Positions 1 to 64,000 of a stretch of 64,000 nucleotides of DNA are shown piece after piece. Position numbers and translations under genes: made by a program. How positions within the stretch are numbered: position 1 is the stretch's first letter; every line of letters starts with the position of its first letter. This DNA comes from Streptomyces kaniharaensis (lineage in GTDB: Bacteria > Actinomycetota > Actinomycetes > Streptomycetales > Streptomycetaceae): assembly GCF_009569385.1 (NCBI RefSeq), contig NZ_WBOF01000001.1:3358001-3422000 (forward strand), read 5' to 3'. The notes under the pieces were generated by a model. That model was given only the letters and a program-made list of their open reading frames with translations, had not been told where the DNA came from and ran no database searches.

Positions 1-339
1 CTGCTGCGCGCAGGCCTTGGCGCCCTCGGCGGTGTTGTGCTCGTTGCAGGTGAGCACCCGCAGCCGGCGCCCGTTTAATCCGCCCTTGAGGTTGATGTCC
101 CGGCCGATCGCCTCGGCGAGCGCGGTCATTCCGGGCCGGTCGGCCGAGCCGGTGCCGGCCGGGGCCCAGGTCATCACGGTGAGGTCGTCGGCGCCGGTGG
201 AGGCGTCGGCCGCTCCGCCGCACGCGGAGGCCGAGAGGAGGGCGGGGAGCAGGGCCGCGGCGCAGACGGCCGCGGCGATCGGGCGGCGGCGCCGCCCGAC
301 CTGGTGCTGAGGCTGGAACGAGCCCCTTCGGCTGGTCAT
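1..339 (-). CDS. ABC transporter substrate-binding lipoprotein (N-terminal part, cut by window edge)
   Basis: The first 113 codons of a substrate-binding protein that continues past the left edge. It starts at ATG 337-339, with the purine-rich AGGGAGGA just upstream as ribosome site. Residues 16-40 give an Arg-rich n-region, an Ala/Leu core and a lipobox-like LSASAC, so Cys40 is the probable lipidated residue and the protein should be anchored outside the membrane. The mature start (LTVMTWAPAG, then NGRRLRVLTCNEHN) resembles the branched-chain amino-acid/amide receptor class of periplasmic binding proteins; that family call is inference from a fragment. Codon 88 (bases 76-78) is TTA, a rare codon in Streptomyces read by the bldA tRNA, so translation may be developmentally limited. 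Confidence 0.75.
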   Translation of the reverse strand, partial: MTSRRGSFQPQHQVGRRRRPIAAAVCAAALLPALLSASACGGAADASTGADDLTVMTWAPAGTGSADRPGMTALAEAIGRDINLKGGLNGRRLRVLTCNEHNTAEGAKACAQQ

Positions 340-584
340 CGGTCCTCCCTCTCTGGGCGCCCTTCGGCGCACCGGACCCAGCCAAGCCCGGGCGCCACAA
401 GCCGAGAGGGCCGAAATGCGAATGGTCGGGAAACGGGTGCCGAACTCCCGGTGGGTACGCGTGTAGACGGCGAGTGGAGTACGAACAGCCGGGGAACGTA
501 CGATCGTTCTCCATGTCGGCCACCACAGATTCTTCGCACCGGTCCGCCCGAACCCCTTCTCGTCCGGGCCACCGCTCCAGCACC

Positions 585-1028
585 ATGGGCGGCATGCCGC
601 TCAACGACCTGCCCTGGTGGCGCTGGCGAGCCCGACTGCGCTCGGCGCTCCACATGCTGTCCGACCCCGGCTTCCAGCAGGAGACCTGGCTCTCCGGCCG
701 GGAGGGGTACGGAGACGTGACCGACGCCGTCTACCGGCTGGTCGAGGACACCTGGCTGGACCGCTGGTCGGCCGAGAAGTACGTGGGCACGATCTTCCGC
801 GACTCGGCCGAGGCCGCGCTGGTGGACGTCGCCGTGCTGCGGGTGGTCAGCCTGCTGCACGAGGTCGGCGCGGACGCCCCGGCCTCCGCGTACCTCGGCC
901 ACCCCGGCTGGCCGGAGGCCGTCCGGGCCGCCCGCGAGGCCCACGTCGCGCTGGCGGTGAGCGACGGCGACGACCCGGACGCCGCGCCCAGGTCACTGGA
1001 CGTGCTGCGCATCCTCACCTCCGTCTGA
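585..1028 (+). CDS. Conserved hypothetical protein (SCO4402-type family)
   Basis: A 147-residue soluble protein beginning MGGMPLNDLPWWRWR. It is rich in Trp, Asp and Glu and predicted all-helical, with no signal peptide or membrane segment. I recognise it as a short actinobacterial family that NCBI names after S. coelicolor SCO4402; no biochemical function is known to me. The frame is open upstream to 474 with another ATG at 513. I chose 585 because the conserved block starts there, but there is no strong ribosome site and 594 is also possible. It lies 124 bp upstream of purU on the same strand, so it may share transcription with it. Confidence 0.7.
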   Translation: MGGMPLNDLPWWRWRARLRSALHMLSDPGFQQETWLSGREGYGDVTDAVYRLVEDTWLDRWSAEKYVGTIFRDSAEAALVDVAVLRVVSLLHEVGADAPASAYLGHPGWPEAVRAAREAHVALAVSDGDDPDAAPRSLDVLRILTSV

Positions 1029-1152
1029 GCCCCGGGGCGTCCCCGTCGTGAGCGCCGCCGTCCCGCAGTGCGGGCACCGGGGCGGCGGGTGTCCAGGATG
1101 TGACACGCTGGACCATTCACGAACGCGCGATGACAGGACGGGATACCCACTC

Positions 1153-2019
1153 GTGGAGCAGCAGTCGGCCAGTGCCCAGTACGTTCTCACGCTGTCCTGC
1201 CCCGACAAGCAGGGCATCGTCCACGCCGTGTCCAGCTACCTCTTCATGACCGGCTGCAACATCATCGACAGCCAGCAGTTCGGGGACGCCGACAGTGGTC
1301 TGTTCTTCATGCGGGTGCACTTCTCCGCCGCCGAGCCGGTGAGCGCGGACAAGCTGCGGGCCAGCTTCGCCGCGATCGGCGCCTCGTTCGGGATGGACTG
1401 GCAGATCCACCCGACCGAGGAGAAGATGCGGATCATCCTCATGGTCAGCAAGTTCGGGCACTGCCTGAACGATCTGCTGTTCCGCAGCCGGATCGGCGCG
1501 CTGCCGGTGGAGATCGCCGCGGTGGTCTCCAACCACACCGACTTCCAGGACCTCACCGAGGGCTACGGCATCCCCTTCCACCACATCCCGGTGACCAAGG
1601 ACACCAAGGCCGAGGCCGAGCGGCGGCTGCTGGACCTGGTGGCCGAGGAGAACGTCGAACTCGTCGTGCTGGCCCGCTACATGCAGGTGCTCTCGGACGA
1701 CCTGTGCAAGGCGCTGTCCGGCCGGGTGATCAACATCCACCACTCCTTCCTGCCGAGCTTCAAGGGCGCCAAGCCGTACCACCAGGCGCACGCGCGCGGC
1801 GTGAAGCTGATCGGCGCCACCGCGCACTACGTCACCGCGGACCTCGACGAGGGCCCGATCATCGAGCAGGAGGTGGCCCGGGTGACCCACGACACCACCC
1901 CGGACCAGCTGGTCGCGCTCGGCCGGGACGTCGAGTGCCAGGCGCTGGCCCGCGCGGTGAAGTGGCACAGCGAGCACCGGGTGCTGCTCAACGGCAGCCG
2001 GACGGTCGTCTTCGCCTGA
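1153..2019 (+). CDS. purU: Formyltetrahydrofolate deformylase PurU
   Basis: Hydrolyses 10-formyl-tetrahydrofolate to formate and tetrahydrofolate, balancing the one-carbon pool and supplying formate for purine synthesis; cytoplasmic. The 288 residues match the family length. An N-terminal ACT domain (about residues 8-85, LTLSCPDKQGIVHAVS) is followed by a formyltransferase-type catalytic domain (about 90-288) with the conserved blocks RILMVSKFGHCLNDLL, INIHHSFLPSFKGAKPYH and GATAHYVTADLDEGPIIEQ, which hold the Asn/His/Asp catalytic residues known from the PurN/PurU fold. GTG 1153 was chosen because the ACT domain begins 8 residues later; upstream in-frame codons have no homology. The gene is convergent with the anti-sigma gene. 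Confidence 0.95.
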   Translation: MEQQSASAQYVLTLSCPDKQGIVHAVSSYLFMTGCNIIDSQQFGDADSGLFFMRVHFSAAEPVSADKLRASFAAIGASFGMDWQIHPTEEKMRIILMVSKFGHCLNDLLFRSRIGALPVEIAAVVSNHTDFQDLTEGYGIPFHHIPVTKDTKAEAERRLLDLVAEENVELVVLARYMQVLSDDLCKALSGRVINIHHSFLPSFKGAKPYHQAHARGVKLIGATAHYVTADLDEGPIIEQEVARVTHDTTPDQLVALGRDVECQALARAVKWHSEHRVLLNGSRTVVFA

Positions 2020-2043
2020 GGCTTCACGGCCCTGGTTCCGGGA

Positions 2044-2091
2044 CCTCGGTTCTGCGGTCTCGGTTCTGGGGCCTCGGTTCTGCGGCCTCGG
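2044..2091. repeat. 14-bp tandem repeat, about 3.4 copies
   Basis: Unit CCTCGGTTCTGCGG at 2044-2057, with further copies at 2058-2071 (two changes), 2072-2085 and a partial at 2086-2091. It fills most of the 88-bp gap between the convergent purU and anti-sigma genes. No hairpin with a T-run is visible here. Confidence 0.8.
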
Positions 2092-2107
2092 CCGTGTGGA
2101 CGACGCC

Positions 2108-3307
2108 TTACGGCCGGGACAGCAGCGGCAGCGCGTGCAGCACCTCGCGGATCGCGGCCCGGTCGCCGTGCTCGCCGACCGGCAGCCGGTCCGGGTCGCG
2201 ATGCGCTGCGGCCAGCTGGCAGAACTCCAGTCCGTCCAGCACCATCGAGGCCACCGGCTCTCCGCCCGGAGGGCCGTCGTCCTCGGGCCCGTCCAGGGGG
2301 ATCAGCCACTCGCCGGCCGCCGGACCGTCGATCACCAGCCGCAGCCGCCGGCCCGGTCGCCCGTCCGCGGGCGGTGCCGCGGGCGCCCCGGTCGGCGCCG
2401 CGGCGGGACGGTCCGCCCGGGCGGACCGCCGGCCGGCCAGGATCTGCGGGAGTATCCGGACCGCCACGTCCACCATCTGCCGCAGGTGCTGGGGCGCGGG
2501 CGGGTCGTACGGGTAGGCGACAGCGCGGGCCACGTCCTCGCCGTGCACGTAGCACTCGAAGGCGCGGTCCAGGAAGGCGTCGCGCAGCGGGACGGTGGCG
2601 AAGCCGTAGTCGACCGGGGTGCTGCCCTGCGGGTCCAGCGCGGCGGCGGCCCGGACGAGCTCCTGGGTCTGCCGCCGCCAGCGGGCGCGCACCGACTGCG
2701 GTGCCCGGCCGGCCTGGTCGGCGGCGAGCCGGGCGGTGCGCCCGGCGATCCCGGCGAACCGGCCGCCCTGCCGCGGCACCGGGTCTTCCGACACCGGGCC
2801 GGTCAGGACAGGGCCGGTCAGTACCGGGCCGGTTGGCACAGGATCGGTTGGCACCGGATCGGGCAGGCCGAGGGCGAGCGCCAGATAGCCGTCCACGGCG
2901 GCGAGATGGCACAGCACCTCGGCCGGGCGCAGGTACTCGGTGCCGCCGTGCCACGGGAGTTCGGCGACCTCCTGCCACTCCTCCGGGCCGAGGTCGCACA
3001 GCAGCGCGTCGAGCTTGGCGGTCTCCGCGGTGTACGGCAAGCCCCAGGCGGGGACGGCCAGTTCGGCCGGGCGGCGGGCGAGGCACCAGTCGAGCACCTG
3101 CTGGCGCAGCGAGCCGGGCTGGTCGAGCGGTTCGTCGACGGCGAGCCAGCCGGCCGCCTCGCGCAGCCGGGCGGCCTCCTCGGCGCACGCCGGGCAGGCG
3201 CGCAGGTGCTGTTCCAGACCGTCGGCCTCGGCGCGCGGGCAGGCGCCGAGGGCCCAGGCGCCGAGCAGCGAGCGCAGGGCGTCGTGCTGCTCCTCGGTGG
3301 TCGTCAC
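2108..3307 (-). CDS. Anti-sigma factor: zinc-finger domain fused to a maleylpyruvate isomerase-like (DinB-fold) domain
   Basis: A 399-residue soluble protein. Residues about 10-60 carry the zinc-binding anti-sigma signature HLRACPAC (His-x3-Cys-x2-Cys), as in ZAS anti-sigma factors. The rest resembles the actinobacterial mycothiol-dependent maleylpyruvate isomerase family: CHLAAVDGYLALAL and, further on, FECYVHGEDVARAVA are its hallmark segments. Between them is a low-complexity linker of D/G-P-V-P/L-T pentapeptides encoded by a 15-bp repeat. GTG 3307 overlaps the sigma factor stop by 4 bp (GTGA), indicating translational coupling and a cognate pair. No transmembrane helix is seen, so sensing would be cytoplasmic. 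Anti-sigma activity is inferred from the motif and gene order; any catalytic activity is unknown. Confidence 0.8.
   Translation of the reverse strand: MTTTEEQHDALRSLLGAWALGACPRAEADGLEQHLRACPACAEEAARLREAAGWLAVDEPLDQPGSLRQQVLDWCLARRPAELAVPAWGLPYTAETAKLDALLCDLGPEEWQEVAELPWHGGTEYLRPAEVLCHLAAVDGYLALALGLPDPVPTDPVPTGPVLTGPVLTGPVSEDPVPRQGGRFAGIAGRTARLAADQAGRAPQSVRARWRRQTQELVRAAAALDPQGSTPVDYGFATVPLRDAFLDRAFECYVHGEDVARAVAYPYDPPAPQHLRQMVDVAVRILPQILAGRRSARADRPAAAPTGAPAAPPADGRPGRRLRLVIDGPAAGEWLIPLDGPEDDGPPGGEPVASMVLDGLEFCQLAAAHRDPDRLPVGEHGDRAAIREVLHALPLLSRP
2781..2870. repeat. 15-bp minisatellite inside the anti-sigma gene
   Basis: Six imperfect 15-bp units; the best are GGGCCGGTCAGGACA at 2796-2810, then 2811-2825, 2826-2840 and 2841-2855. 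The length is a multiple of three, so copy-number change would lengthen or shorten the Pro/Val/Thr linker without a frameshift. Confidence 0.8.
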
Positions 3308-3915
3308 GTCCCCCCGTCCCCGTTCCGGTACTCGTCGCCCGAGTTCGTCTCGCGCTGGTGGGCCCGCTCCTCGGCCAGTTCGGTGGCGAGCAGGTCCAGG
3401 CCGAGCCGCATCCGCTGCTTCGCGGCCTGCTCGCTGATGCCGAGCCGACGGGCCGTCTCCTGGTAGGTGCGGCCGTCGTAGTACGTCACCGCGATGGTCT
3501 CGTGCAGGCTCCGGGGCAGGGAGTCGACCACGTACTGCACGCGTGCGGCGGTGGCGACGTCGCGGATCTCGTCCTCGGCGAGCGGGTCCGGCGCGTGGGG
3601 TGCGGCGGCCCGGCGCAGGCGCAGCCGGTCGACGGCGTGGCGGTGGGTGAGCGCGCCGAGCCAGGAGCGCAGCGAGCCCTGCGCGGAGTCGAAGGCCTCG
3701 GGGTGCTCCCAGACCTGGGCGAAGATCTCCCGGGTGAGCCGGGCGGCCGCGGCCTGGTCGGCGAGGATGCGCGCGGCGAGACCGTGCACCATCGGCGCGA
3801 GCTGGTCGTAGAGTTCGCCGAGCGCGCTCTCCTCGCCGCTGGCGAGGCGCAGTTGGAGCTGTTCGTCCCAGCGCGGGGTGCTCCCGGGGCTGGCCGTCGT
3901 GCCGGGGGCGGCCAT
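3304..3915 (-). CDS. RNA polymerase ECF-type sigma factor
   Basis: A 203-residue group-4 (ECF) sigma factor. Sigma region 2 lies at about residues 25-95 (LYDQLAPMVHGLAARIL through HRHAVDRLRLRR) and region 4 at about 133-182 (SLPRSLHETIAVTYYDGRTY, then GISEQAAKQRMRLGL, the helix-turn-helix contacting the -35 element). Start ATG 3915 is preceded by AGGAGGG at good spacing. The stop overlaps the GTG of the anti-sigma gene, the usual layout of a sigma/anti-sigma operon. The inducing signal is unknown. A 534-bp gap separates it from a divergently transcribed HATPase gene. Confidence 0.93.
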   Translation of the reverse strand: MAAPGTTASPGSTPRWDEQLQLRLASGEESALGELYDQLAPMVHGLAARILADQAAAARLTREIFAQVWEHPEAFDSAQGSLRSWLGALTHRHAVDRLRLRRAAAPHAPDPLAEDEIRDVATAARVQYVVDSLPRSLHETIAVTYYDGRTYQETARRLGISEQAAKQRMRLGLDLLATELAEERAHQRETNSGDEYRNGDGGT

Positions 3916-4449
3916 CGGAAACCACCCTCCTGCCTGGGGGATCGCTGACTTACCCAACGGTATCTTGCGGTCCGTCAGCAGTGGGAGGATTCCGCGAAGA
4001 AGGGGGAGCGGAGCTTCGGTCCGTCGGCCCCGGTTCGACACATGGTGGGACGATCCGCTGGTGGGACGGTCCGTCGATGTCGTTGTTCGACGGCCGCTGG
4101 ACATATGTCGCACGGGTGGTTCGCGAGTGGCGGTCCGGGTGTCCGGGGTGTGCGGCGGTAGGTTCGCCACTGCCGGTCCGGGCGGGTCGGCTGCGGGTCG
4201 GCCCCGGGCCGGACGAGTGCCGGACGAGTGCCGGTGCGAGGCTCGCCAGAGTGAGCGGGACAGTATGCACTGCCCTGTCCCCCGATCGCTGGAATATGCC
4301 CGAAGCGCTTGCTGCGGTCCGTCCGCCCACCCATCCTGAGGCGTATTCGTCGCGGCCAGCACCGGGTGGGACGTCCGAGGGCCCGCCGGCCGGCCGATCC
4401 GGCCCGATCGGGACGATGGCCGAACTGCGAGTGCGGGTGGTGGAGAGCG
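3916..4449. other. Divergent intergenic region, no convincing gene
   Basis: It lies between the ECF sigma gene (minus) and the HATPase gene (plus). Open frames here have no recognisable domain and poor start context. It contains a 16-bp direct duplication (GGTGGGACGATCCGCT at 4044-4059 and a near copy at 4060-4075) and an 11-bp duplication (CCGGACGAGTG at 4209-4219 and 4220-4230). Promoters for both genes must lie here; I could not fix them. Confidence 0.6.
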
Positions 4450-4920
4450 GTGCAGGTTCTTCAGGTACAGCTGGCGGTGCAGGCGGATCCCGCCGAGGTC
4501 GGCCGGGCCCGGCGGTGGGTGCGCTCGCGGCTGCTGAACCACGGGGTGGACCCGGACGCGCCGATGGCCGAGACGGTGGTGCTGGTGGTCTCCGAGCTGG
4601 TGACCAACGCCGTGGTGCACACCGGCTCTCCGGCCGTGCTGCGGCTCTGCCTGCCGCTGGACGGCGCCCCGGTGGGTGCGCCGGCCGGCCCGCTGCGGGT
4701 GGAGGTCGCGGACGCCAGCGAGGTGGCGCCGGCCCCGCGGCACGCCGGGGCGGACGCGGACGCCACCAACGGGCGGGGCCTGGAGCTGGTCGAGCTGCTC
4801 TGCGACCGCTGGGGCTGGTACCCGGACGGCTCGGGCAAGCGGGTCTGGTGCGAAATCGGCACGGATGCCCCGCCGGTGGACCCGCTGGAGAGCGCGGACT
4901 GGGCGGCCCTCGCGCCGTAG
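4450..4920 (+). CDS. ATP-binding protein of the anti-sigma/serine kinase (HATPase_c) type
   Basis: A 156-residue single-domain GHKL ATPase resembling RsbW/SpoIIAB-like proteins, which are abundant in Streptomyces. The N-box is SELVTNAVVHTG (about residues 50-61) and the glycine-rich G-region is ATNGRGLELVELLCDRWGW (about 105-123). GTG 4450 was chosen because it follows GGTGGAGAG and the helix before the N-box starts close by; the open frame reaches upstream to 4309 without homology. Members either phosphorylate anti-sigma antagonists or bind partners; which applies here cannot be told. A link to the divergent ECF sigma factor is only positional. Confidence 0.85.
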   Translation: MQVLQVQLAVQADPAEVGRARRWVRSRLLNHGVDPDAPMAETVVLVVSELVTNAVVHTGSPAVLRLCLPLDGAPVGAPAGPLRVEVADASEVAPAPRHAGADADATNGRGLELVELLCDRWGWYPDGSGKRVWCEIGTDAPPVDPLESADWAALAP

Positions 4921-5308
4921 CTCCGCCGGTCGGGCCGCCGCTCGGCGATCATCGGGCCGAAACCTGACGCAACCATTCCGAATTTCCGACAACCCAATTG
5001 ACGTGACGTATCCGGCTGATCACGCTTGGGTGCAGCTTTCCGTCGCGAGGGGACGCCGAGGGGCACCCGAACGCCGCCGCGGTGCTGCTGTCCAGGGGGA
5101 TCATGCCAGCAGGGGGGCCGCGGACCGCCGGTCGTGGGCCGTTCCTCGGCGAGTGCGGAGGGCGAGCGCGGGTTCAGGGCCCGTGCGTCGCGATTGGATG
5201 GCGGCCCGCCGTGCCGCGCTCGGGATGCGTACGGCCTGCCGCCATCCAATTCGCCGTTCCGGAGGATCACTTTCCGGCCACCCGGCCGGGGCACACCCGG
5301 AAGACTTC
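4921..5308. other. Convergent intergenic region with a long inverted repeat
   Basis: A 388-bp gap with no supported gene between the HATPase gene and the glxA-type gene. Its main feature is a perfect 13-bp inverted repeat, ATTGGATGGCGGC at 5193-5205 and its complement at 5238-5250, separated by 32 bp. No T-run follows on either strand. Confidence 0.7.
5193..5250. repeat. 13-bp perfect inverted repeat with 32-bp spacer
   Basis: Left arm 5193-5205, right arm 5238-5250, both perfect. It could be a factor-independent terminator serving the two convergent genes, though the loop is long and no T-tract is present, or a protein-binding site. Confidence 0.7.
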
Positions 5309-6274
5309 TCAGGAAACCGCCCGGAAGGTCCGCCGGTAGGCGCTCGGTGCCACGTCGAGCCGCCCGCGCAGCTGGAGCCGGAGCGAGGCCGCGGTGCCGA
5401 ACCCGGACTCCCGGGCGACCTGGTCGACGGTCAGATCGGTGCGCTCCAGCAACTGGCGGGCCCGCTCGGTGCGTTGGACGGTCAGCCACTGGCCCGGGCT
5501 GCTGCCGGTCTCCTCGCGGAACCGCCGGGTGAACGTCCGCACGCTCATCCCCGCCCGGTCGGCGAGCCGGCGCAGCGCGAGCGGCTCGTCCAGGTGCTCC
5601 AGCGCCCAGGCGCGCACCGCCGCGGTGCCGCCGCCGGTCTCCACCGGGCTCGGCGCCTCCACGTACTGCTTCTGGCCGCCCTCGCGCCACGGCGGGACGA
5701 GGCAGTTGCGGGCCACCGCGTTGGCCACCGCGCTGCCGTGGTCGCGGCGGACCACGTGCAGGCACAGGTCGACCCCGGCGGCCACGCCGCCGGAGGTGAG
5801 GACGTCGCCGTCGTCGGTGTAGAGCACGTCCGGATCGAGCAGGACCTTCGGGAACAGCTCGGCGAAGCGCTCGGTGTAGCGCCAGTGCGTGGTGGCCGGG
5901 CGGCCGTCCAGCAGGCCGGCGGCGGCCAGCAGGAACGAGCCGGTGCAGATCGACAGCAGCCGGGTGCCGGGCCGGATCCGGGCCAGCGCGGCGGCCAGTT
6001 CGGGGGTGAACGCGGCGTCGACGGCGGCCGGGCTGGAGTCCGCGGAGGCCGGGATCACCACCGTGTCGGCCCGCGCCAGGAGTTCGGGGCCGTGGTCGAC
6101 GGCCACCCTGAAGTCGGCGCTGGTGGCGACCGGCCCGCCGTCCAGCGTGCAGGTGGCGACCTCGTAGAGCGGCCCGCCGTCCGGATCCTTCGCGCCGCCG
6201 AAGATGCGGGCGGGGATGCCCAGTTCGAAGGCGATCACCCCGTCCAGGGCCAGGACCGCGACCAGGTGCGTCAT
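5309..6274 (-). CDS. GlxA-family transcriptional regulator (DJ-1/PfpI domain plus AraC helix-turn-helix)
   Basis: A 321-residue regulator. Residues 1 to about 165 form a DJ-1/PfpI-like domain that retains the nucleophile-elbow segment SICTGSFLLAAAGLLDGR. Residues about 215-315 form an AraC/XylS DNA-binding domain with both helix-turn-helix units (LALRRLADRAGMSVRTFTRR and LTVDQVARESGFGTAASLR). ATG 6274 has GGAGGGGAG upstream. It is divergent from an MFS transporter gene 121 bp away, a common arrangement in which the regulator controls the transporter; an imperfect palindrome sits between them. The ligand is unknown. Confidence 0.92.
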   Translation of the reverse strand: MTHLVAVLALDGVIAFELGIPARIFGGAKDPDGGPLYEVATCTLDGGPVATSADFRVAVDHGPELLARADTVVIPASADSSPAAVDAAFTPELAAALARIRPGTRLLSICTGSFLLAAAGLLDGRPATTHWRYTERFAELFPKVLLDPDVLYTDDGDVLTSGGVAAGVDLCLHVVRRDHGSAVANAVARNCLVPPWREGGQKQYVEAPSPVETGGGTAAVRAWALEHLDEPLALRRLADRAGMSVRTFTRRFREETGSSPGQWLTVQRTERARQLLERTDLTVDQVARESGFGTAASLRLQLRGRLDVAPSAYRRTFRAVS

Positions 6275-6337
6275 GCTGCTCTCCCCTCCGGTGTGCCGAT
6301 CCGGGCCAGCGTACGCCCGGCCGTGGCCCGATTCTTG

Positions 6338-6353
6338 TGAAAGCTGGCATTCA
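6338..6353. promoter_or_regulatory. Imperfect palindrome in the glxA-type/MFS divergent promoter region
   Basis: TGAAAGCTGGCATTCA, with 6 of 8 positions symmetric, lies midway between the divergent starts at 6274 and 6396. It is a candidate operator for the adjacent regulator, by position only. Confidence 0.3.
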
Positions 6354-6395
6354 GGCCACTCGTCGTGGCCCGGCCGGACCGCGACACTCGACCGC

Positions 6396-7733
6396 GTGAC
6401 CGAACGCAACGTCCTCGCCCCCACGCCCGTCGATGAAGCCGCAGCTGTCGATGCGACGCCTGACGCCCGACCCGGCCGGCCCCGGGTGCACTACGCCTGG
6501 GTGGTCGCCGGCGTCTCCCTGCTGGTGCTGCTCGGCTCGGCCGGCTTCCGCTCCACGCCCAGCCTGATGATGGACGCCCTGCACAACGAGTTCGGCTGGT
6601 CGCTCGGGACGATCTCCAGCGCCACCTCCGTCAACCTCACCCTCTACGGCCTCACCGCCCCCTTCGCCGCCGCCCTGATGGACCGCTTCGGCGTCCGCCT
6701 GGTCGTGGTCTGCGCGCTGCTCACCATCTCGGTCGGCTCCGGGCTCACCATGCTGATGCGCGAGCCCTGGCAACTGGTGCTCTGCTGGGGCGTGTTGGTG
6801 GGCCTCGGGAGCGGCTCGATGGCGGGCGCCTTCGCCACCACCATCACCGGCCGCTGGTTCCGGGCCCGCCAGGGCCTGGTCACCGGCGTGCTGACGGCCG
6901 CGGGGGCGGCGGGAAACCTGATCTTCCTGCCGGTCGGCGCCTGGCTGGTCGAACAGCACGGCTGGCGCTCGGCGGTGGTCGTGGTCTCGCTCGCGGCCAG
7001 CGCGGTCGCCGTCCCGGTCCTGCTGCTGATGCGCGAGCGGCCCGCGGACATCGGCCTCCTTCCGTACGGCGCGACCGAGGAGCCTCCCTCCGTGCCCGCC
7101 GGCGGCCGGGCGGTGGCCCGCTCGCTGCGGGTGCTCCGGGACGCCGCCCGCACCCGGGCGTTCTGGCTGCTGGCTGGCTCCTTCGCGATCTGCGGTGCCA
7201 CCACGGCGGGCCTGGTCGGCACCCACTTCATCCCGGCCGCCCACGACCACGGCATGCCGGTCACCACCGCGGCGAGCCTGCTCGCCCTGATCGGCGTCTT
7301 CGACGTGGCAGGCACCATCGCGAGCGGCTGGCTCACCGACCGCGTCGACTCCCGGCTCCTGCTGGTCGTCTACTACGCACTCCGCGGACTCTCCCTGGTC
7401 CTGCTGCCGCAGCTGCTCGCCGGCTCGCTGCAACCGCCGATCCTGGCCTTCGTCGTCTTCTACGGCCTGGACTGGGTGGCCACCGTGCCGCCGACCGTCG
7501 CGCTGTGCCGCCGGCACTTCGGCGAGGACGCGCCGATCGTCTTCGGCTGGACGCTGGCCGCGCACCAGATCGGCGCGGCCGCCGTGGCCGGGCTGGCCGG
7601 CCTCGCCCGGGACGCCCTCGGTGACTACGACCTCACCTGGTACGGCGCCGGCGCGCTCTGCGTGGTGGCCGTCGGCCTCTGCCTGGCACTGCGCACCGTC
7701 CGCGGGGACCGGGCGGCCGTGGCGTTGTCGTAA
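6396..7733 (+). CDS. MFS transporter (oxalate/formate antiporter-like 12-helix permease)
   Basis: A 445-residue integral membrane protein with about 12 hydrophobic helices, starting at YAWVVAGVSLLVLLGSAGF (about residue 30). The inter-helix segment AALMDRFGVRLVVV matches the MFS loop 2-3 motif, and the GAAGNLIFLPVGAWLVEQHGWR region resembles monocarboxylate or OxlT-like MFS members. GTG 6396 was chosen because the longer frame to 6204 runs back over the glxA-type gene. There is no ribosome site, but a -10-like GACACT lies 7 bp before the GTG, consistent with leaderless translation. Substrate is unknown; control by the divergent GlxA-type regulator is likely. Confidence 0.88.
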   Translation: MTERNVLAPTPVDEAAAVDATPDARPGRPRVHYAWVVAGVSLLVLLGSAGFRSTPSLMMDALHNEFGWSLGTISSATSVNLTLYGLTAPFAAALMDRFGVRLVVVCALLTISVGSGLTMLMREPWQLVLCWGVLVGLGSGSMAGAFATTITGRWFRARQGLVTGVLTAAGAAGNLIFLPVGAWLVEQHGWRSAVVVVSLAASAVAVPVLLLMRERPADIGLLPYGATEEPPSVPAGGRAVARSLRVLRDAARTRAFWLLAGSFAICGATTAGLVGTHFIPAAHDHGMPVTTAASLLALIGVFDVAGTIASGWLTDRVDSRLLLVVYYALRGLSLVLLPQLLAGSLQPPILAFVVFYGLDWVATVPPTVALCRRHFGEDAPIVFGWTLAAHQIGAAAVAGLAGLARDALGDYDLTWYGAGALCVVAVGLCLALRTVRGDRAAVALS

Positions 7734-7755
7734 TGGGCGACTAGGCTCTGCGCCT

Positions 7756-8283
7756 ATGACACTCACCTTCACCCTGGACCCGAAGCCCGACCCCGACCTG
7801 CGCGGTGCGATCGTCCGCCTGTGGGCCGACGTCACCAACGCCGGCGGCGCCGTCGGCTTCGTGGCCCCGGTGACGGAGGACGAGGTCCGGGACACCGCCG
7901 ACCGCCAGTTCGCCGACACGGCCCCCGCCGGCCCGGACCGGATGCTGGTCGCCCACGAGACGGAGACCGGCAGGCTGGTCGGCGTGCTGTTCTTCGAGTC
8001 GATGCGCTTCGACCTCATGGAGCACTGGCGGATGCTCAAGCGGGTCATGGTGCACCCCGACTCCCAAGGCCGCGGCTACGGCGTCCAGCTGATGGCCGAG
8101 GCGGAGCGGGTCGCCCGGGAGTGGGGGCTGCAGAGCCTGCGGCTGACCGCGCGCGGCGGCCAGGGCCTGGAGAGCTTCTACAGCCGCTGCGGCTACCGGG
8201 AGGTCGGCCGGGTGCCGGCCGCGATCCGGGTCGCCCCGGGTGACGACCGCGACGACATCACCTTCTGGCTCGACCTGCGCTGA
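7756..8283 (+). CDS. GNAT-family N-acetyltransferase
   Basis: A 175-residue acetyl-CoA-dependent acyltransferase. The acetyl-CoA binding motif A is visible as VMVHPDSQGRGYGVQLMAEA (Q/R-x-x-G-x-G at SQGRGYG), followed by LRLTARGGQGLESFYSRCGY, the usual strand 6/helix 4 segment. The acceptor substrate cannot be told. ATG 7756 has no ribosome site; a -10-like TAGGCT at 7742-7747 ends 8 bp before the ATG, suggesting a leaderless transcript. It begins 22 bp after the MFS stop, so read-through is also possible. Confidence 0.9.
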   Translation: MTLTFTLDPKPDPDLRGAIVRLWADVTNAGGAVGFVAPVTEDEVRDTADRQFADTAPAGPDRMLVAHETETGRLVGVLFFESMRFDLMEHWRMLKRVMVHPDSQGRGYGVQLMAEAERVAREWGLQSLRLTARGGQGLESFYSRCGYREVGRVPAAIRVAPGDDRDDITFWLDLR

Positions 8284-8293
8284 CGCGGACCGC

Positions 8294-8327
8294 GGAGCCG
8301 GGGGACGGTCAACCCGTTCCCCGCTCC
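8294..8327 (+). terminator. Hairpin after the GNAT gene
   Basis: GGAGC with a C bulge, then GGGG and ACGG, folds back on CCGT, CCCC and GCTCC around a short loop, 10 bp after the stop. There is no T-run, as is common for Streptomyces terminators. Confidence 0.45.
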
Positions 8328-8391
8328 GGCCGTCGGGCATGCTTCACTGGGAGACCGGCCCCCGCCTCCCGTGCAGTAAGGATGTGTCCCA

Positions 8392-8736
8392 GTGAGCAGC
8401 AACGGCACCGAGAAGTCGCACGCCACGCTCCGCTACACCTCGCTGCGGGTCAGCATCTTCCTCGGCTGCCTGCTGGCGGCGCTGCTGCTCGGCCACTTCG
8501 GGATCATCCCGGTCAGAGGCGAAGCAGGCATGATCTTCCTCTTCCTGCTGGCCGCGATCGTCTCCGCGCCGCTCAGCTACGTGCTGCTGAGCAGGCAGCG
8601 CGACGAGATGTCCGCGCAGATCTCCACCAAGGTCGCCGGCATGCGCAGCCGCACCGCCGAGCGGATCGCCGCGCAGAACGCCGAGGAGGACGCCGCCGAC
8701 GAGGCCGCCCGAGCGGCCGCGGCGTCGCGGAACTGA
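8392..8736 (+). CDS. DUF4229-type small membrane protein
   Basis: A 114-residue protein with two hydrophobic helices (about residues 19-39 and 47-66), then a charged Ala/Arg/Glu-rich tail predicted to be a coiled-coil helix (SRQRDEMSAQISTKVAGMRS onward). This layout matches the actinobacterial DUF4229 family, of unknown function. GTG 8392 follows AAGGA with spacing about 8. In other actinomycetes such proteins are often near quinone or respiratory genes; here the next gene is a LacI regulator. Confidence 0.75.
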   Translation: MSSNGTEKSHATLRYTSLRVSIFLGCLLAALLLGHFGIIPVRGEAGMIFLFLLAAIVSAPLSYVLLSRQRDEMSAQISTKVAGMRSRTAERIAAQNAEEDAADEAARAAAASRN

Positions 8737-8768
8737 GCCCGGCCCCGGACGCCCTCACCGCAGCCGCC

Positions 8769-9941
8769 GTGCCCGCCCCCTCCGACCTCCCGCAGGCCCC
8801 CGACCAGCTGACTCCCGAGCAGCCGACTCCCGACCAGCCGACTCCCGAGCGACCCGCCGCCGAGCCGTCTGCCGCTGAGTCGTCCGCCAATGAGCCGCCC
8901 GTCGAGGCCCGGCGCGCCGGTGACGCGGCCGGCACCTGGCCGGCCCCGGTGCGCCGGCCCACCGGCCGGGACGTGGCCCGGCTCGCCGGGGTCTCGCAGG
9001 CCACCGTCTCCCTGGTGTTCTCCGGCTCCGAGGCCGGCTCCCGGGTCTCCGACGCCACCCGGCAGCGGGTCCGGGAAGCCGCCCGCAGCCTCGGCTACCG
9101 CCCACAGGCGGCCGGACGTCAGCTGCGCCTGGGCCGCAGCGGGATGATCCTTCTCGCCGTGCCGAACATCCTCGGCCCCTTCTTCGGCCGGGTGCTGGAG
9201 GGCGTCCACGAGGAGGCCGGGCGACACGGCCTGGCCGTCGTGGTCAGCTCCGGCTGGGGGAGTGCCACCCTCGCCGAGGCCGCCACCACCAGCCGCTTCG
9301 ACGGCCTGCTGATCTGCTCGCCGGACGACAGCCAGCTCGGCGAGCTGCCCGCCGACACCCCCGCCGTCTTCCTGGACGCCGACCCGGGCACCGACCGGGC
9401 CCGGCCGACCATCGAGCTCGACGTCGCGGGCGGAATGCGGGCCGCGGTCGAGCACCTCGCAGGCATCGGCCACCGCCGGATCGGGCGGCTGCGCTCCACC
9501 CACTCCGCCTACACCTTCCGGGTGCGGCAGGCCGCCTTCGAGCAGGCCGCCGCCGAACTCGGCCTGGATGTCATCGAGTTGGGCGTGAGCATCAACGAGG
9601 GCCAGCCCGCCGCCCGGAGCGTGGCACGCCGGCTGCTGGAGCGCCCGGACCGCCCGCGCGCGGTCATCTGCGACGACGACGTGGTGGCCTCCGGCGTCTA
9701 CCAGGCCGCCGCCGAGCTGGGAGTGCGGGTGCCGGACGAGCTGTCCGTGGTCGGCATGGACAACGTGCCGGTGGCCGCGCTGCTGGCCCCGCCGCTGACC
9801 ACGGTCGACCTGCCCGGCGAGGAACTGGGCCGTGCGGGTGCCGCCGCCCTGGCGGGTCTGCTGCGCGGCGACCGGGTGGCCCCGCTCTCCCCGCTGGCGA
9901 CCTCCCTGGTGCTGCGCTCCTCCACCGCACCGGCGCACTGA
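8769..9941 (+). CDS. LacI-family transcriptional regulator with a Pro-rich N-terminal extension
   Basis: A DNA-binding repressor of the LacI/GalR type. The helix-turn-helix (TGRDVARLAGVSQATVSLVF) is followed by the hinge helix and a sugar-binding-protein-like effector domain (ILLAVPNILGPFFGRVLEGV, later VICDDDVVASGVYQAAAELG and LSVVGMDNVPVAALLAPPLT). In most relatives the helix-turn-helix begins within a few residues of the start; here the open frame continues upstream with strong third-position GC and encodes a Pro/Glu/Gln-rich tract. GTG 8769 (390 aa) includes it, while GTG 8949 (330 aa) would give a family-length protein. Neither has a good ribosome site. Effector unknown; sugar-type by family. 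Confidence 0.85.
   Translation: MPAPSDLPQAPDQLTPEQPTPDQPTPERPAAEPSAAESSANEPPVEARRAGDAAGTWPAPVRRPTGRDVARLAGVSQATVSLVFSGSEAGSRVSDATRQRVREAARSLGYRPQAAGRQLRLGRSGMILLAVPNILGPFFGRVLEGVHEEAGRHGLAVVVSSGWGSATLAEAATTSRFDGLLICSPDDSQLGELPADTPAVFLDADPGTDRARPTIELDVAGGMRAAVEHLAGIGHRRIGRLRSTHSAYTFRVRQAAFEQAAAELGLDVIELGVSINEGQPAARSVARRLLERPDRPRAVICDDDVVASGVYQAAAELGVRVPDELSVVGMDNVPVAALLAPPLTTVDLPGEELGRAGAAALAGLLRGDRVAPLSPLATSLVLRSSTAPAH
8801..8845. repeat. 15-bp tandem repeat, 3 copies, in the LacI N-terminal extension
   Basis: Units CGACCAGCTGACTCC (8801-8815), CGAGCAGCCGACTCC (8816-8830) and CGACCAGCCGACTCC (8831-8845) encode a T-P-[ED]-Q-[LP] pentapeptide repeat. Confidence 0.75.
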
Positions 9942-9974
9942 GGCCCAGGCTCAGGCGTTCGGGACGCAAACAAA

Positions 9975-10009
9975 CTGCGCCCGCCGGTCCAGACCACCGG
10001 CGGGCGCAG
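9975..10009. terminator. Bidirectional terminator hairpin between LacI and MFS genes
   Basis: A perfect 14-bp stem (CTGCGCCCGCCGGT at 9975-9988 with its complement at 9996-10009) and a 7-nt loop. An A-rich AAACAAA lies before it, giving a T-rich tail on the minus strand. It is placed between two convergent genes. Confidence 0.8.
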
Positions 10010-10026
10010 CCGTTCTCGGGGGCCGG

Positions 10027-11235
10027 TCAGCCCACCGCCACCGGCCGTGCGACCGGCGCGAGCGGCACCGCCCGGAACCAGCGGCGCGCGCCGAACAGCA
10101 GCACACCGCCCAGCCCGATCCCGCCCGTCGCGCAGAGCGCCACCGATTGCAGCGAGCCCTCGGCGAGGTGGCCGGACACCGCGTAGCCGAGCGAGTTGCC
10201 GGTCGCGAACAGCGTCACCAGCCAGGCGAACGCCTCGGTCACCGTCCCGGTCGGCGCCAGCTCGGCGACCAGCACGAACGCCGCGGCCAGCAGCGGCGCC
10301 AGCAGGATCCCCGACAGGAACGCCAGCGCGGCCATCGGGTACGGCCCGGGCAGTACCACCAGCGGCAGGTAGGACCCGGCCATCACGACCGCCATCACCC
10401 ACGTCCGGGTCGCCGTGCTGCTGCGCCACTTCACCGCCCCGTACGCGAGCGCGCCCAGCAGCCCGCCGAGCGCGGCCATCGCCAGCAGCGTGCCGGCACC
10501 ACCCGGCAGAGCGCCGGCGTGGCGCTCGGCGTAGGCGATGAACAGCACGTTCTGCGCGCCGACCGCCCAGCCGGCCCCGGCCAGCCCGATCAGCAGCAGC
10601 ACCAGGCCGGGGGAGCGCAGCGGGCCGAGGAGCCCGGCGGAGTGCTCGCGCTGCGGGGCCCGCCAGGCGCGGGCCGGTGCGGCGGTGGCCACGATCAGCG
10701 CGCCCGCCAGGCCCAGTCCGGCCGCCACCCACAGCGCCGCGACCGGGCTGAAGAGGCCCGCGATCCCGGCGACGGCGAGCGGCCCTGCCACGTAGAGGAT
10801 CTGCTGCGAGGCGGAGTCGAAGGCGTAGGCGGTGTCCAGCTGCTCCTCCTCGACCACGGCGGGCCAGAGCGAGCGCAGGCAGGGTTCGAGCGGGGGCATG
10901 GCCAGCCCGGCGATCGCGGCGCCGACGGGCGCGGCGAGCGCCGAGCCGGGCGCGAGGGCGAGCAGCGCGTAGCCGCCGCCCGCGACGACGGCGGAGGCGA
11001 GCAGGACGCGCGGCTGCCCGGTGCGGTCGACGATCCGGCCGAGCACCGGCCCGCCGACGGCCGCGGAGATCGCGTAGGCGGCGGTGGCCAGCCCGATCCG
11101 GCCGTACGGCGCGCCGGCCTCGCGCAGGGCGAGGGCGATCACCAGGGCGGTCATGCCGGCCGGCAGGCGGCCGAGCAGGGTGCCGAAGAGCAGGCGGCTG
11201 ACGTGCGGGGCACGGAGCAGGGCGAGATAGCCCAT
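10027..11235 (-). CDS. MFS transporter (12-helix efflux-type permease)
   Basis: A 402-residue integral membrane protein with 11-12 predicted helices throughout. The N-terminus MGYLALLRAPHVSRLLFGTL and the GRIVDRTGQPRVLL loop fit Streptomyces MFS permeases of the drug-efflux type. ATG 11235 is preceded by GGGAGA. It is convergent with the LacI gene and divergent from the dicarboxylate symporter gene. A perfect 16-bp palindrome 69-84 bp upstream of its start is a strong operator candidate, implying control by a regulator not encoded next to it. Substrate unknown. Confidence 0.88.
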   Translation of the reverse strand: MGYLALLRAPHVSRLLFGTLLGRLPAGMTALVIALALREAGAPYGRIGLATAAYAISAAVGGPVLGRIVDRTGQPRVLLASAVVAGGGYALLALAPGSALAAPVGAAIAGLAMPPLEPCLRSLWPAVVEEEQLDTAYAFDSASQQILYVAGPLAVAGIAGLFSPVAALWVAAGLGLAGALIVATAAPARAWRAPQREHSAGLLGPLRSPGLVLLLIGLAGAGWAVGAQNVLFIAYAERHAGALPGGAGTLLAMAALGGLLGALAYGAVKWRSSTATRTWVMAVVMAGSYLPLVVLPGPYPMAALAFLSGILLAPLLAAAFVLVAELAPTGTVTEAFAWLVTLFATGNSLGYAVSGHLAEGSLQSVALCATGGIGLGGVLLFGARRWFRAVPLAPVARPVAVG

Positions 11236-11303
11236 CGGCGGGTCTCCCGTGGGGGCAGGCGCGGGCAGGGGTCGTCCACACAGGGGTTGGGGGACGCCGG
11301 CAA

Positions 11304-11319
11304 AGTTATACGTATAACT
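11304..11319. promoter_or_regulatory. Perfect 16-bp palindromic operator candidate
   Basis: AGTTATACGTATAACT reads identically on both strands, in an AT-rich patch surrounded by GC-rich DNA. Its position upstream of the MFS efflux gene is typical for a repressor site (GntR, TetR or MarR type). Confidence 0.65.
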
Positions 11320-11352
11320 GGGCCTCGGTCAACGCCATCTCAAACAACTACT

Positions 11353-11382
11353 TTGAAGGCCTCAAACCTTTACTGCTAACGT
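11353..11382 (+). promoter_or_regulatory. Candidate promoter of the dicarboxylate symporter gene
   Basis: -35 TTGAAG at 11353-11358 and -10 TAACGT at 11377-11382, spacer 18 bp. This would give an untranslated leader of about 240 nt. Confidence 0.35.
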
Positions 11383-11629
11383 GTCGGCCGTGACCACCTC
11401 AGACGCACTCCGGACGCACGGCCAGGGCCCCCTGCCCGCGGCCGTCCGCGCGTGCCGCCTGCCAGGTGCTGTGGACAGCCCGCGCCGTTGTCGCGCCATG
11501 AGCTGTATTCCGGCGGCACGCCCCTGACCGGGGGCCGAGCCCCTCCCGTGCGGTCCCTTGCGCCGTGCCGCCGTTCCCCGCCTCACCCCTCACCTCACCG
11601 TCAGCCTCGCTCCCCGGAGTCGCACCCCC

Positions 11630-12973
11630 ATGTCCACAGCGCCCGAGGCGACCTCGTCGCCGTCCGTGCTCGCCCGCATCCGCAGGACCCCGTTCTGGGT
11701 GCAGATCGTCGCCGGCCTCGTGCTGGGCGTCGGCCTCGGCTACCTGGCCCGCGCCGCCGACATCTCCTGGCTGGCCACCACCCTGGAGACCATCGGCAAG
11801 ACCTTCGTCCAGCTGCTCAAGCTGGCCGTCCCGCCGCTGGTGTTCACCGCGATCGTGGTGAGCGTCGCCAACCTGCGGGGCGTCACCAACGCGGCCCGCC
11901 TCGCCGGCCGCACCCTGCTCTGGTTCCTGATCACCTCGCTGATCGCGGTCGCCATCGGCCTCGGCCTCGGCCTGCTGACCGACCCCGGCCGGGGCAGCGG
12001 CCTCAGCACCGAGGGCCTCAAGGCGCCCAAGGGCGGCGGCACCTGGGTCGACTTCCTCACCGGCATCTTCCCGACCAACATCGTCACCGCGTTCACCGAG
12101 GTGAACGTGCTGCAGATCGTCTTCATGGCGGTCGTGGTCGGCGCGGCGGTCATCAAGCTCGGCAGCAAGGCCGAGCCTGTCCTCAGGTTCAGCGAGTCCG
12201 TCCTGGAGTTGACCCAGACCGCCCTGTGGTGGGTCATCCGGCTCTCCCCGCTCGGTACCCTCGGCCTGATCGGCAAGTCCGTCGCCAAGTACGGCTGGGA
12301 CCTGCTCAAGCCCTTCGCCACCCTGACCGTCGACATCTACGCCGGCTGCGCGCTGGTGCTGTTCGTCGTCTACTCGCTGCTGCTGAAGTTCGCCGGCGGC
12401 CTCAACCCCCTGAACTTCTACAAGGGCGCCTGGCCCGCCATCCAGCTGGCCTTCGTCTCGCGCTCCTCGGTCGGCACCCTGCCGGTCACCCGCCGCGTCA
12501 CCGAGCGCCTCGGCGTCCCGAGCGAGTACGCGTCCTTCGCCGTCCCGTTCGGCGCCACCACGAAGATGGACGGCTGCGCCGCGATCTACCCGTCAATCGC
12601 CGCGATCTTCGTCGCCCAGGTCTACAACATCGACCTCGGCATCAGGGACTACCTGCTGATCGCCTTCGTCTCGGTCATCGGCTCGGCCGCCACCGCGGGC
12701 CTCACCGGCGCGATCGTCATGCTGACCCTGACCCTCTCCACCCTGGGCCTTCCCCTGGAAGGCGTCGGCCTGCTGCTCGCCATCGACCCGATCCTCGACA
12801 TGATGCGCACAGCGACGAACGTCGCCGGACAGGCGCTGGTGCCGATCATCGTGGCCGCCCGTGAGGGCATCATCGACCGCGAGGCCTACGACAACCCGAC
12901 CGGCGACCTGCTGGACGGCCCGGCCGCCTTTCCGGCCCAGGCCGCCGAAGGCGCCGCTCCGGCCGCCGCCTGA
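11630..12973 (+). CDS. Dicarboxylate/amino acid:cation symporter (DAACS, GltP/DctA family)
   Basis: A 447-residue sodium- or proton-coupled importer of glutamate/aspartate or C4-dicarboxylates. Family landmarks are the re-entrant loop segment SRSSVGTLPVT (HP1 serine motif), GATTKMDGCAAIYP (NMDGT-type motif in TM7) and AIDPILDMMRTATNVAGQAL (TM8 binding region). MDG instead of the common NMDGT and RSS instead of SSS are conservative variants, so the substrate is uncertain. About eight transmembrane helices are visible. ATG 11630 has GGAG at wide spacing; the frame extends upstream to 11558 without homology. A strong hairpin follows the stop. Confidence 0.92.
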   Translation: MSTAPEATSSPSVLARIRRTPFWVQIVAGLVLGVGLGYLARAADISWLATTLETIGKTFVQLLKLAVPPLVFTAIVVSVANLRGVTNAARLAGRTLLWFLITSLIAVAIGLGLGLLTDPGRGSGLSTEGLKAPKGGGTWVDFLTGIFPTNIVTAFTEVNVLQIVFMAVVVGAAVIKLGSKAEPVLRFSESVLELTQTALWWVIRLSPLGTLGLIGKSVAKYGWDLLKPFATLTVDIYAGCALVLFVVYSLLLKFAGGLNPLNFYKGAWPAIQLAFVSRSSVGTLPVTRRVTERLGVPSEYASFAVPFGATTKMDGCAAIYPSIAAIFVAQVYNIDLGIRDYLLIAFVSVIGSAATAGLTGAIVMLTLTLSTLGLPLEGVGLLLAIDPILDMMRTATNVAGQALVPIIVAAREGIIDREAYDNPTGDLLDGPAAFPAQAAEGAAPAAA

Positions 12974-12988
12974 CACGCCCTCTCCCGA

Positions 12989-13020
12989 ACGGGCCCTCTC
13001 CCTGACGGGGGAGGGCCCGT
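12989..13020 (+). terminator. Terminator of the symporter gene
   Basis: A 14-bp stem (ACGGGCCCTCTCCC at 12989-13002 against 13007-13020, one G-U type pair) closing a 4-nt loop, 16 bp after the stop. Confidence 0.75.
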
Positions 13021-13172
13021 TGCGTGCTGTCAGGGAGTCGCGAATCCCTGGTGACCGGCGGGGCGGGCGGCGCTAGGGTGTCCGCTGCGCCCCGCCGGAT
13101 GATCTTCTCCCCGGCCGGGTGCCCGGTCCGTGGACCGGTACGAGCCCCTCCTCCCGACTGGATGTCACCAGC

Positions 13173-13709
13173 ATGGCTGTCAGAGCCCGCATAGTCGCCG
13201 GCGCCCTCGGTGCCGCTCTCCTCTTCTCGCTCGGCGCGCCCAGCGCCGGCGCGTACCAGCAGACCATCCCGACCACCGTCACCTGGGGTGTCGCGTTCGA
13301 CCCCAAGTGCCTGGAGATCGCCGACTGGCGCACCGACAACGGCGCCCCGGCCCGGCAGTGGGACTGCACGGGCGGCGCCAGCCAGCAGTGGAACGTCCAG
13401 GGGGTCCGGACGTCCGGGGGGACGGGGTCGCTGGTCAACGCGTTCAGCGGCAAGTGCCTGGAGATCGCGGACTGGCGCACCGACAACGGTGCCCCCGCCC
13501 GCCAGTGGGACTGCACCGGCGGTGCCAACCAGAGCTGGATCCGGACCTGGGTCCCCGCCGTCGGCTGGCAGCTGGTCAACGCGCACAGCGGCAAGTGCCT
13601 GGAGATCGCCGACTGGCGGACCGACAACGGTGCCCCGGCCCGGCAGTGGGACTGCACCGGCGGGGACAACCAGCACTGGTTCCCGTTCGCCCCGGGTACC
13701 GTCCGCTGA
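13173..13709 (+). CDS. Secreted ricin-type beta-trefoil lectin domain protein with three near-identical repeats
   Basis: A 178-residue exported protein: a signal peptide (residues 1-27, Arg-containing n-region, hydrophobic core, cleavage near SAGA-YQQ) and a single ricin-B-like lectin fold. Each repeat carries KCLEIADWRTDNGAPARQWD and ends in the Q-x-W motif typical of ricin repeats. At DNA level the copies start at 13305, 13452 and 13593 and are almost identical for about 70 bp, far more than usual within a trefoil. There is no catalytic domain, so it is a stand-alone lectin that probably binds carbohydrate outside the cell. ATG 13173 starts the signal peptide; the ribosome site is weak. Confidence 0.85.
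   Translation: MAVRARIVAGALGAALLFSLGAPSAGAYQQTIPTTVTWGVAFDPKCLEIADWRTDNGAPARQWDCTGGASQQWNVQGVRTSGGTGSLVNAFSGKCLEIADWRTDNGAPARQWDCTGGANQSWIRTWVPAVGWQLVNAHSGKCLEIADWRTDNGAPARQWDCTGGDNQHWFPFAPGTVR
13305..13670. repeat. Three intragenic direct repeats (about 145-bp period)
   Basis: Near-identical segments beginning at 13305, 13452 and 13593 (spacings 147 and 141 bp) encode the lectin repeats. The differences are mostly silent. Confidence 0.85.
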
Positions 13710-13766
13710 GCGACGGCGACGTCGGCCGAGCGACGGTGAAGTCCGTCGAGCGGCGGTGAAAAGGCA

Positions 13767-13793
13767 GGGGGCCCGCCGGATGGGCGGGCCCCC
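13767..13793 (+). terminator. Terminator hairpin after the lectin gene
   Basis: An 11-bp GC stem (GGGGGCCCGCC at 13767-13777 with its complement at 13783-13793), a 5-nt loop and a following TTGGGTGTTG. It could also stop transcription of the convergent cold-shock gene. Confidence 0.7.
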
Positions 13794-13884
13794 TTGGGTG
13801 TTGCTCTTGTGCTCATGGTGACGGCTGTCGGGAGCCGCCGGCGGACCCGTGGGGGTCCCGAGCGATCAGAACATCAGAGGATGG

Positions 13885-14088
13885 TCAGATAGCGGTGACG
13901 TTCTCCGCCTGCGGGCCCTTCGGACCCTGGGTGACGTCAAAGCTGACCGCCTGGTTCTCCTCCAGCGAGCGGAAGCCGCTCGCGTTGATGGCGGAGTAGT
14001 GGACGAAGACGTCGGGGCCGCCGCCCTCCTGGGCGATGAAGCCGAAGCCCTTCTCAGCGTTGAACCACTTGACGGTTCCCGTGGCCAT
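13885..14088 (-). CDS. Cold-shock protein, CspA family
   Basis: A 67-residue single cold-shock domain that binds single-stranded RNA and DNA and acts as an RNA chaperone. The RNP1 motif KGFGFI and RNP2 motif VFVHYS are intact, and it begins [18 protein letters not shown], the canonical actinobacterial start. ATG 14088 has a near-perfect AAGGAG 7-8 nt upstream. The gene is divergent from mqnA and has an unusually AT-rich, hairpin-rich leader (14160-14234), suggesting post-transcriptional control. Confidence 0.97.
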
Positions 14089-14176
14089 GCCGTTCTCCTT
14101 GCGAGGCGTGTCGGGGACCACACCGTGTGGCACCCGGTCCGCTGCGCTGATCGCCCTGCCTCCGGACGAGTCCGAA

Positions 14177-14199
14177 GTTTTTCGATATTGCTGAAAAAC
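14177..14199 (-). promoter_or_regulatory. Second stem-loop of the cold-shock leader
   Basis: GTTTTTC at 14177-14183 pairs with GAAAAAC at 14193-14199 (7 bp, 9-nt loop). On the minus strand it follows directly after the terminator-like hairpin and uses part of that hairpin's T-rich tail. A smaller third hairpin (CGGAC/GTCCG, about 14163-14174) follows. Confidence 0.55.
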
Positions 14200-14205
14200 T
14201 ACAAA

Positions 14206-14234
14206 AAGCCTGCGGTTACATGCTCCGCAGGCTT
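14206..14234 (-). terminator. Terminator-like hairpin upstream of the cold-shock gene
   Basis: A perfect 10-bp stem (AAGCCTGCGG at 14206-14215 and CCGCAGGCTT at 14225-14234) with a 9-nt loop. Read on the minus strand it is followed by TTTTTGTAGTTTTT. It sits about 120-145 nt before the csp start, so it is either an attenuator in the csp leader or the end of a small RNA. Confidence 0.6.
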
Positions 14235-14295
14235 CAAGTACTGCAAGGGGAATCAAACTGCAACTGAGGGCAACGCTAGCATGCGGTCGCTGTGA

Positions 14296-15369
<1,074 letters not shown>

Positions 15370-15381
15370 GACCGGTACGGT

Positions 15382-15420
15382 CTGCTCCCGGGCGCGCGCG
15401 ATGCGGACGCCCGGGAGCAG
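15382..15420 (+). terminator. Hairpin after mqnA
   Basis: A perfect 13-bp stem (CTGCTCCCGGGCG at 15382-15394 with its complement at 15408-15420) around a 13-nt loop, 12 bp after the mqnA stop. Confidence 0.6.
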
Positions 15421-15463
15421 TTCGGGAGGCGGGCCGCCGGCGGCGAGGGGAGCGTGGCGGGCG

Positions 15464-17176
15464 ATGCAGTCACTGGGGCCGGACGACCCGCGCCGGATCG
15501 GCGCCTACCGGCTGCTGCGACGGCTCGGCGCGGGCGGCATGGGCCGGGTCTACCTCGGCCGGACGGCCGGCGGCCGCACCGTCGCCGTCAAGGTGGTGCG
15601 CGACGAGCTGGCCGACGACGCCGAGTTCCGTGCCCGGTTCCGGCAGGAGGTGGCCGCCGCCCGCCGGGTCGGCGGCGACTGGACCGCGCCCGTCCTGGAC
15701 GCCGACACCGAGGGCGAACACCCGTGGGTGGCCACCGGCTACGTGGCCGGCCCCGCGCTCGGCACCGCCGTCCACGACTTCGGGCCGCTGCCCGAGCCGG
15801 CCGTGCGCACCCTCGGCATCGGGCTCGCCGAGGCCCTGGCCCACGTGCACGGGCTCGGGCTGGTGCACCGCGACGTCAAGCCGTCCAACGTGCTGCTCAC
15901 CCTCGACGGGCCCCGGCTGATCGACTTCGGCATCGCCCGCGCCCTGGACGCCGCCAGCGGTTTCACCCAGTCGGGTTACGTGGTCGGCTCACCCGGCTTC
16001 ATGTCGCCCGAACAGGCGAACGGGCAGTCCGTCGGACCGGCCGGCGACGTCTTCTCGCTCGGCGCGGTGCTCGCCTTCGCGGCCACCGGGCTGCACCCGT
16101 TCGGGGAGGGCGTCAGCGCGGCCGTACTGCTGTACCGGGTCCTGCACGAGGAGCCGGACGTCCGCGGGCTGACCGGGCAGCTGCGCGAGATCGTCCTCGA
16201 CTGCCTCGCCAAGGACCCGGCGGCCCGGCCCACCCCACAACAGCTCCGTACCCGGCTGGACCCGGACGGCACGGCCTCCGCCCGGCTGCGGCACGGCGGG
16301 TGGCTGCCGTCCGCGCTGGCGGCGGCGGTGGGGCGCAGTGCGGTGGAGCTGCTGGACCTGGAGGGGGAGGCGCCCGATCCGGTGGTGTCCGATCCAGTGC
16401 CTTCTTCTTCGGTGTCTTCTGCTCCCTCGGCGTCGTCTGCTCCGGCGTCTCCGAGGGTGGAGCGGACGCCGACGGTCGTGCCTTCTGCTCCGTCGGCCTC
16501 GTCGACGACTGGCTCCCCGCGCGGACGGGCCAGGCTCGCGACGGGGGTGGTGCTCGCGCTGCTGGCGCTCGGGGGCGGCGGGTACGGGACGTACCGGTGG
16601 ATGCAGCAGCCGGATCCGGTGGTCACGGCCTCCGGCAGTTCCTCGCCCACCGTGTCCGGTGGCGGGAGCGGCAGTACCGAGCCGCAGGCCCCACCGTCGT
16701 CCGGCGCTCCGTCATCCGGCGCTCCCACGTCCGGCGCTCCGATGTCCTCGGGGAGCGCGTCGCCCGCGCCGGACGAGGTGACGGGGGCGCCCAGCGGTCC
16801 GAGTGTGGTGCCGTCCGCCTTCCTGGGGGTCTGGCGCGGGGACATGGTCACCGAGAAGGGCCTGCCGGCCGGCACCACGACGCTCACCATCGGTCCGGCC
16901 GCGATCGGGCAGGAGAACACCACGAGCCGCAACGCCGTCTCCGGCCTGATCTCGCTCAGCTGCGAAGGCGCCTGGAAGCTGAGGTCGGCGTCCGCGACCA
17001 AGCTCGTGTTCGAGTCCCGGCTCGTCCGCTCCACCCTGCCCGGCGCGTGCTCCGGCGGCTCCTACACGGAGACCCTCACCCTGCAGAACGACGGCACGAT
17101 CCGGTTCACCTCCGCCGACCCGGTGGCCGGCAACCCGGCCGGCACGATGCGGAAGGCGGACGGGGCAGCGGGCTGA
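15464..17176 (+). CDS. Transmembrane serine/threonine protein kinase (PknB-like)
   Basis: A 570-residue eukaryotic-type kinase. The kinase domain (about residues 14-270) shows the glycine loop [11 protein letters not shown], the ATP lysine (K43 in AVKVV), catalytic HRDVKPSN (Asp137), metal-binding DFGIA and [10 protein letters not shown] in the activation segment. A Ser/Pro-rich linker leads to one membrane helix at about 357-378 and an external Ser/Gly/Pro-rich region. The C-terminal globular domain (about 450-570) has two cysteines (SCEGAW and ACSGGSY) that may form a disulfide; it is not a PASTA domain. The kinase faces the cytoplasm and the C-terminus is outside. ATG 15464 has GGGGAG upstream. 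The substrate is unknown. Confidence 0.93.
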
Positions 17177-17200
17177 CGCGGGGGCCGGACAGGGCTGGCG

Positions 17201-17206
17201 TAGGCT
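17201..17206 (+). promoter_or_regulatory. -10-like element upstream of mqnC
   Basis: TAGGCT at 17201-17206, in the 165-bp gap between the kinase and mqnC genes. No convincing -35 is present at 16-19 bp. Confidence 0.3.
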
Positions 17207-17250
17207 GGTTCGGCCGTGCCCGGACGCACGTGGTCGCGGCTGCCGTACCG

Positions 17251-17323
17251 GCGAGAACAGCAGTACAAGAGCGAGAACAGCAGTACCCGAGGCAGTACCC
17301 GAGCGGTACCCGGAGGTACCCGA
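17251..17323. repeat. Short direct repeats in the mqnC leader
   Basis: GCGAGAACAGCAGTAC occurs at 17251-17266 and 17271-17286 (20-bp period), followed by AGTACCCGAG at 17282-17291 and 17294-17303 and GGTACCCG units at about 17304 and 17314. They end 18 bp before the mqnC start. Confidence 0.8.
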
Positions 17324-17341
17324 GAGAGAGAAGGCCGCCAG

Positions 17342-18562
17342 GTGTCCGAGCTCGCAGCGACCACCCTCGATGCGCCCAGCACCGACCTGCAGGCCGTGCT
17401 CGACCGGGCCGCCGGCGGGGGCCGGATCACCCCCGAGGAGGCGCTGGAGCTGTACCGTTCGGCGCCGCTGCACGCGCTCGGCTCGGCGGCCGACGCGGTG
17501 CGCCGCCGCCGCTACGCCGGTACCGAGCACATCGCGACGTACATCATCGAACGCAACATCAACTACACCAACGTCTGTGTGACGGCGTGCAAGTTCTGCG
17601 CCTTCTACGTGCCGCCGAAGAGCGACAAGGGCTGGTCCCGGGAGCTCGACGAGATCCTGCGCCGCTGCGCGGAGACGGTCGAGCTGGGCGGCACCCAGAT
17701 CATGTTCCAGGGCGGCCACCACCCGGACTACGGCGTCGAGTACTACGAGCGCGCGTTCTCGGCGATCAAGGCCGACTTCCCGCAGCTGGTGATCCACTCG
17801 CTGGGCGCCTCCGAAGTCGAGCACATGTCCCGGATCTCGGGCGTCTCGATCGAGGAGGCCGTCACCCGGATCCACAAGGCCGGCCTGGACTCCTTCGCAG
17901 GCGCCGGCGCCGAGCTGCTGCCGGAGCGCCCCCGCAAGGCGATCGCCCCGCTCAAGGAGTCCGGCGAGCGCTGGCTGGAGATCATGGAGGTCGCGCACGG
18001 CCTCGGTGTGGAGTCCACCTCTACCATGCTGATGGGCACCGGCGAGACCAACGCCGAGCGGATCGAGCACCTGCGGATGATCCGCGACGTGCAGGACCGC
18101 ACCGGCGGCTTCCGGGCCTTCATCCCCTACACCTACCAGCCGCAGAACAACCACCTGAAGGGGTCCACGCAGGCGACCGTCTTCGAGTACCTGCGGATGA
18201 TCGCGATCGCCCGCCTCTTCCTCGACAACGTCGCCCACATCCAGGGCTCCTGGCTCACCACCGGCAAGGAAGCCGGCCAGCTGTCGCTGCACTACGGCGC
18301 GGACGACCTCGGCTCGGTCATGCTGGAGGAGAACGTGGTCTCGGCGGCCGGCGCCAAGCACCGCTCCAACCTCACCGAGCTGATCCACCTCATCCGGGCC
18401 GCCGACCGCGTCCCAGCGCAGCGCTCGACCACGTACGAGCACCTGCGGGTGCTGGACGACCCGGCGAACGACCCGGTCGACCCGCGCGTCGCCTCGCACA
18501 TCGCCTCGACCGCGATCGAGGGCGGCACCGCGCACCCCGAACTGAAGATCCTCGACAACTGA
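17342..18562 (+). CDS. mqnC: Cyclic dehypoxanthinyl futalosine synthase MqnC (radical SAM)
   Basis: A radical-SAM enzyme that cyclises dehypoxanthinyl futalosine in the futalosine menaquinone route. The 406-residue protein has the cluster motif Cys-x3-Cys-x2-Cys at C79, C83 and C86 (CVTACKFC), with the family signature NINYTNVCVTACKFCAFYV and conserved segments IMFQGGHHPDYG and FIPYTYQPQNNHL. GTG 17342 follows GAGAAGG at suitable spacing; the upstream frame is repetitive and non-conserved. A small hydrolase-like gene starts 14 bp after its stop and is probably cotranscribed. Confidence 0.96.
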   Translation: MSELAATTLDAPSTDLQAVLDRAAGGGRITPEEALELYRSAPLHALGSAADAVRRRRYAGTEHIATYIIERNINYTNVCVTACKFCAFYVPPKSDKGWSRELDEILRRCAETVELGGTQIMFQGGHHPDYGVEYYERAFSAIKADFPQLVIHSLGASEVEHMSRISGVSIEEAVTRIHKAGLDSFAGAGAELLPERPRKAIAPLKESGERWLEIMEVAHGLGVESTSTMLMGTGETNAERIEHLRMIRDVQDRTGGFRAFIPYTYQPQNNHLKGSTQATVFEYLRMIAIARLFLDNVAHIQGSWLTTGKEAGQLSLHYGADDLGSVMLEENVVSAAGAKHRSNLTELIHLIRAADRVPAQRSTTYEHLRVLDDPANDPVDPRVASHIASTAIEGGTAHPELKILDN

Positions 18563-18575
18563 GCCCTCCACTGCC

Positions 18576-19271
18576 GTGCTGACCCTGCACCGGGCGGCGT
18601 TCGTGCTGCCCGATCCCGCCGATCCCACCGCCCCGTCGCTCGAAGACGGGGCGGTGCTGGTGCGCGGTGAACTCGTCGAGGCCGTGGGATCGTTCGACGC
18701 CCTGACGGCGGAGCACCCCGGGGCCCGGGTACGGGAGTGGGGCCAGGCCGTGCTCACGCCGGGGCTGCGCAACCCGTACGGGCACTGGCTGCTGGAGCGC
18801 GCCTACCACCCGGATCCGCGGGAGGAGATCGGCGTCGAGCCGGTGCGGGACGGACTGGTCGGGGAGGTCGACGACGCGCGGTGCGGGGCGAGCGCCCGGC
18901 GGGGGCTGCAACGGATGCTGGGCTTCGGGGTGACGGCGGTGGCCGGGCCGTTCGAGCGGGCCGCGGTCCGGACGGCGGTGGCGCGTTCGGGGCTGGTCGG
19001 TTCGGCGGGCGGTCCGGTGGCCGGCGCGGGGGAGGGCGAGGCTGCTCGGGAGGCGGCGTCTGAGGGGCCGCTGGATCCGCTCGCCGTGCTGCCGCTCGCG
19101 GCTGCCGTGCACGGGCGGGTCGTGGCCGGGGGCCGGGCGGACTTCGCGGTGTTCACGGTTTCCGCGGCGCCGGCGGCGTCTGCGATCGGTGGCGAGGGCG
19201 GTGGGCGGCCGATGCCCGGGGGCTGTCTGGCGACCGTGCTCGGCGGTCGGCTGGTGTACCGGCGACGCTGA
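18576..19271 (+). CDS. Imidazolonepropionase-like (amidohydrolase composite-domain) protein, short
   Basis: A 231-residue protein with the beta-sandwich composite domain of amidohydrolases at both ends: LEDGAVLVRGELVEAVGSFD near the N-terminus and GRADFAVFTVS with LGGRLVYRRR at the C-terminus. The TIM-barrel core with its His-x-His metal site is mostly absent; only RNPYGHWLLERAYHPDP and GLQRMLGFGVTAVAG remain. It is therefore either a degenerate hydrolase or a non-catalytic relative. Similar short genes downstream of mqnC occur in streptomycetes, in my recollection. GTG 18576 is 14 bp after mqnC with no separate promoter seen. Confidence 0.7.
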   Translation: MLTLHRAAFVLPDPADPTAPSLEDGAVLVRGELVEAVGSFDALTAEHPGARVREWGQAVLTPGLRNPYGHWLLERAYHPDPREEIGVEPVRDGLVGEVDDARCGASARRGLQRMLGFGVTAVAGPFERAAVRTAVARSGLVGSAGGPVAGAGEGEAAREAASEGPLDPLAVLPLAAAVHGRVVAGGRADFAVFTVSAAPAASAIGGEGGGRPMPGGCLATVLGGRLVYRRR

Positions 19272-19509
19272 GCAAGCCGGGCTCTACCGGGGAACATCCG
19301 GACTTCCTTGCCGCATACGGGACTTCCTTCGTGTGCTGCCGAACTGAGCGGTCCGCACGGCCGGGTGATTCCCCCTTCGCCGTGACCTGAGGGCCCGCCA
19401 GCGGATACCATCCCGGACAGCTCACTCCGTACCCTCACCACACCACCGCCCGCCCCCGCGGGTGGCGGGGCCACGTCCCAGGCCCCGAAGGCAAGCCAGG
19501 ACAGGAACC

Positions 19510-20097
19510 ATGCAACCCGCGACCGTCCCCCCGCCGCGCATCCCGCGGTTGGGCCGTGGCTGGTACCTCGCCGCCGTGCTCAGCGCCGTACTGGCCGTCG
19601 GCATGTGCCTGCTCGGCTGGCGCCAGGCCGACCAGGCCGACCGGATCGCGGCCCACCCGGTGAGAGTGGAGGGCGTCGTCACCCAGCTCCCGACCGGCGG
19701 CGGCACCTACAGTGCCGTCAGCTACCGGGCGGGCGGTCAGCAGCACACCGCCGCGGCGCTGCCGCTCGCGGACGGCACCAAGGTCGGCGACGCGGTCTGC
19801 CTGGAGCACGCCGCCGACGACGCGGGCGCGGTGCGGATCTGCGGCGACACCTACCCGCAGCCGGTCGGCATCGGGCTCGCCCGGTTCAGCGTGCCGGTGG
19901 CGGTGGTCCTGTTCCTGGTCTGCGTGCTGCGGATCCGGCGGCACCGGCGGGCGATCGCCGTCCGCGGCATGCAGGGCAGGCTCGCCACCACCGTCGCGCT
20001 GGCGACCGGGGCGCTGGCCGAGGGGATGCCGGCCATCACGCACGGCAAGCGCTCGCGGAGGAAGCGGCGCGCGGGCGGGCGGCGCGCGCAGCACTGA
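19510..20097 (+). CDS. Two-helix membrane protein with an external domain, function unknown
   Basis: A 195-residue protein with membrane helices at about residues 18-38 and 117-136. The stretch between them (EGVVTQLPTGGGTYSAVSYR to RICGDTYPQPVG) is likely extracytoplasmic, with two cysteines that could pair. A basic tail (GKRSRRKRRAGGRR) follows, as expected for the cytoplasmic side. The arrangement resembles DUF3592-type proteins, but I cannot confirm the family. ATG 19510 follows CAGGA. It precedes menG on the same strand with a 183-bp repeat-bearing gap. Confidence 0.65.
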   Translation: MQPATVPPPRIPRLGRGWYLAAVLSAVLAVGMCLLGWRQADQADRIAAHPVRVEGVVTQLPTGGGTYSAVSYRAGGQQHTAAALPLADGTKVGDAVCLEHAADDAGAVRICGDTYPQPVGIGLARFSVPVAVVLFLVCVLRIRRHRRAIAVRGMQGRLATTVALATGALAEGMPAITHGKRSRRKRRAGGRRAQH

Positions 20098-20157
20098 GGT
20101 GCTGTGTGCTGCGCGCTGGTGCTCTCGCGTTGTCTTCTGGTGCCGTGTTGTGCTGCT

Positions 20158-20195
20158 GCGTTCTGGTGCCGCGTTCTGGTGCCGCGTTCTGGTGC
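20158..20195. repeat. 13-bp tandem repeat, 3 copies
   Basis: GCGTTCTGGTGCC at 20158-20170 and 20171-20183, with a third copy lacking the last base at 20184-20195. Degenerate GCTGGTGC and TTCTGGTGCC units lie just before. It is 86 bp upstream of the menG start. Confidence 0.85.
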
Positions 20196-20280
20196 GTGGA
20201 GTGCCCTGGCAGGGGCGCGTTCGGCGCCTCCGAGCCGCCCCGTTGCCTCGCGCGCCGACGTCAGGGTGAACAATGGGGCC

Positions 20281-20976
20281 GTGACCCGAGCCTCTCTGGA
20301 CAAGCAGCCGCACGAAGTCGCCGCCATGTTCGACGACGTCGCGGCCAAGTACGACCGCACCAACGACGTGCTCTCCCTCGGCCAGGCCCGGGCCTGGCGC
20401 CGGGCGGTGGCCGAGGCGGTGGCCGCCGGACCGGGGGACCTCGTGCTCGACCTGGGGGCCGGCACCGGCACCTCCTCGCTGCCGTTCGCGGAGGCCGGCG
20501 CCAAGGTCGTCCCGTGTGACTTCTCGGTCGGCATGCTCGCCGAGGGCAAGAGCCGCCACCCCGAGCTGGCGCTCACCGCCGGGGACGCCACCCGGCTGCC
20601 GTTCGCGGACGACACCTTCGACGTCGTCACCATCTCCTTCGCGCTGCGCAACGTCCACGACACCGACGCGGCGCTGCGAGAGATGTACCGGGTCACCAAG
20701 CCCGGCGGCAAGCTGGTGCTCTGCGAGTTCTCCACCCCGACCTGGACGCCGTTCCGCACCGTCTACACCGAGTACCTGATGCGCGCCCTGCCGCCGGTCG
20801 CCACCGCCGTCAGCAGCAACCCGGACGCCTACGTCTACCTCGCCGAGTCGATCCGGGCCTGGCCGGACCAGCCCGCCATGGCCGCCAAGCTGCAGGAGGC
20901 CGGCTGGTCGAAGGTCGCCTGGCGGAACCTGACGGGCGGAATCGTCGCGCTGCACCGCGCGTACAAGGTCGCGTAG
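20281..20976 (+). CDS. menG: Demethylmenaquinone methyltransferase (UbiE/MenG family)
   Basis: SAM-dependent C-methylation of demethylmenaquinone, the last ring step of menaquinone synthesis. The 231-residue protein shows the SAM motif [16 protein letters not shown], the acidic residue region [15 protein letters not shown] and the UbiE signature [20 protein letters not shown]. It begins [20 protein letters not shown], matching the actinobacterial start, so GTG 20281 was chosen over an in-frame GTG five codons upstream. It is followed after 145 bp by a geranylgeranyl-reductase-type gene, the partner expected for saturating the menaquinone side chain. Confidence 0.95.
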
Positions 20977-21121
20977 CCGATCGGGCGGTCGCCGCTCGTT
21001 GGGGCCGCCTGCCGCCGGGCCGCCGACGGCCATCGCTGCGGGGACGGGAACGGGACGGGAACTACACTGCCGGAGACGAAAGCCGCCGTCCCCCAGCCGC
21101 AGCTCCAGGAGTGTGTCCACC

Positions 21122-22432
21122 GTGTCCGAGACCGCAGCCGATCCGACGAAGCCGGACAGCACCGTCGAGAGCACGGCGGACGTCATCGTGGTCGGCGCGG
21201 GCCCGGCCGGCTCCACCACCGCGTACTACCTCGCCCAGGCCGGGCTGGACGTGCTGCTGCTGGAGAAGACCTCCTTCCCCCGCGAGAAGGTGTGCGGCGA
21301 CGGCCTCACCCCGCGGGCCACCAAGCAGCTGGTGGACATGGGCATCGACGTCTCCACCGAGAACGGCTGGCTGCACAACAAGGGCCTGCGCATCATCGGC
21401 GGCGGCGTGCGGCTGGAACTCGACTGGCCCGAGCTCGCCGCCTTCCCCGACTACGGTCTCGTCCGCAAGCGCGCCGACTTCGACGAGCTGCTGGCCCGTC
21501 AGGCGGAGAAGGCCGGCGCACGGCTCTACGAGCGTTGCAACGTCAGCGGGCCGGTGCTGGACGACCGCACCGGCCGGATCGTCGGCGTCACCGCCAAGCT
21601 CGGTGACGAGAAGCGGCCGGTCACGTTCCGCGCCCCGCTCGTCGTCGCCGCCGACGGCAACTCCACCCGGCTCTCGCTCGCCATGGGCCTGCACCGGCGC
21701 GAGGACCGGCCGATGGGCGTCGCCTACCGGACGTACTTCACCTCCCCGCGCCACGACGACGACTACCTGGAGTCGTGGCTGGAGCTGTGGGACACCCGCG
21801 CGGACCAGCGCAAGCTGCTGCCCGGCTACGGCTGGATCTTCGGCATGGGCGACGGCACCTCCAACGTCGGCCTGGGCATCCTCAACTCCTCGCCCGCGTT
21901 CGGCGAACTCGACTGGCGCGAGGTGCTCAAGGCCTGGTGCGCGAGCATGCCGCAGGAGTGGGGCTACACCCCCGAGAACATGACCGACCCGATCCGCGGC
22001 GCCGCGCTGCCGATGGCCTTCAACCGGCAGCCGCACTACACCCGCGGCCTGCTGCTCGTCGGCGACGCGGGCGGCATGGTCAACCCGTTCAACGGCGAGG
22101 GCATCGCCTACGCGATGGAATCCGGCCAGATCGCCGCCGGCGTCATCGTCCAGGCCCACGCCCGGATCACCGAGGGCGGGCGGGAGCGCGCCCTCCAGGC
22201 CTACCCGCGCATCCTCAAGGACGTCTACGGCGGCTACTACACGCTGGGCCGCGCCTTCGTGAAGCTCATCGGCAACCCCTCGGTGATGCAGCTCGCCACC
22301 CAGCGCGGGCTCACCCACCCGATGCTGATGCGCTTCGTCCTCAAGCTGCTCGCCAACCTCACCGACCCGCAGGGCGGCGACGCCATGGACCGCATCATCA
22401 ACGGCCTCGCCAAGGTCGCGCCGAACGCCTAG
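21122..22432 (+). CDS. Geranylgeranyl reductase-family FAD oxidoreductase (probable menaquinone side-chain reductase)
   Basis: A 436-residue flavoprotein. The dinucleotide fold VIVVGAGPAGSTTAYYLAQA is at about residues 20-40, followed by the family motif FPREKVCGDGLTPRA. The second FAD motif is LLLVGDAGGMVNPFNGEGIA. The family reduces isoprenoid double bonds; MenJ of mycobacteria reduces one bond in menaquinone, and Streptomyces menaquinones are partly saturated. Position right after menG and before nuo supports a quinone role, which is inference. GTG 21122 follows AGGAG at 10 nt (an in-frame GTG lies 9 nt upstream); a -10-like TACACT is at 21063-21068. Confidence 0.9.
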   Translation: MSETAADPTKPDSTVESTADVIVVGAGPAGSTTAYYLAQAGLDVLLLEKTSFPREKVCGDGLTPRATKQLVDMGIDVSTENGWLHNKGLRIIGGGVRLELDWPELAAFPDYGLVRKRADFDELLARQAEKAGARLYERCNVSGPVLDDRTGRIVGVTAKLGDEKRPVTFRAPLVVAADGNSTRLSLAMGLHRREDRPMGVAYRTYFTSPRHDDDYLESWLELWDTRADQRKLLPGYGWIFGMGDGTSNVGLGILNSSPAFGELDWREVLKAWCASMPQEWGYTPENMTDPIRGAALPMAFNRQPHYTRGLLLVGDAGGMVNPFNGEGIAYAMESGQIAAGVIVQAHARITEGGRERALQAYPRILKDVYGGYYTLGRAFVKLIGNPSVMQLATQRGLTHPMLMRFVLKLLANLTDPQGGDAMDRIINGLAKVAPNA

Positions 22433-22455
22433 ACCGTGTGCGGTGCTGCGCGTCG

Positions 22456-22530
22456 ACGGTCGTCCGGGCGGCGGTCGTGCGGACGGCGGTCGTGCGGGCG
22501 GCGGTCGTGCGGACGGCGGTCGTGCTCCTG
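22456..22530. repeat. 15-bp minisatellite, 5 copies
   Basis: Unit GCGGTCGTGCGGACG: five head-to-tail copies from 22456 to 22530, the middle three differing by single bases. It lies in the gap between the reductase stop and the convergent MazG-like gene. Confidence 0.9.
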
Positions 22531-22543
22531 GTCGTTCTGCTGA

Positions 22544-22894
22544 TCATCGATCGGCGGGCGGGCGGTCGTCCGGGCGGCGGGAGGCGGCGGAGCGCTGCTC
22601 GACGTAGGCGAGGCGGTCGGCGAAGACCCGGGCCGCGTCGGGGGTGAGCGTCCGGAGGGCGACCAGGGCGGAGAAGACGACGTCGCAGAGCTCGTGCTGG
22701 ACGTCCTCCCAGGTGTGGGTGACGCCCTTGCGCGGGTTCTGGCCGGTGGCGCCGATCACGGCGGCGCCGACCTCGCCGATCTCCTCGGAGAGCTTGAGGA
22801 GCCGAAGCAGCCGCTCCTCCTGGGGCGACTGCGTGCTCTCCTCGTCGAGCCAGGCGACCAGGTGGTCGACGCTCTCCCAGATCCTGCTGTCCAT
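22544..22894 (-). CDS. MazG-like nucleotide pyrophosphohydrolase
   Basis: A 116-residue all-helical protein of the MazG-like/dCTPase superfamily, which hydrolyses non-canonical or excess nucleoside triphosphates. Metal-binding acidic helices are visible as KLSEEIGEVGAAVIG (E-E-x2-E) and DVQHELCDVVFSALVAL (E-x2-D). Between them, GQNPRKGVTHTWEDV is typical of the actinobacterial small MazG group. ATG 22894 has GGGAG upstream. It is convergent with the reductase gene and 150 bp from the cyclophilin gene, which has the same orientation. Confidence 0.87.
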   Translation of the reverse strand: MDSRIWESVDHLVAWLDEESTQSPQEERLLRLLKLSEEIGEVGAAVIGATGQNPRKGVTHTWEDVQHELCDVVFSALVALRTLTPDAARVFADRLAYVEQRSAASRRPDDRPPADR

Positions 22895-23043
22895 GCGGCG
22901 CTGCTCCCGTGCGGTGTCGATGCTGCTGCCACCGTACGGGAGCGGCGCCGGCCGGCGGCCCTGGGGCCGGGGCGCTCCCGGGGGCGGAGCGTTCTCGGGC
23001 CAGGGCGTTCCCGGGGCGGGGCGTTCTCGGGCCGGGCTTCGGG

Positions 23044-23706
23044 TCAGTCGGTGCTGATCTTCACGTGCCGGATGTCCACCGGGAGGTTGGGGTAGCCGTC
23101 GCCCGGGCTGTTCTGGTCGTCCTCGCCGCCTGCGGCGATCTTCTGCAGGACGTCCATGCCCGCCGTGACCCGGCCGAACGGGGTGTAGGCGGGCGAGAGC
23201 TTGGTGTCCTTCCAGACGATGAAGAACTGACTGCCGTTGGTGTTCGGACCCGCGTTGGCCATGGCCACGGTGCCGGCCGGGTAGGTGGCTCCGGTCAAGT
23301 TCTCGTCCGGGAAGGAGTAGCCGGGGCCGCCGCTGCCCGTCCCGGTCGGGTCACCGCACTGGAGGACGTAGATCCGCTGGGTGGTGAGGCGGTGGCAGTG
23401 GGTGCGGTCGAAGTAGTCGTGCTCGGCGAGGAAACGGAACGAGAAGGTGGTGCAGGGCGCCTTATCGGTCAACGCCTCGAAGGTGATCCGGCCCTGACTG
23501 GTCCGCAGGGTCGCGCGGTAGGGCTCGGCGGCCTCCTCCGGTTCGAAGACCGGGATGCCCTTGAAGTTGTCGGCCGGCACGGCCGGGGTGTAGCTGCAGG
23601 CGGCGCTCGGCGCTGGCGCGGGGGTGTCCGCGACGGCGGTGCCGGTGCTCGCGGCGAGCGGGAGGACGGTGGCGACGGCGACCAGCGCCCAGTGCATGCG
23701 CTTCAC
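23044..23706 (-). CDS. Secreted cyclophilin-type peptidyl-prolyl cis-trans isomerase
   Basis: A 220-residue exported prolyl isomerase assisting folding outside the membrane. The signal peptide covers residues 1 to about 26 (VKRMHWALVAVATVLPLAAS, cleavage near AVA-DTP). The cyclophilin domain (about 60-220) has HRLTTQRIYVLQCGDPTGTG, the active-site strand NGSQFFIVWKDT and FGRVTAGMDVLQKI. The usual FHRV/IP..FM/IQGGD block is divergent (YVLQCGD). GTG 23706 was chosen because GGAAGG lies 8 nt upstream and the signal peptide then has normal length; the open frame could start at 23763. Confidence 0.9.
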   Translation of the reverse strand: MKRMHWALVAVATVLPLAASTGTAVADTPAPAPSAACSYTPAVPADNFKGIPVFEPEEAAEPYRATLRTSQGRITFEALTDKAPCTTFSFRFLAEHDYFDRTHCHRLTTQRIYVLQCGDPTGTGSGGPGYSFPDENLTGATYPAGTVAMANAGPNTNGSQFFIVWKDTKLSPAYTPFGRVTAGMDVLQKIAAGGEDDQNSPGDGYPNLPVDIRHVKISTD

Positions 23707-23865
23707 GTGACGAGCCTTCCGGGGGGTGGTGGACGGCGGGATTGTCATGGAGGCATCATCCATGCCCGGGTGGGGATTCGGTAGGGGGCGGTGGGGTGGC
23801 GGGTTCCGCGTGGGCGCCCTGGGTGTGTCGGTGAGCGTGTGGGCGAGGGCGAGTCAGTTGGTCTC

Positions 23866-24030
23866 CGGGGTGCGGATTCTGGGGCGCGGGCCTCTGGGGC
23901 GCGGGCCTCTGGGGTGGGGGTCGCAGGGTGGGGGTCACTGGGTTGGGGTTTCCGAGGCGCGAGCTTCCGAGGAGGGGGTTTCCAGGGTGGGGGTTTCCGA
24001 GGAGGGGGTTTCCGGGGTGGGGGTTTCCGG
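23866..24030. repeat. 15-bp minisatellite, about 11 copies, spanning the 3' end of the TetR gene
   Basis: Period 15 across 165 bp. The clearest units are GGTGGGGGTTTCCGA (23986-24000), GGAGGGGGTTTCCGG (24001-24015) and GGTGGGGGTTTCCGG (24016-24030), with degenerate GGGGCGCGGGCCTCT copies at 23881-23895 and 23896-23910. The TetR stop codon (23935-23937) lies inside the array. Confidence 0.9.
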
Positions 24031-24663
24031 GGTGGCAGGGGTGGACGTGAACAGCCCGGCGCGGGCGGCCAGGGCGGCGGCGTCGGCGGCGCGCTCGGCG
24101 GTGCGGGCGTCCAGCGGCTCGCCGGTGACGAAGAGACGGTAGTAGAGCGGGGCGGTGGCGGCTCGGACCACCTCGGCGCCGTCCGTGCCGGCCGGCAACT
24201 CGCCACGGGCGGCAGCCCGTTCGGCCACCGTGGCGGCCTGGCGGTGGCGGGCCGCGAAGAAGGCGCGCAGGGCGGCGGCGCCGGCGTCGGAGCGTTGGGC
24301 GGCGCCGATCAGCGCGGTGGGCGTCGGGCCCAGGTCGGGGTCGGTGAAGACGGCGAACACCTCGTGGGTGATTCGGCGGAGGTCCTCGCGGAGGTCTCCG
24401 GTGTCGGGTAGTGGCCAGGGCTGGTCGGCGGAGGCCGTCAGAGCGTCCGCGACCAGGCCGTCCACCCCGCCCCACCGCCGGTAGAGAGTCGCCTTGTGGA
24501 CCCCGGAGCGGGCCGCGACCGCGTCGACGGTGAGGCCGTCGTACCCCTTCTCGGTGACCTCGGCGAGCGTGGCGGCGACCACGTCCGCCCGGACCCGGGC
24601 GCTCCGGCCGCCGGGACGGGGCGTCGGGGCGTAGGGGGTCGGGATGTCGGGGTTCTCGTTCAA
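23935..24663 (-). CDS. TetR-family repressor with a repeat-encoded Thr/Pro/Glu tail
   Basis: A 242-residue one-domain repressor. The TetR helix-turn-helix is GLTVDAVAARSGVHKATLYR (about residues 45-64); the ligand-binding region runs to about 205. The last 35 residues (TPETPTPETPSSETP type) come from the 15-bp minisatellite and are not part of the fold. Best start is TTG 24663, with GGAG 6 nt upstream; upstream frames overlap the divergent operator. It is divergent from an acetyltransferase gene across 96 bp holding a 24-bp operator, so it probably represses that gene and itself. Confidence 0.88.
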   Translation of the reverse strand: MNENPDIPTPYAPTPRPGGRSARVRADVVAATLAEVTEKGYDGLTVDAVAARSGVHKATLYRRWGGVDGLVADALTASADQPWPLPDTGDLREDLRRITHEVFAVFTDPDLGPTPTALIGAAQRSDAGAAALRAFFAARHRQAATVAERAAARGELPAGTDGAEVVRAATAPLYYRLFVTGEPLDARTAERAADAAALAARAGLFTSTPATPETPTPETPSSETPTLETPSSEARASETPTQ

Positions 24664-24720
24664 AGTCGACTCCAGTCGCGTTAAGGCTTGCCGTGGCGGC
24701 GCCACCGTGCCATGCTCATC

Positions 24721-24744
24721 GTAATGCGACTCATGTCGCATTAC
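24721..24744. promoter_or_regulatory. TetR operator candidate (10-bp perfect arms)
   Basis: GTAATGCGAC at 24721-24730 and GTCGCATTAC at 24735-24744 around a TCAT centre. It sits 15 bp before the acetyltransferase start and 57 bp before the TetR start. A related GCGACTGGAGTCG sequence overlaps the TetR ribosome site (about 24668-24680), a possible second, weaker site. Confidence 0.8.
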
Positions 24745-24759
24745 GAGAGGAGCTTGCCC

Positions 24760-25425
24760 TTGACCGCCACTGTCATCCCCGACCCGACCGCCCTCCACCC
24801 GCTGGCCGGCCATGACCGGGTGGTCCTACTGCGCCCCCTCGTCACCGACCCGAGGATCCAGGTCGGCGAATACAGCTACTTCGACGACCCGGACGGAGCC
24901 ACCCGCTTCGAGGAGCGCAACGTCCTCTATGCCTATGGGCCCGAGCGACTGGTGATCGGCAAGTACTGCGCGCTCGCCACCGGCACCCGCTTCCTGATGG
25001 CCGGCGCCGCCCACCCGACCATCGGCGTCTCCACCTTCCCGTTCACGATGTTCGGCGGCAGCTGGACCGAACAGACCCTCGACATCGTCACCGGCCTCCC
25101 CAGCAGGGGTGACACCGTGGTCGGCAACGACGTCTGGTTCGGCTTCGGCGCCACCGTCCTGCCCGGGGTCCGGATCGGTGACGGGGCGATCATCGCGGCC
25201 GGCGCCGTGGTCACCGCCGACGTCGAGCCCTACACCATCGTCGGCGGCAACCCCGCCCGCCCGATCCGGCGCCGTTTCGACGACGCCGACGTCGAGCGAC
25301 TGCTGCGTGCGGCCTGGTGGGACTGGCCCGTCGAGCTCGTCACCGAGCGCGTCCGCACCATCATGTCCGGGACCCCGGCCGACATCGAGGCGATCGCCGC
25401 GGCACACGGTCTGCTCGCCGCCTGA
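24760..25425 (+). CDS. CatB/Vat-type xenobiotic O-acetyltransferase (left-handed beta-helix)
   Basis: A 221-residue hexapeptide-repeat acetyltransferase of the family that includes streptogramin and type-B chloramphenicol acetyltransferases. Features are [20 protein letters not shown], the active-site region [18 protein letters not shown] (catalytic His in the AHP segment) and the beta-helix coils [20 protein letters not shown] and [20 protein letters not shown] followed by GGNPAR. TTG 24760 has AGAGGAG at 7-nt spacing; ATGs upstream lie inside the operator. Repression by the divergent TetR suggests inducible use on a xenobiotic or own metabolite; actual resistance is untested and many such enzymes have other acceptors. 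Confidence 0.88.
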
Positions 25426-25598
25426 TCCGCCGCATCGCGGACAGGCCGTTGATCGCGACCGAGCCGGTGCGCAAGGATGGCGCTCCGCTCCGCACCCTGC
25501 CTCGTCCATCGCTGCGCCGTCCGCCCAGCTCCGGGGGCCGTCCGACGCCGTACGGTACTCGCACCCGCCGGTTCCGTTCGCTCGGAGGGATCTGACCC

Positions 25599-26540
25599 AT
25601 GCGTGCCTCCTCGTCCTTGTCCTCGTCCTCGTCGGTTCTTCGTGATCTGCCGGTGCTGCTCGTGGCGGTGGTGTGGGGGTCGAGCTTCCTGGCCGTCCAG
25701 CGGGTGGCCGAGCCGGGGACGGTGGTGGCGATGCTCGTGCTGCGGTTCGGGATGGTCCTGCCGGTGCTGGGGTTGGTCGCCCGACGGGCGCTGCGCGGGC
25801 TGAGCCGCACCGAGTGGCTGGGCGGGGCCGGGCTCGGGGTGGTGCTCAGCGGGATCTTCCTGCTGGAGACGTACGGCGCGGTGCACACATCCGCCACCAA
25901 CGCCGGACTGATCATCAGCCTGGCGATGGTGCTCACCCCGCTCGGCGAGAGCGCCCTCAGCCGGACGGCACCGCCGCGCGCCTTCCTGGCGGCGGCCGGC
26001 CTGGCGGTGCTCGGCGTCGCGCTGCTCACCGGGGACGGCGGGCTCCGCCCGCCCACGCTCGGCGATCTGCTGGTGCTGTGCGCCGCCCTCGTCCGGTCCG
26101 CGTACGTGCTCACCATGGCTCGTGTCCTCCGGAACACCGACATGCTGGCCGTGACCTGGGTGCAACTCGTCACCGCGACGGCCGTGTTCTGCACGGTCGC
26201 GCTGTCCGTCGGCCCGCCGCCGTGGACCCTCGCGGCCTTGTACGGGCCCGCCCAGTGGGCCTGGCTGCTGCATCTGTCCCTGTTCTGCACGCTGTTCGCC
26301 TTCTTCGTTCAGATGTGGGCAGTCCGGGCAACATCGCCGTCCCGGGTGAGCCTGCTGCTCGGCACCGAGCCGCTCTGGGCCGCCGTCTTCGGTATCGCCG
26401 TCGCCGGCAACCGGATGGGTCCGCTCGCCCTGCTCGGTGGGGCCCTGGTGCTGGTCGCGACCGAGTGGGGCCGTCGCACCGCCCCCGCCCCGCGCCAGGC
26501 GGAGGAGCCGGCGCCGGCCGCCGAGCCGGCGCCCGTGTGA
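25599..26540 (+). CDS. DMT-superfamily (EamA) permease
   Basis: A 313-residue integral membrane protein with ten predicted helices in two EamA halves (about residues 15-145 and 155-290). Typical EamA sequences include VLLVAVVWGSSFLAVQRV at the first helix, and SRVSLLLGTEPLWAAVFGIA and LALLGGALVLVATEWGR at the end. These permeases usually export amino acids, nucleotides or other metabolites; the substrate here is unknown. ATG 25599 has GGAGGG upstream. It follows the acetyltransferase gene with a 173-bp gap containing a -10-like TACGGT near 25551, so it probably has its own promoter. Confidence 0.9.
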   Translation: MRASSSLSSSSSVLRDLPVLLVAVVWGSSFLAVQRVAEPGTVVAMLVLRFGMVLPVLGLVARRALRGLSRTEWLGGAGLGVVLSGIFLLETYGAVHTSATNAGLIISLAMVLTPLGESALSRTAPPRAFLAAAGLAVLGVALLTGDGGLRPPTLGDLLVLCAALVRSAYVLTMARVLRNTDMLAVTWVQLVTATAVFCTVALSVGPPPWTLAALYGPAQWAWLLHLSLFCTLFAFFVQMWAVRATSPSRVSLLLGTEPLWAAVFGIAVAGNRMGPLALLGGALVLVATEWGRRTAPAPRQAEEPAPAAEPAPV

Positions 26541-26553
26541 TCGGTCCTGGTCG

Positions 26554-27117
26554 TCATCGGCGCCCTATGGTGCGGCGGGCGTAGTCGAAGGTCACCGCAC
26601 CGAGCAACGGGCCCCAGGCGACCAGCGGCAGGTAGCAGAGCGTCATGACCACCAGGGCGAAGCCGCGCGGGGCGCCGGGGTCACTCGCGTTGCTGCTCCA
26701 GCCGCCGAACAGTGCGGCCATGCCCAACCACGTCAGGATGCCCGCACCCAGCGCCGCCGGGACGATGGCGGCCAGCGGGCGGACGGCCCGGCCGCCGATC
26801 AGCGGGATCCAGGTCGGCGCCACCCGGCCCCAGGGCCGGACCAGCCCGACGGTGAGGAAAGCCAGCCCCTCGGCCAGAGCACTCAGCGCGATCACGTACA
26901 CCGTGCCCCAACCCGGCTGATGGCGGCCGTAGTCCTCGGCCAGCTGACCGCTGAAGCCGACGGGGACACCGAACCCGAACGCGATCCGCCACAGCCCCGA
27001 GGGCAGCGTCGTCCAGACCGTGGCCTTCGCGGCGAGCTCGGCCCAGCGCGGGGCGGGCCGGACGGCGGCGATGCTTACGGTGCTCGCTCCGCGGGCCCCG
27101 ATCACGATCCTGGTCAT
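26554..27117 (-). CDS. Four-helix membrane protein of unknown function
   Basis: A 187-residue protein with predicted membrane helices near residues 70-92, 108-130, 135-140 and 150-172. A short amphipathic N-terminal part (RWAELAAKATVWTTLPSGLW) is followed by RIAFGFGVPVGFS. I do not recognise the family beyond a general resemblance to uncharacterised Streptomyces membrane proteins. ATG 27117 has a strong AGGAGGGGAG ribosome site. It is convergent with the EamA gene and divergent from a sensor kinase gene 192 bp away, so a functional tie to that two-component system is possible but unproven. Confidence 0.75.
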   Translation of the reverse strand: MTRIVIGARGASTVSIAAVRPAPRWAELAAKATVWTTLPSGLWRIAFGFGVPVGFSGQLAEDYGRHQPGWGTVYVIALSALAEGLAFLTVGLVRPWGRVAPTWIPLIGGRAVRPLAAIVPAALGAGILTWLGMAALFGGWSSNASDPGAPRGFALVVMTLCYLPLVAWGPLLGAVTFDYARRTIGRR

Positions 27118-27195
27118 GGCTGAACTCCCCTCCTGTTCGGCCCCGGTGGCCGATCCGATGACTCAAGCCTCGCCGTCGGCCGAGGGTCTCGGCAG

Positions 27196-27249
27196 ATGCC
27201 GATCGGGCTGTTCTCCCAGCTCAACAGGCCTGTGAAATATGCCGATCGG
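27196..27249. promoter_or_regulatory. 11-bp direct repeats upstream of the sensor kinase gene
   Basis: ATGCCGATCGG at 27196-27206 and 27239-27249 (43 bp apart, about four helical turns). The second copy continues into the palindrome GCCGATCGGC. A possible response-regulator binding pair in the divergent promoter region. Confidence 0.5.
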
Positions 27250-27309
27250 CACAGGTGCCCAGCGTCTGGCGCGTCGTACTGTGACTGCAGCCGAATGGAG
27301 AATGTGACG

Positions 27310-28425
27310 ATGACTCATATGCTGGCGCTGGTAGTTCCGGTCGCTGTTCTGCCGGCGTGGGCGGCGCGCACGCGGTTCGGACTGGCGACCGTGGCAGGTG
27401 TGGCCGGAGCGGCGTCGGTGGCGGTCTCGGCCGCCGTCTGGTTCGCCGGTCGGTGGACGGAGTCGAGCCGATGGCCCGGGCTGGTCGGCCTGTTCGAGCT
27501 GGCCGCCCTCCTCCTGCTGGCGGTGCTCACACTGCGCACCGAGGAGGGCCGGCGGTGTGCGGCGGCGACCTGGACCATCGGTGGTGCGGTCGCGCTCTGG
27601 CCGTCCCGCTTCGACGGCGTCACCGGGCCGGACGACGTGTTCACCCTCTTCGGCTTCGGTGCGGTCCTCTCGCTCCCTGCTGTCCTGATCGGGCTCTACC
27701 TGCGCGGGCTCGACGAAGGGCGGCGGCGGGCGGTGGCGGAGGCCAGACGCGCCCAACGGCTCGACCTGGCCCACGACCTGCACGACTTCGTCGCCCACGA
27801 CGTCAGCGGAATGGTCGCCCAGGCACAAGCCGGGGCATACCTGGCCACGATCGACCCGGCCCGGGCGGTCGCGATGTTCGAACGGATAGAGCAGGCCGGG
27901 CAGCGGGCCCTGGCGTCGCTCGACCGGACGGTTCAGTTGCTGCGCACGGAGGAGGGGACTGGGCGCAGCCCCCAACCAGGGCTGGCGGAACTCGCCGAGG
28001 TGGCCGAGCGGTTCACCGCATCGGGCGGCGCGGAGGTCCGGCTGGAGCTGCCGGACGAGCCGGTCCCGAGGGAGGTGGAGGGGACAGCCCATCGAATTGT
28101 CGTCGAGGCGCTGACCAATGTCCGGCGGCACGCCCCGGGCGCCCGGCAGGTTGATGTTCGGGCGCGCCACACCGGCGGGTGGCTGGAGTTGACCGTGACG
28201 AACGACGGCCGAGCGCCGGGTTCGGGCGGGCGACCCCGCCGCAGCGGCGGCAGCGGACTGCCGGGGCTGACAGCCCGGGTGGAGGCGCTGGGCGGCACGT
28301 TCGACGCGGGTGCGGACGAGGGGGAGGCCTGGCGCGTGACGGCGAGGTTGCCGCTGGAAGGGCAGGCGGGGTTGGAGCGGCCGGAGATCCCGGTGAGGAC
28401 CAGTGCAGGGGAGAGGCGCAGATGA
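27310..28425 (+). CDS. Two-component sensor histidine kinase (HisKA_3, NarL-type partner)
   Basis: A 371-residue membrane kinase. About five N-terminal helices (residues 1-140) form a sensor-less membrane anchor. The dimerisation box is LAHDLHDFVAHDVSGMVAQA with His158 as the likely phospho-acceptor. The HATPase follows (EALTNVRRHAPGA N-box; SGGSGLPGLTARVEALGG G-box). ATG 27310 has GGAG at 9-nt spacing. Its stop overlaps the response-regulator start by 4 bp (ATGA), so the two are translated together. The stimulus is unknown; the lack of an external loop suggests sensing within the membrane or through partners. Confidence 0.93.
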   Translation: MTHMLALVVPVAVLPAWAARTRFGLATVAGVAGAASVAVSAAVWFAGRWTESSRWPGLVGLFELAALLLLAVLTLRTEEGRRCAAATWTIGGAVALWPSRFDGVTGPDDVFTLFGFGAVLSLPAVLIGLYLRGLDEGRRRAVAEARRAQRLDLAHDLHDFVAHDVSGMVAQAQAGAYLATIDPARAVAMFERIEQAGQRALASLDRTVQLLRTEEGTGRSPQPGLAELAEVAERFTASGGAEVRLELPDEPVPREVEGTAHRIVVEALTNVRRHAPGARQVDVRARHTGGWLELTVTNDGRAPGSGGRPRRSGGSGLPGLTARVEALGGTFDAGADEGEAWRVTARLPLEGQAGLERPEIPVRTSAGERRR

Positions 28426-29111
28426 GCAGCGGTTCAGGGCCGATTCGCATCCTGGTGGCGGACGACCAGGCGGATGTGCGCAGTGCGTTCCGGATGATCC
28501 TGGACGCCCAGCCCGACATGGCTGTGGTGGCGGAGGCGGCGGACGGTGCCGCGGCGGTGGCGGAGGCCCGACGGCTTCGGCCGGACGTCGTGCTCGCGGA
28601 CATCCGGATGCCGAAGCTCGACGGTCTGGAGGTCACGCGGCAACTGGCCGGGGAGTGCAAGGTGATCGTGGTGACCACCTTCGACCTGGACGAGTACGTG
28701 CACACGGCCCTTCGGCACGGCGCGGCGGGATTCCTGCTGAAGCGCTCGGGGCCGGTGCTGCTGATCGAGGCGGTACGGGCGGCTATGGCCGGGGACGCGT
28801 TGATCAGTCCGCAGGTCACCGTCCGGTTGTTGCGGCACATGGCGGCGCCAGCGGACGACCCGCGGGCCGGTACCGGGCCCGTGGCGACGGCGCCGCCGAT
28901 AGCCGGCCCGGTCGAGGAACTGACCACGAGAGAAAGGGAGATCGCCGAACTGGTGGCAGATGGCGCGACGAACGCCGAGATCGGAGCGGGACTGTTCATC
29001 TCGCCTGGGACGGTGAAGAACCACCTCGCCAACGTCCAGCGCAAGCTCGGTGCCCGTAACCGGGTGGGCATCGCGGCCTGGGTCTGGGAGCAGGCGGCCG
29101 GTAGCCGGTAA
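28422..29111 (+). CDS. NarL/LuxR-family response regulator
   Basis: A 229-residue regulator. The receiver domain (about 8-125) has the acidic pair (ADDQ), phospho-acceptor Asp60 (VLADIRMPKLDG), conserved Thr (VVTTF) and Lys (LLKRS). The LuxR helix-turn-helix (about 165-220) reads LTTREREIAELVADGATNAE, then GLFISPGTVKNHLANVQRKL. It is translationally coupled to the preceding kinase. A hairpin about 220 bp downstream may end the operon. Targets unknown; the adjacent four-helix membrane protein gene is a candidate. Confidence 0.95.
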   Translation: MSSGSGPIRILVADDQADVRSAFRMILDAQPDMAVVAEAADGAAAVAEARRLRPDVVLADIRMPKLDGLEVTRQLAGECKVIVVTTFDLDEYVHTALRHGAAGFLLKRSGPVLLIEAVRAAMAGDALISPQVTVRLLRHMAAPADDPRAGTGPVATAPPIAGPVEELTTREREIAELVADGATNAEIGAGLFISPGTVKNHLANVQRKLGARNRVGIAAWVWEQAAGSR

Positions 29112-29331
29112 CCGGTCCCTGGGAACGGAGGGACGACCAGGACACGGGCCCGAGGCTCGGTCCGGAAAGGAGGGTTGGGCCCCGGGGTGAGACGGGCGAG
29201 AGGACGAGAGACCGAATGGTCGCGTAGAGGGAAGGGGCGCGAGGGCGCGGCGGCACCAGGGTGCGGGGCGCGAGGGCAGGGGACGACGACGGGGTAGCGG
29301 GTAGCGGGCGGAGGCCGGGGTGGGTGCCGCG

Positions 29332-29355
29332 CGCTGGGCCAGGCATGGCCCAGCG
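29332..29355. terminator. Hairpin downstream of the two-component operon
   Basis: A perfect 9-bp stem (CGCTGGGCC at 29332-29340 and GGCCCAGCG at 29347-29355), 6-nt loop. It is 220 bp after the response-regulator stop, so a terminator role is only likely. Confidence 0.45.
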
Positions 29356-29663
29356 TGGGAGAGGGGCGGGCGGCGGGCGGCGGGCGGCGGGCGGGTGGGG
29401 GAGGGGGAAGGCCCCAAAGCGACTTCGCACCCTTGTGAACGAAGGGTCAAGCGAACGTTCGCCCCCCGCCACCCCTCCGGGTGAGCCGCTATAACACGTC
29501 AACATGGCGCCCGGAAATTTGCCATCGCCGACGCATAGTTGATATAGAAGCGCGGCCCTGACCAGCCGCTTCACAAGTAAATGCGACTGGTTGTGACCAT
29601 TTGACTGCTTTGCGTTGACAACTCTGGGCGTGTTCGCATTCGCCGGCATTCCAGGGGTGGTGT

Positions 29664-29705
29664 AGATCACAAAGATGACGGCGAACTGCGTGTCGCAGAT
29701 CACAA
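29664..29705. promoter_or_regulatory. AGATCACAA direct repeats upstream of the nuo promoter
   Basis: AGATCACAA at 29664-29672 and 29697-29705, 33 bp apart (about three helical turns). The second overlaps the expected -35 region of the TAGGAT promoter. Confidence 0.5.
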
Positions 29706-29716
29706 GCCGCCGGGCA

Positions 29717-29722
29717 TAGGAT
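29717..29722 (+). promoter_or_regulatory. Probable -10 element of the nuo operon promoter
   Basis: TAGGAT in the context GCATAGGATGC; a weak -35 TCGCAG lies at 29693-29698 (18-bp spacer). Transcription from about 29729 would place the Rex-like site just downstream. The same GCATAGGATGC occurs upstream of korA. Confidence 0.5.
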
Positions 29723-29738
29723 GCGCTCGTTCCAGGCT

Positions 29739-29756
29739 TTGTGAACTGCCTCACAT
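29739..29756. promoter_or_regulatory. Rex-like operator (NADH/NAD+ sensing repressor) of the nuo operon
   Basis: TTGTGAACTGCCTCACAT matches the Rex consensus TTGTGAA-N4-TTCACAA at 12 of 14 defined positions. It lies 10-34 bp after the -10 element, a typical repressor position. Rex of S. coelicolor is known to control respiratory genes including nuo. Confidence 0.75.
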
Positions 29757-29852
29757 GAGGTGGATCTCGGGAACTGGAGCGCGGGTTCACCTCAGCGTGA
29801 CCCGTCGGTTCCGATCTGCAGTCAAGGACGACTGGACGGAGGGAGCGGGGCT

Positions 29853-30212
29853 ATGAATGCCTACGCGCCGATCCTCGTACTCGGTGCCATCGCGGCGGCG
29901 TTCGCGGTCGGCTCCGTCGTGATGGCCTCACTCACCGGCCCCAAGCGCTACAACCGGGCCAAGTTGGAGGCGTACGAGTGCGGCATCGAGCCGACCCCGC
30001 AGCCCGTGGGCGGCGGCCGGTTTCCGATCAAGTACTACCTGACGGCGATGCTCTTCATCGTCTTCGACATCGAGATCGTCTTTCTCTACCCGTGGGCGGT
30101 GACGTTCGACGCCCTCGGGATTTTCGGGCTGGTCGAGATGCTCCTGTTCATCGCCACCGTCTTCGTCGCCTACGCCTACGTGTGGCGGCGCGGCGGCCTG
30201 GAGTGGGACTGA
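29853..30212 (+). CDS. nuoA: NADH-quinone oxidoreductase subunit NuoA
   Basis: Membrane subunit of complex I, near the quinone site and the junction of the membrane and peripheral arms. Its 119 residues form three helices, with the conserved acidic loop YECGIEPTPQPVGGGRFPIK and FDIEIVFLYPWAV. ATG 29853 has GGAGGGAG upstream. First gene of the 14-gene nuo operon; unlike the other junctions, 176 bp separate it from nuoB. Confidence 0.97.
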   Translation: MNAYAPILVLGAIAAAFAVGSVVMASLTGPKRYNRAKLEAYECGIEPTPQPVGGGRFPIKYYLTAMLFIVFDIEIVFLYPWAVTFDALGIFGLVEMLLFIATVFVAYAYVWRRGGLEWD

Positions 30213-30250
30213 GCGCGGGGTGATCGCCCAGCCGCCCGCCGGCCCTACGG

Positions 30251-30340
30251 ACCCTTGTGAACGAGCGGACAAGCCCGAACGGGGACACCCCGAACGAGGG
30301 CAGCCCCGAACGAGGACAAGCCCGAGCGAGCGGACAAGCC
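30251..30340. repeat. Repeats in the nuoA-nuoB gap
   Basis: ACCCTTGTGAACGA at 30251-30264 is identical to 29429-29442 upstream of nuoA. It is followed by three to four CCCGAACGAGGACAAG-like units (30274-30337) and GAGCGGACAAGCC at 30263-30275 and 30328-30340. Confidence 0.75.
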
Positions 30341-30388
30341 AGAACCGGCCGATGAACCACAGGACTTGAGGGCATTGAGAGGGATCTG

Positions 30389-30943
30389 ATGGGAATCGAG
30401 GAGAAGCTGCCGAGCGGCTTTCTGCTCACGACCGTGGAGACGGCCGCCGGCTGGGTGCGCAAGGCGTCACTCTTCCCGGCCACCTTCGGTCTGGCCTGCT
30501 GCGCGATCGAGATGATGACCACCGGCGCCGGCCGCTACGACCTGGCCCGGTTCGGCATGGAGGTCTTCCGGGGCTCCCCCCGGCAGGCCGATCTGATGAT
30601 CGTGGCGGGCCGGGTGAGCCAGAAGATGGCCCCGGTGCTGCGCCAGGTGTACGACCAGATGGCCAACCCGAAGTGGGTCATCTCGATGGGCGTCTGCGCC
30701 TCCTCCGGCGGGATGTTCAACAACTACGCGATCGTGCAGGGCGTCGACCACATCGTCCCGGTGGACATCTACCTGCCCGGCTGTCCGCCCCGCCCGGAGA
30801 TGCTGTTGGACGCCATCCTGAAGCTGCACGACAAGATCCAGCACGAGCCGCTGGGCGTGAACAGGCGCCGGGCCGAGGAGCTCGGTGAGGCGCTCGCTCT
30901 GAAGGCCGTGCCGCTCGGCGAGATGCGGGGGCAGCTGCGATGA
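30389..30943 (+). CDS. nuoB: NADH-quinone oxidoreductase subunit NuoB
   Basis: Peripheral-arm subunit of complex I that binds iron-sulfur cluster N2, the electron donor to quinone. The 184-residue protein keeps the cluster cysteines in [23 protein letters not shown] and [14 protein letters not shown] 30389 has AGAGGGA upstream. The stop overlaps nuoC by 4 bp. The length is typical and no domain is missing. Confidence 0.97.
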
Positions 30944-31653
30944 GCGACCAGCTACCAGAGACCCGCCGCGAGCAGCCGGTCCGCGAGATCCCGGTCGAGG
31001 TGGTCGGCCGCCGCCAGGGCATGTTCGGGGCCCGGGACAGCGGCGACACCTCCGGTTTCAGCGGCCTGGCCGCGCCGATCGTGCTGCCCGGTCCGAGCGA
31101 ACGGCCGTACGGCGGCTGGTTCGACGAGGTCGCCGACGAGCTGGAGGGAGCGCTGGAGGAGCAGGGCCTGGACCCGGCCGAGGTGATCGAGAAGACCGTC
31201 GTGGACCGCGGCGAGCTGACCTTCCACGTCGACCGCGGCCATCTCCTCCAGACCGTCCGCACCCTGCGCGACGACCCGGCGCTCCGCTTCGAGCTGTGCC
31301 TCGGCGTGAGCGGCGTGCACTACCCCGGCGACAAGGGCCGCGAGCTGCACGCGGTCTACCACCTGCGTTCGATCACCCACGGCCGGCTGATCCGGGTGGA
31401 GGTCACCGCGCCGGACGCCGACCCGCACATCCCGTCCGTGGTGAGCGTCTACCCGACCAACGACTGGCACGAGCGCGAGGCCTACGACTTCTTCGGCCTG
31501 GTCTTCGACGGCCACCCGGCGCTCACCCGGATCATGATGCCGGACGACTGGCTGGGCCACCCGCAGCGCAAGGACTACCCGCTCGGCGGCATCCCCGTCG
31601 AGTACAAGGGCGCCCAGATCCCGGCGCCCGACCAGCGGAGGTCGTACAGCTGA
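30940..31653 (+). CDS. nuoC: NADH-quinone oxidoreductase subunit NuoC (30-kDa subunit)
   Basis: Connecting-module subunit of complex I with no cofactor. The 237 residues include the 30-kDa signature [20 protein letters not shown] and the end motif [19 protein letters not shown]. The first 60 residues are an extension common in actinobacteria. It starts inside the nuoB stop (ATGA) and its stop shares one base with the nuoD start (TGATG). NuoC and NuoD are separate here, unlike the fused NuoCD of E. coli. Confidence 0.97.
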
Positions 31654-33014
31654 TGAGCACTCAGCACTACGAAGAGGCGCCCGGAGCCAGCCCCGGGGCC
31701 GAGGAGGCCCAGGCCCGGGAGACCACCGAGGGCCGGGTCTTCACGGTCACCGGCGGCGACTGGGGCGAGGTGGTCGAGGCGGTCGGCCGGGCCGACGACG
31801 AGCGCATCATCGTCAACATGGGTCCGCAGCACCCGTCCACGCACGGTGTGCTGCGGCTGATCCTGGAGATCGACGGCGAGACGGTGAAGGAGGCCCGCTG
31901 CGGCGTCGGCTACCTCCACACCGGCATCGAGAAGAACATGGAGCTCCGCAACTGGGTCCAGGGCACCACCTTCGTGACCCGGATGGACTACCTGACCCCG
32001 CTGTTCAACGAGACCGCCTACTGCCTGGCGGTCGAGAAGCTGCTCGGCATCACCGGCGACATCCCGGACCGGGCCACCGTCATCCGCGTCATGATGATGG
32101 AGCTCAACCGGATCGCCTCGCACCTGGTCTGCCTCGCCACCGGCGGTATGGAGATCGGCTCCACGACGCTGATGATCTACGGGTTCCGGGACCGCGAGCT
32201 GATCCTGGACGTCTTCGAGCTGGTCACCGGCCTGCGGATGAACCACGCGTACGTCCGCCCCGGCGGCCTCGCCCAGGACCTGCCGCCCGGCGCCGTCGAC
32301 CAGATCCGCGAGGCGATCAAGGTCCTGCGCTCCCGGATGCACGAGTACGACAAACTCGCCACCGGTAACCCGGTGTTCAAGGCCCGCCTGGTGGACGTCG
32401 GCTTCCTCGACCTGCCCGGCTGCCTGGCCCTCGGCGCGACCGGCCCGATCCTGCGGGCCACCGGCCTGCCGCACGACCTGCGCAAGACCGACCCGTACTG
32501 CGGCTACGAGAACTACGACTTCGAGGTCGCGATCGCCGACAGCGCCGACTCCTTCGGTCGCTTCCTGATCCGCCTGGAGGAGATGAAGCAGTCGCTGCGG
32601 ATCGTCGAGCAGTGCCTCGACCGGCTGCGTCCCGGCCCGGTGATGGTGGCTGACAAGAAGATCGCCTGGCCCGCCCAACTCGCCGTCGGCCCCGACGGGA
32701 TGGGCAACTCGCTCGACCACATCCGCAAGATCATGGGCACCTCGATGGAGGCCCTGATCCACCACTTCAAGCTGGTCACCGAGGGCTTCCGGGTCCCGGT
32801 CGGCCAGGCGTACGCGGCGGTCGAGTCGCCCAAGGGCGAGCTGGGCGTGCACGTGGTCAGCGACGGCGGGACGCGCCCGTACCGGGTCCACTTCAGGGAC
32901 CCGTCGTTCACCAATCTGCAGACGATGGCGGCGATGTGCGAGGGCGGCCAGGTCGCCGACGTGATCGTCGCGGTGGCCGGGATCGACCCGGTGATGGGAG
33001 GCGTGGACCGGTGA
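31653..33014 (+). CDS. nuoD: NADH-quinone oxidoreductase subunit NuoD (49-kDa subunit)
   Basis: The hydrogenase-large-subunit-like protein forming the quinone chamber with NuoB. It has 453 residues with the characteristic [34 protein letters not shown] and the C-terminal [21 protein letters not shown] 50-residue acidic N-terminal extension precedes the conserved core. ATG 31653 overlaps the nuoC stop, and its stop overlaps the GTG of nuoE (GTGA). Confidence 0.97.
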
Positions 33015-33769
33015 CAGACGTCCAGTTGGGGATGCCGGCGCTGCCGGCCAGGCCGTACCCCGAGGAGGTGCGCGCCCGGCTCGCCGCCGACGCCGCGGAG
33101 CTGATCGGCCGCTACCCGGTGGCCCGTTCGGCGCTGCTGCCGCTGCTGCACCTGGTGCAGGCCGAGGAGGGCTTCGTCAGCCCGACCGGCATCCGGTTCT
33201 GCGCCGAGCAGCTGGACCTCACCACCGCCGAGGTCACCGCGGTCGCCACCTTCTACACCATGTACCGGCGGCGTCCGGCCGGGAAGTACCACGTCGGCGT
33301 CTGCACCAACACCCTGTGCGCGGTGCTCGGCGGCGACCAGATCTTCGACGAGCTCCAGGAGCACCTGGGCATCCGCAACAACGAGACCACCGACGACGGC
33401 CAGATCTCGATCGAGCACATCGAGTGCAACGCGGCCTGCGACTACGCCCCCGTGGTGATGGTCAACTGGGAGTTCTTCGACGACCAGACCCCGGAGAGCG
33501 CCAAGCGGCTGGTCGACGACCTGCGCGCGGGCCGCGAGGTGCGGCCCACCCGCGGCGCCCGGCTGTGCGGCTTCAAGGAGACCGCCCGGATCCTGGCCGG
33601 CTTCCCCGACGAGCGCCCCGGCGCCAACGACGAGTCCGGCGCCGGCGGCGCGCCCTCGATGGCGGGCCTGCGCCTGGCCAAGGGCGAGGCCCTGCCCGGC
33701 ACCGGCGGCACCAAGGTCGTGTCACCCCGCCACGAGGAACGGCCGGGCCAGGAAGGGACCGAAGCGTGA
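33011..33769 (+). CDS. nuoE: NADH-quinone oxidoreductase subunit NuoE (24-kDa, 2Fe-2S)
   Basis: NADH-module subunit with a thioredoxin-fold 2Fe-2S cluster (N1a). Cluster cysteines are in [13 protein letters not shown] and [16 protein letters not shown]. At 252 residues it is about 80 longer than E. coli NuoE owing to a Gly/Glu-rich C-terminal tail, as is usual in actinobacteria. GTG 33011 overlaps the nuoD stop by 4 bp; its stop overlaps the ATG of nuoF. Confidence 0.96.
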
Positions 33770-35130
33770 TGACCTCCGCCGAGCCGGCCGAGAAGCTGCT
33801 CACCCCGGTCCTGTCCGCCTCCTGGGAGGACAGGCGCCCGTGGACGCTGGCCACCTACCGCCGCCACCAGGGCTACGTGGGCCTGAAGGCGGCCCTCAAG
33901 ATGCCCCCGGACGACGTGATCGCGCTGGTAAAGGACGCCGGCCTGCGCGGCCGCGGCGGCGCCGGCTTCCCGACCGGCATGAAGTGGCAGTTCATCCCGC
34001 AGAACGACGGCAAGCCGCACTACCTGGTGGTCAACGCGGACGAGTCCGAGCCGGGCACCTGCAAGGACATCCCGCTGCTGTTCGCCAACCCGCACGCGCT
34101 GATCGAGGGGATGATCATCGCCTCGTACGCGATCCGCTGCGACCACGCGTTCATCTACCTGCGCGGCGAGGTCGTCCCGGTGCTGCGCCGCCTGCACGCG
34201 GCGGTCGCGGAGGCGTACGAGGCGGGGCTGCTGGGCCGGAACATCCTCCGCTCCGGCGTCGACCTCGACATCACCGTGCACGCCGGCGCCGGCGCCTACA
34301 TCTGCGGCGAGGAGACGGCGCTGCTCGACTCGCTGGAGGGCCGCCGCGGCCAGCCCCGGTTGCGGCCCCCGTTCCCGGCCATCGCGGGCCTGTACGCCTG
34401 TCCGACGGTGGTCAACAACGTCGAGTCGATCGCGTCGGTGCCGCCGATCCTGGCCCGGGGCAAGGAGTGGTTCAAGAGCCTGGGCACCGAGAAGTCCCCC
34501 GGCTTCACGCTCTACTCGCTGTCCGGCCACGTCACCAACCCGGGCCAGTACGAGGCCCCGCTGGGCATCACGCTGCGCCAGCTGCTGGACATGAGCGGCG
34601 GCGTCCGCGCCGGCCACCGGCTCAAGTTCTGGACCCCGGGCGGCTCGTCCACCCCGATGTTCACCGACGAGCACCTGGACGTTCCGCTGGACTACGAGGG
34701 CGTCGGCGCGGCCGGCTCGATGCTCGGCACCAAGGCCCTGCAGATCTTCGACGAGACGACCTGCGTGGTGCGGGCCGTCACCCGCTGGACCGAGTTCTAC
34801 GCCCACGAGTCCTGCGGCAAGTGCACCCCGTGCCGCGAAGGCACCTACTGGCTGGTCCAGTTGCTCAAGCGGATCGAGGCCGGTGAGGGCGTCGACGGGG
34901 ATCTGGAGAAGCTCCTCGACATCGCCGACAACATCAACGGCAAGTCCTTCTGCGCGCTCGGCGACGGCGCGGCCAGCCCGATCGTCTCCTCGCTGCAGCA
35001 CTTCCGGGCCGAGTACGAGCAGCACCTGGCCGAGCGCCGCTGCCCGTTCGACCCGGCCGCCTCCACCGTCTGGGCCGACGGGTCCCGCCCCGGCCACCAG
35101 TCCGCCACCGAAAGGGAGGTGCACGCGTGA
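33769..35130 (+). CDS. nuoF: NADH-quinone oxidoreductase subunit NuoF (51-kDa, FMN/NADH binding)
   Basis: Oxidises NADH through FMN and passes electrons to cluster N3. The 453-residue protein shows the NADH/FMN site [46 protein letters not shown] and the 4Fe-4S motif [15 protein letters not shown] 33769 was used; a GTG directly before it (33766) is in frame. The stop overlaps nuoG by 4 bp (GTGA). All NADH-module genes (E, F, G) are present, so this complex should accept NADH. Confidence 0.97.
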
Positions 35131-37703
35131 CGATCACAGAGCCATCCGCCGCCACGGGCGACAAGGCCCGGGTCGAGCTGGTCACGCTCACCATCGACGG
35201 CGTCGAAGTGCAGGTCCCCAAGGGGACGTTGGTGATCCGGGCCGCCGAGCGGATCGGCACCCAGATCCCGCGCTTCTGCGACCACCCGCTGCTCGACCCG
35301 GCCGGCGCCTGCCGGCAGTGCATCGTCGAGATCGAGGGCCAGCGCAAGCCCGTCGCGTCCTGCACCATCCCGGTCGCCGAGGGCATGGTGGTCCGCACCC
35401 AGCTCAGCTCGCCGGTGGCCGAGAAGGCCCAGCGCGGCGTGATGGAGCTGCTGCTGATCAACCACCCGCTGGACTGCCCGGTCTGCGACAAGGGCGGCGA
35501 GTGCCCGCTGCAGAACCAGGCGATGTCCACCGGCGACGCCGACTCCCGCTTCGAGGGGATGAAGCGCACCTACGAGAAGCCCGTCCCGATCAGCAGCCAG
35601 GTGCTGCTGGACCGGGAGCGCTGCGTGCTGTGCGCGCGCTGCACCCGCTTCTCGCAGCAGATCGCGGGGGACCCGTTCATCGACCTGGTCGAGCGCGGCG
35701 CGCTCCAGCAGGTCGGCACCGGCCAGGGCGACGACTTCGAGTCCTACTTCTCCGGCAACACCATCCAGATCTGCCCGGTCGGCGCGCTGACCTCGGCGGC
35801 CTACCGTTTCCGCTCCCGCCCGTTCGACCTGGTCTCCTCGCCGAGCGTCTGCGAGCACTGCGCCTCCGGCTGCGCCCAGCGCACCGACCACCGGCGCGGC
35901 AAGGTGCTGCGGCGCCTGGCCGGCGAGGACCCGGCGGTCAACGAGGAGTGGAACTGCGACAAGGGCCGGTTCGCCTTCCGGTACGCCCAGCAGCGCGACC
36001 GGATCACCACTCCGCTGGTCCGCGAGGACGGCGAACTCGTGCCCGCTTCCTGGCCGGAGGCGCTGGCCCGGGCAGCCGCGGGCTTGCGCGGCGCCCGCAC
36101 CGGCGTGCTGGCCGGCGGCCGGGTCACCGTCGAGGACGCCTACGCGTACGCGAAGTTCGCGCGCGTGGTGCTCGGCACCAACGACGTCGACTTCCGGGCC
36201 CGCCCGCACAGCGGCGAGGAGGCGGACTTCCTGGCCGCCGCCGTCGCCGGACGCGGCGTGGACGTGGACGGTGCGGGCCTCACCTACGAGGACCTGGAGC
36301 AGGCGCCGGCCGTCCTGCTGGCGGGCTTCGAGCCCGAGGAGGAGTCGCCGATCGTCTTCCTGCGGCTGCGCAAGGCCTGCCGCAGCCGCGGCCTCAAGGT
36401 GTTCTCGGTGGCCGCGTTCGCCTCCCGGGGCCTGGCCAAGCTGCGCGGCGCGCTGCTGCCGGCCGCCCCCGGCACCGAGCCGGAGTGGTTCGCGGCCCTG
36501 GCCGCAGACGAGCCGCTGAACGACGACGCCGGGCAGGCCGCCGAACTGCTGCGCAGCCCCGGTGCGGTGATCCTCGCGGGCGAGCGGCTGGCCGCGGTCC
36601 CCGGCGCGCTGACCACGGTGCTGCGCCTCGCGCACGCCACCGGCGCCCGGCTGGCCTGGGTGCCGCGCCGGGCCGGCGAGCGGGGCGCGGTGGAGGCGGG
36701 CGCGCTGCCCGGGCTGCTGCCCGGGGGCCGTCCGGTGGCCGCCCCGGCCGCGCGGGCCGAGGCCGCCGCCGCGTGGGGGGTCCCCGACCTGCCGTCCCGG
36801 CTCGGCCGGGACACCGAGCAGATCCTCAAGGCCGCCGCGCACGGCGAGCTGGACGCGCTGCTGGTCGGCGGCGTCGACCCGGACGACCTGCCGGATCCGG
36901 CGCTCGCCGACGAGGCGCTGGCCGCGGTGCCGTTCGTGGTGTCGCTGGAGCTGCGCCCGTCGGCCGTCACCGCGCGAGCCGACGTGGTGCTGCCGGTGGC
37001 CGCGGTGGCCGAGAAGGCCGGCACCTTCCTGGACTGGGAGGGCCGGGTGCGGATGTTCGAGTCGGCGCTCAAGCCGGACCAGCAGATGGGCCGTCACCTG
37101 CATTCGGACGTCCGGGTGCTGGACATGCTGGCGGACGCGCTGGGCCACCGGCTCGGCCTGCCCGACGTCCGCGCCGCCCGGCTGGAGCTGGACCGGTTCA
37201 CGCCGTGGACCGGCGAGCGGGCCGCCGACCCGGCCGCGCACCCCGGCCTGCTGCCCCGCCCGGCCGCCGGGCAGGCGGTGCTGGCCGGGTGGCGCCAGCT
37301 GCTCGACAACGGCACGCTCCAGCAGGGCGATCCGCACCTGGCCGGCACCCGGCACAGGGCGGTCGCCCGGATCTCGGCCGCCACCGCGAAGGAGCTCGGC
37401 GCGAAGGAGCTCGGCGCGGAGGTCGGGGCGGACGAGACCGCGGGTCGCGCCCTGCGGCTGACCGGCCCGGCGGGCTCGCTCACCCTGCCGCTGGAGATCA
37501 CCGACTCGCTGCCCGACCGCACGGTCTGGATCCCGCTCAACTCCACGCCGGGCGGCGCCTACCGCACGCTCGGCACCACCGTCGGACACCTGGTCACGAT
37601 CGCCGCCGCGGACCTCGAACCCGCCGTGCGGGACGGGGCCGACGGCGAAGAGGCCACCGAGGCCACCGAGGCCACCGAGGCCACCGAAGGGGAGGACCGA
37701 TGA
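35127..37703 (+). CDS. nuoG: NADH-quinone oxidoreductase subunit NuoG (75-kDa, multiple Fe-S)
   Basis: Large iron-sulfur subunit of the NADH module, 858 residues. The N-terminal ferredoxin-like part has [17 protein letters not shown] (2Fe-2S), [16 protein letters not shown] and [10 protein letters not shown] (4Fe-4S), then CEHCASGC at the start of the molybdopterin-oxidoreductase-like domain, which lacks an active molybdenum centre in this family. GTG 35127 overlaps the nuoF stop. The extreme C-terminus is an E-A-T repeat encoded by GAGGCCACC units (about 37650-37686). Its stop overlaps the nuoH ATG. Confidence 0.96.
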
Positions 37704-39028
37704 CCCCGCAGCCGTACGAGACGCTCCAGTTCTTCGGCCACGACCCCTGGTGGCTGGTCCTGCTGAAGGCGGTCTTCTGCTTCGCCTTCCTGGTCCTGAC
37801 CGTGCTGATCGCCATCGTGTGGGAGCGCAAGGTGGTGGCCTGGATGCAGCTGCGCATCGGGCCGAACCGGCACGGCCCCTGGGGAATGCTGCAGTCCCTC
37901 GCGGACGGCGTGAAGCTGGCCCTCAAGGAAGACCTGGTGGTCAAGGGCTCGGACAAGGTGGTCTACATCCTGGCCCCGATCGTCGCCGCCGTTCCGGCCT
38001 TCATGGCCTTCGCGGTGATCCCGTTCGGCCCGGCCGGCGACGAGGTGTCGATCTTCGGCACCCGCACCGCGATGCAGCTGACCGACTTCCCGGTGGCGCT
38101 GCTCTACATCCTGGCCACCGCCTCGGTCGGCATCTACGGCATCGTGCTGGCCGGCTGGTCCTCCGGTTCGACGTACCCGCTGCTGGGCGGGCTGCGCTCG
38201 TCCGCGCAGATGATCAGCTACGAGATCGCGATGGGTCTGTCCTTCGCGGCGGTGTTCATCTACTCGGGCTCGATGTCGACCTCGGAGATCGTCGCCCACC
38301 AGCAGCCGACGTGGTTCGCGGCGCTGCTGCCGGTGTCGTTCATCGTCTACATCATCTCGATGGTCGGCGAGACGAACCGGGCGCCGTTCGACCTCCCGGA
38401 GGCCGAGGGCGAGCTGGTCGGCGGTTTCAACACCGAGTACTCCTCGCTGAAGTTCGCGATGTTCATGCTGGCCGAGTACGTCAACATGGTGACCGTCTCG
38501 GCCGTCGCCGCCACCCTGTTCCTGGGCGGCTGGCGGGCCCCCTGGCCGGTGTCCACGTTCTGGGAGGGCGCCAACCACGGCTGGTGGCCACTGCTGTGGA
38601 TCACGCTGAAGATCCAGCTCCTGCTGTTCTTCTTCATCTGGCTGCGCGGCACTCTTCCCCGGTTCCGCTACGACCAGTTCATGAAGCTCGGCTGGAAGGT
38701 GCTGATCCCGGTCTCGCTGGTGTGGCTGGTGCTGATCGCCAGCGTCCGGGCGCTGCGCAACGAGGGCTACGCCTTCGGCCAGGTGGTGCTGTACGTCGGC
38801 GGCCCGGTCGGGGTGATCCTGCTGATCGCTCTGCTGCGAGACTTCCTGCGCAAGGCGCCGGAGCCCCAGGCACCCCACCCGCCGGGAGAGTTCGACCCGA
38901 TGGCCGGCGGCTACCCGGTGCCCCCGATGCCGGGTCAGCAGCTGCCGCCCGTGCCGCGCCGGCGCAGCCGCGCCCCGAAGCAACTCCAGGACGCCCTCAA
39001 CGGGGCCGACCATTCCGAAGGGAGCTGA
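37700..39028 (+). CDS. nuoH: NADH-quinone oxidoreductase subunit NuoH
   Basis: Membrane subunit that joins the peripheral arm and forms the quinone entry channel. The 442 residues contain about eight helices and the conserved [38 protein letters not shown] and [18 protein letters not shown] Pro-rich cytoplasmic tail of about 60 residues ([19 protein letters not shown]) extends beyond E. coli NuoH and is common in streptomycetes. ATG 37700 overlaps the nuoG stop. Confidence 0.97.
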
Positions 39029-39034
39029 TCCGGG

Positions 39035-39646
39035 ATGCCGTCCGACCACACACCTGCGTCCCAAGGGCCCGAGCGGCCCGACCGGCCGTCGATCCTCGGC
39101 CCGGCCGCCGGCTTCGGCGTGACCTTCAGGGCCATGTTCAAGAAGCGGCTCACCGAGCAGTACCCGGAGCAGAAGAAGCCCACCGCCCCGCGCTTCCACG
39201 GCCGCCATCAGCTGAACCGGCACCCGGACGGCCTGGAGAAGTGCGTCGGCTGCGAGCTGTGCGCCTGGGCCTGCCCGGCGGACGCGATCTACGTCGAGGG
39301 CGCGGACAACCGGGACGAGGAGCGTTACTCGCCGGGTGAGCGCTACGGCGCGGTGTACCAGATCAACTACGCCCGCTGCATCCTGTGCGGGCTGTGCATC
39401 GAGGCCTGCCCGACCCGGGCGCTGACCATGACGAACGAGTACGAGCTCGCGGACTCCTCCCGCCGGGACCTGATCTTCACCAAGGAGCAGCTGCTGGTGG
39501 GCCTGTCCGAGGGCATGGTCGACACCCCGCACGCGATCTTCCCGGGCGCCGACGAGGGCGCGTACTACCGGGGCGAGATCACGGGGGCGGCGCCGGGGAC
39601 GGTCCAGCAGGAGCGTACCGACCGGGAGAATGAGGCCCAGCAGTGA
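39035..39646 (+). CDS. nuoI: NADH-quinone oxidoreductase subunit NuoI (two 4Fe-4S clusters)
   Basis: Peripheral-arm subunit that carries electrons to N2 through clusters N6a and N6b. The 203-residue protein has two ferredoxin motifs, [12 protein letters not shown] and [12 protein letters not shown]. It begins with an amphipathic segment ([20 protein letters not shown]) that lies on the membrane. ATG 39035 follows GAAGGGAGC and is 6 bp from the nuoH stop. Its stop overlaps the GTG of nuoJ. Confidence 0.97.
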
Positions 39647-40557
39647 TCACACGTCTCGCGGAAGCCACTGGGACGACCTCCACCGGCGAGGCCGTCCAGT
39701 TCTGGGTGCTCGCGGTGATCGCGGTCGGCGGCGCGCTCGGCATGCTGCTGATGAGGAGGGCCGTGCACAGCGCGCTCTGCCTGGCGGCCACCATGCTGGC
39801 GCTGGCGGTCTGTTACATGGCCCAGGGCGCGGTGTTCCTGGGCGTGGTGCAGATCGTCGTCTACACCGGCGCGATCATGATGCTGTTCCTGTTCGTGGTG
39901 ATGCTGGTGGGTGTCACCAGTGCGGACTCGCTGAGGGAGCAGCTGAGGGGCCAGCGGTTCGCCGCGGTGCTGTGCGGGCTCGGCTTCGGCGTGCTGCTGA
40001 TCGCCGGGATCGCGAACGCGAGGCTGGACCACTTCACCGGCCTGCACGAGGCGAACGCCGAGGGCAACGTGCCCGGTCTGGCCCGGCTGATCTTCACCCG
40101 GTACGTCTGGGCGTTCGAGGTCACCGGCGCGCTGCTGATCACGGCGGCGGTCGCGGCGATGGTGCTGACCCACCGGGAGCACGTGACGGCCCCGAGGACG
40201 CAGCGCGAGCTGGCCGCCCAGCGGGTCAAGGACAACATCCAGGTGCCGCCGATGCCGGCGCCGGGCGTGTACGCGCGGCACAACGCGGTGGACGTTCCGG
40301 CGTTGCTGCCGGACGGCACGGTCGCCGAGGAGTCGGTGATGGAGACGCTGCGTCAGCGCGGCCAGATCCGGGACGTCAGTCAGGCGATGCTGCAGCGGAT
40401 GGCCGAGTTGGAGAACACCACGGCGGACTGGCTGGGCCGGCCGTCGTCCGAGCGGCCGCCGGTCACCGGGCCGCGCAAGTCCCTGGAGCCGGTGTCGGCC
40501 GACAACGGCGCGGGCAACGGGAAGCACCCGAAGGCCGACGAGGAGGGCGCGGAGTGA
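39643..40557 (+). CDS. nuoJ: NADH-quinone oxidoreductase subunit NuoJ
   Basis: Membrane subunit of complex I with five helices (residues about 20-180), including the conserved [20 protein letters not shown] with the pi-bulge region of TM3. The 304 residues exceed E. coli NuoJ (184) because of a charged cytoplasmic C-terminal extension of roughly 120 residues, seen in many actinobacteria. GTG 39643 overlaps the nuoI stop; its stop overlaps the nuoK GTG. Confidence 0.96.
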
Positions 40558-40853
40558 ATCCGGTCAACTACCTTTATCTCTCGGCCCTGTTGTTCACCAT
40601 CGGTGCGGCCGGTGTGCTGATCCGGCGGAACGCGATCGTGCTGTTCATGTGCGTCGAGCTGATGCTGAACGCCTCGAACCTGGCGCTGGTCACCTTCTCC
40701 CGGCTGCACGGCACCCTGGACGGCCAGATCATCGCGTTCTTCACCATGGTGGTCGCGGCGGCCGAGGTCGTGGTGGGCCTCGCGATCATCGTCTCCATCT
40801 TCAGGACCAGGCACTCCGCTTCGGTCGACGACAGCAACCTGATGAAGCTGTAG
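40554..40853 (+). CDS. nuoK: NADH-quinone oxidoreductase subunit NuoK
   Basis: A small 99-residue, three-helix proton-channel subunit of complex I. The functional glutamates lie in [16 protein letters not shown] and [19 protein letters not shown] 40554 overlaps the nuoJ stop by 4 bp. The size is exactly typical. Confidence 0.97.
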
Positions 40854-40867
40854 GCGGAGGGCCTTCG

Positions 40868-42763
40868 GTGAACTCTCTCATTCCGCTGCTCGTGGCGGCT
40901 CCGTTGGCCGGTGCCGCCCTGCTGCTGCTCGGTGGCCGGGCGCTGGACCGGACCGGCCACTGGCTGGCCACCGCGCTCGCGGCGCTCTCGTTCGGCTTCG
41001 GCCTCGCGCTGTTCTCGGACATGCTGGGCCGCGACACCGCGCACCGGGCGGTCACGACGCACCTGTTCAGCTGGATCCCGGTGAACGGTTTCCAGGCCGA
41101 CGTGTCGTTCCTGCTCGACCAGCTGTCGATGACGTTCGTCCTGCTGATCACCGGCGTCGGCACGCTGATCCACCTCTACTCGGTCGGCTACATGGCGCAC
41201 GACGAGCGCCGTCGCCAGTTCTTCGCGTACCTGAACCTGTTCCTGGCCGCCATGCTGCTGCTGGTGGTCGCGGACAACTACCTGCTGCTGTACGTCGGTT
41301 GGGAGGGCGTGGGCCTCGCCTCGTACCTGCTGATCGGGTTCTGGCAGCACAAGCCGAGCGCGGCGACGGCCGCCAAGAAGGCGTTCATCGTCAACCGCGT
41401 CGGCGACATGGGCCTGTCGATCGCGATCATGCTGATGTTCGTCGAGTTCGGCTCCTTCGCCTTCGGCCCGGTGTTCGGCGGGGCGAGCCGGGCGAGCGAG
41501 GGCACGCTGACGGCGATCGGCCTGATGCTGCTGCTGGCGGCCTGCGGCAAGTCGGCGCAGGTGCCGCTGCAGTCCTGGCTCGGGGACGCGATGGAGGGCC
41601 CGACCCCGGTCTCGGCCCTGATCCACGCGGCCACCATGGTGACCGCGGGCGTCTACCTGATCACCCGCTCCGCCGCGATCTTCAACCTGGCGCCGGACGC
41701 GCAGACCGCCGTGGTGGTGGTCGGCGCGGTCACGCTGCTGTTCGGTGCGATCGTCGGTTGCGCGAAGGACGACATCAAGAAGGCGCTGGCCGGCTCGACC
41801 ATGTCGCAGATCGGCTACATGATCCTCGCGGCCGGCCTCGGCCCGATCGGCTACGCCTTCGCGATCATGCACCTGGTGACGCACGGCTTCTTCAAGGCCG
41901 GGCTGTTCCTCGGCGCCGGGTCGGTCATGCACGGCATGAACGACGAGGTGGACATGCGTCGTTACGGCGGCCTGCGCAGGTACATGCCGGTCACCTTCGT
42001 CACCTTCGGCCTCGGCTACCTGGCCATCATCGGCTTCCCGGGCCTGTCCGGCTTCTTCTCCAAGGACAAGATCATCGAGGCGGCCTTCGCCAAGGGCGGC
42101 ACCGAGGGCTGGCTCCTCGGCCTGTGCGCACTCGTCGGCGCGGCCGTCACGGCGTTCTACATGACCCGGGTGATGCTGCTGACCTTCTTCGGCGAGCAGC
42201 GCTGGCGGGCGGACGCGGAGGGCAACGCCCCGCACCCGCACGAGTCGCCGAGGACGATGACGGTGCCGATGATCCTGCTGGCCGTCGGTTCGGTCTTCGC
42301 CGGCGGGCTGTTCGTGTTCAACGACTCGTTCCTGACCTGGCTGGAGCCGGTCACCGGCTACGAGGAGGGCAACTCGCCGCTCACCCCGCTGGCGGTCACC
42401 CTGCTCACCACGGCCTGCATGCTGGCCGGCGTCGGCGTCTCGTACCTGATGTACGGCCGCTCCGCCGTCCCCGTGGTGCCTCCGGTCGGCTCCCCGCTCA
42501 CCCGGGCCGCCCGCCGTGACCTGCTCCAGGACGACTTCAACCGCGCCGTCCTGGTCCGTCCCGGCTCGGCGCTGACCGCGACGCTGGTCTTCTTCGACAG
42601 CCGCGGCCTGGACGGCTTCGTCAACGGCCTGGCCGCCACGATCGGTGGCCTCTCCGGGCGGCTGCGGCGGATCCAGAACGGCTTCGTCCGCTCGTACGCG
42701 CTCTCCATGTTCGGCGGCACGCTGGTGCTGGTCGCCACGACTCTCCTGATGAGGTCCGTCTGA
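40868..42763 (+). CDS. nuoL: NADH-quinone oxidoreductase subunit NuoL (antiporter-like proton pump)
   Basis: The distal proton-pumping subunit, 631 residues, with about 15 helices and the long lateral helix at the C-terminus ([20 protein letters not shown] onward). Key charged residues are present in [18 protein letters not shown] (the glutamate of TM5), [20 protein letters not shown] and [23 protein letters not shown] 40868 has CGGAGGG 7 nt upstream and is 14 bp after nuoK. Confidence 0.97.
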
Positions 42764-42791
42764 TGACTCGTCCCCCAAGCGAGGTGGGAGC

Positions 42792-44435
42792 ATGAGCGCC
42801 CTGCTGACCGCCGCCTGCGCCGTCCCGGCGGCCGGCGCGGTGCTGACCGCCGCCCTGCCCGCCGGGTCCACCGAGGCCCGGCGGTCGACCACCAAGGCCG
42901 TCGCGCTGGGCGTCTCGGCCGTCACCCTGGCCCTGGCCGCCGCCGTGGCCGTGCGGTTCGACCCGCACGGCGCCCGCTACCAGCTGACCGAGTCGTACAG
43001 CTGGATCCGCTCCTTCGGCATCAGCTTCTCGCTGGGCGTGGACGGCATCGGCGCGGTGCTGGCCCTGCTCACCGCCGTGCTGGTGCCGGTCATCATGCTG
43101 GCCTCCTGGCACGACGCCGACCCGCCCGTCCCGGCCGCCAGCGGGGGAGCGGGGGCCGCCCCTGACGACACCTTCGAGAACAGGCGCCGCACCCAGGGAT
43201 TCTTCGCCCTGATCCTCGCGGTGGAGGCGATGGTGATCGTCTCCTTCTACGCCACCGACCTCTTCGTGTTCTACGTGTTCTTCGAAGCCATGCTGATCCC
43301 GATGTACTTCCTGATCGGCGGCTTCGGCGACCGGGCCGGCGGCCCCGAGTCGGCGCGCCAGCGCTCCTACGCGGCCGTCAAGTTCCTGCTGTACAACCTG
43401 CTCGGCGGCCTGGTCATGCTGGCCGCCGTGATCGGCCTGTACGTGATCGCGCAGGACCAGGGCTTCGCGACCTTCGACCTGCCGACCCTCACCTCGGCGA
43501 TCGCCGACGGGAAGCTGCAGCTCAGCGGCACCGCCTCGAAGGCGCTGTTCCTGGGATTCTTCTTCGCCTTCGCGGTGAAGGCCCCGCTGTGGCCGCTGCA
43601 CACCTGGCTGCCGAACGCGATGGGCGAGGCCACCGCCGGGACGGCCGTCCTGATCACCGCGGTGGTGGACAAGGTCGGCACCTTCGCGATGCTGCGCTTC
43701 TGCCTCGGGCTGTTCCCGGACGCGTCGAAGACCTTCGCCCCGGCGATCCTGGTGCTGTCGGTGATCGGGATCATCTACGGCGCGCTGCTGGCGATCGGCC
43801 AGAAGGACATCAAGCGACTGGTGGCGTACGCCTCGATCTCGCACTTCGGGTTCATCATCATGGGCATCTTCGCGCTGACCAGCCAGGGACAGAGCGGCGC
43901 GACCCTCTACATGGTGAACCACGGCATCTCCACCGCCGCGTGGATGCTGGTGGCCGGCTTCCTGATCTCGCGTCGCGGGTCGCGGCTGATCGCCGACTAC
44001 GGCGGCGTGCAGAAGGTCGCCCCGGTGCTCGCCGGGACGTTCCTGATCGGCGGCCTGGCCACCCTGTCGCTGCCGGGGCTCGCCCCGTTCGTCAGCGAGT
44101 TCCTGGTCCTGGTGGGCACGTTCACCCGCTACCCGGCGATCGGCATCATCGCGACCTTCGGCATCGTGCTGGCCGCGCTGTACGCGCTGCTGCTGTACCA
44201 GCGCACGATGACCGGCCCGGTGAAGGCCGAGGTGTCCGCGATGCCGGACCTCAAGGTCCGCGAACTGGCCGTCGTCGCCCCGCTGGTGGCGCTGACCATC
44301 CTGCTGGGCGTCTACCCGAAGCCGCTCACCGACCTCGTCAACCCGGCGGTGAACGCGACGCTCTCGCAGGTCCACCAGTCCGACCCGGCACCGACACACC
44401 CGGTCGCCGCCACCTCAGGAGGTGCGCACAAGTGA
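42792..44435 (+). CDS. nuoM: NADH-quinone oxidoreductase subunit NuoM (antiporter-like proton pump)
   Basis: A 547-residue, 14-helix proton-pumping subunit. The TM5 glutamate is in FVFYVFFEAMLIPMYFLIGG, and the TM7/TM8 region reads KAPLWPLHTWLPNAMGEATA and GQKDIKRLVAYASISHFGFI. ATG 42792 has GAGGTGGGAG upstream; 28 bp separate it from nuoL. It overlaps nuoN by 4 bp. Confidence 0.97.
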   Translation: MSALLTAACAVPAAGAVLTAALPAGSTEARRSTTKAVALGVSAVTLALAAAVAVRFDPHGARYQLTESYSWIRSFGISFSLGVDGIGAVLALLTAVLVPVIMLASWHDADPPVPAASGGAGAAPDDTFENRRRTQGFFALILAVEAMVIVSFYATDLFVFYVFFEAMLIPMYFLIGGFGDRAGGPESARQRSYAAVKFLLYNLLGGLVMLAAVIGLYVIAQDQGFATFDLPTLTSAIADGKLQLSGTASKALFLGFFFAFAVKAPLWPLHTWLPNAMGEATAGTAVLITAVVDKVGTFAMLRFCLGLFPDASKTFAPAILVLSVIGIIYGALLAIGQKDIKRLVAYASISHFGFIIMGIFALTSQGQSGATLYMVNHGISTAAWMLVAGFLISRRGSRLIADYGGVQKVAPVLAGTFLIGGLATLSLPGLAPFVSEFLVLVGTFTRYPAIGIIATFGIVLAALYALLLYQRTMTGPVKAEVSAMPDLKVRELAVVAPLVALTILLGVYPKPLTDLVNPAVNATLSQVHQSDPAPTHPVAATSGGAHK

Positions 44436-46069
44436 GCACCACGGGCATGCTCGCCGCCGTGAGCGGCAACACCCCCAGCATCCCGGCGCCGCACATCGAG
44501 TACGGCCAACTCTCCCCGATGCTGGTGGTGTTCGGCGCCGCCGTGGCCGGGGTCCTGGTGGAGGCCTTCGTGCCCCGCCGGTTCCGCCACTGGACGCAGG
44601 TGACGCTGGCCCTGACCGGGCTGGCCGGCGCGTTCGCCGCCGTGGTGGTCCTCGCCGCGCAGGGCCACGGCACCACCAGGATGGACCTGCTCGCCATGGA
44701 GTCGGTCGCGATGGACGGCCCGGCGCTGTTCCTGCAGGGCGTGATCCTGCTGGTCGCCGTGGTCGCCGTGCTGACGTACGCCGAGCGGCGCCTGGAGCCC
44801 AGGGCGGGCGGACAGCCGGCCGACGCGTTCGCCGCCCAGGCCGCCGCCACCCCGGGCGGCGAGCAGGAGCGGGCCGCGACCAGGGCGGGCCTCACCACCG
44901 GCGAGGTCTTCCCGCTGACGATGTTCGCGGTCGGCGGCATGCTGCTCTTCCCGGCCGCCAACGATCTGCTGACGATGTTCGTGGCGCTGGAGGTCCTCTC
45001 GCTGCCGCTGTACCTGCTGTGCGCGCTGGCCCGCCGCCGCCGGCTGCTCTCGCAGGAGGCGGCGGTCAAGTACTTCCTGCTCGGCGCCTTCGCCTCGGCG
45101 TTCTTCCTGTTCGGCACCGCGCTGCTGTACGGCTACGCGGGCAGCGTGAAGCTGGGCGACATCGCGGACGTCATCTCCGGCAAGGCGATGACCACCCCGG
45201 CGCTGCTGAGCACCACCCGCACCGACGTGCTGCTGCTGATCGGCCTGGCGATGCTGTCCGTCGGCCTGCTCTTCAAGGTCGGTGCGGTGCCCTTCCACTC
45301 CTGGACCCCGGACGTGTACCAGGGCGCGCCGACCCCGGTGACCGGCTTCATGGCGGCGGCCACGAAGGTCGCGGCCTTCGGGGCGTTCCTGCGGCTGTTC
45401 TACGTGGCGTTCCCGGGCGTGCGGCTGGACTGGCGGCCGGTGCTGTGGGGTGTGGCGATCCTGACCATGGTGGTCGGCGCGGTGCTGGCGGTGACGCAGC
45501 AGGACGTGAAGCGGCTGCTCGCCTACTCCTCGATCGCGCACGCCGGGTTCATCCTGACCGGCGTGATCGCCGTCAACAAGCAGGGGCTCAGCTCGGTGCT
45601 CTTCTACCTGCTGGCGTACTCCTTCGTGACGCTGGGCGCGTTCGCCGTGGTGACGCTGGTGCGCGACTCCAAGGGCGAGGCGACGCACCTGTCCAGCTGG
45701 GCGGGGCTCGGCCGGCGATCGCCGCTGGTGGCGGCGGTGTTCGCGCTGTTCCTGCTGGCCTTCGCGGGCATCCCGCTGACCTCCGGGTTCACCGGGAAGT
45801 TCGCGGTGTTCCAGGCGGCGGCGGCCGGCGGCGCGACGCCGCTGGTGATCGTCGGTGTGCTGAGCTCGGCGGTGGCCGCGTTCTTCTACATCCGGGTCAT
45901 CGTGCTGATGTTCTTCTCGGATCCGCAGCCGGGCGGTCCGACGGTCGCGATCCCGAGCGCCTTCACGGCGACGGCGATCGGGGTCGGGGTCCTGGTCACG
46001 CTCGGGCTCGGGCTGCTGCCGCAGTACTTCCTCGACCTGGCGTCGAAGGCCGCGCTCTTCGTCCGCTGA
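44432..46069 (+). CDS. nuoN: NADH-quinone oxidoreductase subunit NuoN (antiporter-like proton pump)
   Basis: A 545-residue membrane proton pump and last gene of the nuo operon. Conserved features are MFVALEVLSLPLYLLCALAR, GAVPFHSWTPDVYQGAPTPV and QQDVKRLLAYSSIAHAGFIL. GTG 44432 lies in the nuoM stop with AGGAGGTGC upstream, a very strong ribosome site. A 13-bp perfect hairpin 72 bp after the stop ends the operon. Confidence 0.97.
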   Translation: MSTTGMLAAVSGNTPSIPAPHIEYGQLSPMLVVFGAAVAGVLVEAFVPRRFRHWTQVTLALTGLAGAFAAVVVLAAQGHGTTRMDLLAMESVAMDGPALFLQGVILLVAVVAVLTYAERRLEPRAGGQPADAFAAQAAATPGGEQERAATRAGLTTGEVFPLTMFAVGGMLLFPAANDLLTMFVALEVLSLPLYLLCALARRRRLLSQEAAVKYFLLGAFASAFFLFGTALLYGYAGSVKLGDIADVISGKAMTTPALLSTTRTDVLLLIGLAMLSVGLLFKVGAVPFHSWTPDVYQGAPTPVTGFMAAATKVAAFGAFLRLFYVAFPGVRLDWRPVLWGVAILTMVVGAVLAVTQQDVKRLLAYSSIAHAGFILTGVIAVNKQGLSSVLFYLLAYSFVTLGAFAVVTLVRDSKGEATHLSSWAGLGRRSPLVAAVFALFLLAFAGIPLTSGFTGKFAVFQAAAAGGATPLVIVGVLSSAVAAFFYIRVIVLMFFSDPQPGGPTVAIPSAFTATAIGVGVLVTLGLGLLPQYFLDLASKAALFVR

Positions 46070-46394
46070 TCCCGGGTCGTCCGCCGGCCTCGACCGGCAT
46101 TCCGTCTTTCCCGCCGTATCCCCGCCGCTTCCCCCGTTTCGTCCGGGCCGCGCCCTTCGGTGCGCGGCCCGGACACGCATTTGCCGCAATCTCCGGGCCT
46201 TATATTCCGGTCGAATTCTGACCCGCCGCCACGGTGCCTTCGCACCCCTCTGACCTGCGACGACGGCCCGATCACGACAGGATCCGCACGCCCGTGCAGT
46301 GATCCACTCGTGACCGGATACCCTGCCTGTATGGCCAGCGGCGGCACTCAGGGACCAGGCCGCTAGATCGACCAGGGACAGAGGAGTGGTCTTC
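46070..46394. other. Intergenic region between nuoN and the prenyl synthase
   Basis: 325 bp with no gene: a terminator hairpin at 46141-46174 followed by an AT-richer stretch (ATTTGCCGCAATCT and TTATATTCC near 46200), a likely promoter zone for the prenyl synthase. I could not fix -35/-10 elements. Confidence 0.6.
46141..46174 (+). terminator. Terminator of the nuo operon
   Basis: A perfect 13-bp stem (GTCCGGGCCGCGC at 46141-46153 and its complement at 46162-46174), 8-nt loop. Confidence 0.8.
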
Positions 46395-47405
46395 GTGACC
46401 GTCGTGGGACCCTTCGGGCTCAGCGTGCAGGACCGCGACCTGACCCGGGACGTTCAGGCCGGACTGGACGCGGTGGAGGCGGCGCTCTCCGAGTCCGTCA
46501 AGAGTGACGTCCCCTTCATCACCGTCACCGCCAGTCACCTGATCGAGGCCGGAGGCAAGCGCTTCCGCCCGCTGCTCCTGCTCCTCGCCGCGCAGTTCGG
46601 CGACGCCGGTGCGCCGGGCGTGGTGCCGGCAGCGGTGGTCGTCGAGCTGACCCACCTCGCCACCCTGTACCACGACGACGTCATGGACGAGGCCCCGGTG
46701 CGCCGCGGCGCCCCCAGCGCCAACTCGCGCTGGGACAACTCGGTGGCCATCCTCACCGGTGACTTCCTGTTCTCCCGCGCCTCCCAGGTGCTCGCCGACC
46801 TCGGCCCGGAGGCGGTCCGGCTCCAGGCCGACGCCTTCGAGCGGCTGGTCACCGGTCAGATCCTGGAGACCCAGGGCCCCGGCCCGGGCACCGACCCGCT
46901 GCACCACTACCTCGACGTGCTGGCCGGCAAGACCGGATCGCTGATCGCCGCCTCCTGCAAGATAGGAGCGCTGATGGCCGGCGCCGACCCGCTGGTGGTG
47001 GACACCCTCAGCGAGTACGGCGAGCGGATCGGCATCGCGTTCCAGCTGGCCGACGACGTGCTCGACATCGCCAGCGACGGCCACGAGTCCGGCAAGACCC
47101 CCGGCACCGACCTGCGCGAGGGCGTGCCGACCCTGCCGACCCTGCTGCTCCAGCAGATGCCGGCCGACCCCGCCGACCCCGAGGACACCCGGCTGCGCGA
47201 GCTGCTCGCCCAGGACCTCGCCGACGACGAGCTGCACGCCGAGGCGCTGCGGCTGCTGCGCCGCCACCCCGCGCTGGAGCGGGCCCGCCGGGAGACCCTG
47301 CGGCAGGCCGAGGAGGCCCGCGCGCTGCTCGCCCCGCTGCCGGCCTGCCCGGCGAAGGAGGCCCTGGAGGCGCTCTGCGACTCGGTGGCGATCCGCACGA
47401 TGTAA
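46395..47405 (+). CDS. Long-chain polyprenyl diphosphate synthase (probable menaquinone side chain)
   Basis: A trans-prenyltransferase that condenses isopentenyl diphosphate units. The 336-residue all-helical protein has the first aspartate motif in LATLYHDDVMDEAPVRRG and the second in GIAFQLADDVLDIASD, plus AGGKRFRPLLLLLAAQFG and TGQILETQGPG. Position next to nuo and the menaquinone genes suggests it makes the quinone side chain; chain length cannot be read from sequence with confidence. GTG 46395 has GAGGAG about 9 nt upstream; an in-frame GTG at 46386 lies on the ribosome site. Confidence 0.93.
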   Translation: MTVVGPFGLSVQDRDLTRDVQAGLDAVEAALSESVKSDVPFITVTASHLIEAGGKRFRPLLLLLAAQFGDAGAPGVVPAAVVVELTHLATLYHDDVMDEAPVRRGAPSANSRWDNSVAILTGDFLFSRASQVLADLGPEAVRLQADAFERLVTGQILETQGPGPGTDPLHHYLDVLAGKTGSLIAASCKIGALMAGADPLVVDTLSEYGERIGIAFQLADDVLDIASDGHESGKTPGTDLREGVPTLPTLLLQQMPADPADPEDTRLRELLAQDLADDELHAEALRLLRRHPALERARRETLRQAEEARALLAPLPACPAKEALEALCDSVAIRTM

Positions 47406-47428
47406 CGGCGGCCGGTGCGGCGGCCGTT
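47404..47428 (+). terminator. Hairpin overlapping the prenyl synthase stop
   Basis: A 10-bp stem with one mismatch (AACGGCGGCC against GGCGGCCGTT), 5-nt loop, no T-run. A weak candidate. Confidence 0.35.
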
Positions 47429-47503
47429 GCCCGAATCGCCCGGCGCGCCGCCGCCCGGATAGGGAAGACTGACCCCGTCAGCTCACCCTTCCGGAAGGTC
47501 GCC

Positions 47504-48166
47504 ATGCGTCGCGTCGTCATCGCCGAGGACTCCGTACTGCTGCGGGAGGGCCTGACCCGGCTGCTCACCGACCGCGGACTGGAGGTCGTGGCGGGGGTCG
47601 GGGACGGTGACGCGCTGCTGAGGACCGTCCACGACCTGGCCGCCGCCGACGGGCTGCCGGACGTCGTGGTCTCCGACGTGCGGATGCCCCCGTCCCATAC
47701 CGACGAGGGGCTGCGCGCCTGCGTCGAGCTGCGCGGCCGCTACCCGGAACTGGGTGTGCTCGTGCTGTCACAGTTCGTGGAGGAGCGCTACGCCTCCGAA
47801 CTCCTGGCCGGTTCCACCCGGGGCGTCGGCTATCTGCTGAAGGACCGGGTCGCCGAGGTGCGCGAGTTCGCCGACGCGGTGGTCCGGGTCGCCGAGGGCG
47901 GCACCGCGCTGGACCCGGAGGTCGTGCAGCAGCTGCTCAGCCGCAGCCGCAAGGGCGACGTTCTGGCCAATCTGACCCCGCGCGAGCGCGAGGTGCTGGC
48001 GCTGATGGCGGAGGGCCGGACCAACGCGGCGATCGCCAGGCAGCTGGTGGTCTCGGACGGCGCGGTGGAGAAGCACGTCAGCAACATCTTCCTCAAGCTC
48101 GGCCTGGCCCAGAGCCCGGAGGACCACCGCCGGGTGCTGGCGGTGCTGACCTACATCAACTCCTAG
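47504..48166 (+). CDS. Orphan NarL/LuxR-family response regulator
   Basis: A 220-residue regulator. The receiver domain has IAEDS, Asp58 in VVVSDVRMPPSHTDEGLRA, VLSQF and LLKDR. The MPPSHTDEG insertion is typical of a Streptomyces NarL subgroup. The LuxR DNA-binding domain (about 150-215) reads LTPREREVLALMAEGRTNAA and VVSDGAVEKHVSNIFLKLGL. No kinase gene is adjacent, so the partner is elsewhere. ATG 47504 has GGAAGG, which lies within the palindrome CCTTCCGGAAGG (47487-47498). Confidence 0.94.
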   Translation: MRRVVIAEDSVLLREGLTRLLTDRGLEVVAGVGDGDALLRTVHDLAAADGLPDVVVSDVRMPPSHTDEGLRACVELRGRYPELGVLVLSQFVEERYASELLAGSTRGVGYLLKDRVAEVREFADAVVRVAEGGTALDPEVVQQLLSRSRKGDVLANLTPREREVLALMAEGRTNAAIARQLVVSDGAVEKHVSNIFLKLGLAQSPEDHRRVLAVLTYINS

Positions 48167-48288
48167 CTCCTGGGCCGTCCGCGGAATGATCTCCGGCCGC
48201 CGAACGTTGTCGATCGTGTGCGATGAGGCGTCCGCCGGTGATTTCCCGCCGCACGCGGGAGTTCCGTCCCCGGCCGGGTAAGCGCGCA

Positions 48289-48294
48289 TAGGAT
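48289..48294 (+). promoter_or_regulatory. -10-like element upstream of korA
   Basis: TAGGAT in the context GCATAGGATGC, identical over 11 bp to the nuo promoter -10 region (29714-29724). It lies 75 bp before the korA start. No clear -35 is seen. Confidence 0.4.
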
Positions 48295-48368
48295 GCCAGA
48301 GGTGCACCAGGCGGACGGGGCACACGGTCACGCCCGCGGCTGGGGCGCCCACGAGGAGGTCCGCGGCA

Positions 48369-50345
48369 GTGACCAGTCAGGTCGATCAGTCAGAGGCAGT
48401 GGACGGCTCGGACGGCGGCGAGGTTCGCTCCGGGCCCGGTGAAGGCCGCTCTGGTCCCTCTGCGCCGACGAGTCCGCACGGACGTGCCAAGCCGATCCGT
48501 CGCCTGGACCGGGTGATCATCCGGTTCGCCGGCGACTCCGGCGACGGGATGCAGCTCACGGGTGACCGCTTCACCTCCGAGACCGCGTCCTTCGGCAACG
48601 ACCTGTCCACGCTGCCGAACTTCCCGGCTGAGATCAGGGCGCCCGCCGGCACCCTGCCGGGCGTCTCGTCCTTCCAGCTGCACTTCGCCGACCACGACAT
48701 CCTCACCCCCGGCGACGCCCCGAACGTCCTGGTCGCGATGAACCCGGCCGCCCTCAAGGCGAACCTGCCGGACCTGCCGCGCGGCGCCGAGATCATCGTC
48801 AACACCGACGAGTTCACCAAGCGCGCCCTCGCCAAGGTCGGCTACGCCGCCGACCCGCTCGCCGACGGCTCGCTGGAGGCCTACCACCTGCACAAGGTGC
48901 CGCTGACCACGCTGACGCTGGAGGCGCTCAAGGACAGCGGCCTGGCCCGCAAGGACGCCGAGCGGGCGAAGAACATGTTCGCCCTGGGCCTGCTGTCCTG
49001 GATGTACCACCGGCCCACCCACGGCACCGAGACGTTCCTGCGCAGCAAGTTCGCGAAGAAGCCGCAGATCGCCGAGGCCAACATCAGCGCCTTCCGGGCG
49101 GGCTGGAACTTCGGCGAGACCACCGAGTCCTTCGCGGTGTCCTACGAGGTGCCGCCGGCGAAGCTGCCGGCCGGCCGCTACCGCAACATCTCCGGCAACC
49201 TGGCGCTCTCCTACGGCCTGATCGCCGCCTCCAGGCGCTCCGGGCTGCCGCTCTACCTCGGCTCGTACCCGATCACCCCGGCCTCGGACATCCTGCACGA
49301 GCTGAGCAAGCACAAGAACTTCGGCGTGCGCACCTTCCAGGCCGAGGACGAGATCGCCGGCATCGGCGCCGCCCTGGGCGCGGCGTTCGGCGGCTCGCTC
49401 GGCGTGACGACCACCTCCGGCCCGGGCATCGCGCTCAAGAGCGAGACCATCGGCCTGGCCGTCTCGCTCGAACTCCCGCTGCTGGTCGTGGACATCCAGC
49501 GCGGCGGCCCGTCCACCGGGCTGCCGACCAAGACCGAGCAGGCCGACCTGCTGCAGGCGATGTTCGGCCGCAACGGCGAGGCCCCGGTGCCGATCGTCGC
49601 CCCGGCCACGCCCGCCGAGTGTTTCGACGCGGCCCTGGAGGCGGCCCGGATCGCCGTCACCTACCGCACCCCGGTGTTCCTGCTCTCGGACGGCTACCTG
49701 GCCAACGGCTCGGAGCCGTGGCGGATCCCGGAGATCGACGAACTCCCGTCCATCGATCCGGACTTCGCCACCGGCCCGAACCGCGAGGACGGCGCCTTCT
49801 GGCCCTACCAGCGCGACCCGCAGACCCTGGCCCGCCCGTGGGCGCTGCCCGGCACCCCCGGCCTGGAGCACCGGATCGGTGGCATCGAGAAGCAGGACGG
49901 CACCGGCAACATCTCCTACGACCCGGCCAACCACGACTTCATGGTCCGCACCCGGCAGGCCAAGGTGGACGGCATCACCGTGCCGCCGGTCGAGGTGGAC
50001 GACCCGAGCGGCGAGGCCCGCGTGCTGGTGCTCGGCTGGGGTTCGACGTACGGCCCGATCACCGCGGCCGTGCGGCGGGTCCGGGCGGACGGCGGCGAGA
50101 TCGCCCAGGCCCACCTGCGCAACCTGAACCCGTTCCCGGCCAACCTGGGCACGGTGCTGAGGAGTTACGACAAGATCATCGTCCCCGAGATGAACCTCGG
50201 CCAGCTGGCGCTGCTGCTGCGCGCCAAGTACCTGGTGGACGCCGAGTCCTACAACCAGGTGCGCGGGCTGCCGTTCAAGGCGGCGCAGCTGGCGGACGTG
50301 CTGTGGGCGGCGATCGGCACCCTGGACGAGGAGGACCACCGATGA
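48369..50345 (+). CDS. korA: 2-oxoacid:acceptor (ferredoxin) oxidoreductase subunit alpha, gamma-alpha fusion (KorA)
   Basis: Large subunit of the thiamine-diphosphate enzyme that oxidatively decarboxylates a 2-oxoacid, most likely 2-oxoglutarate, with CoA and ferredoxin. The 658-residue protein begins with the gamma domain (about 40-220, FAGDSGDGMQLTGDRF, FPAEIRAPAGTLPGVSSFQ), fused to the alpha domain (about 230-600, GSYPITPASDILHELSKH, QRGGPSTGLPTKTEQADLL). GTG 48369 has GAGGAGG upstream. Its stop overlaps korB by 4 bp. The enzyme can replace or supplement 2-oxoglutarate dehydrogenase; the substrate is inferred from family. Confidence 0.93.
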   Translation: MTSQVDQSEAVDGSDGGEVRSGPGEGRSGPSAPTSPHGRAKPIRRLDRVIIRFAGDSGDGMQLTGDRFTSETASFGNDLSTLPNFPAEIRAPAGTLPGVSSFQLHFADHDILTPGDAPNVLVAMNPAALKANLPDLPRGAEIIVNTDEFTKRALAKVGYAADPLADGSLEAYHLHKVPLTTLTLEALKDSGLARKDAERAKNMFALGLLSWMYHRPTHGTETFLRSKFAKKPQIAEANISAFRAGWNFGETTESFAVSYEVPPAKLPAGRYRNISGNLALSYGLIAASRRSGLPLYLGSYPITPASDILHELSKHKNFGVRTFQAEDEIAGIGAALGAAFGGSLGVTTTSGPGIALKSETIGLAVSLELPLLVVDIQRGGPSTGLPTKTEQADLLQAMFGRNGEAPVPIVAPATPAECFDAALEAARIAVTYRTPVFLLSDGYLANGSEPWRIPEIDELPSIDPDFATGPNREDGAFWPYQRDPQTLARPWALPGTPGLEHRIGGIEKQDGTGNISYDPANHDFMVRTRQAKVDGITVPPVEVDDPSGEARVLVLGWGSTYGPITAAVRRVRADGGEIAQAHLRNLNPFPANLGTVLRSYDKIIVPEMNLGQLALLLRAKYLVDAESYNQVRGLPFKAAQLADVLWAAIGTLDEEDHR

Positions 50346-51394
50346 GCGACCAGTTCCCCTCGCTTGGCCTGGTGCCGAAGGCGGACGGGCCGCAGAGCGC
50401 GAAGGAGTTCAAGACCGACCAGGAGGTGCGCTGGTGCCCCGGGTGCGGGGACTACGCGATCCTGGCGGCGGTGCAGGCGTTCATGCCGGAGCTGGGGATC
50501 AGACGGGAGAACACCGTCTTCGTCTCCGGGATCGGCTGTTCCTCGCGCTTCCCGTACTACATGAACACCTATGGCGTTCACTCGATCCACGGGCGGGCGC
50601 CGGCGATCGCGACGGGGCTGGCGTCCTCGCGGCCGGACCTGAGTGTGTGGGTGGTGACGGGTGACGGCGACGCGCTGTCGATCGGCGGCAACCATCTGAT
50701 CCACGCGCTGCGCCGGAACGTCAATCTGAAGATCCTTCTGTTCAACAACCGGATCTACGGTCTCACCAAGGGCCAGTACTCGCCGACCAGCGAGCTCGGC
50801 AAGATCACCAAGTCCACGCCGATGGGCTCGCTGGACGCCCCGTTCAACCCGCTGTCGCTGGCGATCGGCGCGGAGGCCTCCTTCGTCGCCCGGACGATCG
50901 ACTCCGACCGGCAGCACCTGCAGTCGGTGCTGCGGGCGGCGGCGCGGCACGAGGGCACGGCGCTGGTGGAGATCTACCAGAACTGCAACATCTTCAACGA
51001 CGGTGCCTTCGAGGTGCTGAAGGAGCCGGGCACCCGGGACGAGGCGCTGATCCGGCTGGAGCACGGGCAGCCGGTGCGCTTCGGCGCGGACGGCGGCAAC
51101 GGCGTGTTCCGCGGCGCGGACGGCGAGCTGTTCACGGCGGCGGTGACGCCGGAGAACGAGGCCGGGGTGCTGGTCCACGACGCACACTCGGCCAGCCCGG
51201 CGACGGCCTTCGCGCTCTCCCGGATCGCCGACGCCGACACGCTGCACCACACTCCGATCGGCGTGCTGCGGGACGTGAAGCGGCCGGTGTACGACGAGTT
51301 GATGGCGAGCCAGCTGGCGACGGCGGAGGCCCACCGGGGCCCGGGCGACCTCGCGACGCTGCTGGCGGGCAGCGACACGTGGACGGTCGACTGA
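50342..51394 (+). CDS. korB: 2-oxoacid:ferredoxin oxidoreductase subunit beta (KorB)
   Basis: Thiamine-diphosphate and 4Fe-4S subunit of the enzyme. The 350 residues include WCPGCGDYAIL (first two cluster cysteines), the segment GIGCSSRFPYYMNTYGVHSI, and the TPP motif TGDGDALSIGGNHLIHALRR with FNNRIYGLTKGQYSPTS. A later cysteine is in EIYQNCNIFNDG. ATG 50342 overlaps the korA stop. It is followed by an intrinsic terminator with a T-run. Confidence 0.94.
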   Translation: MSDQFPSLGLVPKADGPQSAKEFKTDQEVRWCPGCGDYAILAAVQAFMPELGIRRENTVFVSGIGCSSRFPYYMNTYGVHSIHGRAPAIATGLASSRPDLSVWVVTGDGDALSIGGNHLIHALRRNVNLKILLFNNRIYGLTKGQYSPTSELGKITKSTPMGSLDAPFNPLSLAIGAEASFVARTIDSDRQHLQSVLRAAARHEGTALVEIYQNCNIFNDGAFEVLKEPGTRDEALIRLEHGQPVRFGADGGNGVFRGADGELFTAAVTPENEAGVLVHDAHSASPATAFALSRIADADTLHHTPIGVLRDVKRPVYDELMASQLATAEAHRGPGDLATLLAGSDTWTVD

Positions 51395-51406
51395 CGGCTG
51401 TGCGGG

Positions 51407-51448
51407 AGCGGCGCCCCTCGGTGAACTGCCGGGGGGCGCCGCCTTTTT
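51407..51448 (+). terminator. Intrinsic terminator of korAB
   Basis: A 10-bp stem (GCGGCGCCCC at 51407-51416 and GGGGCGCCGC at 51432-51441) and a T-run (CTTTTTC, 51442-51448). One of the clearest Rho-independent terminators in the window; convergent with the LCP gene. Confidence 0.88.
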
Positions 51449-51467
51449 CACGGGAGGGGGTGGGGCA

Positions 51468-53144
51468 TCAGTAGACGCAGGGGATGCCGCCGTTGGATTC
51501 GGCGTCGACGCCCGGGCCCTGCACGGGGAGGCCGGCGGCGGGGTCGGAGGGCGCCGGAGTGGCGCCGGTGGTCGGGTTGGCGCCGGCCTTGTCGCCGGCC
51601 GGGGCGGTGAATCCGGTGCCGAGGGTGACGGTGACGTGGCCGGCCGCGGTGGAGGAGGACTCGGTGGCGGTCACGCCGTAGCGGGCGGCGATCTGCTCGG
51701 CGGCGTCCTGGGCGCCCTTGCCGTAGACCACCGTGGTGGTCTTCGGCTTCGTGGTCGCGGGGCCGGACTTGCCCTCCTTGAAGCCCATCGCCACGAGGGC
51801 CTTGGACTCGGAGTCTGCGGCGCCGTCCACCTTGGAGGCGTTGTAGACGTCGACGGTGGCGGCCTTGGCGGTGGTGGTCGGCGCCTGGGTGGGTGTCGGC
51901 TGGGCGGAGGCGGAGGCCGCGTCGGTCGCGCCCTCAGCCGGGGCAGCGGGCGCGGCGGCGTCGGCGTAGCCGAACAGCTGCTTGACGACCTTCTGGACCT
52001 TCGACGGGGTGACGAGGTTGACGTCCTGGCCGTTCTTCTTGCCGAAGCCGTCGAAGGTCAGGGTGTTGAACTCGACGTTGCCGCCGGTCAGGGCCGGGGC
52101 CTGCTGGGCGAAGTCGAGGACGTTCCACTCGTTGTCGATGACGAGGTCCTTCTGGACGACCCCGAAGAGCTTCTGGAGTTTGCCGAGGTCGCTGATGATG
52201 CCGTCCTGCTTGAGCTTGTGCACGACGGAGGAGATGAAGGCCTGCTGGCGGTGGGTGCGGGCGAAGTCGCCGGTGTTCCCGTCGGGGCCGTCCAGGTTGT
52301 GCCGCTGGCGGACGAAGGAGAGCGCCTGGGAGGCGTTGAGCTTGTTGATGCCCTTGTGGAAGTCGGCGCCGGAGCCCTGGCCTTCGATGGCCGGGTCTTT
52401 GGTGTCGTGGGTGAGGCAGACCTCGATCGGCTCGACCGCCTTGGCGATGTCGTAGAAGCCCATGAGGTTGACCTCGGCGATGTGGTCGATCGGCTGGTCG
52501 AGGAACTTCTGGACGGTCCGGATGGTGGCCGCACGCCCGGCGTCGCGGCCGGCCTTCTCCAGGTCCGCGCCCTTGAGGCCCTTGGCCTGGAGGCCCGGGT
52601 TCGCCTTCTCCTTGGCCGCGCCGTAGGCCTCCTTGATCTTGGCCATGCCCAACTGGGAGCCGTCGCCGTCGTAGGTCATGACGTAGTCGTCACGCGGTAC
52701 GGAGACGGCCTGTACCTTGCCGCCGTTCGCGGGGATGTGCAGCAGGATCAGGCTGTTGGTGTTGTAGCCGCCGATGTCGGAGCTGTGGCCGGCGTGCAGC
52801 TCGTCCTGGACGAAGGCCGGGTCGAGGTCCGAGCCGTCCATGTTCTTGCGGCTGTCGAGGCCGATCAGCAGCAGGTTGACGGAATTGTCCAGGTGTTTGG
52901 GCGCGTCCTTCTTCGTCTCCGCGATGACGTTGGACGTGGTCATCCCGTCGGTGAGCTGCTTGTACTCGTACCAGACGACGCCGCTCGAGACGAACACCGC
53001 CAGCGCGACCGAACAGGCCGCCGCCCGGCTCGCAACGAGCAGTGGCGAACGCCGTCCGGCCGGCGCCTGCGGGGCTTGCGCGGTGCGGCGGGCAGCGGCC
53101 CGGCCGCCTTGCGGGTTCTCGGCGTTACCGGCGTTCTCAGCCAT
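51468..53144 (-). CDS. LytR-CpsA-Psr (LCP) family cell-wall glycopolymer transferase
   Basis: A 558-residue membrane-anchored enzyme that attaches teichoic-acid-like or other glycopolymers to peptidoglycan. One N-terminal helix (about 34-58) places the rest outside. The LCP domain (about 85-300) has NLLLIGLDSR, YNTNSLILLHI, VSVPRDDYV, and the arginine motif LSFVRQRHNLDGPDGNTGD. After a Thr/Ala/Pro linker comes a LytR_C domain (about 425-515, VDVYNASKVDGAADSESKAL). The stop is preceded by a Cys-containing GGIPCVY end. ATG 53144 has AGGAGG; it overlaps the upstream gene by 8 bp. Confidence 0.93.
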   Translation of the reverse strand: MAENAGNAENPQGGRAAARRTAQAPQAPAGRRSPLLVASRAAACSVALAVFVSSGVVWYEYKQLTDGMTTSNVIAETKKDAPKHLDNSVNLLLIGLDSRKNMDGSDLDPAFVQDELHAGHSSDIGGYNTNSLILLHIPANGGKVQAVSVPRDDYVMTYDGDGSQLGMAKIKEAYGAAKEKANPGLQAKGLKGADLEKAGRDAGRAATIRTVQKFLDQPIDHIAEVNLMGFYDIAKAVEPIEVCLTHDTKDPAIEGQGSGADFHKGINKLNASQALSFVRQRHNLDGPDGNTGDFARTHRQQAFISSVVHKLKQDGIISDLGKLQKLFGVVQKDLVIDNEWNVLDFAQQAPALTGGNVEFNTLTFDGFGKKNGQDVNLVTPSKVQKVVKQLFGYADAAAPAAPAEGATDAASASAQPTPTQAPTTTAKAATVDVYNASKVDGAADSESKALVAMGFKEGKSGPATTKPKTTTVVYGKGAQDAAEQIAARYGVTATESSSTAAGHVTVTLGTGFTAPAGDKAGANPTTGATPAPSDPAAGLPVQGPGVDAESNGGIPCVY

Positions 53145-53595
53145 GGTGTTTCCTCCTGTCCCGGGCCACCCGGACCACGATCACCAGCACGGCTGCCCCC
53201 GCAGCCGCGGCCATGACGGGAAAGCCGTGGACGACCCACTTCGCGGAGCCGGTCGCCAGGGCCTTGCCCCGGTACGCGTCGCCGTTGGCGAGCAGTTCGG
53301 CGGCGGCCGTCACCCCGAGGACGAGCAGGGGCGAGGCGCAGAGCACCCACCACCAGCCGTTGCGGCTGCTGAGCGTGGCCGCCAGGGCAGTCCCGACGAC
53401 GGCACCGACCGCGAACGCGATTCCCATGCCCGGGCCGGACGTCTCGTCGATCCCCGCACCCGCGGCGGGCAGCACGATCGCCAGTGCGGCGGGCACGGCG
53501 GGGCCGCCCGGGCGGGGCCGGGCGGGGCCCGCGGTTCTCGCGGCCTGCCGCTCCGTCTCCTGTTTTGAGGACGTCCGTCCTCGTCGTCCCGCCAC
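53137..53595 (-). CDS. Small membrane protein (DUF6542-like) coupled to the LCP gene
   Basis: A 152-residue protein: a basic N-terminus (residues 1-30) and four hydrophobic segments (about 33-50, 55-75, 82-100, 122-142) around RNGWWWVLCASPLLVLGVTA. This pattern matches an uncharacterised actinobacterial family that I know as DUF6542; the assignment is from memory. GTG 53595 has GGGGGTGAG upstream. Its 3' end overlaps the LCP start by 8 bp, pointing to coupled translation and a shared role in cell-wall assembly. Confidence 0.7.
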   Translation of the reverse strand: MAGRRGRTSSKQETERQAARTAGPARPRPGGPAVPAALAIVLPAAGAGIDETSGPGMGIAFAVGAVVGTALAATLSSRNGWWWVLCASPLLVLGVTAAAELLANGDAYRGKALATGSAKWVVHGFPVMAAAAGAAVLVIVVRVARDRRKHHG

Positions 53596-53938
53596 GCACT
53601 CACCCCCCGGTGTCTCTTGCGTCCGTGCGCTGCGGCGTGCGCCTTCGTCCGTTCCCTCGTGGGAGGGCGTCGGGGGCGCTGCCGATTCACTGGACGTCGG
53701 CGTTCGGCCGGCCGGTTCCCGCTGTCGGTCGGGGGCAGGCTCGCGTCACTGGTTTCCTCTACACGGGTGTAGAGATCGAGCGCAGCATATAGCACCCCTG
53801 TTCGGCGAAGGTCCCGGACCGCGACTCCCCGGCGGGGCTGTTCGATTGTTGCCGACGGGGCGGAAGGGAGGGGCCGTTTCCCGAAAGAGGGTCTACACTG
53901 CACCGAGTAGTTTTGTGCGAGGTGCGAGGGGAGTGGCC
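53596..53938. other. Divergent region between the DUF6542-like/LCP pair and a TetR gene
   Basis: 343 bp without a supported gene. It contains the 18-bp palindrome at 53757-53774, a -10-like TACACT at 53894-53899 for the TetR gene, and an AT-richer GCATATAGC at about 53784-53792 that may belong to a promoter. Confidence 0.6.
53757..53774. promoter_or_regulatory. 18-bp palindromic operator candidate
   Basis: CTCTACACGGGTGTAGAG: 8-bp perfect arms around GG. The half-site TCTACAC recurs at 53892-53898, overlapping the -10 of the TetR gene, as expected for an autoregulated repressor. Confidence 0.6.
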
Positions 53939-54580
53939 GTGGCGGCGACGAGCGGAGCGGGTCGGCCGGAGAAGCGCAAGGCGATCACGCGGGCCGCGAC
54001 GGCCGTGTTCGGGCGCGAGGGGTACGTCCGCGCGAGCATGGACGTGATCGCGGCGGAGGCGGGCGTCTCGAAGCGCACGGTGTACAACCACTTCGTCGAC
54101 AAGGAGACCCTGTTCCTGTCGGTGGCGCTGGAGAACTCCGCCGAACTGACCGAGAAGGTCCGGGACTTGGTCGACCGCCACCTCGGCAAGATCGTGGACC
54201 TGCGGCAGGACCTGACCGACTTCGCCGTCGACCGGGCGCGGGCCGTGCTTTCGGCGGGCGACCATGGCGCGCTGGGCCGGGCCATCCGCGCCGAGGTGGC
54301 CAACATCCCGGCGGACGTCCTGGAGGCGTGGCTGGAGGCCGGCCCGATCGCCTCGCTGCGGGATCTCGCGGCGCGGTTCGAGGCGCTGGCCGGGCGCGGG
54401 CTGCTGGCGATCGACGATCCGGCGCTGGCCGCCGAGCAGTTCACGCTGCTGGCCTTCCACGGCATCGCCGAGCGCTCGTTCTGGGGTGCGCTGCCGGTGC
54501 CGGAGGAGGAGGTCGCGCGGATCGCCGCAGTAGGGGTCGACGCGTTCCTGAAGATCTACGGGGTGCCCGCGGCCGGCTGA
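53939..54580 (+). CDS. TetR/AcrR-family transcriptional regulator
   Basis: A 213-residue repressor. The DNA-binding domain (about 8-65) has AITRAATAVFGREGYVRASM, DVIAAEAGVSKRTVYNHFVD and the recognition helix in SKRTVYNHF. The C-terminal part matches the TetR_C AefR-like group (LAIDDPALAAEQFTLLAFHG). GTG 53939 was chosen for AGGGGAG 5 nt upstream; GTG 53933 overlaps that site. TCTACAC half-sites upstream suggest autorepression. Targets unknown; the divergent LCP pair is a candidate. Confidence 0.9.
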   Translation: MAATSGAGRPEKRKAITRAATAVFGREGYVRASMDVIAAEAGVSKRTVYNHFVDKETLFLSVALENSAELTEKVRDLVDRHLGKIVDLRQDLTDFAVDRARAVLSAGDHGALGRAIRAEVANIPADVLEAWLEAGPIASLRDLAARFEALAGRGLLAIDDPALAAEQFTLLAFHGIAERSFWGALPVPEEEVARIAAVGVDAFLKIYGVPAAG

Positions 54581-54616
54581 ATCGCGGACACCCCGTGCGT
54601 CCGAACTACCGACGGG

Positions 54617-55330
54617 TCACGACTTCCAGTTGATGCCCTTGTTGAGGGTGTACGGCTCGCCCCAGTACTCGGCGCCGGCGACCTTGGAGGCCGACGGGGA
54701 GAGCGCCACCGCGCAGGAGGTGGAGGACTGGCCGTTGGTGAAGCCCTTCGGCAGCGAGTTGTTCGGGCACTTGTCGAAGGTGCCGATGACCCCCAGGTCG
54801 GTGGCCTCGGTGCCGTCCGCGAGGAGTCCCTTCATGTGGGTCACGCTGGTGAACGACAGGTCGGTGGTGCCGACGTTGGTGATCTTGTAGTGGATGTAGT
54901 ACGGCACCAGGCCCTTGACCCTGTCGCCGAGCTTGAACGGGGCAAGGTCGGCCGGGTCGCCCTGGTCGATCGAGGTGACCGCGAGCGAGATCGCGCCCTT
55001 GGTGCTGCCGGAGCTGAACGGGATCTGGACGGCGTCGCCGACCTTGACGGTGGTCCCGGGCGCCGGGGTCTGCCCGCCGCCGTTGCCGCCGGGCACCGGG
55101 GCGCCGGTGGCGGGCGCGGCGGCCGAGCTGGTCGGCGCGGCCGCGGTCGGCGCGGCGGCCGAGGTGGCCGGGGCGCTCGGCTCGGTCGAGGCCGCGGCGG
55201 ACGTCGGCGCGGCGGTGGTCGCCGTGTCGGACGACGCCGTGTCGTCGTTGCAGGCGGTCAGCGTCAGCACGCCGACCACCGCCAGCCCGGCGAGTGCGCG
55301 CATGCTCGATCTGGTGGCGAAGGTGTTCAC
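54617..55330 (-). CDS. Secreted lipoprotein, function unknown (DUF4352-like)
   Basis: A 237-residue exported protein. The signal peptide ends in the lipobox LTLTAC, so Cys27 is probably lipidated. A Thr/Ala/Ser/Pro linker (about 30-85) leads to one beta-rich domain (about 90-237) with VPYYIHYKITNVGTTDLSFT, typical of immunoglobulin-like DUF4352 domains, and two cysteines (DKCPNN, TSCAVAL) that may form a disulfide. GTG 55330 gives a normal signal peptide; the nearest purine stretch is GGGGGGACGAC. Convergent with the TetR gene. Confidence 0.8.
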   Translation of the reverse strand: MNTFATRSSMRALAGLAVVGVLTLTACNDDTASSDTATTAAPTSAAASTEPSAPATSAAAPTAAAPTSSAAAPATGAPVPGGNGGGQTPAPGTTVKVGDAVQIPFSSGSTKGAISLAVTSIDQGDPADLAPFKLGDRVKGLVPYYIHYKITNVGTTDLSFTSVTHMKGLLADGTEATDLGVIGTFDKCPNNSLPKGFTNGQSSTSCAVALSPSASKVAGAEYWGEPYTLNKGINWKS

Positions 55331-55580
55331 GTGGAGTCGTCCCCCCGAGTCTTCGGACCGTCAGGTGAAGGTCCTTGTGGTCCATGTTGATAGCGCAACT
55401 GGGCTGCGGGGACTACGACTTTGACGGCCCCTTCACCAGGTCGTGACGGCTTGGGCACCGACCTGGTGCAGGGATGCGGAGTTGATCACGGTCTCCGCCC
55501 CGGAGAGTCGGTTGCCGGGCGGCGGGGGAGCCCGGAGCGGTGTGGGGATCGTCACCGTTCCACCTGGATGTTCGGGATCC

Positions 55581-55586
55581 TACGAT
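55581..55586 (+). promoter_or_regulatory. -10-like element of a leaderless transcript
   Basis: TACGAT ends 6 bp before the GTG start of the thioesterase gene, so transcription would begin at or next to the start codon. No ribosome site is present. Confidence 0.45.
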
Positions 55587-55592
55587 CGCCCC

Positions 55593-56378
55593 GTGAATGA
55601 CAGCTACTTCCAGCGCACCGGCGATCGCCGCTTCAAGCCCACGGTCCACGCGGGCGGCGCCTGGAACGCGGACGAACAGCACTTCAGCCCGGTGGCGGGC
55701 CTGATCGTCCACGCGATCGAGCGGCACCGCGCGACGGGCCCCGACAACGGGCTGGCGCTGGCCCGGATCAGCTACGACATCCTCGGCCGGATCGCCGTCG
55801 ACGAGTGCGAGATCACGGTGGAGACCATCCGGCCGGGGCGGACGATCGAGCTGGTGGAGGCGGTCCTGGTGATCGCCGACCGGCCGGTGATCCGGGCCCG
55901 TGCCTGGTTCCTCGTCTCCCGCGACTCCACCGCCGTTGCCGACAGCCCGATTGAGCGGCTCGGTGCGCCCGAGGAGTTCACACCGTGGGCGATGAGTGAG
56001 CTGTGGGACGGGGGTTACATCGCCTCGATCGACGTTCGGCGCCGGGAGTCGGCTCCTGGGCGTGCGGCGGCCTGGATCAGCAGTGAGCTCGATCTGGTGG
56101 CCGGGGAGCCGAGCAGCCCGCTCGCGTCGTTCATAGCCTTGGTGGACACGGCCAACGGGATCGCCGTGCGGCAGCCCCCGACGGGGTGGATGTTCCCGAA
56201 CGTGGATCTGACCATCCACCTTCACCGCCAGCCGCAGGGGCGTTGGACGGGCCTGGACACCACGGTCACCTTCGGCCCGGCCGGGCACGGGCTCACCAGC
56301 AGCGTGCTCCACGATGCGACCGGCCCGGTCGGATCAGCGCAGCAGGTGCTTACCGTACGGCCGCTGGCCGGGAGTTAG
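55593..56378 (+). CDS. Thioesterase-superfamily (acyl-CoA thioesterase-like, double hot-dog) protein
   Basis: A 261-residue double hot-dog protein. It begins YFQRTGDRRFKPTVHAGGAW; the first domain includes LARISYDILGRIAVDECEIT and VIRARAWFLVSRDST, the second ASFIALVDTANGIAVRQPPT with MFPNVDLTIHLHRQPQG, a pattern of TesB-like acyl-CoA thioesterases. The exact substrate is unknown. GTG 55593 was chosen because a -10-like TACGAT ends 6 bp before it, giving a leaderless start; the frame is open upstream to 55443 without conservation. Its last 29 bp overlap the convergent membrane protein gene. Confidence 0.85.
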   Translation: MNDSYFQRTGDRRFKPTVHAGGAWNADEQHFSPVAGLIVHAIERHRATGPDNGLALARISYDILGRIAVDECEITVETIRPGRTIELVEAVLVIADRPVIRARAWFLVSRDSTAVADSPIERLGAPEEFTPWAMSELWDGGYIASIDVRRRESAPGRAAAWISSELDLVAGEPSSPLASFIALVDTANGIAVRQPPTGWMFPNVDLTIHLHRQPQGRWTGLDTTVTFGPAGHGLTSSVLHDATGPVGSAQQVLTVRPLAGS

Positions 56379-56898
56379 CACCGGACTGCGTGCGGCTGGA
56401 CCACCAGACCGAGCCGAACAGGAGCGCCCCGGGGGCGATTCCGGCGACGGTCGAGATGGCGGCGTCGGGAGCACCGAGGGCCGCGAGGACCATGCCGACC
56501 GCACCACAGGCCGCCATCGACCCGCCGAGGACGCGGAGTTCGGGCCTGCGCCAGGCGGAGGCGAGGCCGAAGAAGTGGACGCCGACGACGAAGGCGATCC
56601 AGCCGACCGTGGCGTGTGGGGTGTGGAGGACCTTGTTGATCACCATGAGGCCGGTGGCTATGGCGAGCACCTCGGCCGCGACGACGAGCCAGTAGCGGCC
56701 ACCGAAGCGAGCTCTCGGGGCGGTGGTTGCTTCGGGTGCGGCGGGGCGGCGGTTGAAGAGGCCCAGGAAGAGGAAGGCGACGACGGCGAGTACGCGGAGC
56801 GGGATGGCGACGGCGGTCGGCAGGGCTCCGGCGTTGGCTTGGACGAAGACGAGCCCGAAGCTCGAACCGATGATCCTGGTGGTTCGGACACTGTTCAT
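56350..56898 (-). CDS. Five-helix membrane protein of unknown function
   Basis: A 182-residue integral membrane protein with hydrophobic stretches near residues 28-47, 70-88, 95-112, 122-142 and 146-166. Conserved-looking motifs include RYWLVVAAEVLAIATGLMVI and TVGWIAFVVGVHFFGLASAW. I do not recognise a named family. ATG 56898 lacks a strong ribosome site (GAAGATAG-type spacing is poor). It overlaps the 3' end of the thioesterase gene tail-to-tail. The following gene on the same strand (DUF397) lies 70 bp upstream. Confidence 0.75.
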   Translation of the reverse strand: MNSVRTTRIIGSSFGLVFVQANAGALPTAVAIPLRVLAVVAFLFLGLFNRRPAAPEATTAPRARFGGRYWLVVAAEVLAIATGLMVINKVLHTPHATVGWIAFVVGVHFFGLASAWRRPELRVLGGSMAACGAVGMVLAALGAPDAAISTVAGIAPGALLFGSVWWSSRTQSGANSRPAAVR

Positions 56899-56967
56899 GA
56901 TCGGAAGATAGCGCCACCGCCTCTGCTGTCAGCGCAATGGGCGATGACAGCAGGAGGAGGGCGCGGT

Positions 56968-57168
56968 TCAGATGAGGTGGTCGAACTCGCCGGCCTTGGC
57001 TCCGAGGATGAAGGCGCGGAGCTTGGCGGTTGTGGTGGTGACGATGACGTCGGGATCGTCAGATTCGCGAAGGTGGCGGAGGTCATCTGTTCCGGCGGCC
57101 AGCTCAAGGCAGTTATTGGCACCTTCGGCGTTGCTGTATGACGACTTCTGCCAGGAGAAGTTGGACAT
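56968..57168 (-). CDS. DUF397 domain small protein
   Basis: A 66-residue DUF397 protein with the family hallmark WQKSSYSNAEGANNCLELA and RESDDPDVIVTTTTAKLRAF. In streptomycetes DUF397 genes nearly always pair with an Xre/DUF5753 regulator and often an HATPase gene; the class includes WhiJ-associated and AbaA-locus proteins. It begins 10 bp after the stop of the regulator gene. ATG 57168 has GAAAGG upstream. Its molecular role is thought to be antagonising the paired regulator. Confidence 0.92.
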   Translation of the reverse strand: MSNFSWQKSSYSNAEGANNCLELAAGTDDLRHLRESDDPDVIVTTTTAKLRAFILGAKAGEFDHLI

Positions 57169-57178
57169 CACGGGCCTT

Positions 57179-58063
57179 TCACGACTGAAGTAGATACAGA
57201 AGATGATGAAGGAGCCCCCACGAGTCACGGTTAGGGAGTCCTTGCAACGCCGTCTCGCGATCGGCAACTGGCAGGGCGTGGGCACTGAGTTGCTGGAACA
57301 TCTCGCCATAGGATGCCAGTTCAGCTTGCTCGCCAAGGTGCTCCGCGCGCTTCGGGCCATCCAAAATGACCGTCGCAAGTTCAGGGCAGCCGGGATCACA
57401 GAAGAGGAAAGAGCCTGAGAACGGTGGGATTCTCGGCGCGGTGAACGGCAGTACCTGGAGATCCACGTTGGGAAGCTCGGCGATCCTGAGCAGATGCACC
57501 AGTTGGGCTCGCGTGACATCATCTCCGGCGAATCGCATCCGCAGCGCGGCCTCGTGAATGACGAACCGGAAATGCCGCTGCTTGTCGTCGGTCAGGATCC
57601 GCTGTCGCTCCATGCGGAACTGGACCTGTGTCGCCGTATCCCACTTCCTTGGCCCTCCGTTGTAGAGCGCTTCGGTGTAGGCGGGTAGTTGCAGGATGCC
57701 GGGGATGTGCAGTGTCTCGTAGTTGTCGAGTCGGGTTGCCCGATCTTCGCACTCGGAGAGATCAAGAGCGAGGGCCGGGACCTTGCCCTCGAACTTGCTC
57801 CACCAGCCCTTGCCAGTGCTTCGCCCCATCTCCGCAAGAACCCTGCGATAGGTCGGATCCGTGCAGCCGTAGGCGTCGAGCCAGACTTCGAGGCGTTCGG
57901 GGTTGAGCGTGATCCGGCCTGCCTCGGTGTGGCTCACTGCCGGAACCTTCATGCCGACCAGGGCGCCGGCCTCTGCCGACGAGAGGCCGGCGGCCGTTCG
58001 CAGGCGCTGAAGCTCTTCGCCGAATCGGCGCTGTCGCTGGCTGATTGGTCCCTTGTATCCCAC
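57179..58063 (-). CDS. Xre-type helix-turn-helix regulator with DUF5753 domain (WhiJ-like)
   Basis: A 294-residue regulator. The helix-turn-helix is at about residues 18-60 (LRTAAGLSSAEAGALVGMKV, PAVSHTEAGR); the DUF5753 domain (about 100-285) has LDLSECEDRATRLDNYETLH, IPGILQLPAYTEAL and the end FQQLSAHALPVADRETALQG. GTG 58063 has GGAAGGA upstream. It forms an operon with the downstream DUF397 gene and is divergent from an HATPase gene, the standard WhiJ/AbaA-type set tied to Streptomyces development. Third-position GC is lower here than in nearby genes. Confidence 0.93.
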   Translation of the reverse strand: MGYKGPISQRQRRFGEELQRLRTAAGLSSAEAGALVGMKVPAVSHTEAGRITLNPERLEVWLDAYGCTDPTYRRVLAEMGRSTGKGWWSKFEGKVPALALDLSECEDRATRLDNYETLHIPGILQLPAYTEALYNGGPRKWDTATQVQFRMERQRILTDDKQRHFRFVIHEAALRMRFAGDDVTRAQLVHLLRIAELPNVDLQVLPFTAPRIPPFSGSFLFCDPGCPELATVILDGPKRAEHLGEQAELASYGEMFQQLSAHALPVADRETALQGLPNRDSWGLLHHLLYLLQS

Positions 58064-58141
58064 GATCGTCCTTCCCTCCGGCGCAGTCTCGCGCACATCC
58101 CATGCAGGACGCCACCAACGAGTGATGGAGAGTCTGAGGGC

Positions 58142-58171
58142 TTGCAAGTTTGGCAGACGGGCCCCTACTCT
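58142..58171 (+). promoter_or_regulatory. Candidate promoter of the HATPase gene
   Basis: TTGCAA at 58142-58147 and TACTCT at 58166-58171, 18-bp spacer, in the 265-bp divergent region. Transcription would start near 58178, about 150 nt before the ATG. Confidence 0.4.
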
Positions 58172-58328
58172 CAGTGTTGCACCGATCACACGACGGAGCG
58201 TCAGTAACGCCTTGTCTCAAGGCAGTAGGCGCCTGCTGCCCAAGCACCGAAGAGCAGCCATGTCCCGGCCTGGCTCACGGCGACGTATCCGTCGACCACC
58301 TCTCCTCTCCTCCCTCCCGAGGTCTCCT

Positions 58329-58694
58329 ATGCGTGCCTTGAACCCTCCGGACTGGACCGCCGCCCGGCTCGAACTCCGCGACCTCCTCGTCGGCGCCGGC
58401 TGGCCGTCCGACACCATCTCGGACGCCGAACTCGCCCTCCACGAGCTGATCGCCAACGCGTGGTTGCACGCGGGCAACCTCGCGCCCTTCGTCGTCCTCA
58501 CCCTCCGGCCCAACCGCCTCCGCGTCTCCGTCAGCGACGACAGCCCGGACCTCCTTCCCGACCACCCGCCCTCCACCCTCCTCTCCGAGTCCGGCCGAGG
58601 CCTCCACCTCGTCCGTGCCCTCACCCACCGCTTCGGCACCGAGCTGCGCAAGCAGGGCAAGTCCGTGTGGTTCGAGCTGGACGTCGTCGCGTGA
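58329..58694 (+). CDS. HATPase-domain regulatory protein of the WhiJ/AbaA-type cassette
   Basis: A 121-residue GHKL ATPase. The N-box is ALHELIANAWLHAG and the G-box SESGRGLHLVRALTHRFG. It lacks extra domains, like other anti-sigma-like ATPases accompanying Xre/DUF397 pairs. ATG 58329 marks where third-position GC becomes high; ATG 58260 would add 23 poorly coding residues. The stop overlaps the next start (GTGA). A regulatory link to the divergent Xre gene is inferred from the repeated genomic association of these families. Confidence 0.87.
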   Translation: MRALNPPDWTAARLELRDLLVGAGWPSDTISDAELALHELIANAWLHAGNLAPFVVLTLRPNRLRVSVSDDSPDLLPDHPPSTLLSESGRGLHLVRALTHRFGTELRKQGKSVWFELDVVA

Positions 58695-58948
58695 GCCGCC
58701 GTCACCCGATGAAGCCCACCGACCCCCGCGTCCGGCACTACACCGACGACCAGATCCGCACGCTCATCGCCGAAGTCCACGAGCGCGGAAAGAAGTTCGG
58801 CCTGGTCTGGCCCTCCGCCACCACGGACAGGACCCTCGACGGCCGTGTCCTCGTCCGCTTCAACACGGCCCCGGTCACGACTCTCCTCAACCTGCTGAAC
58901 CTCCTCCTCGATGCCGAACGGGACAACGACGACCCGTGCGTTTCCTGA
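58691..58948 (+). CDS. Small hypothetical protein
   Basis: An 85-residue soluble protein with no recognised domain. Visible features are a basic start (VSRRHPMKPTDPRVRHY), a helical TDDQIRTLIAEVHERGKKFG and a Leu-rich TTLLNLLNLLLDAERDNDD. GTG 58691 overlaps the HATPase stop by 4 bp, suggesting coupled translation; ATG 58709 is the alternative. Codon bias is that of a real gene. Confidence 0.65.
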   Translation: MSRRHPMKPTDPRVRHYTDDQIRTLIAEVHERGKKFGLVWPSATTDRTLDGRVLVRFNTAPVTTLLNLLNLLLDAERDNDDPCVS

Positions 58949-59052
58949 TCGGCACGGCCTTCGCCGTCCTCCTCGCCCTCGCGATCGCCACCGTCGCCCT
59001 CGGCGTCATCACCGCTCTCAACGTTGCAAAGCCCGACGAAGAAGAGTCCTGA
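58936..59052 (+). CDS. 38-residue single-helix membrane peptide
   Basis: A very small protein: one hydrophobic helix (residues 3-29, FLIGTAFAVLLALAIATVAL) and an acidic tail (KPDEEES). GTG 58936 lies inside the end of the preceding gene (13-bp overlap). Third-position GC and the operon position support it, but there is no homology evidence. Confidence 0.5.
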   Translation: MRFLIGTAFAVLLALAIATVALGVITALNVAKPDEEES

Positions 59053-59053
59053 G

Positions 59054-59353
59054 ATGTCTGACACCACCGACCCCGTCGTCAACGCCCTCGCCGCGACCCG
59101 CTACGCCGTCGCCGCCGCGTTCAACTCCTTCGGCCCCGCCGCCGTCACCCCCGCCGCCCCGGACGACTTCGACTGGCCCGAACTCGAAGCCTTCATCCAC
59201 CAGCTCGGCTTCGCAGCCGACCACTCCGACGCCGACCTCAACCTCTACCGACTCCTCACCGCCGTCCAGCGCATCGCCTACCGCGAGGGCGCCGGCCGCA
59301 ACCCGAACTGGTCCCGGGCCCGCCTCAACCCTCTTCCCAGACCCGCCGATTAG
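59054..59353 (+). CDS. Small hypothetical protein
   Basis: A 99-residue, acidic, mostly helical protein (AATRYAVAAAFNSFG, DDFDWPELEAFIHQLGFAAD, NLYRLLTAVQRIAYREGAG). I do not recognise a family. ATG 59054 follows the preceding stop by 1 bp and has GAAGAAGAG upstream. It is the last gene of the HATPase operon; a repeated hairpin element starts 20 bp after its stop. Confidence 0.65.
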   Translation: MSDTTDPVVNALAATRYAVAAAFNSFGPAAVTPAAPDDFDWPELEAFIHQLGFAADHSDADLNLYRLLTAVQRIAYREGAGRNPNWSRARLNPLPRPAD

Positions 59354-59373
59354 CGCCAAGCGGCGTCCGCGCA

Positions 59374-59400
59374 CAGGAAGTCGGCCGGTCCGACTTCCTG
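59374..59400. repeat. Intergenic palindromic repeat, copy 1
   Basis: CAGGAAGTCGG at 59374-59384 and CCGACTTCCTG at 59390-59400, 5-nt loop. The same 11-bp stem recurs at 61284-61310. Both copies lie 10-20 bp after a stop codon. Confidence 0.8.
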
Positions 59401-59542
59401 CGCAGGCCTGTTGCGGACAGAAGTGCGATGAACCGATCCCGCGCGCCGCCCTACACTCCGTCCACTTCGTCGTGGCCACAGGTGTCGTCCGTGTCGTGGA
59501 CGCCGATGTCTACGACGCCGCCCGGGGTTTCAACATCTATTC

Positions 59543-59995
59543 GTGGCTGTACTTTCCGGCGGCGGCCCCGATATCTTCGCGCCGCTCGTCCGATCCTCCC
59601 GCACGATCCCCGAACGGAATCCCTTGCAAGACCAGGTTGCCGCCGGCCTCGTGGGCCTGCTCCTCGACAGCATCCAAGTCCTCGTTCCCCTGGTGGGAGC
59701 CGTCGTGGCCGCCGTGGCCATCCGCCGCAGAGGACGCAATGCCCGACTGGCCCTCGCGGGGTGCCTGGTCATGCTGCCGGGGCCGATCGTCTCCGTTCTC
59801 GTCCCGGCGCTGGGCTGGGAAACCATCATCCGCGTGTTCGGGCCCTTCATGGCGAACAATGTGCTGTCCGCGATCGCCCTCCCCTTCCACCTGGTCGGGT
59901 TCGGCCTTCTGCTCGCCGGAGCACTGGCCGCACCCACCCCGCAGACCCCGGCCGCCGCGAGCCAGCCGGTCGAGGACACCGCCGCGACGGTCTGA
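59543..59995 (+). CDS. Small membrane protein of unknown function
   Basis: A 150-residue protein with three likely helices (about 33-60, 70-90, 102-132): LVGLLLDSIQVLVPLVGAVV, ALAGCLVMLPGPIVSVLVPA and FHLVGFGLLLAGALAA. No family recognised. GTG 59543 is the longest start; TTG 59624 (124 aa, CGGAA upstream) may be the true one because conserved-looking helices start there. The upstream 150 bp are less GC-rich than the surroundings. Confidence 0.5.
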   Translation: MAVLSGGGPDIFAPLVRSSRTIPERNPLQDQVAAGLVGLLLDSIQVLVPLVGAVVAAVAIRRRGRNARLALAGCLVMLPGPIVSVLVPALGWETIIRVFGPFMANNVLSAIALPFHLVGFGLLLAGALAAPTPQTPAAASQPVEDTAATV

Positions 59996-60017
59996 CCACG
60001 GGACGGGGCCGCTGCCG

Positions 60018-60656
60018 CTACTTCGCGCGCATCAGAAGATGGCCCCGCCGGTACCGTTCGCCCTCGCCCGGTTCGCGCAGCATCCGTCCGACCTCGGCGA
60101 ACCCGGCCTCGCCCGCCAGGTCGGCCAGACCGTCGATCGGCCACCGGTAGGCCGTCGCCACCTTGTGGTCGAAGGCCGTCACCGGCGCGCCCTCGGACTC
60201 GAAGAAGCCGAGGAGGACGTGGCCGCCCGGGGCCAGCACCCGGCGGAACTCGGCGAGGTACGACGGGATCAGCTCCGGCGGGGTGTGGATGAGCGAGTAC
60301 CAGGACACGACGCCGCCCAGCTCGCCGTCGGCCACGTTCAGCGCGTCCATCGAACCCACGTCGAACCGCAGGCCCGGGTAGGTCTCGCGGGCGATCTCGA
60401 CCAGCGCGGGCGACAGGTCGACACCGAAGACGTCCAGCCCCATGTCCCGCAGGTACGCCGACACGTACCCGGGCCCGCACCCGAGATCCGCGACCGGACC
60501 GGCGCCGGCCGCCCGCACGAGCTCGGCGAACGCCGTGACCACCGAGCGGTCCAACGGCAGACGGGCGAGGCCGTCCCGGACGAACTCGGCGTAGCGGACG
60601 GCGATGGCGTCGTACGCGGCGGCGGTGGACATCTGATGTGACGAGAGTTCAGGCAC
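60018..60656 (-). CDS. Class I SAM-dependent methyltransferase
   Basis: A 212-residue Rossmann-fold methyltransferase. Motif I is VADLGCGPGYVSAYLRDMGL; then DVFGVDLSPALVEIARETYP, motif IV VVSWYSLIHTPP and LAPGGHVLLGFFESEG (motif VI). The substrate cannot be told from sequence. GTG 60656 is used; ATG 60632 is possible, and neither has a good ribosome site. Convergent with the small membrane protein gene, divergent from the DUF3052 gene. Confidence 0.88.
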   Translation of the reverse strand: MPELSSHQMSTAAAYDAIAVRYAEFVRDGLARLPLDRSVVTAFAELVRAAGAGPVADLGCGPGYVSAYLRDMGLDVFGVDLSPALVEIARETYPGLRFDVGSMDALNVADGELGGVVSWYSLIHTPPELIPSYLAEFRRVLAPGGHVLLGFFESEGAPVTAFDHKVATAYRWPIDGLADLAGEAGFAEVGRMLREPGEGERYRRGHLLMRAK

Positions 60657-60859
60657 GGGGGACGACCTTAGACCACCGCGCGCCGTCGCGGAGGGCCTTG
60701 CGGGAACGGCACCGGGAGCCGCGACTCGCCCGTTCAGGTGAGTGGCGGGCAGGCGGCCTCTGCGTGGCGCGGAGCCTCCCCCGGCCCGCCACCGTCCGTG
60801 TCTGGTTGGCTACTCGGGTGCGGGGCGATCGGCGCCTCCGGACCGAAGGAAACACCGCC

Positions 60860-61273
60860 ATGGCGACATCAGAGGAAGAGCGCACCAACCCCGCCGCCCG
60901 GCTCGGCTTCGAGCCCGGGCAGGTCGTCCAGGAGATCGGCTTCGACGACGACGTCGACCACGACCTCCGCGAGGGCATCGAGGCGATCACCGGTCAGGAC
61001 CTCGTCGACGAGGATTTCGAGGACGTGGCCGACGCCGTCCTCCTCTGGTTCCGCGAGGACGACGGCGACCTCACCGACGCGCTGGTGGACGCCCTCGGCT
61101 TCCTCGACGCGGGCGGCACGATCTGGCTGCTCACCCCCAAGAGCGGCCGGGGCGGCTACATCGAGCCCGGCGACGTCCAGGATTCCGCTCAGGCGGCCGG
61201 CCTCTCCCACGCGCGGTCCGTCAGCGTCGCCCCGGACTGGAACGGCACCCGCCTCGCGGCCTCCCGCCTGTAG
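60860..61273 (+). CDS. DUF3052 domain protein
   Basis: A 137-residue acidic protein with the DUF3052 pattern NPAARLGFEPGQVVQEIGFD, DDGDLTDALVDALGFLDAGG and GGYIEPGDVQDSAQAAGLSH. This actinobacterial family is widely conserved; its biochemical role is unknown to me. ATG 60860 has GAAGGA upstream. The second intergenic hairpin repeat starts 11 bp after its stop. Confidence 0.9.
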   Translation: MATSEEERTNPAARLGFEPGQVVQEIGFDDDVDHDLREGIEAITGQDLVDEDFEDVADAVLLWFREDDGDLTDALVDALGFLDAGGTIWLLTPKSGRGGYIEPGDVQDSAQAAGLSHARSVSVAPDWNGTRLAASRL

Positions 61274-61283
61274 CCCCCGTGAG

Positions 61284-61310
61284 CAGGAAGTCGGTCCGTC
61301 CGACTTCCTG
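61284..61310. repeat. Intergenic palindromic repeat, copy 2
   Basis: CAGGAAGTCGG at 61284-61294 and CCGACTTCCTG at 61300-61310, 5-nt loop TCCGT. The stem is identical to that at 59374-59400; flanking bases differ. Confidence 0.8.
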
Positions 61311-61431
61311 CGCCGCCCTCGGCGGGCGACCGTCGCCGTCCGGGGCCGGGCCCGGTCGGATCCTCGTCCCGTTGTGTGTGCGGGATAGCCTCGTCCGCGC
61401 ACATCGGAGACAGCGCGACGGGGGACCGGAC

Positions 61432-63336
61432 ATGCAGCACACGGACGACGGCGACGAGCGGCTGGCGGCCGAGGGGGAGGTGGCGGTCGCCCGGCTGGCG
61501 ATCGACTCCGGCGAGCTCCCGCACGCCGCCGACCACCTGGCCGACGCGATCGTCGGCGACCCGCAACTGCCCGAACTGCACGAAGCGCTGGCCGAACTCT
61601 GCGCCGCCGTCGGCGGACCGGCCGCGGCCCGCGAACTGTTCCCGCTCGACGGCGAGGTCTACCTGGGCACCGTCGTCTGCCGGGCCCACGTCGAGGCTGC
61701 CGCCGGCGACTGGGACACGGCGATCGGCCTGCTCGCCTCGGCCATCCAGTACGAGCCCGTCAGACCCTGGGCCCACGCCGCCTGGCTCGCCCGCGAGGAC
61801 CTGCCCGGCCTCGTCGACCCGGACGCCGTCGCCCAGGCCGTCGCCCGCGCCGCCGGCGTGCTGCCCGACCCGCTGCCCGCCGAACTCGCGTCCGCCGTCC
61901 AGCCGTTCGAGGACTTCGTGCAGGCCGTCGTCGCCCGCCACCCCGACCATCCGCTGCTCCTCGTGATGGCCTCCGGCCTCACCCGGCGCCTCGGCGCCAC
62001 CGCGCGCGCCGTCGAACTCGCCGAACACGCCCAGCGATTGGCCCCCGGCTACATGCCGTCCGTCATGCTCGGCAACGCCCTGCGCGCCGACGGCCGGCCC
62101 GAACAGGCCCTCGCCGTCTGGGAGGCCGAACTCCGCCGCGTCGCACCGGCGAACGACAACGACAGCAGCTACCTCGCCGTCGACGTCGCCGAGCTGTACG
62201 GCTTCCTCGGCCGTCCCGCCGACGGCCTGCCCTGGCTGGAGCGCGTCCTCGCGACCGAACCCGACCACCCCAAGGCCGCCCCGGCGATCCACGGGCTGCG
62301 CCACGCCGTCGACGGCAGCACCGCCCACCTGCTCGCCCTCGCCGACCACCACCGCGCCCACCCCGACCACGACTACGCCCAGGACCTCCTCGAACGGCTC
62401 AGCCACCGGGAACCCTGGCTCGGCCTGCTGCCCGGCGCCACCGAGGCCACCGTCAACGTGCTCCACCAGGTCCTCGCCTCGCCCGACACCACCCGGGACT
62501 CGGAGATCGACTGCACCGTCACCGCCCTCGAACCGCCCAGCTCCCAGCTGGCCCTCCACCTCGCGCTCCCGCGCTCCACCGTCGGCTACCAGTCCGTCCG
62601 CGAGCCCGACCCGCGCCGCCCGCTGCGCGAACCCGGTGAACCCGCCACCCGCGTGTGGGCCTGGGACGGCACCGACCCGCGCCCCGCCGTCGCCCCGCCC
62701 GCCCCCGAGAGCGCCGACCTCGTCCGGGCCACCGCCGAGATCGTCTGGCCGACCATCCCGGCCGCCTACGACCATGCCGTCCGCCTCGCCGGGCTGCCGC
62801 TCGACGACCTCGTCGGCGTCCTCGCCCACCCGCCCGCACCGCGCGAGGACGACCTCGGCCGGGCGCTGCTCGCCCACCAGCCCGAACTGTGGGTGCGCGC
62901 CGTCCAGACCTTCGCCTGCCTCGGCATCGCCCACCACCGCACCGACCAGCCGTGGCAGGACTCGGACCGCCGCCGGGTGCTGGTCGACCTGCTGCTCGGG
63001 CCCGAGGACTGGGTCGTCGAGGCGGCCGGCTTGGCGCTCGTCGCGATCGGCTGGACGCACCCCGAGACGCGCGCGGACATCGCCGCACAGCTCCGGCTCC
63101 GGCTCCGCTACTGCGCCGACGCGCGGCGCACGCGGGTGGTGACGATCCTGCGTTCGGTGGGCCGCCTGGCCCTCGCGGCGCCGTGGCTTCCGTCCGCCGA
63201 TCTCGCCCTCGCCCAGGCGGTCATCCGCGCCGACGAGGCCGCGGACGCCCCGGACCCGGACCCGGACCCGGAGCCCGAACCCGAGCCCCAGCCCCAGCGC
63301 CCCGGGTTCCTCCGGAGACTGCTCGGACGCGGCTGA
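61432..63336 (+). CDS. Large helical-repeat protein (TPR/HEAT-like), function unknown
   Basis: A 634-residue soluble protein. The N-terminal half (1 to about 340) has TPR-like helical pairs (AVARLAIDSGELPHAADHLA, ADGRPEQALAVWEAELRRVA, GRPADGLPWLERVLATEPDH). The C-terminal half has HEAT-like helices (LVDLLLGPEDWVVEAAGLAL, TRADIAAQLRLRLRY). The tail is an acidic DPDPDPEPEPEPQPQ run followed by a basic GFLRRLLGRG end that might touch a membrane or partner. ATG 61432 has GGGGGA upstream. No catalytic motif is seen. Confidence 0.75.
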   Translation: MQHTDDGDERLAAEGEVAVARLAIDSGELPHAADHLADAIVGDPQLPELHEALAELCAAVGGPAAARELFPLDGEVYLGTVVCRAHVEAAAGDWDTAIGLLASAIQYEPVRPWAHAAWLAREDLPGLVDPDAVAQAVARAAGVLPDPLPAELASAVQPFEDFVQAVVARHPDHPLLLVMASGLTRRLGATARAVELAEHAQRLAPGYMPSVMLGNALRADGRPEQALAVWEAELRRVAPANDNDSSYLAVDVAELYGFLGRPADGLPWLERVLATEPDHPKAAPAIHGLRHAVDGSTAHLLALADHHRAHPDHDYAQDLLERLSHREPWLGLLPGATEATVNVLHQVLASPDTTRDSEIDCTVTALEPPSSQLALHLALPRSTVGYQSVREPDPRRPLREPGEPATRVWAWDGTDPRPAVAPPAPESADLVRATAEIVWPTIPAAYDHAVRLAGLPLDDLVGVLAHPPAPREDDLGRALLAHQPELWVRAVQTFACLGIAHHRTDQPWQDSDRRRVLVDLLLGPEDWVVEAAGLALVAIGWTHPETRADIAAQLRLRLRYCADARRTRVVTILRSVGRLALAAPWLPSADLALAQAVIRADEAADAPDPDPDPEPEPEPQPQRPGFLRRLLGRG

Positions 63337-63347
63337 CGCCGCCGCCG

Positions 63348-63545
63348 TTACCCGACGCCCGGGAGCGGGTCCTGCTCGACGTCGTGGCGCGGCACGCGCT
63401 CGGCCGGGTCGCGGCACTCCGGGCCGAGCCGCAGGATGCGGGACTCCGGGTCGTGCAGCGGCCGGTGGCAGCGGCGGCAGGTGACACGGAGGCGGACGGC
63501 CTCCGGGGTGTCCGTCCCGGGCAGCGGATCGTCGGTGCTGGTCAT
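63348..63545 (-). CDS. DUF6011-type zinc-ribbon-like small protein
   Basis: A 65-residue protein with CRRCHRPLHDPESRILRLGP followed by ECR, a Cys-x2-Cys...Cys arrangement typical of DUF6011, a short family found in actinobacteria and phages. No ribosome site precedes ATG 63545, but a -10-like TACCGT ends about 6 bp upstream on that strand, so the mRNA may be leaderless. It lies tail-to-tail with the helical-repeat gene (11-bp gap). Confidence 0.7.
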   Translation of the reverse strand: MTSTDDPLPGTDTPEAVRLRVTCRRCHRPLHDPESRILRLGPECRDPAERVPRHDVEQDPLPGVG

Positions 63546-63767
63546 GGGGAGACGGTAGCCGGGCGGCGGCCGTGCAAAACCCCTGGTCGGCCGTCCGACC
63601 GTGCCCTCGCCGAGTCCGTCCGCGAGTCCTGAACGGAGGCCCTGAGCGCCCGGGAAGTCCAGCATTCAAGCAATGTCATGACCAAACTGCGGAAACGGAG
63701 ATGACATCGGGCCCTTCCGCCCGCTACCGTCACCTCGACATACGTGCGCGCGGAGGGCAGGCGGCTC

Positions 63768-64000
63768 ATGCCGGACACAACCAAGCAGGAGAGCGGCCGA
63801 GGCCTCTGGTACGGGGCCTCGGCCTACGGCATCTGGGGGCTCTTCCCGCTGTTCTGGCCGCTGCTGGAGCCCGGTGCCGCCGACGACATCCTGGCCAACC
63901 GGATGGTCTGGTCGCTGGTCGCGGTGGTGCTGCTGCTGATCGCCCAGCGGCACTGGGGCTGGATACGCCCGCTGCTGCGCCAGCCCCGCCGGATCGCGAT
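63768..64000 (+). CDS. rarD: RarD-type EamA permease (N-terminal part, cut by window edge)
   Basis: The first 77 codons of a DMT permease. RGLWYGASAYGIWGLFPLFW and ILANRMVWSLVAVVLLLIAQ match the RarD subgroup (chloramphenicol-sensitive protein homologues), presumed small-molecule exporters. ATG 63768 has GGAGGG about 11 nt upstream. The rest lies beyond the window. Confidence 0.85.
   Translation, partial: MPDTTKQESGRGLWYGASAYGIWGLFPLFWPLLEPGAADDILANRMVWSLVAVVLLLIAQRHWGWIRPLLRQPRRIA

Follow-up and report, generated by a model that had tools for sequence, protein, structure and literature searches.

An enlarged WhiJ/AbaA/BldB-type regulatory cassette of Kitasatospora with additional small protein genes and a conserved leader hairpin

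The locus at positions 56968-59353 of the window (the whole 64,000-nucleotide stretch of Streptomyces kaniharaensis DNA that was analysed) is best read as an enlarged WhiJ/AbaA/BldB-type cassette, in which the HATPase has gained a putative partner protein, a predicted membrane peptide and a candidate leader RNA. Comparison of related sequences showed its gene order, its protein families, their restriction to the genus in the samples used, constraint on the proteins and a hairpin with covariation. The enlarged cassette was present in about half of the genus Kitasatospora, in up to eight copies per genome, and the named relatives carrying it were Kitasatospora or strains filed as Streptomyces. 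Literature searches, one of them swamped by unrelated matter, yielded no earlier account of either the small proteins or the leader RNA. The following features were distinguished in the window:

56968-57168, minus strand: DUF397 gene (BldB-paralogue-like), 66 aa (Pfam PF04149, E 3.1e-14)
57179-58063, minus strand: XRE-HTH + DUF5753 (WhiJ-like) regulator gene, 294 aa, GTG start (Pfam PF19054, E 5e-42; HTH_31, E 4e-12)
58162-58204, plus strand: putative promoter block with -10-like TACTCT (58166-58171), TTGCA (58177-58181) and a GTCAG box from 58200, strongly conserved in 10 aligned p99-group loci
58221-58240, plus strand: optional hairpin GGCAG...CTGCC in the leader, seen in some cassettes only (leader alignment)
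58243-58284, plus strand: conserved RNA hairpin R1, 42 nt, in the leader of the HATPase operon (window score 63.8 bits; covariation)
58329-58694, plus strand: HATPase_c_2 (AbaA-like) gene, 121 aa, genus-restricted subfamily (Pfam PF13581, E 2.2e-12)
58691-58948, plus strand: p85, 85 aa, GTG start, genus-specific family, overlapping the HATPase stop by 4 bp
58936-59052, plus strand: p38, 38 aa, predicted single-helix membrane peptide (hydropathy only), overlapping p85 by 13 bp
59054-59353, plus strand: p99, 99 aa, acidic (pI 4.9), accessory, 1-bp gap after p38

The DUF397, XRE/DUF5753 and divergent HATPase genes that the first-pass annotation had described as the standard set were recovered at these positions with Pfam domains in all three, and the 85-, 38- and 99-aa genes that it had placed in the HATPase operon follow with the spacing it had claimed, i.e., overlaps of 4 and 13 bp and a 1-bp gap. 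An XRE-HTH protein with DUF5753, an adjoining DUF397 gene and a HATPase_c gene beside the regulator were thus all identified by Pfam as in cassettes of the WhiJ/AbaA/BldB type; against NCBIfam, the regulator reached 142 bits with TransRegSco1979, under the cut-off of 350 for that family. The assignment to an enlarged WhiJ/AbaA-type cassette was therefore borne out as to type, but the enlargement is not uniform: p99 occurred in 12 of the 70 genomes of the genus, as a single copy in each, and in 26 of 92 cassettes no membrane peptide could be recognised.

The same gene order was found again in relatives of the window locus. The 92 cassettes came from those retrieved loci whose HATPase scored more than 95 bits in a purpose-built profile, 22 named loci (L117-L138) being excluded as repeats; a divergent DUF5753 gene was present in 88 and a DUF397 gene in 86 of these fully read cassettes, which do not form a random sample because the loci were picked via p85, p38, p99 or HATPase matches. 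In comparisons with p99-group loci, which all share the window sequence and so are not independent, amino-acid-changing substitutions were fewer than under random placement for the HATPase (9/9 comparisons, P<0.05), p85 (8/8, P<0.05) and p99 (9/9, P<0.05), and the constraint on p38 was significant in 5/9 (P<0.05). This substitution-placement test replaced simple dN/dS, whose medians (0.52-0.65) were set aside because the extreme third-position GC content was judged to inflate them. The recurrence of the gene order in relatives and the deficit of amino-acid-changing substitutions indicate that the cassette is more than a chance arrangement.

The HATPases of these cassettes were set apart from other HATPases by a gap in profile scores, and their subfamily was confined to its own genus among the 225 family genomes searched. 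The ATP-site residues of the N-box (Glu/Asn) and the G-box were conserved, E39, N43, D70 and G89-R90-G91 each being kept in 90% or more of the 83 proteins compared. In NCBIfam, similarity was to RsbA_anti_sig (E 4e-7) and RsbW (E 0.009), each falling well short of its curated cut-off, and the HATPase profile gave no match at E 0.1 against PDB sequences. For the 51 of the 92 cassettes that were used, the distance correlation was 0.53 between HATPase and DUF5753 and 0.33, the weaker of the two, between HATPase and p85.

The p85 family was detected in 34 of 70 genus genomes with 1-8 copies in each, and none of the 394 family genomes sampled yielded a relative outside the genus. The first-pass annotation had treated the small genes as part of the HATPase operon, and in relatives they indeed stand beside HATPase genes, with no sign of a general absence there: for 121 of 132 p85 copies, the start lies directly 3' of a subfamily HATPase gene and no more than 60 nt from it (the three weakest of 135 rows were left out, and the copies G539, G556, G558 and G053:C22, counted as lacking a subfamily HATPase, have a lower-scoring HATPase directly upstream), and 99 of 108 p38 copies lie at most 800 nt behind one. 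Neither p85 nor p38 nor p99 reached any Pfam, NCBIfam or PADLOC family. The structure model of p85 was of moderate quality (pLDDT 70), and a PDB fold search with it gave a best match of only E 0.66. Nine weak matches of the p85 profile to PDB sequences (E 0.17-1.5), four of them ribosomal protein S15, were taken as chance. A HATPase-p85 fusion in L097 looked like a frameshift and a p85-p38 fusion in L054 could reflect a frameshift or sequencing error; neither was counted as evidence.

The membrane peptide was recognisable in 66 of the 92 cassettes (58 by the strict ORF scan alone). The best 19-aa hydropathy of p38 was 2.6, the mean best window over 59 copies being 2.68, and no p38-like hydrophobic ORF occurred in the 86 control regions downstream of DUF397 genes. 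Placement of the cassette at the membrane via p38, which had been proposed previously, is plausible on these hydropathy grounds. The p99 structure model was poor (pLDDT 54); p99 matches in another genus (E 4e-4) and a p99 call in L111 were both taken as chance. For p79, no plasmid matches were found.

The block at 58162-58204 probably acts as a promoter. A consensus scan of positions 57900-59600 returned no sigma-70 promoter and no terminator, so that the assignment is based solely on the conservation of the -10-like box. Downstream, the R1 hairpin has the layout CCG-NA-GAGC-A-GCC-loop-GGC-CUG-GCUC-A-CGG. In 394 family genomes, 91 matches to R1 were found, 90 of them at enlarged cassettes and 87 lying 38-133 nt upstream of the HATPase. 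Like the HATPase subfamily and p85, R1 was confined to its own genus save for a single match (G756, 33.6 bits), which falls within an open reading frame and was attributed to chance. It was present in 63 of the 92 cassettes and had no match in 29, which include several p99-type loci where p85 and p38 are retained (L044, L088, L090, L197-L199); a scan with stricter filters found it missing at 48 of the 135 subfamily HATPases of genomes that carry the hairpin. The search in loci covered 98 sources (the window and 97 loci) of about 220, to which 11 more were added. The first-pass annotation was silent on the leader hairpin, the conserved promoter block and the expansion within the genus.

Four R1 pairs had changes on both sides and six of the eleven pairs never varied. 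The number of cells changed on both sides was 40, compared with 13.5 in shuffles, and none of 500 shuffles was as high; the number of pairs so changed (4) was matched by 28 of 500 shuffles. R1 was no stabler than shuffled sequence (z -0.35). A coding origin of the conserved GGCCTGGCTCACGGCGAC stretch was rejected because the spacing of the conserved arms varies without keeping the frame. None of three leaders searched against Rfam reached the gathering score of any family; they gave a best score of 21 bits (HDV ribozyme, gathering score 50, inside the HATPase gene), no hit, and 6.6 bits, respectively.

R1 might instead act as DNA, as an inverted-repeat operator to which the XRE regulator binds, since it sits in the shared intergenic region and palindromic operators also gain symmetric changes. 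Its bulges, which are asymmetric and conserved (NA against A; A against CUG), its span of roughly 39-62 nt, in which the loop varies, its fixed orientation towards the HATPase and its position downstream of the -10-like box all argue against this, as does the observation, made by eye, that sequences upstream of that box differ among cassettes while the hairpin stays alike; the operator explanation is considered unlikely. The small ORFs, in turn, could be meaningless reading frames or passengers of mobile elements, as their patchy distribution, many copies and occasional decay (L220) might suggest. Such an origin was rejected and is hardly credible given the recurring order and overlaps and the substitution constraint; moreover, p85 had no match in 72,556 plasmid or 50,697 phage records.

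A partner switch that works without the membrane, with p85 as a phosphorylated antagonist or substrate of the HATPase and p38 as a separate accessory, would fit the finding that p85 lies directly behind 121 of the 145 subfamily HATPases and p38 behind 99 (11 of 156 HATPase matches, below 72.8 bits, were left out). It would also offer a phosphorylation site in Thr64, which is present in 30 of 30 aligned p85 members and would stand at the N-terminus of the second predicted helix (62-79), preceded by Ser in 24 members, Ala in 5 and Thr in 1. However, no STAS similarity was detected by Pfam in the 30 members or among the nine weak PDB sequence matches, and p38 recurs where p85 is missing (L169, L171-L173); this arrangement is considered rather improbable. 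An even lower likelihood, below that of the operator, is given to a toxin-antitoxin-like system in which p38 would be a membrane-disturbing hydrophobic peptide and the XRE/DUF397 pair and the leader RNA would silence the operon. The short hydrophobic helix of p38, the patchy multi-copy cassette and the type II toxin-antitoxin role that has been proposed for XRE-DUF397 pairs are compatible with it, but p38 comes third in the operon, after an ATPase whose ATP site is conserved, and can be missing while HATPase and p85 remain (e.g., L053, L062, L063). In addition, XRE-DUF397 pairs of S. coelicolor are reported to regulate antibiotic production (PMC10364602, PMC6262351), and growth is reported as normal (PMC10364602).

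The present HATPase belongs to the same fold family as the RsbW/SpoIIAB anti-sigma factors, whose switch has a linked sigma factor or STAS partner; no sigma factor or STAS antagonist was recognised by Pfam in the six cassette proteins and two neighbouring ORFs. In the Streptomyces conservons (cvn), Roadblock, DUF742 and GTPase genes accompany a HATPase, and none of these domains was present among the eight proteins scanned with Pfam. The abeABCD-abeR locus of S. coelicolor is alike in general outline: there, a regulator gene adjoins a small operon that stimulates actinorhodin, and the locus has a regulatory RNA.

The closest likeness is to the bldB/whiJ/abaA clusters of Streptomyces, which combine an XRE-HTH regulator, DUF397 and a HATPase or other effector beside the regulator, in many paralogues per genome (PMC10294661, PMC4255298). 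The Kitasatospora cassette differs in its separate HATPase subfamily, followed by p85, p79, p38 and/or p99, often with a leader hairpin ahead. The three known protein types of the Streptomyces clusters are all predicted to be cytoplasmic (PMC4255298), whereas a membrane peptide is predicted here. Work on S. venezuelae describes binding of WhiJ9 to the intergenic region and activation of the divergent effector iosA, a leaderless iosA message, unlike the leader hairpin often present here, and raised expression of all five abaA paralogues upon BldB loss (PMC10294661). The same report gives the S. coelicolor abaA locus (orfA-orfE) as five genes, including a HATPase gene, with actinorhodin raised by overexpression (PMC10294661); p85 had no relative outside its genus in the 394 family genomes.

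The occurrence of the enlarged set, with membrane peptide and hairpin, in many copies points to a signalling role connected with the cell membrane. The full proposal, an enlarged WhiJ/AbaA/BldB-type cassette of Kitasatospora whose membrane-held HATPase-p85-p38 acts on the timing of development or antibiotic production, is tentative, with a likelihood a little short of even. The XRE/DUF5753 protein, checked by its DUF397 partner, would act in the intergenic region that both units share and so turn on the divergent operon, with the transcript starting presumably just behind the TACTCT box, and the hairpin ahead of the HATPase start codon may tune how efficiently the message is translated or how stable it is. 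Translational coupling through the 4- and 13-bp overlaps could keep HATPase, p85 and p38 in fixed proportion. p85 would then dock on the HATPase and p38 would keep the pair at the membrane, where the HATPase, like RsbW/SpoIIAB-like ATPases, might bind or phosphorylate a target and so alter the timing of development or antibiotic production. Finally, p99 and p79 would be exchangeable accessories that make each cassette specific in its own way, a genome having up to eight such paralogues. A bolder reading, possible but doubtful, is a genus-specific, multi-copy membrane-anchored ATPase switch in which a complex of the HATPase, p85 as a cytoplasmic adaptor and p38 would sense the envelope; a new class of leader RNA, common to most copies, would control how much of it is made, with a separate regulator pair and promoter for each copy.

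In streptomycetes, regulatory sets of the WhiJ/AbaA/BldB kind are highly duplicated. If the ATPase-switch reading is true, it would provide the connection to the membrane that is presumed missing from the WhiJ clusters of Streptomyces. In Kitasatospora, the sister genus, the HATPase is tied to more proteins, which may serve as baits for its target and its place in the cell, along with a testable RNA element, and the cassettes show that WhiJ/AbaA/BldB-type sets evolve through the exchange of small protein modules.

The standard regulatory set proposed by the first-pass annotation (Xre/DUF5753 regulator, DUF397 protein and divergent HATPase) was present in the window and all three of its proteins were matched by Pfam. 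The two minus-strand genes were opposed by a four-gene plus-strand operon, HATPase_c_2-p85-p38-p99, in which p85, p38 and p99 are products of 85, 38 and 99 aa, p38 being a predicted single-helix membrane peptide.

Genes of the cassette (window positions)
56968-57168, minus strand: DUF397 gene, Pfam match
57179-58063, minus strand: XRE/DUF5753 gene, Pfam match
58329-58694, plus strand: HATPase_c_2 gene, Pfam match, first of the four-gene operon
58691-58948, plus strand: p85 gene, second in the operon
58936-59052, plus strand: p38 gene, third in the operon
59054-59353, plus strand: p99 gene, fourth in the operon

The coordinates bore out the overlaps and gaps claimed between the operon genes. 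Whereas Pfam matched the three standard proteins, p85, p38 and p99 had no Pfam family and no match above the cut-off in NCBIfam and PADLOC. The GC content at the third codon position was 0.82-0.93 in the operon genes and lower, 0.72-0.78, in the genes for the regulator and the DUF397 protein. A profile search of the window revealed no DUF397, DUF5753 or p85 gene outside the cassette; a second HATPase gene, to which the profile of the cassette HATPase gave 61 bits, was located at 4450-4920 (plus strand). At 59460-59534, a leftover C-terminus of an 88-aa protein was detected (68% identity over 25 residues, E 3e-6), which is intact behind p99 in loci L196/L121, the remainder of its gene being unrecognisable in the window.

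Judged by its sequence, the cassette HATPase belongs to a subfamily of its own. Within the genome of the window, the HATPase query scored at least 109 bits against four HATPases (itself included) and at most 54 against every other, and its maximum in two genomes lacking p85 was 62 bits. Among 225 family genomes, all matches at E 1e-16 or better fell in the window's own genus (42 genomes, one of 17 genera). ATP-site residues were kept in at least 90% of 83 subfamily HATPases. In L191, L192, L200, L201 and L202, two related HATPase genes recurred in tandem, scoring 71-87 bits with the profile. A 573-aa gene adjoined the pair in four of these loci, and the genomes concerned included some that carry p85 and some that lack it.

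The p85 gene was found in a first search in 17 of 150 family genomes, all 17 belonging to the own genus. Profile A1, built from 30 members, detected it in 34 of 70 own-genus genomes (one to eight copies per genome), in 34 of 394 family genomes (17 genera sampled), again in the own genus only, and, among 396 phylum genomes, in that of the window alone. The 22 named loci came from Kitasatospora aureofaciens, K. xanthocidica, K. sp. MAA19 and strains catalogued under Streptomyces, and the genus was taken to be Kitasatospora. The p99 gene was present as a single copy in 12 of 70 own-genus genomes, 11 times within a cassette and once as an orphan (L089, genome G096); two weak matches in another genus among 150 family genomes were taken as chance. 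Searches for p38 covered the own genus, those for p79 (a further small family) outside the genus covered plasmids and gave no match, and those for p99 covered the 150 family genomes. Sampling outside the own genus gave no HATPase subfamily member, p85 or leader hairpin, one hairpin match being taken as chance.

The co-occurrence of the small proteins with HATPase genes, proposed as a check, was observed: p85 started at most 60 nt from where a subfamily HATPase match ended in 121 of 132 copies, and p38 lay at most 800 nt behind a subfamily HATPase in 99 of 108. Conversely, among 145 subfamily HATPases, 121 had p85, 99 had p38 and 134 had at least one of the two. Observed substitutions between the window and p99-group relatives were compared with the same substitutions placed randomly. 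Fewer residues were altered than under random placement (P<0.05) in 9/9 comparisons for HATPase, 8/8 for p85, 9/9 for p99 and 5/9 for p38; against own-genome paralogues, this held in 3/3 for p85, 2/2 for HATPase and 2/3 for p38.

Genes were called by a simple GC-based caller in the window and 72 loci, then in 62 more, some repeating the same places. By this comparison of sequences, the operon is a mosaic. Its commonest form was HATPase-p85-p38, others being HATPase-p85-p38-p99 (the window type), HATPase-p85-p79-p38 and HATPase-p79-p38 without p85. The p79 family (ERTTV..., 62-91 aa, 11 members aligned) takes the place of p85 or follows it in L169, L171-L173, L177, L178 and others. Two members had no Pfam match above the cut-off, and one showed a weak similarity to DUF6295 (E 0.04, below the cut-off). 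The p38 profile detected a membrane peptide in 59 of 92 cassettes, selected by matches to these proteins, and seven further cassettes had a different hydrophobic ORF at its place; 26 had no recognisable membrane peptide, which is thus not universal. None of 86 control regions behind DUF397 genes had a membrane-peptide ORF. In L047 (2738-4445) and L105 (4043-4685 and upstream), HATPase-p85-p38 was present although the gene calls gave no DUF397/DUF5753 neighbour. The gene upstream at L047 resembles, by eye, a GntR-type regulator, and the effector operon there may be under another control than DUF397/DUF5753.

Pairwise distances in 51 cassettes correlated at 0.53 for HATPase-DUF5753, 0.33 for HATPase-p85 and 0.25 for p85-DUF5753 (null maxima at most 0.16), as expected if the sets are mostly co-inherited with some module exchange. 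Cassettes in L042, L051, L053, L056, L062 and L079 adjoined apparently the same efflux-type ABC transporter genes across genomes (likeness judged by sequence in the first four and by gene lengths in L062 and L079), which suggests long-term inheritance of one cassette group at one site.

In ten p99-group loci, a block of the intergenic region was highly conserved and included a -10-like TACTCT. Between this block and the HATPase start, most cassettes had a second element, a hairpin drawn by eye on a MAFFT alignment of 25 sequences, and a covariance model, R1, was made from 25 sequences. R1 scored 63.8 bits at 58243-58284 and at most 15.9 anywhere else in the window. It matched in 63 of the 92 cassettes; three of the 29 without a match fitted a looser pattern (L189, L190, L193). 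In 394 family genomes, 91 matches were obtained in 38 genomes, 87 of them 38-133 nt (median 53) upstream of a subfamily HATPase. One match adjoined DUF5753 at the edge of a contig (L219), one lay ahead of a frameshifted HATPase-p85 (L097) and one at the head of a decayed cassette (L220). A match in another genus (L221) fell within an open reading frame and was taken as chance.

In 68 R1 copies (66 distinct) aligned by fitting to the model, 96.4% of cells paired, versus 21-42% for slid structures. Both-sided changes occurred at four of 11 pairs, a number reached by 28/500 shuffles, and in 40 cells versus 13.5 in shuffles (0/500 as high); the covariation score was 0.152 versus 0.071 (0/500). The 25-sequence MAFFT alignment agreed on cells (15 versus 4.2, 0/500) but not on pair types (7 versus 6.3, 202/500). 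Six of the seven outer pairs were invariant and neutral. The folding energy was not unusual, and an Rfam search of three leaders gave no relevant match. According to PMC10294661 (section 10), the message of the iosA effector of S. venezuelae is leaderless, so a conserved leader here would be a difference from it.

The suggestion of an undescribed system held in part. By every testable sequence feature the core is the known WhiJ/AbaA/BldB cassette, and the additions to it comprise the HATPase subfamily, the small proteins p85, p79, p38 and p99, and the leader RNA. The literature searched (whiJ/abaA, DUF397/DUF5753, Kitasatospora, membrane peptides, structured RNAs, abe locus), from which most subscription papers were absent, yielded no account of either the small proteins or the hairpin.

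By analogy with S. venezuelae, where WhiJ9 switches on the divergently placed effector gene iosA (PMC10294661), the four-gene operon should be controlled by the XRE/DUF397 pair, and HATPase, p85 and p38 would be translated in a coupled fashion, for which the gene overlaps argue. The predicted structure of p85 comprises a helix, a hairpin and a second helix rich in leucine (pLDDT 70); this fold, together with the position of p38, suggests that p85 could be an adaptor linking the ATPase and the membrane peptide. The three known whiJ-cluster proteins are all predicted to be cytoplasmic, and sensing would probably require small-molecule uptake, as stated in PMC4255298. In contrast, the operon described here encodes a predicted membrane peptide, which would lift the need for such uptake in sensing.
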